Translations under genes and position numbers: made by a program | NCBI GenBank assembly: GCA_910575585.1 | Contig: CAJTGF010000058.1 | Span: 1-34,678 of the forward strand | Direction of reading: 5' to 3' | Length of the DNA: 34,678 nucleotides | Origin: Clostridiaceae bacterium | Lineage (GTDB): Bacteria > Bacillota > Clostridia > Lachnospirales > Lachnospiraceae | Notes under the pieces: generated by a model | What the model saw: only the letters and a program-made list of their open reading frames with translations | What the model was told of the DNA's origin: nothing | Database searches by the model: none | Shown here: positions 1 through 34,678 of the stretch, piece after piece | Numbering within the stretch: position 1 is the stretch's first letter | Layout: the number at the start of each line of letters is the position of its first letter

Positions 1-107
1 AAAGGGTTTATCCCAGGTGTCTCAGATCATCTATAAATCTATAGAAAGAATAAGTGCATAACCATCATTTCTACTGGCTATACACTTATTATACGAGGGA
101 GAAGGAT

Positions 108-884
108 ATGGTATTTTATTTTACGGGTACAGGCAACAGCCTGTATGTGGCAAAGCAGTTAGAGGAAAAACGAATCAGTATTCCCCAGGCAATCCATGAG
201 GAGGAACTGGTTTTTGAAGGGGATACCATTGGGGTGGTCTGCCCCCTGTACGGCCATGAGATGCCTGCCATGGTGAAGGAATTTTTGAGGAGAGCCGTGG
301 TTCGGACGGAGTATTTTTACCTGGTCCTGACTTATGGAAAGAGGCATGGTGGAGGGGCGGAGCTTGCCAAAGAGTTTTTGGATTCCTGCCAAAGACAAGC
401 GGATTATATCAACACCATTATGATGGTGGATAATTACCTGCCGGGGTTTGACATGGAGGAGCAGCTGGCCATCAATCCGGAGAAGAAGGTGGAGGAACAC
501 ATAGAGGCCATCCGGCGGGATATTGCCGCCAGGAAGCGCTTTATACAGCCGGCAACGGAGGAGGACCGGGGATGGCACAGGGCTTTTATAGAGAGAACGG
601 CAGGAGAACCGGAAAAACTCTGGAAAAATCTTTATGAGGTGACCGGGGATTGTATCGGCTGCGGGGTCTGTACCAGAGTCTGTCCCGGGGGCTGTATCCG
701 TGTGGAGAATCAGAAAGCTGTGAATACGGGAGAAAACTGCCAGGTATGCATGGCATGTATCCACCACTGTCCAAAGAATGCTATCCGGCTGACCATTCCG
801 GAAAAGAATCCGGACAAACGTTATCATAACGAATTCATCCGCCTGACGGAGATTGTGGAGGCAAACAATCAGCATAGGGGGTGA
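108..884 (+). CDS. EFR1-type flavodoxin/4Fe-4S ferredoxin protein
   Basis: A predicted cytoplasmic electron-transfer protein of about 258 residues. The N-terminus reads YFTGTGNSLYVAKQL, the phosphate-binding loop of flavodoxin-like FMN domains. The C-terminal third has two 4Fe-4S clusters, CIGCGVCTRVCPGGC and CQVCMACIHHCPKNA, in ferredoxin spacing. This two-domain layout is typical of the EFR1 family in anaerobic Firmicutes; the redox partner is unknown. I chose the ATG at 108 because GAGGGAGAAGG lies just upstream and the flavodoxin motif begins two residues in; an upstream ATG at 54 would add 18 unrelated residues. It is followed by a LysR gene that may regulate it (inference). Confidence 0.88.
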   Translation: MVFYFTGTGNSLYVAKQLEEKRISIPQAIHEEELVFEGDTIGVVCPLYGHEMPAMVKEFLRRAVVRTEYFYLVLTYGKRHGGGAELAKEFLDSCQRQADYINTIMMVDNYLPGFDMEEQLAINPEKKVEEHIEAIRRDIAARKRFIQPATEEDRGWHRAFIERTAGEPEKLWKNLYEVTGDCIGCGVCTRVCPGGCIRVENQKAVNTGENCQVCMACIHHCPKNAIRLTIPEKNPDKRYHNEFIRLTEIVEANNQHRG

Positions 885-1003
885 AAAATTTTCGGAGTTT
901 AGAAATAGTTTATCAAATTGTTAGACATTTGTTAGGAATATCTGGTAAACTGTTTCTTATTAATACTGCTGAAAGATCAAGAATGCAAAGGAGTGCCTGC
1001 CTT

Positions 1004-1894
1004 ATGTATAATCCACAGCTGGACACATTTCTCCATGTGGCGGACGCAGGCAGCTTTAACAAAGCTGCCGAGGAATCCTATATTACCCCTACTGCGGTCA
1101 TCAAACAGATCAACCTTCTGGAGGCCTCTCTTGGCGTTAAATTATTTGAGAGGACTCACAGGGGCCTGATTTTGACAAAGGCAGGAAAATCCTTGTATCA
1201 GGATACAAAATATGTGATCCAGTATTGCCGGGATTCTGTCACAAGGGCGAAAAACGCCATGCAGGAGGATACCAAGGTGATCCGGATCGGCAGTTCCCCC
1301 ATGACGCCGGCCCAGCTTCTTATGCAGCTGTGGCCCAAGATACAGACCCATTGTCCGGACATGAAATTCCAGATCATTCCGTTTGAGAATACGCCGGAAA
1401 ACGCCAGGGAGATCCTGGGAAACTTAGGAAAGAATATTGATGTGGTGGGAGGGATTTTTGACGAAACCATGCTGGAGCTGCGGCGCTGCGCGGGATTGGA
1501 GCTGTCCCGTGAGCCCTTTTGCTGCGCGGTTTCCATTCACCACAGGCTTGCGGAAAAGGATAGGCTTAAGCCGGAAGACCTGTATGGGGAAAACCTGATG
1601 CTTATGCGCCGGGATTGGAGCCATTATGTGGACCGGCTTCGGGACGACATCTGGCAGAACCACAGCCGGATCCATATTGTGGACTTTGATTTTTACAGTA
1701 TGGAGGCTTTTAACCGATGTGAGAACAGCAATGACGTTCTGCTTGCCATACCGGGATGGGCCAGCGTACATCCGCTTTTGAAGGTGATCCCGGTGGACTG
1801 GGAACACAGCATTCCCTTCGGCCTGCTCCATGCTCCCCAGCCTTCCGGGATCGTGAAACAGTTTTTGGAGGCAGTGAAAGCGGCGGTACAGTAG
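1004..1894 (+). CDS. LysR-family transcriptional regulator
   Basis: A DNA-binding regulator of about 296 residues. Residues 1-60 form the LysR winged helix-turn-helix (LDTFLHVADAGSFNKAAEES, then VIKQINLLEASLGVKLFER), followed by a linker helix and a periplasmic-binding-like effector domain. The ATG at 1004 is preferred because AAGGAG lies about 10 bases upstream and the HTH begins within a few residues. A longer in-frame start at 881 would overlap the previous gene and add a non-LysR extension. The target and the effector cannot be told; LysR proteins often control a neighbour, here the EFR1 gene or the downstream lectin-like gene. Confidence 0.88.
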   Translation: MYNPQLDTFLHVADAGSFNKAAEESYITPTAVIKQINLLEASLGVKLFERTHRGLILTKAGKSLYQDTKYVIQYCRDSVTRAKNAMQEDTKVIRIGSSPMTPAQLLMQLWPKIQTHCPDMKFQIIPFENTPENAREILGNLGKNIDVVGGIFDETMLELRRCAGLELSREPFCCAVSIHHRLAEKDRLKPEDLYGENLMLMRRDWSHYVDRLRDDIWQNHSRIHIVDFDFYSMEAFNRCENSNDVLLAIPGWASVHPLLKVIPVDWEHSIPFGLLHAPQPSGIVKQFLEAVKAAVQ

Positions 1895-2025
1895 AGGAAG
1901 GTTACCAGAAAGTAACTAAGTGATAAATTTGTGCCTGCTTTACAGTACGGCCAGGAACGGTTAAACTATGAACAGCAAACAGAAGTGATCTGTAAATAAA
2001 ATAAACAGTAACCAGGAGGGGCAGT

Positions 2026-2649
2026 ATGAAACAGAAGATTGATGTAAGGGCAGAGCATTTTGACGCGGTACACACCGCTGTTGAAAACAGGGAGTTGGAC
2101 AAAATACCGGTGGTGCGTGTTGTAAAAAACGAAAAGATTGAAAAATGGGATGAAAATACATACGCAAAGGTAAACGGCGTTTCATTTCACAATGGCGTGA
2201 TCGAAGTAAAGATGCTCAGCCGCCTTTTGCCAGACGCGCCGGATTATGCGAGAGGCTTTATAGGTATCGTCTACAGGGCGAACGAGGCGGATTGTGAATT
2301 TGAGTCTTTTTATATAAGGCCAGCCAACGGCCGGGACTGTAAGGAACCGATGCGAAAGGCCCATGGCTGCCAGTATTTTTCCTATCCGGGTTATACGTTT
2401 GAATACTTCAGGGAATTTAGCATTGGGGATTATGAGGCGCCAGTGGATATAGCCCTTGACGAGTGGATCACCTTAAAAGCGGTCATAGAAAATGAACAAG
2501 CGAGGTTTTATATAAACGGGCAGGAACAGCCGGTTCTTGTAGTCAAGGATATGAAACATGGCAGGGGATGGCATGGTTCTCTGGGGATTTTCGTGGATGA
2601 TGGAACGGAAGCGTTCATCTCCGAGCTGAACGTAGAATGCATAGATTAA
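2026..2649 (+). CDS. Single-domain jelly-roll (concanavalin A-like) protein
   Basis: A 207-residue protein without a signal peptide or membrane segment. Its core (RGFIGIVYRA, ESFYIRP, EWITLKAVIENEQARFYING, GSLGIFVDDGTEAFISELNV) follows the beta-strand pattern of concanavalin A-like/DUF1080-type folds that bind or hydrolyse carbohydrates. GGAGGGG sits upstream of the ATG and a strong terminator follows, so it is probably a single-gene unit. No catalytic residues are recognisable to me, so sugar binding or hydrolysis remains an inference from the fold. Confidence 0.7.
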   Translation: MKQKIDVRAEHFDAVHTAVENRELDKIPVVRVVKNEKIEKWDENTYAKVNGVSFHNGVIEVKMLSRLLPDAPDYARGFIGIVYRANEADCEFESFYIRPANGRDCKEPMRKAHGCQYFSYPGYTFEYFREFSIGDYEAPVDIALDEWITLKAVIENEQARFYINGQEQPVLVVKDMKHGRGWHGSLGIFVDDGTEAFISELNVECID

Positions 2650-2673
2650 GCAAATAGAAAATGATCAGGAAAG

Positions 2674-2709
2674 GAACCGGATACCGAAAGGTATTTCGGT
2701 TCTTTTTTT
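2674..2709 (+). terminator. Rho-independent terminator
   Basis: A hairpin whose GAACCG arm pairs with CGGTTC, with an inner ATACC/GGTAT stem and a GAAA loop, is followed directly by a run of seven T. It ends the transcript of the jelly-roll gene. Confidence 0.9.
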
Positions 2710-2842
2710 GTCCCGATTTTCCGAATGAAGTTATAACCATTAAGTATCAACTGATGAACAAAGGGAGAATTCTCCTCATGGCGCGACTTATTTATAATTG
2801 ACACAGGTAAGGGGACGCGATAACAGGAAGGAATGGTGAAGG

Positions 2843-3142
2843 GTGAACAATTTTATTTTTGAAAACGGGACAAAGGTATTTTTCGGGAGAGGCTGTGTGA
2901 AAGAATACCTGGCCTGTCTCACAAAGGGATATGGGGATACGGTCATGCTTGCCTATGGAGGCGGTTCGGTCAAAAAGAACGGGGTCTATGATGAAGTGGC
3001 TGCCATTTTAAATGGGGCGGGAAAAGAGATTGTGGAGTTTCCAGGCATAATGGCCAATCCCACCTATGCCAAAGTCCTGGAGGGCGGGGAGCTGGCCAGA
3101 AAACATCATGTGGGTCTGATCCTTGGCATGGGCGGCGGTTGA
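2843..3142 (+). pseudogene. Iron-containing alcohol dehydrogenase, 5' fragment
   Basis: The first 99 codons of an iron-dependent (butanol-type) alcohol dehydrogenase: NNFIFENGTKVFFGRG at the start, the nucleotide-binding stretch VMLAYGGGSVKKNGVYDEV, and KHHVGLILGMGGG. Intact members run to about 390 residues and continue GGGS(V/T)xD. Here the frame stops at TGA right after GGG, and the DNA continues as the middle of a short-chain dehydrogenase. The start is GTG after GGAAGGAATGGTGAAG. The catalytic iron-binding half is missing, so no activity is expected. Confidence 0.85.
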
Positions 3143-3598
3143 GGAGGGCGATCCGGAGGATATCAGGCGTCTGTTTGACACCAATTTCTGGGGGCCCGTG
3201 AACCTGATCAAAGCCGTGCTTCCGGATATGAGGGCGAAAAAAAGCGGGACCGTCATCAATATTTCGTCCATTGCCGCCCTCCGCCTGGGTCCGGTTATTA
3301 CGCGGCTTCTAAATGTGCTCTGGAGGGAATGTCAGAGGGACTTTACCTGGAGGCGGCGCCTTTGGGGATTAAGGTTATGATTGTAGAACCGGGAGCTTTC
3401 CGCACGGATTTTGCCGGACGCTCCCTTACCCAGTCAAAGACCGCTATCGGCGATTATGGGGAGACGGCGGGAACGAGACGGATTGAGAATGATAAGACCC
3501 ACGGAACCCAGCCGGGGGACCCGGACAAGGGCGCCGGACTGATCGTAGAGGCCATAGAGGCTGAGGATACGCCGCTGCGGCTGCTGTTAGACCCTTAA
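3138..3598 (+). pseudogene. Short-chain dehydrogenase/reductase, 3' fragment with frameshift
   Basis: The SDR frame begins at the break of the alcohol dehydrogenase: VEEGDPEDIRRLFDTNFWGP, then KSGTVINISSIAA. Near 3290 the frame shifts by one base; the next frame gives SGYYAASKCALEGMSEGLYL with the YxxxK catalytic pair, then VMIVEPGAFRTDF. The NAD-binding N-terminus is absent. The C-terminus is cut at LRLLLD by the fold-back element that starts at 3590, which also supplies the stop. This is a triple-damaged relic. The fusion point is GGCGGCGGTT, consistent with deletion through short GC-rich homology (inference). Confidence 0.85.
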
Positions 3599-3925
3599 GA
3601 ACGATATCTTGCGCAAAATAATGGAATTGTTGTTTAGTTGAGTGAGCAAAGGCGGGGATTGTGGCGGAGCCCGGGAGGGAAGGCAGGCTGTGTGCCGTTC
3701 GGGTTCAGATATGCCAGACATTCCAATGAGCCCAAAACGGGAACCAGGAGGGGTTAGGCCCTCCTGTTTCCCGCTTTGGGCTCATTGGAATGTCTGGCAT
3801 ATCTGAACCCGGACGGGACAGCTCTCCTCTGACTGGCCTCACGACAATCCCCGCCCATTGCTCACTCAACAATACAGCAATTCCATTATTTTGCCATTTT
3901 GCGCAAGAAATCGTTCTTAAGGGTC
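3590..3925. mobile_element. Fold-back (MITE-like) element, copy 1
   Basis: A 336-bp near-palindrome starting GACCCTTAAGAACGAT and ending with its complement ATCGTTCTTAAGGGTC, flanked by TA on both sides, as expected for a TA-target element. The right arm carries an 8-base GGCAAAAT segment absent from the left arm. The inner part is a hairpin of about 50 paired bases around 3705-3810 with a short loop near 3757. It encodes no transposase. It truncates the short-chain dehydrogenase relic. A related composite copy lies at 18246-18959. Confidence 0.85.
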
Positions 3926-3966
3926 TAATGCAAAAAGACAGGGGACTAATCTGTCATTCAATAATG

Positions 3967-4010
3967 TAAAATGCTCTGGAGCAGTATAAATGTTCCAGGG
4001 CATTTTTGAT
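3967..4010 (+). terminator. Probable terminator hairpin
   Basis: AAATGC and CTGGA pair with TCCAG and GCATTT around a loop of about 12 bases, followed by TTTTTGATTT. It sits between the decayed dehydrogenase region and the glycosaminoglycan operon. The bases from here to the operon promoter at 4266 are AT-rich with repeated AAGTAAACAAA motifs, and I see no gene in them. Confidence 0.6.
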
Positions 4011-4265
4011 TTGCGGAACGTAGCCTGTTCAAAAAGGCAGTATGGAAAGTAAACAAAAGTAAGTAAACAAAACAAGAAAAGGTTGGATTTAGTAATAATA
4101 AGTTAGTAAACCGAATGATATTTACTAATAAAAAATAGAACACACAACTAATACAGCTTACAGAGAAGGAGAAATTTACCCACGATAATATTAGTAAAAA
4201 TAGACAATAAAATGTTGGATATTTTATTATAATATAACAAAAATAGAATTTCGTCAATAAAACCC

Positions 4266-4294
4266 TTGACATTTCTCGGCATATTAGTTATATT
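4266..4294 (+). promoter_or_regulatory. Promoter of the glycosaminoglycan PTS operon
   Basis: A -35 TTGACA (4266-4271), a 17-base spacer and a -10 TATATT (4289-4294). Just downstream, an imperfect palindrome TAAAACGATTTA with a central CG resembles a LacI-family operator or a weak cre site. It is a candidate site for the LacI regulator at 10341 (inference). Confidence 0.75.
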
Positions 4295-4342
4295 TGCATC
4301 ACAAGTAAAACGATTTATCAAATAACATAAAGGAGAAAACGT

Positions 4343-4777
4343 ATGGTAGGAATCGTAATTACAGGACACGGCCATTTTCCAAGCGGGATATTAAGCGCGG
4401 TGGAGCTGGTGGCCGGCAAGCCTGACCAGGTCATTGGAGTGGATTTTGAGGCTGGACACAGTGCCCATGCTTTGAAAGAGGCCATAACGGCTGCCGTGGA
4501 AGCGCTGGGTGGAGATGAGATCTTGATTCTGGCAGATTTGGTAGGAGGGACGCCTTTTAATATGGCGGCGGCAGTTAAGCAGGAGCTGACGGGCCGGAAT
4601 ATCCGTCTCCTTGCCGGTACCAATATGCCGGCAGCAATTGAAGCGGTATTTTCGCGGGTCAATGCCGGGCTGGATGAGCTGACAGAGCTGGCAGCGGCAG
4701 CAGGAGCAAGGGGCGTTGTGGATTTTGAACATTTGGGTCAGGACAAAGAACAGCTGCAGTTTGAGGACGGTATATGA
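4343..4777 (+). CDS. agaF: PTS mannose-family EIIA component
   Basis: A cytoplasmic phosphocarrier of 144 residues. The N-terminus VGIVITGHGHFPSGI carries the phosphorylated histidine (His9 in TGHG), and DLVGGTPFNMA is the typical EIIA-Man core. It would take phosphate from HPr and pass it to EIIB. It is the first gene of the operon, with AAAGGAG upstream and the consensus promoter at 4266. The neighbouring glucuronyl hydrolase and lyase point to unsaturated glycosaminoglycan disaccharides as substrate rather than mannose. The symbol is given by synteny with streptococcal clusters. Confidence 0.9.
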   Translation: MVGIVITGHGHFPSGILSAVELVAGKPDQVIGVDFEAGHSAHALKEAITAAVEALGGDEILILADLVGGTPFNMAAAVKQELTGRNIRLLAGTNMPAAIEAVFSRVNAGLDELTELAAAAGARGVVDFEHLGQDKEQLQFEDGI

Positions 4778-4822
4778 TTAGGCAAAATAGCTATGAAACC
4801 GTACAGAGATGGGAGATAAATG

Positions 4823-6013
4823 ATGAGAAAGACCATTAAGGAAGAACCGATTCATTACAGCAGAAAATATTTGGACACCCCCCTTCTTACCAGGGAAGAG
4901 ACAGAGACGGCGATCCATAAAGTGGTGGAGCAGACCAGAGTGAACATAGACTATTTCGGAAACCAGTTTCCGTCTCCGGCTGCCAGGGGGCAGGTTTATG
5001 AGCGGATAGACAATGTGGAATGGACCAACGGATTCTGGACAGGGCTGCTTTGGCTGTGTTATGAGTACAGCGGGGACTGGATTTTTCGGCAGAAGGCAGA
5101 AGAACATGTGGATTCCTTTTTGCATCGAGTGAAAAACCGGATCGAACTGGATCACCACGACTTAGGATTCCTCTATTCTCCTTCCTGCGTAGCCGGCTGC
5201 AAACTGACAGGCTCCAAGCAGGCTAAGGAGGCAGGAATTCTGGCAGCGGATAAGCTGATGGAACGGTTTCAGGAAAGGGACGGATTTTTCCAGGCATGGG
5301 GAGAACTTGGGGCAAAGGACAATTACCGACTGATCATTGACTGCCTGATGAATATTCCTTTGCTTTACTGGGCTGCCGACGTGACGGGCCAGGAAAGATA
5401 CCGGACGGCCGCCAAACGCCATTATGAAAAATCCTGCGATTATGTGATTCGGGAGGATGCATCGGCTTTCCATACCTTCTACTTTGATCCGGAAACCGGA
5501 GAGCCTGTAAAAGGCGTGACGCGCCAGGGCTACAGCAATGACTCCGCATGGGCCAGAGGACAGGCATGGGGAATATACGGAATCCCGCTGAACTACCGGG
5601 AAGATCGCAGTCCGGATTCGGTCAGGCTGTTTAAAGCAATGACCAATTATTTCTTAAACCGGCTTCCGGATGACGATGTGTGCTACTGGGATCTGATATT
5701 CGGCGACGGTTCCGGCCAGCCCAGAGACTCGTCAGCAGCGGCGGCAGCAGTCTGCGGCATATGCGAGATGGAAAAATACCTGCCGGAAACCGATGAAGAT
5801 AAACCGGTTTACCGCCATGGGATGCACAGGATTCTCCGATCGCTTATAAATAATTATGCAGGCAGCCAGATCAGGCCAGGCAGTCCGGTTCTCTGTCACG
5901 GCGTATATTCCTGGCATTCCGGCAAAGGGGTGGATGAGGGAAATATCTGGGGAGACTATTACTATATGGAAGCATTGATACGTTTCTACAAAGACTGGAA
6001 TCCATATTGGTAA
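4823..6013 (+). CDS. ugl: Unsaturated glucuronyl hydrolase (GH88)
   Basis: A 396-residue cytoplasmic enzyme of glycoside hydrolase family 88. It removes the 4,5-unsaturated uronate from disaccharides released by polysaccharide lyases. The alpha6/alpha6-barrel signatures are present: VEWTNGFWTGLLWL, HHDLGFLYSPS with one catalytic Asp (about 113), RLIIDCLMNIPLLYWA with the second Asp (about 173), GYSNDSAWARGQAWGIYG and the C-terminal GNIWGDYYYMEAL. Two tandem ATGs occur at 4820 and 4823; GGGAG at 4811 fits the second slightly better. Its position between EIIA and EIIB ties import to hydrolysis, and no secretion signal is seen. Confidence 0.93.
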   Translation: MRKTIKEEPIHYSRKYLDTPLLTREETETAIHKVVEQTRVNIDYFGNQFPSPAARGQVYERIDNVEWTNGFWTGLLWLCYEYSGDWIFRQKAEEHVDSFLHRVKNRIELDHHDLGFLYSPSCVAGCKLTGSKQAKEAGILAADKLMERFQERDGFFQAWGELGAKDNYRLIIDCLMNIPLLYWAADVTGQERYRTAAKRHYEKSCDYVIREDASAFHTFYFDPETGEPVKGVTRQGYSNDSAWARGQAWGIYGIPLNYREDRSPDSVRLFKAMTNYFLNRLPDDDVCYWDLIFGDGSGQPRDSSAAAAAVCGICEMEKYLPETDEDKPVYRHGMHRILRSLINNYAGSQIRPGSPVLCHGVYSWHSGKGVDEGNIWGDYYYMEALIRFYKDWNPYW

Positions 6014-6034
6014 ATAAAATAAGGAGGAGTAACG

Positions 6035-6526
6035 ATGGTACCTAATATTGTAGCTTTTCGCATTGATGAACGCCTGATTCACGGACAGGGACAGTTGTGG
6101 ATCAAGGCATTGGGGGTGAACACGGTGATTGTGGCCAACGATTCTGCCAGTGAAGACCCTATGCAGCAGACTCTGATGAAAGCGGTGGTGTCAAAGTCCG
6201 TTGCCATGCGGTTCTTTTCCGTGCAGCATACATGCGACGTGATTAGGAAGGCTTCGCCGAAACAGTCCATTTTCATTGTGTGCAAAACGGCTGAGGATGC
6301 CCTGAAACTGGTGGCAGGAGGAGTTCCGGTAAAAGAGATTAATGTGGGGAACATTCACCGCGGGCCCGGCAAAGTGGAAATCAGCAAGTATATTGCCCTG
6401 GGGCCGGAGGATAAGGCGGCGTTAAAGGAACTTCGGGATAAGCATGGAATTACATTCAATACCAGAGCCACTGCTTCCGGCGATGACGGGGCGGCAAAGG
6501 TGGACTTAAACAAATATCTTGATTGA
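6035..6526 (+). CDS. agaV: PTS mannose-family EIIB component
   Basis: A 163-residue cytoplasmic phosphotransfer subunit. FRIDERLIHGQGQLWIKAL includes the phosphorylated histidine (His16) of the mannose/sorbose EIIB family. EINVGNIHRGPGK and the C-terminal KYLD also fit. AAGGAGGAG precedes the ATG. It accepts phosphate from the EIIA encoded two genes upstream and phosphorylates sugar moved by the IIC/IID pair encoded next. Confidence 0.93.
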   Translation: MVPNIVAFRIDERLIHGQGQLWIKALGVNTVIVANDSASEDPMQQTLMKAVVSKSVAMRFFSVQHTCDVIRKASPKQSIFIVCKTAEDALKLVAGGVPVKEINVGNIHRGPGKVEISKYIALGPEDKAALKELRDKHGITFNTRATASGDDGAAKVDLNKYLD

Positions 6527-6543
6527 TAAAGGAGGAAACAGTT

Positions 6544-7332
6544 GTGACAATCAGTTTATTTCAATGTGTGTTAATCGGCCTTTGGAGCGGATTTTGTCTG
6601 GCCGGGATGCTGTTTGGCATTTATACCAACCGATGTCTGGTTATGGCGGCCGGGGTGGGCCTCATTTTAGGAGATCTTCCGACAGGACTGGCCATGGGAG
6701 CGGTGGGCGAGCTGGCTTTTATGGGATTTGGAGTATCCCAGGGAGGTTCCGTGCCGCCAAACCCTATGGGGCCTGGAATTGTGGGGACTATAATTGCGAT
6801 TACCATGAAAGATTCAGGAATTGACGTGGGATCGGCCCTGGCCTTATCTTTCCCCTTTGCCGTGGCGTTCCAGTTTGTGATTACGGCAACGTATACGTTT
6901 GCCACTACCCTTACGGAGACGGCGCATAAGGCGCTGGAGCGAAAAGATTTTAAAGGCTTCCGCCTGGCGGCCAATGCTACCATATGGGTGTTTGCGGCAG
7001 TAGGATTTCTCATCGGGTTTGGAGGAGCGTTCAGCTCTGAGGGCCTGCAGAAGCTGATTTCCTTTATTCCCGGCTGGCTCAGCACAGGTCTCGGGGTGGC
7101 TGGAAAGATGCTTCCGGCTATTGGATTCGCCATGATTTTAAATGTAATGGCAAAGAAAGAGCTGATTCCTTTTGTGCTCCTTGGATACATTGCCATTGCT
7201 TACTTGAATCTTCCGGTTATGGGAGTTGCAGTACTTGGGACGGCTGTTGCGCTGATGGTGTTTTTCCATGCAGGCAGGGGCGGAGACGGTTTTGTTGAAG
7301 AAGTGGAGGTAGAATTTGAAGATGGCATCTAA
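6544..7332 (+). CDS. agaW: PTS mannose-family EIIC permease
   Basis: A membrane permease subunit of about 262 residues with many hydrophobic helices and the family stretch LILGDLPTGLAMGAVGELAFMGF followed by GGSVPPNP. The GTG at 6544 is chosen because AAAGGAGG lies 8 bases upstream; an earlier TTG at 6523 overlaps the end of EIIB and has no ribosome site. The C-terminus overlaps the start of EIID by about 11-17 bases, so the two are probably translationally coupled. Confidence 0.92.
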   Translation: MTISLFQCVLIGLWSGFCLAGMLFGIYTNRCLVMAAGVGLILGDLPTGLAMGAVGELAFMGFGVSQGGSVPPNPMGPGIVGTIIAITMKDSGIDVGSALALSFPFAVAFQFVITATYTFATTLTETAHKALERKDFKGFRLAANATIWVFAAVGFLIGFGGAFSSEGLQKLISFIPGWLSTGLGVAGKMLPAIGFAMILNVMAKKELIPFVLLGYIAIAYLNLPVMGVAVLGTAVALMVFFHAGRGGDGFVEEVEVEFEDGI

Positions 7333-8131
7333 CAAATTACAAAAAAACGATTATATTAAAACAAGCCTCAGGGCGTATTTCCTGCAGAATGGCTTTAATT
7401 ACGGAAACTATCAGGGCCTTGGCTATGCCAACATGCTTTTCCCGGCTCTGCGCAAAATGTATAAGGATGATGACGATCAGCTTCAGGCGGCGCTTATGGA
7501 GAACCTTGAATTTTTTAATACGAATCTCCATTTCGTTCCTTTCATTACCAGCCTCCATCTGGTGATGCTGGAAAATAATACTCCAGCCAAAGAGATCCGC
7601 AGCATTAAGATGGCCTTAATGGGGCCGCTGGCAGGCATCGGAGATTCCCTGGCCCAGTTCTGCCTGGCTCCCCTGTTTGCAACCATCGGCGCCTCTCTGG
7701 CCCAGGACGGCATGATTATGGGACCCATTCTGTTTTTTGTGGCCATGAATGCGATTTTGCTGGCAGTAAAAGTGCTGACAGGTCTTTGGGGATATAAGCT
7801 GGGCACCAATATAATTGCCAGCTTAAGTGAAAAGATGGAGATAATTTCAAATATTGCCAGCATGATTGGCGTAACCGTAATTTCCGGTTTGGCGGTAAAC
7901 TTTGTAAAGATTACAACGCCCATACGGTATGTGGCAAACATGCCGGATAACCAGCAGAAAATTGTGGCCATTCAGGATATGGTAGATGCCATTGCGCCGA
8001 AACTTCTCCCTGTTTTATTTACCGGACTGATTTTCTACCTGATTAAGGTAAAGAAGTGGAGCACATACAAACTGGTGATTTTAACCATTGTTGTTGGCAT
8101 TGCATTATCCGTTCTCCAGTTGATTGCGTAG
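7322..8131 (+). CDS. agaD: PTS mannose-family EIID permease
   Basis: The second membrane subunit, about 269 residues. It begins ASNKLQKNDYIKTSLRAYF, followed by QNGFNYGNYQGLGYANML and MALMGPLAGIGDSLAQF, hallmarks of EIID. The C-terminal half is hydrophobic. The ATG at 7322 is 12 bases from GGAGG; an in-frame TTG at 7316 is only 6 bases from it and may be used instead, changing the product by two residues. It works with EIIC as the channel for the phosphorylated sugar. Confidence 0.92.
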   Translation: MASNKLQKNDYIKTSLRAYFLQNGFNYGNYQGLGYANMLFPALRKMYKDDDDQLQAALMENLEFFNTNLHFVPFITSLHLVMLENNTPAKEIRSIKMALMGPLAGIGDSLAQFCLAPLFATIGASLAQDGMIMGPILFFVAMNAILLAVKVLTGLWGYKLGTNIIASLSEKMEIISNIASMIGVTVISGLAVNFVKITTPIRYVANMPDNQQKIVAIQDMVDAIAPKLLPVLFTGLIFYLIKVKKWSTYKLVILTIVVGIALSVLQLIA

Positions 8132-8149
8132 TGAAGGAAAACAGATACA

Positions 8150-10240
8150 ATGGAACGTTTTGAGCAGTTAAAGAAAATACTGGAATACCGTTTTGACTGT
8201 TTCGGGTTCCGGGAGACTTCAGATTATATAGAAGCATATTGCCCCCAGGAAAAAAAGGAGCTTCTTGACCGGGCAGAGCTTCTGCGAAAACAGATAGTTT
8301 ACTTTCGGGACAGGTGGGATATGGAACCCTGTCCCACTCCCTTTTTTGTGACACTGGATAACTGGACCACAAGCCCTAACGGTGACCCGGAGTGGGTCTA
8401 TATGCTGAACCGCCACGATTTTCTGCGCAGGCTGTGGCAGGCTTATATCATGACAGGAAAGAAAGCCTATGTGGACAAATTGCTGTGGTATCTCTGGAAC
8501 TGGATGGAAAAAAATCCCATTACTCGAACAGGCACAGAAGCTACCCGGACCATTGACACAGGAATCCGCTGCATGAATTGGTGCGCTTTGTGTCTGGATT
8601 TAATTGGCGGAGGATTTCTGGGACCGGCAGAGACGGAAATCCTTCTGGAAACTATGGGCCGGCAACTGGAAAATCTGCAAAAACGGTATATAGGGAAGTA
8701 TACATTAAGCAACTGGGGCGTGCTTCAGACAACTGCAGTCTGCGCCTGTTTTCTGTGGTTTCGGGACTATTTTGCGGAAGGCGGGCTGGAGGAGTGGGCA
8801 TGGGCAAAATTAAGGGAACAGCTGGAACTTCAGATTCTGGAAGACGGTTCCCATTGGGAGCAATCGGCAATGTACCATGTGGAAGTCCTTAACGCCTGTA
8901 CCAGGCTGCTGGCCTATATATGGCAGGCAGAGAAGGCAGGGATTTGCCTGAATGAAAGCGCAAGATGGGCGGCAGGGAATTTGGGCCAAAAGGAAGATGG
9001 GGCCTGTGGGTGGCTTGTGAAAATCGTCCTGAAAATGAGCCGCCATGTGCTTTACAGTTCTGCTCCCGATTTTATGCAGCTGCCTCAGGGGGACAGCGAT
9101 GTTACAGACATAAGGGATGTGATGGCCAGGGCGGCAGTGATTTCTGCGCTGTTTCCGGTTTTTAAGAAAGAGGAAGCAGGGGAGCAAGGCGTATACCGAT
9201 ACGCAGCGGGAAAGCATCTGGATATGGACAGCGCGTGGCTGTTTGGCATCTGGGGAATAAAACATTATGAAAGGCTGGAGCCAAAAGCCCCGCGCATACT
9301 CAGCTGGTTCTGCCAGGACAGCGGAAATCTGTATCTTCGGAACTGCTGGGAGAGAAACGGAAATTTTACATGGATGGCAAACGGAAGCCTGGGCAGCAGC
9401 CATGGCCATGGAAATCAGACGCAGATATGCCTTTATTATCAGGGACAGCCTTTTCTCATAGACAGCGGGCGGTACTCTTACAGGGAAGATGAACCTTTGC
9501 GGCGCAGGCTGAAAAGCCCTCAGGCGCATAATGTGTGCGTCATAGACGGACAGTCCGGCGGGGAGCCGGATGGTTCCTGGACCTATATAAGCTTTGGAGA
9601 AAACCTGAAAAATTATTTCCGGGAGCAGGAGGATGTCCACTATATGGAAATGCCGGTTCATGGGACATTAAAGGATAAAACGCCTTATATGATCGTGCGC
9701 CGGGTGATGGTAATTGATGCAGGGATCTGGCTTTCCGTGCAGGATGTTATCTGTGCGGGAAAACATCAGATTCGGGAGTACTTTCATCTGGATACCCGGG
9801 TTAGGGCGGAGAGAACAAAGGAGGGGATGCGCCTGAAAAGCAAAGATGCCTGCCTTCAGGCAGTTTCGCCGGAACCATTTCAGATTGAGCGGACAGTGGT
9901 GTCAGGACGATATAATGAAAAGTCGGAGACGCTTATGCTGGTAAAGGAGTGCGTGATGGAGGACAGGCTGACGTTTTCCACGATTTTTTTGGCGGAGGGA
10001 ATCCGGGCAGAGCCTGCTCAGGTGTTTGCATATGGCAGTAAAAAGCCGGTATCCAGCCAAATTGTAACCGGGTGGGACATCTGCGCAAAACAGGGAGAGA
10101 AATGGACGCTGCTGGTGTGGAACAGAGAAACCTTTCAGGGAGGAAAAATGTACCTCTGCCATGGGGCGCCGGTTTACGGAAAGGCTATGGCGCTGAAGGA
10201 GGAAAAGGGACGCTATACCAGAATCCGGCTGAAAAGTTAA
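8150..10240 (+). CDS. hepC: Heparinase II/III-family polysaccharide lyase
   Basis: A 696-residue protein with an alpha/alpha-toroid N-terminal half and a beta-sandwich C-terminal half, as in heparinase II/III lyases (PL12/PL33-like). Visible family sites are SNWGVLQTTAVC (Asn188), LEDGSHWEQSAMYHVEVLNA (Tyr242, His243), SSHGHGNQTQI (His418, His420) followed by GQPFLIDSGRYSY, and SPQAHNVCVIDG (His460). No signal peptide is seen, so it probably acts inside the cell on imported oligosaccharides or processes them with the GH88 enzyme. Which glycosaminoglycan is cut cannot be read from the sequence. It is last in the operon. Confidence 0.9.
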   Translation: MERFEQLKKILEYRFDCFGFRETSDYIEAYCPQEKKELLDRAELLRKQIVYFRDRWDMEPCPTPFFVTLDNWTTSPNGDPEWVYMLNRHDFLRRLWQAYIMTGKKAYVDKLLWYLWNWMEKNPITRTGTEATRTIDTGIRCMNWCALCLDLIGGGFLGPAETEILLETMGRQLENLQKRYIGKYTLSNWGVLQTTAVCACFLWFRDYFAEGGLEEWAWAKLREQLELQILEDGSHWEQSAMYHVEVLNACTRLLAYIWQAEKAGICLNESARWAAGNLGQKEDGACGWLVKIVLKMSRHVLYSSAPDFMQLPQGDSDVTDIRDVMARAAVISALFPVFKKEEAGEQGVYRYAAGKHLDMDSAWLFGIWGIKHYERLEPKAPRILSWFCQDSGNLYLRNCWERNGNFTWMANGSLGSSHGHGNQTQICLYYQGQPFLIDSGRYSYREDEPLRRRLKSPQAHNVCVIDGQSGGEPDGSWTYISFGENLKNYFREQEDVHYMEMPVHGTLKDKTPYMIVRRVMVIDAGIWLSVQDVICAGKHQIREYFHLDTRVRAERTKEGMRLKSKDACLQAVSPEPFQIERTVVSGRYNEKSETLMLVKECVMEDRLTFSTIFLAEGIRAEPAQVFAYGSKKPVSSQIVTGWDICAKQGEKWTLLVWNRETFQGGKMYLCHGAPVYGKAMALKEEKGRYTRIRLKS

Positions 10241-10277
10241 GAAACGGGTTTCTTGCCCAGGAAAACTATGCTATACT
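10239..10277 (+). promoter_or_regulatory. Promoter and palindromic operator of the LacI regulator
   Basis: AAGAAACGGGTTTCTT (10239-10254) is a palindrome with 7-base arms starting in the stop codon of the lyase gene. Its right arm contains the weak -35 TTTCTT, 17 bases before the extended -10 TGCTATACT (ending 10277). This suggests separate, probably autoregulated expression of the regulator. Confidence 0.65.
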
Positions 10278-10340
10278 AAACTGTGTTTGAAAAGTGCTTC
10301 CTGGCCCAGAAAGGCTCTGGAACATCATGCGGAGGTTGCA

Positions 10341-11342
10341 ATGAAGAAGCTGACAATTAATGAGATTGCAGAGAAGGCAGGGGTGTCCAAGACCACAGTT
10401 TCCTTTTATCTGAATGGAAAGACAAATAAGATGTCAGAAGAAACAAAGCAGCGGATACAGCAGATTATTGACGAAACAGGATATGAACCCAGCGCCGCTG
10501 CCCGTGCCATGAAGGCCAAAAGCAGCGCAATGCTGGGGGTGATTCTGGATGATGTGTCAAAGCCTTTTGAAGCCCAGGCATTAAAAGGGATAGAGGAGAC
10601 AGCCAGGGCTTCCGGCTACCAGATCCTGATTGGCAACAGCGATCTGAATTTTAATACGGAAAAAGAATATATTGAACAGATGGTAAAATGCGGGGCGGAA
10701 GGCTTTATTATCCAGTCTACGTATCGTTTCGGCATGCTGGCGGCTTCCCTGGAAAAGAAGAAAAAACCCTTAGTCTATCTGGGAACCCGGCCTTATGATG
10801 TGAAAGGGCGCTATGTAAAAAGCAATCACTATGAATGTGTCTATCAGATGGTAACAGGATGCATTGCAAAAGGATATAATGCCTTTGTGATGGTGGCCGG
10901 AGACGCGTCTGATATAAGCGCCGGGTTTGAAAAGACCCGGGGATATAAGGATGCCCTGCAGGACGCAGGGCTTGAAGGCAGCAGCTGTTATTTTACGGAG
11001 CAGGCGCGATCCGGCGATGTTTTTGAACAGCTGAAGCTATTGGTGGATTTGACAAAAAAGACCTTGATCTATGTGGCGGAGCCGGAACTTCTTCCGGTAG
11101 TATACCAGGCGATCCGCAATTATCCCGATTACCAGAAGCTGTTTCCGGATACTCTGGGACTTATTGGCTTTGACATGACCGGCTGGACAAGGCTGACCAC
11201 CCCGGCCATATCTGCCATCCTGGAACCTGCCTGCCAGGAAGGCGTCCGGGCGGCGAAAGAACTTCTGGAGCTTCTGGACGGTAAGCGAAAAGAGGGGGAA
11301 GTTGTGTTTAAAAACGTGATAAAATGGAGGGAAACTACCTGA
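10341..11342 (+). CDS. regR: LacI-family regulator of the glycosaminoglycan operon
   Basis: A repressor of about 333 residues. Residues 1-55 are the LacI helix-turn-helix with hinge (LTINEIAEKAGVSKTTVSFY, later YEPSAAARAMKAK). The rest is a periplasmic-binding-protein-like ligand domain (MLGVILDDVSKPF, GLIGFDMTGWTRL, PAISAILEP). The ATG at 10341 has GGAGG 5 bases upstream; longer starts lie upstream of the HTH and are rejected. It directly follows the operon it probably controls, in the same place as streptococcal regR. The inducer would be a uronate or unsaturated sugar (inference). Confidence 0.87.
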   Translation: MKKLTINEIAEKAGVSKTTVSFYLNGKTNKMSEETKQRIQQIIDETGYEPSAAARAMKAKSSAMLGVILDDVSKPFEAQALKGIEETARASGYQILIGNSDLNFNTEKEYIEQMVKCGAEGFIIQSTYRFGMLAASLEKKKKPLVYLGTRPYDVKGRYVKSNHYECVYQMVTGCIAKGYNAFVMVAGDASDISAGFEKTRGYKDALQDAGLEGSSCYFTEQARSGDVFEQLKLLVDLTKKTLIYVAEPELLPVVYQAIRNYPDYQKLFPDTLGLIGFDMTGWTRLTTPAISAILEPACQEGVRAAKELLELLDGKRKEGEVVFKNVIKWRETT

Positions 11343-11412
11343 CATTGGAAATTGCTAGTGTGCTGTACCGCTGGTATCCGCCATGCCGGTTTCCTGAATT
11401 TTACAATATAGA

Positions 11413-11458
11413 GGGGGTATCACGAAATCATCTGATTTGATGATTTTGCGATACCCCC
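11413..11458 (+). terminator. Long hairpin after the LacI gene
   Basis: GGGGGTATC pairs with GATACCCCC and AAATCATC with GATGATTT, giving a stem of about 20 bases around a 6-base loop. The T-tract is poor, so termination is likely but not certain. It separates the sugar operon from the WYL regulator unit. Confidence 0.65.
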
Positions 11459-11503
11459 GTTTGCTGTCTGTGTCTTTTTGGCCGCCCAAAAGGCATAAAG
11501 CCC

Positions 11504-11539
11504 ATAACCTTGACAAAGCGCTGTCATGGTTATTATAGT
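11504..11539 (+). promoter_or_regulatory. Promoter with 30-bp inverted-repeat operator
   Basis: The -35 TTGACA (11510-11515) and -10 TATAGT (11534-11539) are 18 bases apart. An inverted repeat, ATAACCTTGACA and TGTCATGGTTAT separated by 6 bases (11504-11533; 11 of 12 positions match), covers the -35 and the spacer. It is a natural operator for the regulator encoded just downstream. Confidence 0.7.
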
Positions 11540-11564
11540 ATAATCAGACTGTGGAGGTGATAAG

Positions 11565-12482
11565 TTGCAGGAAAGCAGACTGTTTCGGATTTTGTATTAC
11601 TTATTGGAGAAGGGGCATGCCACTGCCCCTGAACTGGCGGAGAAGTTTGAGGTGTCCGTCCGCACGATCTACCGCGATGTAGACGCTTTAAGCAGCGCCG
11701 GTATCCCTGTCTATGTTACGACCGGGAGAAAGGGCGGGATACAGTTTCTTGATGATTATGTGCTTAACAGAGCCTTTTTTTCAGATGAGGAAAAACTGGA
11801 GATAGTATCTGGTTTGCAAAGTCTGTCAGCCGTTCAGTACCCGGAGGCAGACGCCGTTTTAAACAAACTCAGCGCAATTTTCCAGATCGGCCTGACGGAT
11901 TGGATCGATATCGATCTTACCCGCTGGGGCAGCGCTGCGGAAAGCGAAAACCGAATGTTCAGACAGCTGAAACAAGCCATATTGGAAAGACGGGAGATCG
12001 TCTTTGATTATCACAATTCTTCCGGGCATACGAACAGAAGAAATGGACATCCGTACAAATTAGTCTATAAAGACGGGGCATGGTATTTGTATGCCTTTTG
12101 TCTTATGCGGAAGGAACATAGATTGTTTCGTCTTTCGCGGATAAAAAATCTGACGCTGACCCAAGAACCGTTTGAACGAAAAACCGATGTATGCCCTTGT
12201 GATTCTATTTTTCCAAAGCCGGAGGAAATTGGGAGACTGGTGGACCTGGAATTGGAGTTTTCGCTGGATGTGGGCTATCGGTTATTTGATATGGTGGACG
12301 ATACGGCGATTACCGAACATGAAAACGGATATACGGTCAAACTGACGCTTCCGGAAAATAGCTGGCTGTATGATCTCCTTATGTCATTTGGAGACAAGGT
12401 GACGATTATCCGGCCTGAATATATTCGTAAAATATTGGAAAGCAAACATGAATCCGCAAGGGATCATCATAAAGGAGCATAA
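11565..12482 (+). CDS. YafY-type HTH/WYL-domain regulator
   Basis: A 305-residue regulator. Residues 1-60 are an HTH_11 winged helix (RLFRILYYLLEKGHATAPEL, VSVRTIYRDVDALSSAGIPV). Residues about 135-210 form a WYL domain (EIVFDYHNSSG, PYKLVYKDGAWYLYAFC, RLFRLSRIKNL), and a C-terminal WCX extension follows. WYL domains often bind nucleic acid or nucleotides and respond to DNA damage or foreign DNA. The start is TTG after GGAGGTGAT. The next gene starts 5 bases later, so the pair is an operon. Confidence 0.88.
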   Translation: MQESRLFRILYYLLEKGHATAPELAEKFEVSVRTIYRDVDALSSAGIPVYVTTGRKGGIQFLDDYVLNRAFFSDEEKLEIVSGLQSLSAVQYPEADAVLNKLSAIFQIGLTDWIDIDLTRWGSAAESENRMFRQLKQAILERREIVFDYHNSSGHTNRRNGHPYKLVYKDGAWYLYAFCLMRKEHRLFRLSRIKNLTLTQEPFERKTDVCPCDSIFPKPEEIGRLVDLELEFSLDVGYRLFDMVDDTAITEHENGYTVKLTLPENSWLYDLLMSFGDKVTIIRPEYIRKILESKHESARDHHKGA

Positions 12483-12487
12483 ACCAT

Positions 12488-13087
12488 ATGAACATGAAAA
12501 AAGAACTTGAAAAAAAGGCAGGTATCGGAAAGGGCATCTATTTCAATGATATTGAAATCGATCCCCTTGGGATCAAGGCAGTTATGATAAATGAGGTGGT
12601 ACCCTCTGACCCTTTGCAGGATTTTTATGGAAGTGTCCATGGGGATTATATGAAAACAACCATCCCTCTTTTTCGGAAAGCGGGGGCGGATGTTACCACC
12701 ATAGAGGACATCCTGCAGCTGGGCATCTATATCACCAATGCCGTAAAAACTCCCAAGACAGAATATGCCATTGACAAAAATACCATTGAAAACAGCCTGC
12801 CGTATTTAGAGGCAGAGCTTTCTTTATTCCCCAATGTAAAGGTGATCATGCTCATGGGCGATGTTGCAAAGAAAGCTTTTAACATGATAGCAAGAAAGTC
12901 CTTAAAGAAACATGTTATTCCCGCCGTTTCCACCTACAAATTGCGCGGCAGCGCGATCTATTATAAGGGAATCCGAGTCATGCCGTCCTATATCATGACA
13001 GGGGGAAACCTTTTGATCGAAAAGTCAAAAGTAACCATGGCTGCTGAGGATATGGGAATTATGCTGGAAATGATCAAAGATACTTAA
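12488..13087 (+). CDS. Uracil-DNA glycosylase-superfamily protein
   Basis: A 199-residue protein resembling small members of the uracil-DNA glycosylase superfamily found in Clostridia. AVMINEVVPSDPLQDFYGS occupies the place of the catalytic GxxPGxxE loop, KVIMLMGDVAKKAFN that of the LLG strand, and RVMPSYIMTGGN that of the HPSP-like loop. The classical catalytic residues are replaced, so glycosylase activity is uncertain. It is in an operon with the WYL regulator and may act on damaged or modified bases. The ATG at 12488 is followed by a second ATG two codons on. Confidence 0.6.
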   Translation: MNMKKELEKKAGIGKGIYFNDIEIDPLGIKAVMINEVVPSDPLQDFYGSVHGDYMKTTIPLFRKAGADVTTIEDILQLGIYITNAVKTPKTEYAIDKNTIENSLPYLEAELSLFPNVKVIMLMGDVAKKAFNMIARKSLKKHVIPAVSTYKLRGSAIYYKGIRVMPSYIMTGGNLLIEKSKVTMAAEDMGIMLEMIKDT

Positions 13088-13107
13088 AAAGGATGTTTGT
13101 GTAATTG

Positions 13108-13136
13108 TTGACTTTACAACGAGAAGGAGATAAACT
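13108..13136 (+). promoter_or_regulatory. Promoter of the Rrf2/yitT unit
   Basis: TTGACT (13108-13113), a 17-base spacer and TAAACT (13131-13136). The -35 lies inside the small inverted repeat GTTGACTTTACAAC, a possible site for the Rrf2 protein itself. Confidence 0.6.
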
Positions 13137-13161
13137 GTTTAAAAAAAGCGAGGTATCGTCC

Positions 13162-13611
13162 ATGCAGATTTCAAGCAGATTTACGCTGGCTGTCCATATA
13201 CTTGCCTGTATCCATATGTTCGGCGAGGAGTGCAAGGTGACCAGCGATTTTTTGGCAGGCAGCACAAATGTGAACCCGGTCATTGTGCGAAAAATTCTGG
13301 GGCAGCTAAAGGCAGCGGGGCTTGTGGAGGTGGCCAGAGGGTCAGGAGGGGCGTCTATTCCAAAGCCTTTGAGCAGCATATCCTTTCTCGATATCTACCA
13401 TGGGGTTGGGTGTATTGACCATGGGGAATTGTTCCATTTTCATGAAAATCCCAATGGGGCCTGTCCGGTGGGGAGGAATATCCACAGGATTTTGGACGGC
13501 AGGCTGATGCAGGTGCAAAACGCCATGGAGAAGGAGCTTTCGTCCATCACGCTGGAGGATGTGATGAGGGATGCCAAGGGGCTGATGGCAGGGACTTGGG
13601 CGAAAGAATAA
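13162..13611 (+). CDS. Rrf2-family transcriptional regulator
   Basis: A regulator of about 149 residues. MQISSRFTLAVHILACIHMF and VIVRKILGQLKAAGLVEVAR are the Rrf2 winged helix. The region that carries three Fe-S cysteines in IscR/NsrR has only one here (GACPVGRNIHRIL), so cluster sensing is doubtful and the protein is more like the YwnA/Rrf2 branch. I start at the ATG at 13162, where the family begins; an upstream TTG would add 19 residues and overlap the promoter. It precedes the YitT gene by 15 bases. Confidence 0.85.
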   Translation: MQISSRFTLAVHILACIHMFGEECKVTSDFLAGSTNVNPVIVRKILGQLKAAGLVEVARGSGGASIPKPLSSISFLDIYHGVGCIDHGELFHFHENPNGACPVGRNIHRILDGRLMQVQNAMEKELSSITLEDVMRDAKGLMAGTWAKE

Positions 13612-13626
13612 AAGACAGGAGATACG

Positions 13627-14472
13627 ATGAAAATGGAACGAACGATTGGGGAAATGCTTGTGATGACAGGGGCGACATTGATCATTGCCGCGGCGGTTTT
13701 TTTCTTTTTGATCCCAAGCCATGCGGCGGTCAGTTCTGTGTCGGGACTGGCTATGGTGCTGTCAAATTTTGTGCCGTTGTCCATATCCGCCATTACCATG
13801 GTGCTGAATGTTGTTTTGCTTGTGGTGGGATTTTTGCTGTGCGGCCATGAGTTTGGTTTTAAGACGGTGTATACGTCCATTCTTCTGCCGGTGTTTTTGG
13901 GGATGTTTGAGATTTTTCTTCCAAATTACACGTCTCTTTCCGGGGACGCCATGCTGGATGTGGTGTGTTATATCTTTACGGTGAGTATCGGGCTTAGCAT
14001 TCTATTTAACAGGAACGCGTCTTCCGGCGGGCTGGATATTGTGGCCAAGATCCTGAACCGGTATCTGCATATGGACCTTGGGAAGGCCATGGGTCTTAGC
14101 GGTATGCTGGTGGCTTTAAGTTCTGCCTTTGCCTATGACACGAAAACCGTGGTTTTAAGCGTCCTTGGGACGTATCTTAACGGGATGGTGTTGGATTATT
14201 TTATTTTTGGGCAGAATAGGAAGCGGAGAGTCTGTATCATTTCCAAGGACAAGGAAAGACAGATCTGCGACTGGATCTTGTATACGCTCAAAAGCGGGGC
14301 TACGATCTATGAGGCTAAGGGGGCTTACGACGGGATGGTGCGCAACGAGATCATTACCATTGTGGATAAACATGAGTATCAGAAGTTGATGCAGTATGTG
14401 ACGAAGGAGGACCCGGCGGCTTTTATTACGGTGTACAATGTCAGCGATATGCGGTACATACCTAAGGGGTGA
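13627..14472 (+). CDS. YitT-family membrane protein
   Basis: A 281-residue protein with five or six hydrophobic helices in residues 10-190 (TGATLIIAAAVFFFLIP, LVVGFLLC, GLSILFNRNASSGGLDIVAK) and a cytosolic C-terminal DUF2179 domain (VCIISKDKERQICDWILY, EIITIVDKHEYQKLMQYV). The family is widespread in Firmicutes and its transported substrate is not established. GACAGGAG precedes the ATG, and it is co-transcribed with the Rrf2 regulator. Confidence 0.9.
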   Translation: MKMERTIGEMLVMTGATLIIAAAVFFFLIPSHAAVSSVSGLAMVLSNFVPLSISAITMVLNVVLLVVGFLLCGHEFGFKTVYTSILLPVFLGMFEIFLPNYTSLSGDAMLDVVCYIFTVSIGLSILFNRNASSGGLDIVAKILNRYLHMDLGKAMGLSGMLVALSSAFAYDTKTVVLSVLGTYLNGMVLDYFIFGQNRKRRVCIISKDKERQICDWILYTLKSGATIYEAKGAYDGMVRNEIITIVDKHEYQKLMQYVTKEDPAAFITVYNVSDMRYIPKG

Positions 14473-14577
14473 GGGTACTTTTCCTGGGTCATTGTGGTCT
14501 GCAGGGCAGAACTTTTGAAGGCAGAAAGGAGTATTTGGCAAACATAATGATTGAGTCTTGGTATGGAGATGAATGAA

Positions 14578-15879
14578 ATGACAATTGAGAGTATAAACTT
14601 AAAAAATTACCGATGTTTTGAAGATATTGGAATTAACTTCCATGAGAAGTTGACCGTGATCGTCGGGGACAATGGTTCAGGAAAAACTTCTATTTTGGAA
14701 GGGGCTGCGGTTTCTCTGGGAACAATGTTTGTAGGATTAGACGGGCGGGGCAGCATAAGCATCAATAAAAAAGATGCCAGGTTAAAAGCCTATCAGATGG
14801 GGGAGTCGCAAGATATCCAGCCCCAGTATCCGGTAGAAATAATGGCTGCAGGCGGTATTGATGGGTCAACGATCACATGGAAGCGGTCTTTAAATGGAGA
14901 AAATGGAAGTACAACCATAAAAGACGCGAGAGCTATGACTGATATAGCAAAGAATTACCAGAAACGTCTGCGGGATGGCGACACATCATTGGTGCTTCCT
15001 ATGATCGCCTATTACGGTACAGGCCGGTTGTGGGATTATCATAGGGAAAAGAAAACAGACACTTTTAAGGATAATACGAAAACTAACGGTTATATTGACA
15101 GTCTGGATGGGACGGCGAATATTAAACTAATGATGAACTGGTTTAAAAAGAAGACGATCCAGACCATGCAGATGTGTTCCGAAGCATTGGGAAAGTCCAT
15201 AGAGCTGTCTGTCGTGTACAGAGCAATGCAGATGTGTTTTCAGCGCGTTACCGGATATTCAGATGTGGATTTTAATTATAATCTGGATACCAACGAGATT
15301 GAATGTCGATATGTTGATGAAGATGGACTTTCTATGAGCGTTCCGCTTCCGCAGATGAGTGATGGATATAAAAGTACCATCAGCCTGATTGGGGATATTG
15401 CTTATCGGATGGCTGTTTTAAACCCACAGTTGGGAATGGATGTGATTGATGAAACCGATGGGATCGTGTTGATCGATGAAGTGGATCTCCATCTTCATCC
15501 TGCGTGGCAGCACCGTATCCTTGGAGATTTGCAGGAGATTTTTCCGAAAATCCAATTTATTGTTACAACCCATGCTCCGGCAGTTATCAGCAGCGCAAAA
15601 AGTGAGAATCTTGTGATCTTAAAGGATTATGAGGTGGTGGGCCCAGGTGCAGAGATCTATGGAAATGATGTAAATTCTATTTTGAAAGAAATCATGGGTG
15701 TAGCAGAACGCAATCCTGCCATTGCGGATCTTTTCGCCAGGTTTTATTTCATGCTTAACGACGGGCAGTATGACCGAGCAGAAAAAATTCTGGATGAGAT
15801 TGACGAACAAAGAGATTATCATGATAAGGAAGCGGCGGCTGACCGGGTAAAATTAAAACTGGAAAGGATCCAGGCATAG
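14578..15879 (+). CDS. ptuA: PtuA-like AAA ATPase (COG3950 type)
   Basis: A predicted ATPase of about 433 residues of the RecF/OLD-like ABC class. The Walker A is GDNGSGKTS at residues 30-38, a signature-like PQMSDGYKSTISLI precedes the Walker B VLIDEVDLHLHPAWQ near 295-308, and FIVTTHAPAVISS is the switch histidine region. The gene is followed by remains of a TIGR02646/PtuB-type HNH nuclease, the two-gene makeup of Septu anti-phage systems. No retron reverse transcriptase is nearby. The ATG at 14578 is chosen for GGAG 9 bases upstream and the family start TIESINLKNYRCFED. With its partner broken the system is probably inactive. Confidence 0.8.
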   Translation: MTIESINLKNYRCFEDIGINFHEKLTVIVGDNGSGKTSILEGAAVSLGTMFVGLDGRGSISINKKDARLKAYQMGESQDIQPQYPVEIMAAGGIDGSTITWKRSLNGENGSTTIKDARAMTDIAKNYQKRLRDGDTSLVLPMIAYYGTGRLWDYHREKKTDTFKDNTKTNGYIDSLDGTANIKLMMNWFKKKTIQTMQMCSEALGKSIELSVVYRAMQMCFQRVTGYSDVDFNYNLDTNEIECRYVDEDGLSMSVPLPQMSDGYKSTISLIGDIAYRMAVLNPQLGMDVIDETDGIVLIDEVDLHLHPAWQHRILGDLQEIFPKIQFIVTTHAPAVISSAKSENLVILKDYEVVGPGAEIYGNDVNSILKEIMGVAERNPAIADLFARFYFMLNDGQYDRAEKILDEIDEQRDYHDKEAAADRVKLKLERIQA

Positions 15880-16017
15880 CGGGAATAACCATAGAACATT
15901 ATATACCGGTTGAGCCAAAAGACGGGCGTGATGTAGGGCAGGCTTTGGATTATCATAACCTATTTGCAGTGTGCCACGGTAATGTAAAAAGGCGCGTAAA
16001 GGGTGCTCGGAGAGTCA

Positions 16018-17835
16018 ATAACTTCTCGGAATCTCAATGAATGAGATACCAACTGAAAATTGACAACTGAATATCGTGCAAGAAAAGAAATTTGAGAAAA
16101 ATGGACATAAACATTGGACATAGCGGGTACTATGCCTTGAAAAATCTTATGGAATCGCTTAAGATATCATTATTAGGCGGTGAATCCTAATAATGATTCT
16201 TGAAATGCCTCAGCAGAGGGCATTTCCCAGGCATCAAGATGCTGTAACATCATGATGCCGTAGAGGCGGCAGTACCACATCTTAGTCGAGCGGTGCCTGC
16301 CGTCTTCTAATTTATAGTCCTCTTTCTCCCGCTTGTTGGAGCGCTCCACAGAAGTTCTTCTATCATATTCCTTTTCCCATGCTTTAGAGTCCCTTGGCGG
16401 TATGTTAAATAACCTTGGATTGTCATCGGTAAAGATGTGTACGGTTCTTCCATATTTTGCCGGTGAACAGGGGTGTTCACAGAAGCAGCCACGTTTCCGG
16501 TTTGATTTCGGGCACCGGTATTTTGCCCGGTGTTTGGCAGCTTCATATCCATCTTTATGCATACGTAAGCCCAACTTACAGACAGGGACCCCATCGTCAT
16601 CGATTGTGAAATCGTCCTTATAGGTAAAATGCCCGGTATGTCCGGGATTGAGGTCGATAAACGGTGTGATATCTTCCCGTCTGCAGTAATCATAAACAGC
16701 GTAAGCGTCGTGTGCAGAATCCAGAAGGAGCTTTTCAATCCGGAAAGCCGGAAGATACGCTTTCATGGTGAAAAAGGAATGCAGGAAGGAAAGCATGTCA
16801 TGCCGGGAGGCCCGCTCTAAAAGCGGAAACACAGGGAGGTCGCTGAAGGAATCGGAAGCCACATACATGTAGAGGTGGTAACCGAAGAAATAGGATTCCC
16901 TGTGAGAGTCCCATCCCCAGTTACAGTCGGGCTGGGAATAATGGCGTTTACAGTTACAGGAAGAACAGCCTTTCTCCTTACAATGGCAGATGCGCTTTTT
17001 GCGTTGCTGTGCGGCAGTACGGACAGGGGTGCCGTCACCGGCAAGAGCCAGGTGCCGGGGATTAACCAACCCCCTGTGGATGGACTGGTCCAGGAACTGC
17101 TGTTGGTAAAGCCGGAAAATGAGGAAAAAGGGATTCTCAGGCTTTAACTGCCAGCGTTCCAGCAGGGGAAGAAGTTTTGAAGCAGTGATGGAAGAATCGC
17201 AGGGAGTCTTATCCCCTTTCTTCTTTCCCTTGGGAGTTTTCTTCATTTTAGGGAACCGGTCTTTCGGGGAAAGGTTGTTGGAGTCATCCTGCCAGATGCG
17301 GGAAAAGAAATCATAAAAAGTACCGACACCAGGGGTATCGCTGAAAGAGAAACCGCTGAGGATGGCATAAAGGGGAGTTTCCTTAAGCATGCGGCACCAG
17401 ACAGTGATGGAAGTAACTTTCAGTTTCAAGGCAAGCAGATAGGAGCGCAGCATGCAGGAAGGGAGCCGTGGTTCCGGGCCAAAAACAGAGTAACATTCCT
17501 GCATGACAGAATCCGTCTTGGAAAGATCAAGAAACCAGAACTGCACGATATAATCCCAGGTGCTTTTGGGAAGCGCAAAGGGATCCGGGTAAAATTTAAG
17601 GAACTGGGATACGAAAGAATCCTGAAAGGCGGCATGACCGCCAGGGTTACAAGGTAACATCAAAAATCGCCTCCAATCAAAAAATGTACTTTTTGATCAA
17701 GGGCGCGAAGCGCCGCATTTTTTGACTGGTTTGTCAAGTGTTTTTGAGAAAAAAGTGGGTGAAAAAGTGGGTGATTTTTGAAAAATAGGTTCTGAAAGCC
17801 CCATGAAATAAGGGCTGAAGATTCCGAGAAGTTAT
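16018..17835 (-). mobile_element. Insertion sequence with DDE transposase
   Basis: An 1818-bp element with 17-bp perfect terminal inverted repeats (ATAACTTCTCGGAATCT at 16018-16034, its complement at 17819-17835) and a 4-bp target duplication GTCA (16014-16017 and 17836-17839). It carries one transposase gene on the minus strand. Intact ends and duplication indicate a recent insertion. Length, 4-bp duplication and protein suggest an IS1182/IS4-like family, which I cannot settle by eye. Confidence 0.9.
16173..17660 (-). CDS. DDE transposase of the insertion sequence
   Basis: A 495-residue transposase. Candidate catalytic residues are Asp in LALAGDGTPVR, Asp in EKLLLDSAHDAYAVYDYC and Glu in RRTSVERSNKREKEDY. 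A Cys/His-rich insert (CHCKEKGCSSCNCKRH) between the first two may bind zinc. The N-terminus has a helical DNA-binding region (LPSCMLRSYLLALKLKVTSI). The ATG at 17660 follows GGAGG by 9 bases. The frame is full length and undamaged, so the element may still move. Confidence 0.88.
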   Translation of the reverse strand: MLPCNPGGHAAFQDSFVSQFLKFYPDPFALPKSTWDYIVQFWFLDLSKTDSVMQECYSVFGPEPRLPSCMLRSYLLALKLKVTSITVWCRMLKETPLYAILSGFSFSDTPGVGTFYDFFSRIWQDDSNNLSPKDRFPKMKKTPKGKKKGDKTPCDSSITASKLLPLLERWQLKPENPFFLIFRLYQQQFLDQSIHRGLVNPRHLALAGDGTPVRTAAQQRKKRICHCKEKGCSSCNCKRHYSQPDCNWGWDSHRESYFFGYHLYMYVASDSFSDLPVFPLLERASRHDMLSFLHSFFTMKAYLPAFRIEKLLLDSAHDAYAVYDYCRREDITPFIDLNPGHTGHFTYKDDFTIDDDGVPVCKLGLRMHKDGYEAAKHRAKYRCPKSNRKRGCFCEHPCSPAKYGRTVHIFTDDNPRLFNIPPRDSKAWEKEYDRRTSVERSNKREKEDYKLEDGRHRSTKMWYCRLYGIMMLQHLDAWEMPSAEAFQESLLGFTA

Positions 17836-18245
17836 GTCAGGAAAAAGGAGGATCTGACTTGTGATAAGCACAGGGAGAATACGGAATTTCTGAAGATCAA
17901 TCCCTGTAAGAAAGAGACATTAGAGACCATTTTTTATACCTTAGACGGCAGGATCGATTCGTCGGATCAGGATGTGCAGTTTGATTTAGTGGATACTTTA
18001 AATCTGAATTGTGCATCCGCGTCTTTGCCAGAAGCGCGGAAAGCCGTTTTAGACGCATTGATCGATGAGATGAAGGATATGGATACATACCATTTACACA
18101 ACTATTGTTCGGAATTATTGGAGACATTTAGGAATGAGGAAGATCCTAAGACGCCTTATGTTGGCATTTTGATCTGGTATCTGCAGACGATGGTAACGGC
18201 ACTGAAATAGAACTGCCGCATCGTAAAAAAGCGGGGATGGAAATA

Positions 18246-18959
18246 GACCCTTAAGAACGATATCTTGCGCAAAATGGCAAAATAATGGAATTGCTGTATT
18301 GTTGAGTGAGCAAAGGGGCCGATTTAGTCGTGAAGCCAGTCAGAGAAGGAGAGATGTCCCGTCCGGGTTCAGATATGCCAAACATTCCGATGAGCCCAAA
18401 ACGGAAATCAGTCGGGTATCATCCCTCCTGCTTTCCTGGTCTCATCTCCATGGCATATATTCACCCTGCCGGAACATCTCTCCTTCTCTGACTGGCAAAA
18501 CCAGAATTCGCTGGCTAAGGTTTGCTCACTTAAGGTGGTTTCGGTAGGGGACGCTGCTTCAACTTTGCAGCAAAAAATAGCTTCTTTTTAGGGCTTCAAG
18601 TATATTGTTGAGTAAGGTTAAGGCGATGTTGCTGTGAACCTGAAAGGATCTGCAGACAAAGCAGTTATCTTTTCACTACAGAGTCGAAACGGCGTTCCCT
18701 ATCGAAACCACCTTAAGCGAGCAAATCCCGGCCAGCGAATTCTGCTTTTGCCCGGGAGGGAAGGGAGGCTGTGTGCCGGGCGGGTGAATACATGCCATGG
18801 AGATGAGACCAGGAAAGCAGGAGGGATGATACCCGACTGATTTCCGCTTTGGGCTCATCGGAATGTCTGGCATATCTGAACCCGAACGGCACACAGCCTC
18901 CCTTCCCTCCCGGGCTCCGCCACAATCCCCGCCCATTGCTCACTCAACAATACAGCAAC
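18246..18959. mobile_element. Composite fold-back element, copy 2
   Basis: The left end is identical to copy 1 (GACCCTTAAGAACGATATC, preceded by TA). Two hairpin units follow, about 18298-18530 and 18717-18951, each resembling the single hairpin of copy 1, with a separate inverted-repeat element at 18530-18716 between them. Similarity to copy 1 stops after CAATACAGCAA at 18959, so the outer right inverted repeat is missing. No protein is encoded. It lies 36 bases after the broken nuclease gene. Confidence 0.75.
18530..18716. repeat. Nested inverted-repeat element, 187 bp
   Basis: Bounded by TTAAGGTGGTTTCGGTAGGG and its near-complement (CCCTATCGAAACCACCTTAA); about 23 of 25 terminal bases match after complementing. 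It separates the two hairpins of the composite fold-back element and encodes nothing recognisable, so a second MITE-like family is the simplest reading. Confidence 0.6.
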
Positions 18960-19020
18960 ATAACGAATTTAAAGTTCCGGTTTATCCGGGTTAGGATATG
19001 GCAGGAAACAAGGGTAAACC

Positions 19021-19068
19021 ACAGAGACGGGCATAGGTATGGCAAGCCATACCTATGCCCGTCTCTGT
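19021..19068. repeat. Perfect 48-bp palindrome
   Basis: Two arms of 23 bases, beginning ACAGAGACGGGCATAGG, pair perfectly around the two-base centre AA. There is no T-run on either side, so it is not a standard terminator. It lies between the composite element and the cupin gene. The bases 18960-19115 hold no gene. Confidence 0.8.
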
Positions 19069-19115
19069 AAACATCCCATAACGAATACAATAGAATCGGT
19101 TATCGGGTTATACCT

Positions 19116-19472
19116 CTAGTCTACAATGGCGTCCTCTTTCGTGTAATCACCAAGGGAGTTGGCTTTTACCTGGACGCAGATAAAGCGGATAGGCGTATCC
19201 TCTGCCGCAAAGAACCGGCGTCTGGCAGCCGGGGCCGCATAAAGCCAGTCGCCGGCGGAAAGTTCTACGGTCTCCCCGTCAATGACCGCCTTGCCTTTTC
19301 CCTCAAGGATCCCGTAGATTTCTTCGTTGTTCTTGTGGGCATGGACAAAAGGCACGCTTGCGCCTGCAGGAAGATGATTTATGCTTATTTCTGCTCCGGT
19401 CAGGGAAAGCTGGTCGTGGAGCTCGGTTCTTGCATTGTCAGCTATGGTTACCTTGTTAAAATTTGCCATCAT
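19116..19472 (-). CDS. Small cupin-domain protein
   Basis: A protein of about 118 residues with a single cupin barrel. Motif 1 is FVHAHKNNEEIYGILEGKG with metal-ligand candidates His, His and Glu. Motif 2, VELSAGDWLYAAPAARRRFF, lacks the usual last histidine. Many such proteins bind a metal and a small ligand, and no reaction can be assigned. GGAGG precedes tandem ATGs at 19472 and 19469. It is a single-gene unit with its own operator-bearing promoter. Confidence 0.82.
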   Translation of the reverse strand: MMANFNKVTIADNARTELHDQLSLTGAEISINHLPAGASVPFVHAHKNNEEIYGILEGKGKAVIDGETVELSAGDWLYAAPAARRRFFAAEDTPIRFICVQVKANSLGDYTKEDAIVD

Positions 19473-19506
19473 AGGACCTCCGTTCATGTGTTGTAATATT
19501 GATTAA

Positions 19507-19545
19507 TACAACAATAGTTATAACACGGAATTGTTGTAATGTCAA
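19507..19545 (-). promoter_or_regulatory. Cupin promoter with inverted-repeat operator
   Basis: On the minus strand, TTGACA (19545-19540), a 17-base spacer and TATAAC (19522-19517). The perfect 9-base inverted repeat TACAACAAT/ATTGTTGTA (19507-19515 and 19530-19538) covers the spacer and flanks the -10, so a repressor bound there would block transcription. Confidence 0.7.
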
Positions 19546-19591
19546 TGGTTATAACGGAAAAATATCGGAAATCGCAATGCAGAATTTTTCG

Positions 19592-20356
19592 TCAGGATGA
19601 AGGGGATTTGGGAAGGCAAGGAGGCAGACAGCGCTGATTTCTCCTTCCATGTTTGATAATCCAGTCCTGGGCCTTGGAGTGGCCGGAATTTTTCCATTGT
19701 GAAATAATAAGATCCGCTTTTTCCGGAGCGTCTTTGTACAGGTCATTGAGATTATTGCCCACACTTTTTTGGACAAACCTTTCCGGGTCATCTTTTAAAT
19801 TTGTGAGGATGGCGGTATATCTCTCAAATTCGTCCAATGCTGCCGACAATTTTTTTGCCCAGGGCAGCCGTGTTCGGACGCCTTCGCTTGCAAGCCGCCG
19901 GACATGGACATTGTCATCAAGGGTCCACTTGATCAGTTCATCCATTACCTCTTGGGGATGCTCCCGCAAAAGAGGACGGATGGCGAATTCACCGGTAAAC
20001 CGCTTTGTCAGTTCTTTTAAAAAAGAAAGCGATAAACGCCAATCCTCATTGCCGTGCCGCTCCACATACCTGCCTACAGGCCATAGCCACCACCCCAGCT
20101 GAAACATTCCTTCAGGCTGCTCCAGCTCTGGTCCCAAGATATTGAAAAAGGCTTTGATGTTTTCTTCGTAATCGCAGGTCATGGTTTTTTCCATGGCATC
20201 GACAATAAAGTCTAATCTTGTCAACAGTTCTTTGTCATCTAACTGGCCAATAAGGGAATGAGTAAAACTTTTTTCATCAAAATCCGGCATTACGGAACGC
20301 AGTTTTTGAGAGAGATCGAAAATGTAACCATCGCTATAATAGTCTTTATGTTTCAT
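19592..20356 (-). CDS. AlkC-like DNA alkylation repair protein
   Basis: A HEAT-repeat protein of about 254 residues. DDNVHVRRLASEGVRTRLPW and VQKSVGNNLNDLYKDAPEKA, followed by SQWKNSGHSKAQDWIIKHG, are characteristic of AlkC/AlkD-type proteins that excise alkylated bases. After WIIKHG, members normally continue with a short L/A-rich helix; here it reads RRNQRCLPPCLPKSPSS, suggesting an altered C-terminal end. The ATG at 20356 has AAGGAG 9 bases upstream. A -35 TTGACG and -10 TATGAT lie above it. Confidence 0.82.
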   Translation of the reverse strand: MKHKDYYSDGYIFDLSQKLRSVMPDFDEKSFTHSLIGQLDDKELLTRLDFIVDAMEKTMTCDYEENIKAFFNILGPELEQPEGMFQLGWWLWPVGRYVERHGNEDWRLSLSFLKELTKRFTGEFAIRPLLREHPQEVMDELIKWTLDDNVHVRRLASEGVRTRLPWAKKLSAALDEFERYTAILTNLKDDPERFVQKSVGNNLNDLYKDAPEKADLIISQWKNSGHSKAQDWIIKHGRRNQRCLPPCLPKSPSS

Positions 20357-20386
20357 GCCTGTTTTCTCCTTAGAAATTCTGCGATT

Positions 20387-20416
20387 ATCATAACATATAA
20401 ATTGTTTGTACGTCAA
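20387..20416 (-). promoter_or_regulatory. Promoter of the AlkC-like gene
   Basis: On the minus strand, TTGACG (20416-20411), an 18-base spacer and TATGAT (20392-20387), upstream of the ribosome site AAGGAG. Confidence 0.6.
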
Positions 20417-20424
20417 ATTTCTTT

Positions 20425-20530
20425 TTGTGTTTGCAAAAAAGGGCTGGGGGCGGATGCCGGCAGCTGGCGCTGGCTCCGCTGTCCGTTCTGCCAAAATATC
20501 AAAAACAAGGCGTGGGCATGGCGCTGATGG
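20425..20530 (+). pseudogene. GNAT acetyltransferase remnant
   Basis: A short stretch translates as LALAPLSVLPKYQKQGVG followed by MALM, the acetyl-CoA-binding motif A of GNAT N-acetyltransferases (usual form V.P.YQ..GIG..L). Nothing before or after it resembles the rest of the domain, so it is a fossil fragment between the AlkC-like gene and the small protein gene. Confidence 0.6.
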
Positions 20531-20707
20531 ACCGGGGACATTTTGTTTCTTGTTTGGTGACGAAAAAGTTTGGTTTTGGAAAAGAAAATTTAAAATTTCT
20601 TTTGGACCTCTTTACAAATAATGGTGTTATGTTGTATCATAAGTTCAGAAATAAATTACATTCATTTCTTACTCAAATTTTAGTTTCATTTTAAGGAGGA
20701 CATTGTT

Positions 20708-20986
20708 ATGCCAAGAGGAGTAAAGAGGGAAGTTGTTTATACCGGAAAGGCTTTGAAGCTGCATGAGAAGATTCAGAAGCTGGAAGCCGATCTGCGGACA
20801 GCTAAGGAAGAACTGAAAGTCGCTTACAAGGAGCAGTTAAAGGCAGAGAAAGCCGCGCTTGCCAAAGAAAAAAAGGAGACGGCGGCTGCGGCAAAAAAAG
20901 CGTTAAAGGAGAATCAGGCGAAGATTCTCAGAGCCATTCAGGATTCAGGAAAATCTCCGGAAGAGATCTTGGAGATGCTTAAATAA
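20708..20986 (+). CDS. Small Lys/Ala-rich coiled-coil protein
   Basis: A 92-residue basic protein: PRGVKREVVYTGKALKLHEK, then about 50 residues of heptad-like K/E/A-rich helix, and a C-terminal KILRAIQDSGKSPEEILEML. The composition and coiled coil would fit a nucleic-acid-associated or scaffold protein, but I do not recognise a family. AAGGAGG lies upstream of the ATG and a bidirectional terminator follows. It is probably conserved in related Lachnospiraceae (inference). Confidence 0.72.
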   Translation: MPRGVKREVVYTGKALKLHEKIQKLEADLRTAKEELKVAYKEQLKAEKAALAKEKKETAAAAKKALKENQAKILRAIQDSGKSPEEILEMLK

Positions 20987-20999
20987 AATATGCATATAG

Positions 21000-21042
21000 A
21001 AAAACCGCGTCCGGTCTGTAAAGATCCAGGCGCGGTTTTTTC
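21000..21042. terminator. Bidirectional terminator
   Basis: AAAAACCGCG pairs with CGCGGTTTTT, with extra pairing inside, between two convergent genes. The A-run on the left and the T-run on the right let it end both transcripts. Confidence 0.85.
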
Positions 21043-21072
21043 TATAAGTGATATTCGTATGACATACACCAA

Positions 21073-21876
21073 TTAAGAGGGCTGCTTTCCGATGTAAGCC
21101 TGGATACCGCCGTCTACATAGAGGATCTGTCCGTTGACAAAATCGGAGGCGTCGGATGCCAAAAATACTGCCGGTCCTCCAAGGTCTGAGGCTTCGCCCC
21201 AACGGCCTGCCGGAGTCTTGGAGATAATAAACTGGTCAAAGGGATGCCTGGAACCGTCAGGCTGGACTTCCCTTAAAGGAGCCGTCTGGGGAGTGGCAAT
21301 ATAGCCTGGCCCGATGCCGTTGCACTGGATGTTGTTCTGGCCGTACTCGGAGGCAATGTTCCTGGTAAGCATCTTTAAGCCGCCTTTGGCAGCAGCGTAG
21401 GCAGATACGGTCTCGCGGCCAAACTCGGACATCATGGAGCAGATATTAATGATCTTTCCATGGCCTTTTTTGATCATGCCGGGGATAACTGCTTTGGAAA
21501 CGATGAAGGGAGCGTTTAAGTCCACATCAATGACCTGCCTGAAATCCTTGGCGGACATCTCGATCATGGGGATGCGCTTGATGATCCCGGCATTGTTCAC
21601 CAGAACGTCTACTACGCCGACTTCCTGTTCGATCTTGGCGATCATGGCGTTGACCGCGTCCTCGTCGGTTACATCGCACACATAGCCGTAGGCGGTGATG
21701 CCTTCTTCCTTGTATGCCGCAACGCCTTTATCCACCAGTTCCTGCTTGATATCATTGAAAACAATGGTGGCTCCTGCTCCGGCTAAAGCCTTTGCGATGG
21801 CAAAGCCAATGCCGTAGGAGGCGCCGGTGACCAGAGCGACTTTGTTATCCAGGGAAAAATTTGTTTTGCTGTCCAT
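21073..21876 (-). CDS. Short-chain dehydrogenase, gluconate 5-dehydrogenase/KduD-DhuD type
   Basis: A 267-residue NAD(P)-dependent reductase. TGASYGIG (residues 17-24) binds the cofactor, NNAG is at 94-97, and Ser147 with Tyr160xxxLys164 (SAYAAAK) are catalytic. RNIASEYGQNNIQCNGIGPG, then PAGRWGEASDLGGPAVFLAS and the C-terminal ILYVDGGIQAYIG fit the Gno/KduD/DhuD branch that reduces keto-gluconates or keto-deoxy-uronates. Such an enzyme would act downstream of the GH88 step encoded at 4.8 kb. AAAGGAG lies 9 bases before the ATG, and repeated GntR-like sites lie upstream. Confidence 0.87.
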   Translation of the reverse strand: MDSKTNFSLDNKVALVTGASYGIGFAIAKALAGAGATIVFNDIKQELVDKGVAAYKEEGITAYGYVCDVTDEDAVNAMIAKIEQEVGVVDVLVNNAGIIKRIPMIEMSAKDFRQVIDVDLNAPFIVSKAVIPGMIKKGHGKIINICSMMSEFGRETVSAYAAAKGGLKMLTRNIASEYGQNNIQCNGIGPGYIATPQTAPLREVQPDGSRHPFDQFIISKTPAGRWGEASDLGGPAVFLASDASDFVNGQILYVDGGIQAYIGKQPS

Positions 21877-21903
21877 AGATGGATTCTCCTTTTTCTATTA
21901 TTG

Positions 21904-21952
21904 TTTGTATACAAATCTAAAATTTGTATACAAATATCTTGTACCTATACAA
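21904..21952 (-). promoter_or_regulatory. Tandem GntR-type operators
   Basis: Two copies of the palindrome TTTGTATACAAA (21904-21915 and 21923-21934) have centres 19 bases apart, about two helical turns. A related TTGTA-CCTA-TACAA lies at 21939-21952. On the minus strand a promoter TTGCAA-17-TATTGT lies just upstream, so a repressor would sit over the transcription start. The 21960s also contain the short palindrome TCCCCGGGGA. Confidence 0.72.
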
Positions 21953-22064
21953 TAGCACGTTCCCCGGGGATTTGCAATAGGAAATGTGACAAAAAAAGAA
22001 GGATTTTTTGGGCTATATGCATAAAGAGAGCGGATACCCTCCAGGGCATCCGCTTTCTTCAAAG

Positions 22065-22955
22065 CTAAAACTCTTCTATGATGCTATTGAGCGTTTCCTC
22101 GGTCTCGGAAGACAGGGCATCTCCAAGTTCAGCGCCTGTTACATAGTCGTCAGCGCCGTGAAAGTCTTTCCGGCCGCATCCACAGCCGCCGTTGTCGGTA
22201 CCGCTGCGCATGGACATATTCCATCCGTCAGAAAAACCGGCATTGTAGCCTCTGCGGTAGCCAGCCCGGAAATCCCGCCTTCTGGTCTCCGCGCTGCAGC
22301 CGTTTTGGCAGCTGCACGGGCAGTTGCAGTTGTTATCGCAGTCATTTTCGCACTTATCTTCGCAGCAGCCGCAGCTTCCCGTATTGCCGCCGCCAACGCC
22401 GCAATTATTGCTGTTATTACAGCAGCTGCAGTTGCAGTGACAGTGGCAACCGGGCCGGCAGCAGTTACAGCAGCAATTATTGTTGGTATTGCCGCCGCCT
22501 ACACCGTTGTTATTGCCGTTGCAGCAGCAGTTGCAGTGGCAGCCGGGCCGGCAGCAGCAGTTATTGTTGGTGCTGCCGCCGCCAACGCCGTTGTTATTGC
22601 CGTTACTGCAGCAGTTGCAATGGCAGTGACAGTGGCAGCCGGGCCGGCAGCAGCAGTTATTGTTGGTGCTGCCGCCGCCGACGCCGTTGTTATTGCCGTT
22701 ATTGCAGCAGTTGCAGTGGCAATGGCAGCCGGGCCGGCAGCAGCAGTTATTATTGGAGTTTCCGCCGCCAACGCCGTTGTTATTGCCGTTATTGCAGCAG
22801 TTGCAGTGACAGTGGCATCCAGGGCGGCAGCAGTTATTGTTGGTATTGCCGCCGCCAACGCCGTTATTGTTGCAGCAGTCGCAGTCACAGGTATTTCCAC
22901 AGCAGCAGTTTTTTCTGCAAAGGCAAAGATTACATCCACATAAATTACACAACAT
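22065..22955 (-). CDS. Cysteine-rich tandem-repeat protein, probable spore-surface protein
   Basis: 296 residues with about 68 cysteines by hand count (roughly 23%). Residues 1-30 are Cys-rich. Residues 28-194 contain six GVGGG motifs spaced 28-35 residues apart, alternating with five RPGCHC blocks of the form CCCRPGCHCHCNCC followed by Asn-rich linkers (NNGNNN). Residues 195-220 are again Cys-rich. The tail is cysteine-poor and charged (RRDFRAGYRRGYNAGFSDGW) with an acidic end. No signal peptide is seen. AAGGAG lies 7 bases before the ATG, and a sigma-K-like promoter precedes it. The family is unknown to me. Cys-rich exosporium proteins such as CdeC/CdeM of Clostridioides are functional analogies, not shown homologues. 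Confidence 0.82.
   Translation of the reverse strand: MLCNLCGCNLCLCRKNCCCGNTCDCDCCNNNGVGGGNTNNNCCRPGCHCHCNCCNNGNNNGVGGGNSNNNCCCRPGCHCHCNCCNNGNNNGVGGGSTNNNCCCRPGCHCHCHCNCCSNGNNNGVGGGSTNNNCCCRPGCHCNCCCNGNNNGVGGGNTNNNCCCNCCRPGCHCHCNCSCCNNSNNCGVGGGNTGSCGCCEDKCENDCDNNCNCPCSCQNGCSAETRRRDFRAGYRRGYNAGFSDGWNMSMRSGTDNGGCGCGRKDFHGADDYVTGAELGDALSSETEETLNSIIEEF
22374..22874 (-). repeat. Coding tandem repeats of about 84-105 bp
   Basis: Imperfect direct repeats encode the GVGGG/RPGCHC units. Each contains GCCGGGCCGGCAGCAGCAGT or a close variant on the plus strand. Unequal exchange could change the repeat number. Confidence 0.75.
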
Positions 22956-22988
22956 TTCATGTCTCCTTGATTTTTCATGTTTGTACTA

Positions 22989-23014
22989 TATCCTATGAGA
23001 CAGGCGGACATTGT
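22989..23014 (-). promoter_or_regulatory. Sigma-K/E-like promoter of the Cys-rich gene
   Basis: On the minus strand CATAGGATA (22997-22989) matches the mother-cell -10 pattern CATAnnnTA, with an AC-type -35 about 15 bases upstream. It implies expression late in sporulation (inference from consensus only). Confidence 0.45.
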
Positions 23015-23071
23015 GTGCAGGCATGGTTACTTTTTGAAAATCTGCGCATGATAAGGGTGAGGTGAATAATT

Positions 23072-24412
23072 ATGAAATCTATTTGGAATAAAGACGGAAA
23101 GCTTCCGGGGAGAAATCATCTTCCCGGTGATCTGGATACCGAGGTGGCGGTGATCGGCGCAGGGCTGGCAGGGATTTTGACGGCATTTTATCTGGCGCGG
23201 GAGGGCAAGGAGGTGGTGGTGCTGGAGGCGTCCTCTACGGGCAGCGGGCAGACCTGCGGGACCACGGCCAAGATCACGTCCCAGCACGGCCTGATCTATC
23301 ACAGACTTCTTGGAGACCGGGGAAGCGACGCCATGAAGCTTTACGGGGAATCAAACCAGAAAGCGATTCGGGAGTACGGGCGGCTCGTAAAGGACCGGTC
23401 TATTGGCTGTCATTTCGAAAAAAGGCCGGCTTTCCTCTATACTATGGAACAGCAGAATACCGTCCATCTGGAGGCCATAGCCGCCCGGCAGGCGGGCCTT
23501 CCCGCTCTGGAGGTGATCGAGACAGAACTTCCCTTTTCGGTGAAGCGGGCACTCCGCTTTGAAGATCAGGCCAGTTTTCATCCTTTGAAGTTTTTGGAGG
23601 CCATCTCTTTGTCCCTTACGATCTTTGAGCACACCCCGGCCATGGCGGTGAAGGGCCATAAGATCACGACTCCTTACGGAAAGGTTACGGCAAAGCATAT
23701 CGTGTTTGCCTGCCATTATCCCTTTCCCCTGGTCCCGGGATACTATTTTGCCAGGATGTATCAGGAGAGGAGCTATGTTCTGGCTTTGTCGGGGGCTCCC
23801 CGGCTGGAGGGCATGTATCTGGGAGTTGACCCGGATGGGCTGTCGCTGCGGCGCGCGGGACAGTCCCTGCTGTTAGGCGGGCAGAGTCATCGGACGGGCG
23901 TTCAGAAAAACCGCCCTTATAGGGCTTTGGCATCATCGGCCCACAAGCTCTTTCCCCAGGCAAAGATATGGCAGAAATGGTCTGCCCAGGACTGCATAAC
24001 CCTGGATTCTGTCCCCTACATCGGCCGATTTTCCCGCAGAAACCGGGACTGGTATGTTGCTACTGGGTTTGGAAAATGGGGCATGACGCTGTCCATGGTC
24101 TCCGCCCACCTGCTGACGGATCTTATCTGCAAAAGGACGTCCCCCTACGAAGCCCTGTACTCGCCCCTGCGTTTTCCGGCGCTGTCGGCCGTGCCCAGAC
24201 TGGCAGGCCACATGACCCGGTCCGCGGCGGGACTGATCAAGGGGCTGGCTCCCGGCGTCATGCGCTGTCCGCACATGGGCTGCAAATTGTCCTGGAATGC
24301 TGCCGAGGCAACCTGGGACTGCCCCTGCCACGGGTCGCGGTTTGACAGTTCGGGAAAGCTTATGACCGGACCGTCACAGACTTCTTGCCGCTGTCATAAA
24401 CTGATACCATAA
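23072..24412 (+). CDS. FAD-dependent oxidoreductase with C-terminal Rieske domain
   Basis: 446 residues. EVAVIGAGLAGILTAFYLAR is the FAD Rossmann motif, followed by SGQTCGTTAKITSQHG of the DAO family and late FAD contacts near WYVATGFGKWGMTLSM. The last 60 residues are a Rieske 2Fe-2S domain with CPHMGC and CPCHGSRFDSSGK ligands. The natural substrate of this Firmicute family is not established. GGTGAGGTG precedes the ATG. It is divergent from the Cys-rich gene and 25 bases upstream of cotJA, so it is probably part of, or next to, a sporulation transcription unit. Confidence 0.88.
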   Translation: MKSIWNKDGKLPGRNHLPGDLDTEVAVIGAGLAGILTAFYLAREGKEVVVLEASSTGSGQTCGTTAKITSQHGLIYHRLLGDRGSDAMKLYGESNQKAIREYGRLVKDRSIGCHFEKRPAFLYTMEQQNTVHLEAIAARQAGLPALEVIETELPFSVKRALRFEDQASFHPLKFLEAISLSLTIFEHTPAMAVKGHKITTPYGKVTAKHIVFACHYPFPLVPGYYFARMYQERSYVLALSGAPRLEGMYLGVDPDGLSLRRAGQSLLLGGQSHRTGVQKNRPYRALASSAHKLFPQAKIWQKWSAQDCITLDSVPYIGRFSRRNRDWYVATGFGKWGMTLSMVSAHLLTDLICKRTSPYEALYSPLRFPALSAVPRLAGHMTRSAAGLIKGLAPGVMRCPHMGCKLSWNAAEATWDCPCHGSRFDSSGKLMTGPSQTSCRCHKLIP

Positions 24413-24436
24413 TAAGGATATCAGAAAGGAGTCGTT

Positions 24437-24667
24437 ATGGCTTGCTCTTATTGTAACCAGACTGCCGGCTCTCAGAATATGCAGTCCGGCGCCTATGCCT
24501 TTTCCTGCACCAACACCGGCGCGGGAGGTATGGAGCAGTATCCCGTGGGTATGGGTTATGTGCCATGGCAGCAGTGGCAGCAGACGTATTCTCTGGAACA
24601 GGGGTTTAAGCGGGGAACTATCTTCCCGGATCTGGATCTTACTTTTAATATGGGGAGGTGCCGCTGA
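24437..24667 (+). CDS. cotJA: Spore coat-associated protein CotJA
   Basis: 76 residues. The C-terminal two thirds, EQYPVGMGYVPWQQWQQTYS then LEQGFKRGTIFPDLDLTF, is the CotJA signature. The N-terminus (ACSYCNQTAGSQ) is longer than in Bacillus and contains cysteines. CotJA is made in the mother cell and deposited in the inner coat. AAGGAG precedes the ATG, and its stop overlaps the cotJB start as TGATG. Confidence 0.92.
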   Translation: MACSYCNQTAGSQNMQSGAYAFSCTNTGAGGMEQYPVGMGYVPWQQWQQTYSLEQGFKRGTIFPDLDLTFNMGRCR

Positions 24668-24969
24668 TGCCGGTTTATGATCAAAACCAGCTTTTGTCCA
24701 TGATCGATCAGGCCAGCTTTGCCATGGATGACGTGCTTTTGTATCTGGATACCCATCCCTGCGACAGGGCGGCGCTGAACTATTATCAGTACGCAGCGAA
24801 AATGCGTCAGAACGCTATGGACACGTATTCGGCCAATTATGGCCCGCTGACCGTAGATCAGGTCCGCTCCGATCAGTACTGGACCTGGGTTCAGGGCAGA
24901 TGGCCCTGGGAAGGGAAAGGAGGGGCAAGCGTATGTGGAACTATGAAAAACGGCTGCAGTACCCGGTAA
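24667..24969 (+). CDS. cotJB: Spore coat protein CotJB
   Basis: 100 residues: LLSMIDQASFAMDDVLLYLD, THPCDRAALNYYQYA, YGPLTVDQVRSDQYWTW and RWPWEGKGG are CotJB hallmarks. The ATG at 24667 is 9 bases after GGGGAGG and is coupled to cotJA. An in-frame GTG at 24658 sits inside the ribosome site and is less likely. The tail after WPWEGKGG overlaps the cotJC start by 37 bases. Confidence 0.92.
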   Translation: MPVYDQNQLLSMIDQASFAMDDVLLYLDTHPCDRAALNYYQYAAKMRQNAMDTYSANYGPLTVDQVRSDQYWTWVQGRWPWEGKGGASVCGTMKNGCSTR

Positions 24970-25046
24970 ATATCAGCCAGCCTAATCCAAAGATGGCCCA
25001 GTTTATTATGAGTCAGTACGGCGGACCGGATTGTAAAAACAGATAA
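24933..25046 (+). pseudogene. cotJC: CotJC (manganese catalase), 5' fragment cut by an element
   Basis: ATG at 24933 after AAAGGAGGGG. It reads WNYEKRLQYPVNISQPNPKM then AQFIMSQYGGPD, the CotJC N-terminus, and then leaves the family at CKNR-stop. Intact CotJC proteins are about 190 residues, continue GGPDGEL..., and carry a di-manganese catalase site. The break is where the recombinase-bearing element begins. The rest of the gene should lie beyond the far end of that element, outside this window. Confidence 0.88.
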
Positions 25047-25053
25047 TAAATCT

Positions 25054-26508
25054 TTAGACATAATAATGGAATTCCATCCGGTTTTCACCACGATAGTAAA
25101 TGATCTTTTTTACAATACTGCGGAGAGCCACGCCTTTTATCTCATATGTAATATCCGGATTAGAAATAAGATTGTAAGCGGAGCGGATACTCTCCATAAT
25201 CTCCGCTTTCTGCAGAGCCGGGGACGCATCAGACTCCTGGGATATCAGGTTTTGGAATTCTTGGTTTAAGCTTTCCCGCTCTGCCCTAAGCCGTTCTTTG
25301 TTTGCTTGGTATTCCAGAAGGGAATCAATACCGTTCTCGTAAGCGTCACGGATCCGGCGTTCTTTCATGTCAAGGCGGGATAGGGCGGCGTCAATGGCAG
25401 CTTGCTCTTCGGATCGTATTTTATTTGCGGGACGGATATATTCAAATTCTACATCTCCCGTATCCAGAACCCGCTGCAGAGATTTCAGAACCGCAGTTTC
25501 CGCCTTATGTACGGCGATGCTGCAGGAACCAGTATGGTAACCTTTGGCATATTTCCAACATTGGAAAAAATCGGGACGCTTCTTTGGATCGTTGGATCTA
25601 TTTACCGACAGACTGGCACCACAGGTTCCGCATACCAGGATTCCGGAAAGCCAGTGCTGGCAGGAGGATATCTCCCGCCTTTTTATTGGCCGAAATTCCT
25701 GTGTCAGGCGGGTCAGATTTCCCTGGAAAAGGTCCGTGACACTCGGCCGGATCTCATGAGTTCCCTTAAACTGGATGCCGTTCCATTCCACGATCCCCAT
25801 ATAGAAGTGGTTTCGCAGGATCCGGTCGATGGTCCGGCGCTCAAAAGGATTGCCCCGTTTTGTGCGATATCCCCGTCGGTTACATTCTCTGGCAACAGCA
25901 GTCAGATCATGGCCTTCATGATAATAGCGGAAGATAAATTCCACCATGGAGTATTCCCGTTCGTCGATAACATAAGGATTTCCACCGCCAACCGCTTTAT
26001 AACCCAGGCACGGGGAAAGCTGGTAGCCATTGCGAAGGGCTTTTTCGGACATGCCTCTTAGGACTTCTCCCGATAAGTTGATGGAGTAATATTCATCAAA
26101 CCATTCAATAATGGTTTCAATGAGCCGTCCAAACATGCCTTCAGCAACCGGTTCTGATACGCTCTTGATCTCCACATTGCACTTTTTTCTCAGGATCCCT
26201 TTATAAAAGATGCTTTCTTCCTGATTTCGGGCAAACCGGGAAAATTTCCACAGATACAGCCGTTTGAATGGGGAAGGGGATTGGGATTTGGCTACGGCGA
26301 TCATTCGCTGAAATTCAGGTCGATTTTCCGCTTTACGGCCGGAGATCCCTTTTTTCTCCATAAATATAAAGTCTTCTGGAATGATAAATCCCTCCTGCCT
26401 GGCAGTATCCCGGATAACACGGATCTGCGCGTCCGGCGAGAGTTCTGTCTGGTCATCGGTACTGACCCGCACATAGGCGGCGCCAATCTCTAAAGTATCA
26501 GCTTTCAT
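25054..26508 (-). CDS. Large serine recombinase (integrase/excisionase, SpoIVCA-like)
   Basis: 484 residues. The resolvase-type catalytic domain has the nucleophile in YVRVSTDDQ (Ser16) and the arginine motif LYLWKFSRFARN. The recombinase domain follows (RGMSEKALRNGYQLSPCLGY, then RTIDRILRNHFYMGIVEWNG). Next are a zinc ribbon with CGTCGASLSVN and a later Cys pair, and a coiled coil (LDMKERRIRDAYENGIDSLL). Its stop codon is only about 20 bases from the cotJC break. GGGAG lies 8 or 9 bases before the ATG. It should integrate and, with or without a helper, excise the element. Confidence 0.92.
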   Translation of the reverse strand: MKADTLEIGAAYVRVSTDDQTELSPDAQIRVIRDTARQEGFIIPEDFIFMEKKGISGRKAENRPEFQRMIAVAKSQSPSPFKRLYLWKFSRFARNQEESIFYKGILRKKCNVEIKSVSEPVAEGMFGRLIETIIEWFDEYYSINLSGEVLRGMSEKALRNGYQLSPCLGYKAVGGGNPYVIDEREYSMVEFIFRYYHEGHDLTAVARECNRRGYRTKRGNPFERRTIDRILRNHFYMGIVEWNGIQFKGTHEIRPSVTDLFQGNLTRLTQEFRPIKRREISSCQHWLSGILVCGTCGASLSVNRSNDPKKRPDFFQCWKYAKGYHTGSCSIAVHKAETAVLKSLQRVLDTGDVEFEYIRPANKIRSEEQAAIDAALSRLDMKERRIRDAYENGIDSLLEYQANKERLRAERESLNQEFQNLISQESDASPALQKAEIMESIRSAYNLISNPDITYEIKGVALRSIVKKIIYYRGENRMEFHYYV

Positions 26509-26560
26509 ATGATCATCTCCCTGTAAAGTGTACGATTTTTTGGTATAAAAAATACACCTA

Positions 26561-26589
26561 TTGCGGAAATGGGCAAGAGATGATATAAT
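26561..26589 (+). promoter_or_regulatory. Strong promoter of a putative small RNA
   Basis: TTGCGG (26561-26566), a 17-base spacer and the extended -10 TGATATAAT (TATAAT at 26584-26589). It points away from the recombinase gene into a region without a coding frame. Confidence 0.7.
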
Positions 26590-26595
26590 GAATCC

Positions 26596-26684
26596 TGGTT
26601 GATGATTCTTATATTTCGGGCCTGTCCCGCAATAGAAAATCTATGAAAAGCCGTTCGATGCTGGTAACATCGGGCGGTTTTTAA
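26596..26684 (+). ncRNA. Putative small RNA of about 90 nt
   Basis: The promoter ending at 26589 is followed by about 90 bases without a credible gene and then a terminator hairpin (26646-26682) in which AAAAGCCG/CGATG pairs with CATCG/CGGTTTTT, plus a T-run. The only peptide possible is about 14 residues without a ribosome site. It is transcribed divergently from the recombinase and convergently with the Uma2 gene. It could be a regulatory RNA of the element or simply a long untranslated leader. Confidence 0.55.
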
Positions 26685-26757
26685 ATTGATATCCATTTTC
26701 TTTTCATACATATACCTAAGCTTTCGTTTTTCTATCTAGTAAAATAGCTTTAACCTT

Positions 26758-27300
26758 TTAGATTAATTTGCTTACATTGATAATGAAATCATTATAAATA
26801 CATACAGGGATATCATCCCCAAAATTATATTGGTTAGAGAATAGGTTTTTCTCAAAATCATAAACCATTACTGTTTTTTTCTGCGGGTTAACAATCCAGT
26901 ACTCACGGACCCCTGCAGTGCGGTATTTGAACAGCTTGATGCCATAATCCCGCTGCGGGTCAGAAGGAGAGGTCACCTCAATGATCCAGTCAGGGGCTCC
27001 ATGACAACCGCGATCGTCTAGTTTATTCTTATCGCAGATTACGGAAATGTCTGGTTCCACATAGTTCCGGTCATCTTCATTTAGAAATACCGCAAAAGGA
27101 GAGATAAATACTTCACAGATTCCATTTTTTTGTTGTATATAATTGTCAATGATGGAAGAGAGTCTGAACACAAGTCTTTGGTGGGTAGTGCTTGGCGGAG
27201 CCATGTTATAAATCTGGCCATCAATTAGTTCAGCACGATGGCCATCAGGGAGGGAATAAATATCTTCGATTGTATAAAATTGTTTCTGCTGTAGTGCCAT
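26758..27300 (-). CDS. Uma2-family (PD-(D/E)XK) protein
   Basis: 180 residues. YTIEDIYSLPDGHRAELIDG and GQIYNMAPPSTTHQRLVFRL begin the Uma2 domain. DDRNYVEPDISVICD and GAPDWIIEVTSPSD supply the acidic/PD-(D/E)XK-type residues, and KLFKYRTAGVREYWIVNPQ follows. Uma2 proteins are putative restriction-like endonucleases common in cyanobacteria and mobile DNA, with largely unproven function. The ATG at 27300 follows AAAGGAGGT; the frame extends 30 residues further upstream but without family similarity. Confidence 0.87.
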   Translation of the reverse strand: MALQQKQFYTIEDIYSLPDGHRAELIDGQIYNMAPPSTTHQRLVFRLSSIIDNYIQQKNGICEVFISPFAVFLNEDDRNYVEPDISVICDKNKLDDRGCHGAPDWIIEVTSPSDPQRDYGIKLFKYRTAGVREYWIVNPQKKTVMVYDFEKNLFSNQYNFGDDIPVCIYNDFIINVSKLI

Positions 27301-27383
27301 AATAGTGACCTCCTTTAGTTTAATTTTCCTCTGCTTTCCCCAACACTTTGTCATGGGAACATTGCAATTTGTTTTGATGTTTA

Positions 27384-27662
27384 TCAGCAATAGTAACTAA
27401 TTTGACTAAAACAAGAGTACCAGCATTCAATAATCATATTACTGTTAGCTTCTATAATTTTTATGAGTTTCCGTAGCTCATAAGGAGGTATTCGAGAAGT
27501 ATTATTACATAAAATAGCACGCCCGGTTTGGGTTATCCATACTTTAGTTGCATTTGCCCGGGGCTGTCCCTCTATAACATGTACATGTATAGGCTCCAAA
27601 GGGTCATTTTCATTTGCCCAGAAATAGATCCGATATTTTCCGGATTTAAAAATTTGAGGCAT
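27384..27662 (-). CDS. DUF4160-family protein
   Basis: 92 residues. PQIFKSGKYRIYFWANENDP and EPIHVHVIEGQPRANATKVW are the DUF4160 signature, usually paired with a DUF2442-type partner and often found in toxin-antitoxin-like pairs. The ATG at 27662 follows GGGAG. It overlaps the end of the upstream gene by 17 bases, indicating coupling. No biochemical role is established. Confidence 0.8.
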   Translation of the reverse strand: MPQIFKSGKYRIYFWANENDPLEPIHVHVIEGQPRANATKVWITQTGRAILCNNTSRIPPYELRKLIKIIEANSNMIIECWYSCFSQISYYC

Positions 27663-27918
27663 CAGTAAATCTCCCTTCTTGCGAAAATTCAATAATCACA
27701 TGTGCGTTATTTCGGATTAAGTCCCGAAAAAAATCCATTTCTTTGTCTGAAAAACCGTAGATATCTACCCATTCATACATGGGGAGGAAACAGGTAGCAT
27801 GATGGAATCCATCTTTCTCATCAGGCTTTTCAATGTATACTTTTACTCGCCCATCTTCCGACATTTCAGAATGGACAATTTCTGTATTATCATTTAATGT
27901 CATATATGGATACATCAT
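27646..27918 (-). CDS. Partner of the DUF4160 protein, unknown function
   Basis: About 90 residues. It starts MYPYMTLNDNTEIVHSEMSE and contains VKVYIEKPDEKDGFHHATCF and DIYGFSDKEMDFFRDLIRNN. I do not recognise the family. It takes the place normally held by a DUF2442-like partner upstream of DUF4160. AAAGGAG is 9 bases before the tandem ATGs at 27918/27921. Confidence 0.7.
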   Translation of the reverse strand: MMYPYMTLNDNTEIVHSEMSEDGRVKVYIEKPDEKDGFHHATCFLPMYEWVDIYGFSDKEMDFFRDLIRNNAHVIIEFSQEGRFTDASNF

Positions 27919-27977
27919 TGTATCAATCTCCTTTACCATTTTATTATACGATATCCAGTTTCAAATTATATTAATGG

Positions 27978-28736
27978 TCAATTCTCCTCCGCTTTCCCCA
28001 GCACCTTCCCCAACACGATAATCCTATCATCATCAGCCGTAAGCCCAGGATAATCAGGGTTTAAAGAAGTAAGCCCATTTTCCCCAGTCTTTTTGATGTA
28101 GATGTTATTGCCTTTTTGGAAGATGCCTATGTCTCCAACATTTAAGTGTTCGGTTTTCTGAACATAGACGATATCCCCGTCGGAATATTCAGGTTCCATG
28201 GAAGCGCCATTCACACCGATAACGTAGTCGGCATTTTTGTTTATCTCATTTTCCGGATAGGCTCTGACCCCGGCAGCTATGTCGGAAAACTCCACACTGG
28301 TTCCTGCGGCAGCTATCTTGCCATAGTAGGCGAAAAAGTGAGGAGGGATGGAGCGTATGGATAACCGCTGTTGGAGGTGTTCTATGGTATCGGTGGATTC
28401 TTTGGCCTGGGTGGTGCGTTCGAGTTCCCAGTCAAGCACGGAGTCAACATGGGATTGGCCTAAGGGGTCAAGGGAGCGGTATTTTTCTATGTGCTCAAAT
28501 TCGGATGCTTTGAGTTCATACGAATAAAGGATTTCTTTGTCTTCCTGTAGGCCTAAAAGAAAATCAGTGGAAACATTAAATTTCTTGGAAAATCTTATCA
28601 AAAACTCAGAGTCAGGTTCTCTGGCTCCTGTTTCATAATTATTGTATGTTGTATATTTAATACCTATATACTCTGCAAATTCTTTTTTGTTCATTCCAGT
28701 TCGTTCACGCACTTCTCTTAGCTTATCCTTTATCAT
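27978..28736 (-). CDS. CI-type phage repressor (XRE HTH plus S24 peptidase)
   Basis: 252 residues. Residues 1-60 are an XRE helix-turn-helix (EFAEYIGIKYTTYNNYETGA). Residues about 140-250 are a LexA/CI self-cleaving domain with an Ala-Gly pair near 144, Ser179 in NGASMEPEYSDGD and the catalytic lysine in NIYIKKTGENG. RecA-stimulated self-cleavage would induce the element. GGAGG lies 6 bases before the ATG, and the leftward promoter TTGACA-17-TAACAT lies above. Confidence 0.9.
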   Translation of the reverse strand: MIKDKLREVRERTGMNKKEFAEYIGIKYTTYNNYETGAREPDSEFLIRFSKKFNVSTDFLLGLQEDKEILYSYELKASEFEHIEKYRSLDPLGQSHVDSVLDWELERTTQAKESTDTIEHLQQRLSIRSIPPHFFAYYGKIAAAGTSVEFSDIAAGVRAYPENEINKNADYVIGVNGASMEPEYSDGDIVYVQKTEHLNVGDIGIFQKGNNIYIKKTGENGLTSLNPDYPGLTADDDRIIVLGKVLGKAEEN

Positions 28737-28759
28737 TCCTAACCTCCTCGTATGTCTTT

Positions 28760-28881
28760 ATGTTATTACATATTTTACGTGTTGTCAATCTAATAATTCA
28801 CAAAATGTAAAAATATTTACAAAATGAGTATTGACAAATACACAAAACGGGAATATAATTCAAGTATGGATTCACAAAACG
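28760..28881. promoter_or_regulatory. Divergent CI/Cro promoters and operators
   Basis: Leftward: TTGACA (28788-28783), 17 bases, TAACAT (28765-28760). Rightward: TTGACA (28831-28836), 17 bases, TATAAT (28854-28859). The direct repeat CAAAAYG occurs at 28801, 28820, 28843 and 28875, twice preceded by TTCA; these are likely CI/Cro operators around both promoters. Confidence 0.8.
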
Positions 28882-28901
28882 AGTAACGGAGGTGATAAAT
28901 A

Positions 28902-29108
28902 TTGAAATATCCTAACATAGAAGCTGAAAGAGCCAGAATTGGTATGTCAAAGGATGATTTTGCAAAAAGATTAGGGATTGCGACAAAGACATATTACAAC
29001 TGGCTAAATGGAGTGAATCCGATACCTAGCGATAGGCTAATTGAAATGTCATCTTTATGTGATTCAAAAATAGATTATTTGCTAGGGTTAAGTGAGAAAC
29101 GGAGATAA
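28902..29108 (+). CDS. Cro-like XRE regulator
   Basis: 68 residues, a single helix-turn-helix: YPNIEAERARIGMSKDDFAK, RLGIATKTYYNWLNGV, IDYLLGLSEKRR. The start is TTG after GGAGGTGAT. It is first in the rightward early operon behind the consensus promoter and divergent from the CI gene, so it probably represses lysogenic transcription. Confidence 0.85.
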   Translation: MKYPNIEAERARIGMSKDDFAKRLGIATKTYYNWLNGVNPIPSDRLIEMSSLCDSKIDYLLGLSEKRR

Positions 29109-29156
29109 GGAGCTTAGAGAGGAGGTGGGAATATCTATATTATTTCAGAAAGAATT

Positions 29157-29360
29157 GTGAATATTGCGGAACTGGAAAAGATTTTAGGTCGTCAGCAATG
29201 CGCAATTATATCTTTACGGATGGAATTGCAAAAAGAACAGCCTTCTCTGGCTGTATTAAGAACCTTGATATCCGAAATGCAAACTCTTAATGAGAAGGCA
29301 GTTACTTTTGAATTTTATTTGGAGAGAAGGAAGACTAAGAAGAAAATCTGTGATTTTTAA
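29157..29360 (+). CDS. Small phage protein, unknown function
   Basis: 67 residues from the GTG at 29157: NIAELEKILGRQQCAIISLR, MELQKEQPSLAVLRTLISEM, a helical protein with a basic tail. The strong ribosome site GGAGGTGGG lies 30 bases upstream; at normal spacing the in-frame codon is ATC (29133), so the true start is unclear. I do not recognise the family. Confidence 0.55.
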   Translation: MNIAELEKILGRQQCAIISLRMELQKEQPSLAVLRTLISEMQTLNEKAVTFEFYLERRKTKKKICDF

Positions 29361-29362
29361 GG

Positions 29363-29599
29363 TCAATGCCCCTTTTCAAAATTATTTAACAGTTCACAAT
29401 TTCCATTTCGCGGGCATATGTAGTATTTAGTATCTTCCGGTTGATCATATGGTGGGAGTTTGCTATCTTCGACTATTTTGCAAGTGGCATAGGAAAATTC
29501 GCGAGAGTCTCCCATTAGGCGGTATTTACCCGTGTGGGTTGTTTCGATGTTTAGATATGGACAAGTTACAGTTCTTCCAACAGTAGTGTAGTAACTCAT
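29363..29599 (-). CDS. Small Cys-containing phage protein
   Basis: 78 residues: SYYTTVGRTVTCPYLNIETT, FSYATCKIVEDSKLPPYD, YYICPRNGNCELL. The four or five cysteines could bind a metal. AAAGGAAG precedes the ATG. It is leftward among rightward early genes. The family is unknown. Confidence 0.65.
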   Translation of the reverse strand: MSYYTTVGRTVTCPYLNIETTHTGKYRLMGDSREFSYATCKIVEDSKLPPYDQPEDTKYYICPRNGNCELLNNFEKGH

Positions 29600-29732
29600 A
29601 AATATTACTTCCTTTCTCATGTAGTTTTATTCCATTTTACAGAAAGAAAGTACATGAGTCAAGAAAAATATTGCAATACGTGGGAGGTGAGAGGGAATCA
29701 GTAGAAATCAAGTATCACCAGCAACCATCAGA

Positions 29733-29927
29733 TTGGCCCAATATATCAGGGAGAAAGGGATCAGCATTTCAAAAATTTCAAAGACAACAGGTATATCGTA
29801 CACCTGTTTATATGCCAGCCTTGGAGAAAAGGGACGAAACAGGCCATTATCTGTTGATGAAGCATTATTGGTGTGTAAGTTTTTGGAGGTTGATCCTAGA
29901 GATTTCGCATCAGACAAAGGGGCTTAG
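29733..29927 (+). CDS. Small helix-turn-helix protein
   Basis: 64 residues from the TTG at 29733: AQYIREKGISISKISKTTGI, SYTCLYASLGEKGRNRPLSV, CKFLEVDPRDFASD, an XRE-like HTH. The frame is open back to 29691. A perfect GGAGGTGA at 29683-29690 would place the start at the ATC at 29697, not at the TTG, which has no ribosome site. It may be an early regulator of the element. Confidence 0.6.
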   Translation: MAQYIREKGISISKISKTTGISYTCLYASLGEKGRNRPLSVDEALLVCKFLEVDPRDFASDKGA

Positions 29928-29932
29928 AGGAG

Positions 29933-30124
29933 GTGAAGGAAAAGATAAAATTTCTGATTTTAATTTGCTTGTTGGTATTAGCCGTCTCTAAGTGGATAAC
30001 GTACCGATTTTCTATGATGGCAATACTTCTGTATTATGGTGAATTAGGACTAGAGTTGCCATCACTTGACACAATACAGAAGTACCGTATGAAAGCAGTA
30101 AGGAAGGAACTTGGTCTTGAATGA
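29933..30124 (+). CDS. Small one-pass membrane phage protein
   Basis: 63 residues with one hydrophobic helix (FLILICLLVLAVSKWITY) and a soluble tail (LPSLDTIQKYRMKAVRKELG). Similar small membrane proteins are common in Lachnospiraceae phages. The GTG at 29933 overlaps the ribosome site; ATA at 29945 lies at normal spacing, so the start is uncertain. Confidence 0.6.
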   Translation: MKEKIKFLILICLLVLAVSKWITYRFSMMAILLYYGELGLELPSLDTIQKYRMKAVRKELGLE

Positions 30125-30126
30125 AT

Positions 30127-30516
30127 CTAATGTAAGCCAAGGTGGTTTTGAACCATGGAAGTTACAACCCCAACAGCAATATCCTTTATTGCATGCAAAG
30201 ATTCAACGCCCACGGATTTTGCGATATCTTTAGTTTTGTTCCAAGTTGTATCAGAACGGATGTCTGCTAAAAATTGATGGCCGGAAAATGTAAGGTCACG
30301 GATTCTTCCGACTTGAGGAGTAGTGCTATTTATTACATTTACAGGTTTAGCGTTAAGAAATCCGGCTTGAATAAGTTGAAGGCAATGATAGTTTAATTCA
30401 TTTTCCGAATAACTTGGAAGGTTATCATGCAATTTGGATACCGTATATACGTCGCCGTAATTCATGGATTCAACAGCAATGAGGATATCACGAATACAAT
30501 CCATATTTAGTTTCAT
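30127..30516 (-). CDS. DUF2513-family protein
   Basis: 129 residues. KLNMDCIRDILIAVESMNYG, YHCLQLIQAGFLNAKPVNVI, IRDLTFSGHQFLADIRSDTT and WNKTKDIAKSVGVESLHAIK match DUF2513, a winged-helix-like phage family of unknown function. AAAGGAAA precedes the ATG. It is a single leftward gene in the early region, probably an accessory cassette. Confidence 0.87.
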   Translation of the reverse strand: MKLNMDCIRDILIAVESMNYGDVYTVSKLHDNLPSYSENELNYHCLQLIQAGFLNAKPVNVINSTTPQVGRIRDLTFSGHQFLADIRSDTTWNKTKDIAKSVGVESLHAIKDIAVGVVTSMVQNHLGLH

Positions 30517-30649
30517 AAAGTTTCCTTTCTATGTAAATTTTTTGTATTGCGAAATAATTTTATCATAGCAACAAAATAAACACAAAGATTTTATAGAAAT
30601 TTTAGAAATATGTAAAAACTTTTTGGATTTTGCAGAAGTTATTACAGAA

Positions 30650-30718
30650 TACGGTTTGTTATGTTTGGCAGTGCTGGCGAAGTATTTCGAGGTGCCAATT
30701 GAGTATTTTCTGGAGTAA
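30650..30718 (+). pseudogene. C-terminal remnant of an XRE-type regulator
   Basis: Translates as LCLAVLAKYFEVPIEYFLE-stop, the typical end of an HTH regulator. Upstream, the frame back to about 30540 has no start and no clear HTH. A second, similar ending lies at 31541-31601. Confidence 0.55.
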
Positions 30719-30737
30719 GGGAGGTGGTTCAGACGAC

Positions 30738-30775
30738 GATGGCAACGCAGCACATTGACAAGAGAATAGGAGGTG
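30738..30775 (+). repeat. Short direct repeat, copy 1
   Basis: GATGGCAACGCAGCACATTG, followed by the shared 18 bases up to GGAGGTG, also occurs at 32175-32212 with one difference. Both copies place a strong ribosome site ahead of a small frame. Confidence 0.8.
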
Positions 30776-30776
30776 A

Positions 30777-30950
30777 GGGAGGGATAGAAACGAAAGGGTA
30801 TCTATTAATGAAAATGAGCAGATATTTCTTGGTGATAAAGAGATAAAGAACGTTACGGCATATAGATTAGAAAATTCTGCAGAGTCAGAAGAACCAGCGA
30901 AGTTGACAGTTACTATCTATGTTAGTGTTGGTCGGTGTTCTGAATTTTGA
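30777..30950 (+). CDS. Small phage protein frame without a recognisable start
   Basis: The frame reads RNERVSINENEQIFLGDKE, IKNVTAYRLENSAESEEPAK, LTVTIYVSVGRCSEF-stop, a beta-rich pattern seen in phage proteins. It follows GGAGGTGAGGGAGGG, but no ATG, GTG or TTG occurs before the last third; ATT at 30804 is the nearest near-cognate codon. It could be a start-less relic, a near-cognate start, or a product of frameshifting from the ATG at 30739. Confidence 0.45.
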   Translation, partial: GRDRNERVSINENEQIFLGDKEIKNVTAYRLENSAESEEPAKLTVTIYVSVGRCSEF

Positions 30951-31016
30951 ACTATCGAAGTAACCAGAACAGGTGAGAAAAATAAAATTAATATGCTCAA
31001 AAGAAAGGAGGAAAAG

Positions 31017-31220
31017 TTGAAAATGGATGCTGAAAAACATATCAGAGAAAAAGAAAGGCTAAACCAGGCGCTATCCGGTAAACTTCCAGAAGTTCAGAAT
31101 GAGTTGGAACAGGTTTTCCACAAATATGGCGTGGATTCAATGCCTGGTTTGGCGCATGACGTCAGCTGTTACGCTATTGAAGAAATATACATTAAGCGTT
31201 TCAGCCTTCCAGAGTACTAA
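31017..31220 (+). CDS. Small helical phage protein
   Basis: 67 residues: DAEKHIREKERLNQALSGKL, PEVQNELEQVFHKYGVDSMP, YAIEEIYIKRFSLPEY. AAAGGAGG is 5 bases before TTG 31017 and 11 before ATG 31023. It overlaps the convergent gene at its end by 20 bases. The family is unknown. Confidence 0.6.
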   Translation: MKMDAEKHIREKERLNQALSGKLPEVQNELEQVFHKYGVDSMPGLAHDVSCYAIEEIYIKRFSLPEY

Positions 31221-31452
31221 TGGTAATAGCAGGAACTAACAAGCGTGTCTCATTACGCTCTGCGTTCCACTTAAGTATGTGGTAATTAAAATCTGCAAAG
31301 CTAGCCATTGTATCACGAAGGGCTTTCCAAGAATCTTTATCCATTGTGGCATTACATTGAGGACATTTTGGTGGATTGTCTTGACTGCTTCCTTGAAAAT
31401 TGGCATAAAACATACACCCACAAGGACAAGAAATGGTTGCTTTTGGATACAT
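31201..31452 (-). CDS. Small zinc-ribbon-like phage protein
   Basis: 83 residues with CPCGC near residue 9 and CPQC near 30, a four-cysteine zinc-ribbon arrangement, then an aromatic helix (WKALRDTMASFADFNYHILK). GAGGAG precedes the ATG. The promoter above it (TATACT at 31517-31512) belongs to the repeated module. The function is unknown. Confidence 0.7.
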   Translation of the reverse strand: MYPKATISCPCGCMFYANFQGSSQDNPPKCPQCNATMDKDSWKALRDTMASFADFNYHILKWNAERNETRLLVPAITISTLEG

Positions 31453-31481
31453 AGTATTTATCTCCTCTAATTATGTATTTG

Positions 31482-31601
31482 TACTCGGCTCTGGCGGGAG
31501 CCTGTGCATTAAGTATAGGTCAAGAGGGAGAAAAAGGCAATAGCAAGGCCGGTAAGCTGGCAAAGTATTTCAGCGTGCCGATTGAGTATTTTCTGGAGTA
31601 G
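31482..31601 (+). pseudogene. Second XRE-type C-terminal remnant
   Basis: The frame YSALAGACALSIGQEGEKGN, then SKAGKLAKYFSVPIEYFLE-stop, has no start. Its first 30 bases coincide with the leftward promoter module (TACTCGGCTCTGGCGGGAGC), so it may be module DNA joined to a regulator tail. Confidence 0.5.
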
Positions 31602-31604
31602 GAG

Positions 31605-31751
31605 GTGAGAGATATATTCAGAAAAAAGAAACTGTCAATCGCAGAGCGGCAGAAACGCCTGAACCGAATATGTAAGATTGCGGAGTACGTGGTTCCCCTT
31701 ATCGTTTCTGCCGTAGCGGCAACAGTATTAAATCTTATGGTGTTACGATAA
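31605..31751 (+). CDS. Small one-pass membrane phage protein
   Basis: 48 residues from the GTG at 31605: basic KKKLSIAERQKRLNRICKI, then the helix VVPLIVSAVAATVLNLMVL. The GTG is part of GGAGGTGAG; ATA at 31614 lies at the usual distance from it. It overlaps the convergent gene by 17 bases. Confidence 0.55.
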   Translation: MRDIFRKKKLSIAERQKRLNRICKIAEYVVPLIVSAVAATVLNLMVLR

Positions 31752-32085
31752 ACAGCCCATTCAGAGCCAGAGTGATGAGAGTGGTTATGAAAGCTACGAG
31801 AATCGGGAAAATGAAGGATTTCAGCAAAGTTTCTTTTGCGGTAATCCATCGGTATTCCTGGTAATGCTTCCCTTTATAAGTGGGACGGATATTTGTAAAT
31901 AGTAGTTCGTCTACAATGGCAGTAATATAACCATCTTCGATAAGTTGTTTAAGGGTATCAGGCAAATCTAAGCCTTTTGTTCTTTGATTAAAATAGACTA
32001 TTATGTCTAAATTTGAAGTGGTTTCGGATTGAGAACATAGATAGTTTACAGCTTTTAGCACTCGATAGCAGGGGCGGATTATCAT
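31735..32085 (-). CDS. Phage protein with C-terminal membrane segment
   Basis: 116 residues: IIRPCYRVLKAVNYLCSQSE, a winged-helix-like middle (TLKQLIEDGYITAIVDELLF) and a hydrophobic end (FIFPILVAFITTLITLALNG). The layout resembles small DUF2513-like anchors. AAAGGAG precedes the ATG. Its promoter (TGATATACT) belongs to the repeated module. Confidence 0.68.
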   Translation of the reverse strand: MIIRPCYRVLKAVNYLCSQSETTSNLDIIVYFNQRTKGLDLPDTLKQLIEDGYITAIVDELLFTNIRPTYKGKHYQEYRWITAKETLLKSFIFPILVAFITTLITLALNGLFIVTP

Positions 32086-32118
32086 GTAAAACTCTCCTTT
32101 GTTTTATAGTATTGGTAC

Positions 32119-32168
32119 GAAAAGTATATCACGGAATGGAGAAAATTGCCAGTATGGAAAGAGAGGTG
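32119..32168. repeat. Promoter module, partial copy
   Basis: Shares AAAGTATA, GAAAATTGCCAG and GAGGTG with the full copies at 32615 and 33163. On the minus strand it gives the extended -10 TGATATACT (32128-32123) for the gene at 31735. Confidence 0.65.
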
Positions 32169-32174
32169 CTACAG

Positions 32175-32212
32175 GATGGCAACACAGCACATTGACAAGA
32201 GAATAGGAGGTG
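32175..32212 (+). repeat. Short direct repeat, copy 2
   Basis: Nearly identical to 30738-30775 (GATGGCAACACAGCACATTG and the following 18 bases, ending GGAGGTG). Confidence 0.8.
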
Positions 32213-32220
32213 GAACGATA

Positions 32221-32403
32221 GTGAGCTCGAATGAAGTAGATAAAGAGATAAGGGAGCATATGGCGCACAAGGTTCAAATGGCACAGAGTATTGTTGAGTT
32301 TCTTAGGGAAAAAGAGCCGGAAATTACTTTTGAAAGGGCAGAAAGAATTCTCCTGGATACAATTGATGTACTGCAAAAAGCATCCAGGAGGAGAGTGATC
32401 TAG
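32221..32403 (+). CDS. Small helical phage protein
   Basis: 60 residues from the GTG at 32221, 10 bases after GGAGG: SSNEVDKEIREHMAHKVQMA, QSIVEFLREKEPEITFERAE, RILLDTIDVLQKASRR. The frame also allows the ATG at 32176 inside the short direct repeat. The family is unknown. Confidence 0.6.
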   Translation: MSSNEVDKEIREHMAHKVQMAQSIVEFLREKEPEITFERAERILLDTIDVLQKASRRRVI

Positions 32404-32591
32404 CAGAGCTTGCTTAGGTCAAGTTCCTTATCTTCTTCAGGGATGTGAAGTAATGCAAAATGATAAGTTGCAAGGAATGACCGAATTTCCTCGCTTGTGT
32501 GATCGAGGTTATATCCAATGGTGTTTTGTTCCTTAATGAGCTTCGTTTGTGCGTAAGCAACGGCCAGATTATGGATAGATCTTTCATCCAT
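32400..32591 (-). CDS. Small phage protein, unknown function
   Basis: 63 residues: DERSIHNLAVAYAQTKLIKE, NTIGYNLDHTSEEIRSFLAT, YHFALLHIPEEDKELDL. The ATG at 32591 is 9 bases after AAAGGAGG. It is driven by the module promoter TGCTATACT (32649-32644). The frame continues upstream only through the module and has no similarity there. Confidence 0.68.
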   Translation of the reverse strand: MDERSIHNLAVAYAQTKLIKEQNTIGYNLDHTSEEIRSFLATYHFALLHIPEEDKELDLSKLC

Positions 32592-32614
32592 AGGATGCGT
32601 CCTCCTTTCTTCCG

Positions 32615-32688
32615 TACTCGGCTTGGTAGGAGCCTGTATGGAAAGTATAGCACAGATAGAGGAAAATTGCCAGACAGGAAAGGAGGTG
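32615..32688. repeat. Promoter module, copy A
   Basis: From TACTCGG to GGAGGTG, about 74 bp. It includes a leftward extended -10, a rightward TTGGTA-17-TATAGC and, on the leftward RNA, a small GGCT/AGCC hairpin. It is nearly identical to copy B. Confidence 0.78.
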
Positions 32689-32695
32689 AGGTGAG

Positions 32696-32917
32696 ACGGA
32701 GAAAAATAGGATTGGTGGATTAGATGATTATTCACTTCAGGTATGTGGCTATAACAAAGAAAAAATTCTTAATGCTGTAAAAGATTGTGTATCGGCAATG
32801 GGTGAATTAACTATCAGTGAAAGTAAAATCGCAAGAAAACATCTGGACTCAGTCATGGAAGAGATGTACAGACGGAGTCCAGACACGGTGATAAATACTA
32901 TTCAGCCTCCTTTATAA
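32696..32917 (+). CDS. Small phage protein frame without a recognisable start
   Basis: The frame reads GLDDYSLQVCGYNKEKILNA, VKDCVSAMGELTISESKIAR, KHLDSVMEEMYRRSPDTVIN. It follows GGAGGTGAGGTGAG, and the codon at normal spacing is ACG (32696); ATT at 32711 is the other near-cognate option. The first ATG is mid-protein. It overlaps the convergent gene by 20 bases. Confidence 0.5.
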   Translation, partial: TEKNRIGGLDDYSLQVCGYNKEKILNAVKDCVSAMGELTISESKIARKHLDSVMEEMYRRSPDTVINTIQPPL

Positions 32918-33143
32918 GCTTATTTTCGTGCGTTACATAGTTATACGCATAATTATACGCTTCGACATATTGGCTGGATAATGACAGTACATCGTCTAAA
33001 ATAACTGCTTCACCTTTATATAACTTTTCTGGATTTGCAGTGGAACTTATATAAGCGAGGGCGATATTATGTGCGGCCAATTCGGGATTGATGGTCTGGA
33101 CAGTATCAATTTCAGCAGGACTTAATCCATAGTTATTTTCCAT
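32898..33143 (-). CDS. Small phage protein, unknown function
   Basis: 81 residues: ENNYGLSPAEIDTVQTINPE, LAAHNIALAYISSTANPEKL, LSLSSQYVEAYNYAYNYVTH. AAAGGAG precedes the ATG, with module copy B above it (TATACT at 33198-33193). The second half is rich in Tyr and Ala. The family is unknown. Confidence 0.7.
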   Translation of the reverse strand: MENNYGLSPAEIDTVQTINPELAAHNIALAYISSTANPEKLYKGEAVILDDVLSLSSQYVEAYNYAYNYVTHENKLIKEAE

Positions 33144-33162
33144 GATATTCTCCTTTCTTCTG

Positions 33163-33236
33163 TACTCGGCTCTGGCGGGAGCCTGTATGGAAAGTATAGC
33201 ACAGATAGAGGAAAATTGCCAGACAGGAAAGAGGTG
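33163..33236. repeat. Promoter module, copy B
   Basis: Nearly identical to copy A. The leftward RNA carries the hairpin GGCTC-CCGCCA-GAGCC before the gene at 32898; rightward it provides the ribosome site GAGGTGGGG for the gene at 33247. Confidence 0.78.
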
Positions 33237-33246
33237 GGGTAAGACA

Positions 33247-33393
33247 GTGGAGAAAGTGAATGAGACGATCGAAGTGCTTTGCGACTGGATTCAGACGCAG
33301 TTGGCCGATGGCAAGTGTGATAACAGTCATCAGGTTTCTGAAATGGTGAAGGCGCTGGCAGAGCTGGTGTCTGTCAGCGCAGAGCCGTTTTAA
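33247..33393 (+). CDS. Small phage protein, unknown function
   Basis: 48 residues from a GTG: EKVNETIEVLCDWIQTQLAD, GKCDNSHQVSEMVKALAELV, SVSAEPF. GAGGTGGGG lies upstream. It is a small helical protein. Bases 33394-33575 carry only an open frame fragment (GFSESVEDCIEKACAGGIVK) without a start. Confidence 0.58.
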   Translation: MEKVNETIEVLCDWIQTQLADGKCDNSHQVSEMVKALAELVSVSAEPF

Positions 33394-33575
33394 CTCTTGC
33401 TATCGGTTTTTCCGAGAGTGTGGAAGACTGTATCGAAAAAGCGTGTGCAGGTGGAATAGTAAAGAACGTGATACATAGTGAAATTTTTCTGCATGCATAC
33501 AGAAATAAATATTGAAAAACAAGTAGTACAAGTAGCACTGCATAAAATGCATCAAAACAAAGTGAAGGGTAAGGA

Positions 33576-33740
33576 ATGGCACAGACTAAAAATACAGTAG
33601 AAATAGTGAATAAAATAGAGATTAATGGGAGGCCAGAAGTGTTATTTGATTCCATTCCTGATGCAGAAAAGAAGAGAATAGTGCTGATCATGAATGAAAG
33701 GATTATGAAGCCTATAGGGTATCAGAGGAAGACCAGTTAA
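33576..33740 (+). CDS. Small phage protein, unknown function
   Basis: 54 residues: AQTKNTVEIVNKIEINGRPE, VLFDSIPDAEKKRIVLIMNE, RIMKPIGYQRKTS. The ATG follows GAAGGGTAAGG. Similar small proteins occur in phages of related bacteria (from memory), with unknown role. Confidence 0.62.
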   Translation: MAQTKNTVEIVNKIEINGRPEVLFDSIPDAEKKRIVLIMNERIMKPIGYQRKTS

Positions 33741-33833
33741 TTAAGTATGCTATTTTAAAAGAACAGGATGGACAATGAGACAATATGATTACATCCTTTT
33801 CCAGAACTACACTGTCAGTATAGGTTCCGCAGG

Positions 33834-33926
33834 GTGTTGTCTGACATTACTATAGCCGTAACCATTTCGGCGGTGTATGGTGTCACGGCGGGGCTTATGC
33901 TGGCTGGGTTGTGGATTGAATTTTAA
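33834..33926 (+). CDS. Possible 30-residue membrane peptide
   Basis: From a GTG: LSDITIAVTISAVYGVTAGL, MLAGLWIEF-stop, one hydrophobic helix. The ribosome site is weak, so this is a tentative call. Confidence 0.35.
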   Translation: MLSDITIAVTISAVYGVTAGLMLAGLWIEF

Positions 33927-33951
33927 ATCATAAAAGAAAGGATGAGGCGTT

Positions 33952-34287
33952 ATGACAAAGAGAGAAATTGATTTCAAGGAGGGCGCGGCTGTGCTTCGCA
34001 AACCTTATGACTTTGCGATCGTGGTGAGGCTTGAAGAGAAAAATGAGAGTGGTAAGGCGAAAATAGCCAACGTGACCACATCTGTCAGCAAAGAGTTGCG
34101 GGCCAAGGACGCCGTACCCGCCTTATCCACGGCTTGCGTGCGGATTTTAATGGAATTGGCGGGAGAAAAGAAAAAGAAGCAGGCAAAAATTCTTGCCGCG
34201 TATATAGAGCAGTTCGTGGATACAGCGGTGAGGCTGGCAGGGGAGGACGTCATGGACAGGGTGTCCGAAACGCTTTCAGGGGAATGA
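33952..34287 (+). CDS. Phage early protein, unknown function
   Basis: 111 residues: KREIDFKEGAAVLRKPYDFA, IVVRLEEKNESGKAKIANVT, then a helical half (CVRILMELAGEKKKKQAKIL). The ATG follows AAAGGATGAGG. It overlaps the ribosome site region of the next gene. The family is not recognised. Confidence 0.7.
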   Translation: MTKREIDFKEGAAVLRKPYDFAIVVRLEEKNESGKAKIANVTTSVSKELRAKDAVPALSTACVRILMELAGEKKKKQAKILAAYIEQFVDTAVRLAGEDVMDRVSETLSGE

Positions 34288-34301
34288 AGGAGGTGAGTAA
34301 G

Positions 34302-34619
34302 GTGCTGACGAAAGAGCAGCGTCTGGAGATCGAGAATTGTGTGTTGAAGCGGGTAATAGACCAGGTGAGGAGAGCCGCTGACAAGCTGGATGAAGAGGCG
34401 TCAGGAGATGGGATTAAGGGCATAGCCGCTATCAACCTTAAGGAGCGATTGAAAAACGCGATTGATTATGGTGACCGTCTGGAAAGGGAGTTTGTTTGGG
34501 CGGAATATCTCCTGAATTTTTCTCCTGACATGGACTGGGCGGAGTATTTGAGGGAGGGGTTTCCTGGTGACATCATGCAAAGAGAATCCCTAGTAACAGC
34601 CAGAAGTCAGGAAAACTAG
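34302..34619 (+). CDS. Phage early protein, unknown function
   Basis: 105 residues from the GTG at 34302, 8 bases after AAGGAGG: LTKEQRLEIENCVLKRVIDQ, VRRAADKLDEEASGDGIKGI, an acidic Trp-rich end (WAEYLLNFSPDMDWAEYL). An in-frame ATG at 34284 precedes the ribosome site and is less likely. The family is unknown. Confidence 0.68.
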   Translation: MLTKEQRLEIENCVLKRVIDQVRRAADKLDEEASGDGIKGIAAINLKERLKNAIDYGDRLEREFVWAEYLLNFSPDMDWAEYLREGFPGDIMQRESLVTARSQEN

Positions 34620-34661
34620 TAACATGCGTATCCAGAGTAATTTTTTAACATGCCTGGGAAA

Positions 34662-34678
34662 GGGAGGTGATGGCTGTG
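34662..34678 (+). other. Ribosome site and start of a gene cut by the window end
   Basis: GGGAGGTGATGGCTGTG: GGAGG is followed by ATG at 34670 and, at better spacing, GTG at 34676, the last codon in the window. Confidence 0.4.

Follow-up and report, generated by a model that had tools for sequence, protein, structure and literature searches.

The spore-coat gene cotJC of a Clostridiaceae bacterium (GCA_910575585.1) is split by a prophage that carries a large serine recombinase (LSR). Judged from the sequence, this insertion is real, as is the exact restoration of the gene that excision would bring, and the element is very probably a developmental switch of the skin type. Excision during sporulation is what we infer from a candidate recombination directionality factor (RDF) and its promoter, from the selection acting on the exons and from the recurrence of the arrangement. 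According to the mechanism proposed here, a temperate phage would have integrated at codon 33 of cotJC by means of its own LSR. During vegetative growth the LSR would be present alone, with no excision. During sporulation a small RDF, probably the product of 33576-33740, would be made from a mother-cell promoter of the sigma-E/K type, and would switch the LSR over to excision between attL and attR. CotJC, the manganese catalase of the spore coat, would be restored in a cell that is due to die in any case, the mother cell, and the spore chromosome would retain the element. Integrations of this kind appear to have arisen at three points of cotJC by way of several LSR lineages, and a number of copies seem to have been reduced to little beyond the recombinase and the candidate RDF. 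Taken as a whole, this mechanism, which comprises the phage split of cotJC, an RDF-timed excision in the mother cell and a recurrent origin, is considered likely.

The window, that is, the whole stretch of DNA analysed (34,678 nucleotides), is contig C58 of a 6.1-Mb genome in 253 contigs, and the contig ends at position 34678. Its forward strand holds cotJA (24437-24667; PF11007, E 2.7e-17) and cotJB (24667-24969), an open frame named from its position and its overlap with cotJC; both had been described as intact in the sequence-only reading, and both are open. The 5' piece of cotJC comes next (24933-25046, forward strand). Its frame from 24933 reads MWNYEKRLQYPVNISQPNPKMAQFIMSQYGGPD, 33 native codons extending to 25031, followed by CKNR and a stop codon that derive from phage DNA. 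Against PF05067 (Mn_catalase) the piece matches profile positions 1-33 only, at an E of 2.4e-5 that lies slightly under the curated cut-off, and it scores 54.8 bits against a cotJC profile made in this analysis. These results agree with the earlier description of a cotJC that keeps to its family as far as codon 33 and stops thereafter; the stop codon of the recombinase, placed there about 20 bases further on, is found 23 bases past codon 33. Close upstream of the oxidoreductase-cotJ cluster, a repetitive ORF of 296 aa, rich in Cys and Asn (22065-22955, reverse strand; GVGGG..NNNCCCRPGCHC units seen by eye), perhaps encodes a coat protein. Elsewhere in the window there is a transposase-like ORF (16173-17663, reverse strand; by eye), near which ORFs on opposite strands at 18299-18943 encode largely the same peptide (by eye), indicating an inverted DNA repeat.

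The LSR (25054-26508, reverse strand; 484 aa) is encoded at the end of the element and contains the domains that define its class, namely Resolvase (3.1e-20), Recombinase (7.3e-13) and a zinc ribbon (Zn_ribbon_recom, 1.2e-9). It matches a PHROG integrase at 7.6e-86, and Ser16 of its RVS motif is invariant among 14 aligned relatives. Also inside attL are a LexA-like phage repressor with HTH_3 and Peptidase_S24 domains (27978-28736, reverse strand) and a small HTH regulator (28902-29108, forward strand; phrog_8, 1.2e-10), and an endolysin-type repeat protein (phrog_7854, 1.2e-25) is encoded just inside attR. The LSR, repressor, regulator and endolysin identify the element as a prophage; read from both of its ends, it holds the integrase, repressor and lysis genes of a temperate phage. 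Among the 302 records of the phage collection that match the LSR, none reaches 60% identity (the best is 35%), and when free attP was sought in IMG/VR as a degenerate pattern to be matched exactly, there were 0 matches. In one contig of IMG/VR (L041), flanks read by eye show an attP-like palindrome next to a related LSR and no cotJC flank, which suggests the excised form of a phage.

The missing part of cotJC had been predicted for the far end of the element, at attR, and is present on contig C104 of the same genome, where it reads GEMGAAMRYL... and matches PF05067 over profile positions 25-197; between them, the two pieces match 1-33 and 25-197. On C104, phage DNA is followed by CAGTACGGCGGACCGGA and this in turn by the codons of GEMGAAMRYLSQRY. 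This 17-bp CAGTACGGCGGACCGGA is the core of attL in the window (25014-25030, forward strand), and its second copy lies at attR on C104. A short core common to both ends had been correctly anticipated, but its position had been given as 25025-25035, which is slightly off. The phage arm of attL (25031-25052, forward strand) is an inverted repeat of the phage arm of attR, with 18 identical bases, and such inverted arms at both ends are what would be expected of an attP site. When the two ends are joined at the core, CotJC reads in frame for 199 codons over the matched part, with no stop. Since the crossover falls within the conserved codons SQYGGPDGE, exact excision would restore the reading frame, which supports the early reading of an element that splits cotJC and whose excision could rebuild it. 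The element is not contiguous in this assembly, its middle lying on further contigs and the window contig stopping at 34678, and its two ends might in principle come from different elements or from an assembly error. This is hardly credible, given the 17-bp core, the matching inverted attP arms and the occurrence of both halves on one contig in other genomes. Such is the case of G009 and G023 (6.9 and 40 kb apart), of the single-contig genomes G259, G291, G350 and G365, and of the closed record of Hungatella hathewayi DSM 13479 (87 kb apart).

PF05067 has three matches in the source genome, on C73 (profile 1-211), in the window (1-33) and on C104 (25-197). The one on C73 is a second, uninterrupted cotJC paralogue, so rebuilding the split copy may matter little. 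Both this paralogue and the truncated state of the window gene, taken by itself, would fit a cotJC that is dead in the source genome, with the insertion as a permanent loss. That reading is regarded as very improbable, because the 3' half on C104 is open and conserved, and because the strong purifying selection on the split exons of relatives is not that of a dead gene. Selection was estimated in eight hand-chosen minimal-element loci of relatives. Their full-length downstream exons show either no amino-acid change or a dN/dS of about 0.02 where dS is measurable (0.07 to >2, some values saturated), and two partial exons of 33 codons show up to 0.07. The LSRs of minimal elements have dN/dS values of 0.05-0.14, and the small ORF taken as candidate RDF is under weaker constraint (0.08-1.3). 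The cargo gene common to the minimal elements suggests vertical descent.

Split copies of cotJC are widespread, according to break tallies made by hand from the match tables for genus, family and class. Complementary pieces occur in 16 of the 26 genomes of the genus, with breaks near profile position 33 in eight (the source genome included), near 65 in five, near 150 in one, and at both 65 and 150 in two. Profile position 150 corresponds to codon 134, and the recurrent break points are codons 33, 65 and 134. In the family set (396 genomes with completeness of at least 90%), PF05067 is matched in 250, and complementary pieces were found in at least 88 of the 396 (56 of 60 and 29 of 50 examined, plus G000, G017 and G023); this is a lower bound, as 137 of the 250 matched genomes, with one or two matches and a best E of at most about 4e-40, lie outside the split-copy check. 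The remaining four of the 60 have a frameshift (G053) or pieces that do not adjoin (G164, G187 and G333). At class level, 238 of 392 genomes have a match, and among the 45 chosen from them for their weak best match, 32 contain complementary pieces, across 16 families besides this one; six others suggest a frameshift or the end of a contig, and seven are ambiguous. The class count includes G446, G709 and G789, in which the halves are 156 kb to 1.1 Mb apart. For G709 and G789 the distances are 675 kb in one case and 1.1 Mb, with the halves on opposite strands, in the other, and these could be rearranged or abandoned copies or, alternatively, very long excisions.

More than one element can be found in the same gene, as three cotJC pieces lie on a single contig in G362, G195, G234, G405, G524 and G735, and four pieces are spread over three contigs in G541. 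Three pieces each are also present in L. celerecrescens 152B and Clostridium sp. MCC353, and the halves are only 3 kb apart in H. hathewayi WAL-18680 and 2.8 kb apart in Lacrimispora xylanisolvens ASCUSBR21. L. xylanisolvens DSM 3808 (record of L103) likewise has a small codon-33 element, and L. celerecrescens 152B (record of L086) contains two elements. Among loci collected by similarity to the LSR (best 80 of 526 retained), 67 of 79 named loci contain a cotJC piece, and 7 of 14 loci from IMG/VR do. Joining the exon pairs gave an in-frame product for 57 of 74, the other 17 having no core; the procedure demanded frame, so that little weight attaches to the lack of stops, and a core of only 5-9 bp may be a chance match. 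The strong pairs are only the 22 joined in frame at a core of at least 10 bp (21 distinct, L049 and L095 being one locus). Tandem arrangements were also observed: L101 (10473-13353) has two copies of the cotJC 5' piece and three identical ones of the candidate RDF, forming a tandem element array, and in G074 (C68, 14708-18625) the 3' piece (profile 60-198) is present twice in tandem, with one 5' piece elsewhere.

The recombinases were tallied for those exon ends that have an LSR within 700 bases, duplicate records included. All 71 codon-33 ends have an LSR nearest to the window lineage (66) or to a distant relative of it (5), and all nine codon-134 ends have LSRs of one lineage. The 29 codon-65 ends are mixed, with 14 matching two codon-65 queries strongly and 15 weakly (35-61 bits), the latter probably representing further lineages. 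Orientation varies among species; G003 and G017, for example, carry their LSR on the 3' side. The codon-65 point falls in the stretch TDIGTEELAH and the codon-134 point in AEQKARTTYDN, which we take to be sites of metal ligands in CotJC. A group II intron or a transposon was also considered as the cause of the breaks and is not favoured, since LSRs are found at them.

The elements differ widely in content. Those at codon 65 in the genus measure 4-8 kb and have varied cargo (AbiEii by domain match, the rest by eye), and minimal elements at codon 33 (2.5-3 kb) comprise the LSR together with one or two further genes and an ORF of about 50 aa that is divergent as a rule. In the smallest elements overall (1.6-3 kb) the LSR is retained, as is the small ORF in most cases, and no phage genes were seen among their ORFs. 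Twelve of the 79 named LSR relatives have no cotJC piece within the stretch fetched. In several of these (L139, L147, L153, L155 and L156) and in L213, LSR relatives split a gene with a SpoIID-like front, which scores under the Pfam cut-off, and a peptidoglycan-binding end (L153, L155 and L156 assigned by eye; L213 fetched separately from the 79). In L149 and L150 the split gene is of the Amidase_3 type, CwlD-like but under the cut-off of the CwlD model (L150 by eye).

The candidate RDF of the window (33576-33740, forward strand; 54 aa) belongs to the family of ORFs of about 50 aa. Profile iteration gave 75 matches at 1e-4, some of them duplicates, including the window ORF and ORFs of IMG/VR contigs. 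From position, size and co-occurrence we infer that this family represents the RDF, which in the window would probably be the 33576-33740 protein. In L158 the small ORF runs in the same direction as the LSR, unlike the usual divergent arrangement, and in the minimal elements L159 and L180 no ORF of about 50 aa was found. For six family members, neither Pfam nor PHROGs yielded a convincing relative. A profile search of the PDB with the family alignment gave a best E of 0.0075, to an adenylate kinase, taken as a chance match. A structure model (pLDDT 85, pTM 0.54) gave three matches in a fold search, the best with an E of 6.6, and no solved fold.

Upstream of the candidate RDF, the window contains the promoter-like box GTACAA-N9-CATA (33526-33549, forward strand), which deviates from the stricter form of the box. 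CATA lies at -48 to -18 in 57 of 62 distinct copies of the small ORF versus 157 of 853 control ORFs from the same loci, and TACAA-N8-11-CATA precedes 30 of 62 versus 1 of 853 (Fisher p 8e-38), p-values that overstate independence because the copies are related. A weighted sigma-E-like score of at least 10 is reached by 47% of the copies, compared with 6.7% among 861 controls and 6.1% among shuffled sequences. In 4.2 Mb of strand sequence there are 38 occurrences of the strict box. Of these, 32 are ahead of the small ORF of codon-33 elements, and four of the other six are in codon-65 elements, ahead of a different small ORF family. In ten whole genomes it has 14 matches, spread over seven, and the reversed control has none; in the window's own genome the strict form has 0 matches. 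Some matches stand before other small ORFs, and one, in L212, belongs to an element whose LSR adjoins an ORF that looks FeoA-like by eye. The box therefore extends beyond elements in sporulation genes and may be a phage signal rather than a sporulation signal. Upstream of host cotJA genes, CATANNNT is found at -75 to -12 in 29 of 47, a raw count over a range wider than -48 to -18. Read against the sigma-E and sigma-K consensus that we assume, the small-ORF upstream region resembles sigma-E/K promoters; CATACA(A/T)T, which precedes the candidate RDF, has a sigma-E-like appearance, and CATANNNTA, which precedes cotJA, a sigma-K-like one. Should both assignments be correct, the RDF would be switched on before cotJC. 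As a separate observation, an ORF with a Spo0A_C domain (L214, 8314-8826; 5e-28) has a second LSR and a copy of the box in its neighbourhood, and the 1.6-kb codon-65 element L174 holds an ORF that resembles it (by eye).

The finding of the box at other sites bears on a rival explanation, by which these would be ordinary prophages that use cotJC merely as a convenient conserved target and are excised on phage induction rather than in sporulation, with the loss of CotJC tolerated thanks to the paralogue. The uninterrupted copy in the source genome, the repressor and endolysin genes and the palindrome of L041 are likewise consistent with it. However, ordinary prophages would not readily account for elements of 1.6-3 kb that lack visible phage genes and retain the LSR and usually the small ORF, nor for exon dN/dS values of about 0.02, for a promoter-like box upstream of the small ORF, or for LSR relatives that split SpoIID-like, peptidoglycan-binding or CwlD-like domain genes. 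This explanation is considered unlikely, and the developmental switch is preferred.

Among the closest known systems is skin in sigK of B. subtilis and C. difficile, where a prophage-like element with an LSR also splits a mother-cell gene that excision rebuilds. Its target is a sigma factor, in contrast to the coat enzyme gene and the three integration points described here. According to PMC5025042, the RDF of C. difficile skin depends on sigma-E and SpoIIID and sets the timing of excision. That RDF, CD1234, has 72 aa, whereas the cotJC candidates form an unrelated-looking family of about 50 aa known from sequence. SP-beta, which interrupts the spore-envelope gene spsM of B. subtilis, likewise seems to be a complete phage, and its excision takes place during sporulation (PMC4191935); it differs in target and phage, and the cotJC element has minimal relatives at the same point. 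Other intervening elements in sporulation genes are yin in yabG, vfbin in spoVFB and gin in gerE, each known for one gene and few strains, and the portions available of the two sources (PMC10747680 and PMC5595907) do not name cotJC as a target. In C. difficile R20291, the prophage phi027 lies beside a cotJC-like gene situated downstream of attR (PMC11222575, PMC12122855); it adjoins the gene and, in the accessible text, no rebuilding is proposed. Searches of the open-licence PMC full text, a body outside which subscription papers, preprints and supplements fall, turned up no account of cotJC being split and rebuilt by such an element. The cotJC elements are thus read as new in target, multiplicity and breadth, and as being of the same kind as skin and SP-beta.

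Sporulation-linked rebuilding is known for a handful of genes, sigK, spsM, spoVFB, gerE and yabG (PMC10747680, PMC5595907). For the Clostridia, we lean towards the view that cotJC is a gene in pieces, from which up to three elements would be excised in each sporulation. Their LSR lineages would largely track the integration point, unrelated small RDFs behind one shared mother-cell promoter would time their excision, and some elements would have been domesticated to nearly bare recombinase cassettes. Split cotJC genes would represent many natural replicates of the passage from phage to developmental switch, and their loci offer a set of candidate LSR-RDF pairs. In annotated genomes, CotJC will often seem truncated or absent.
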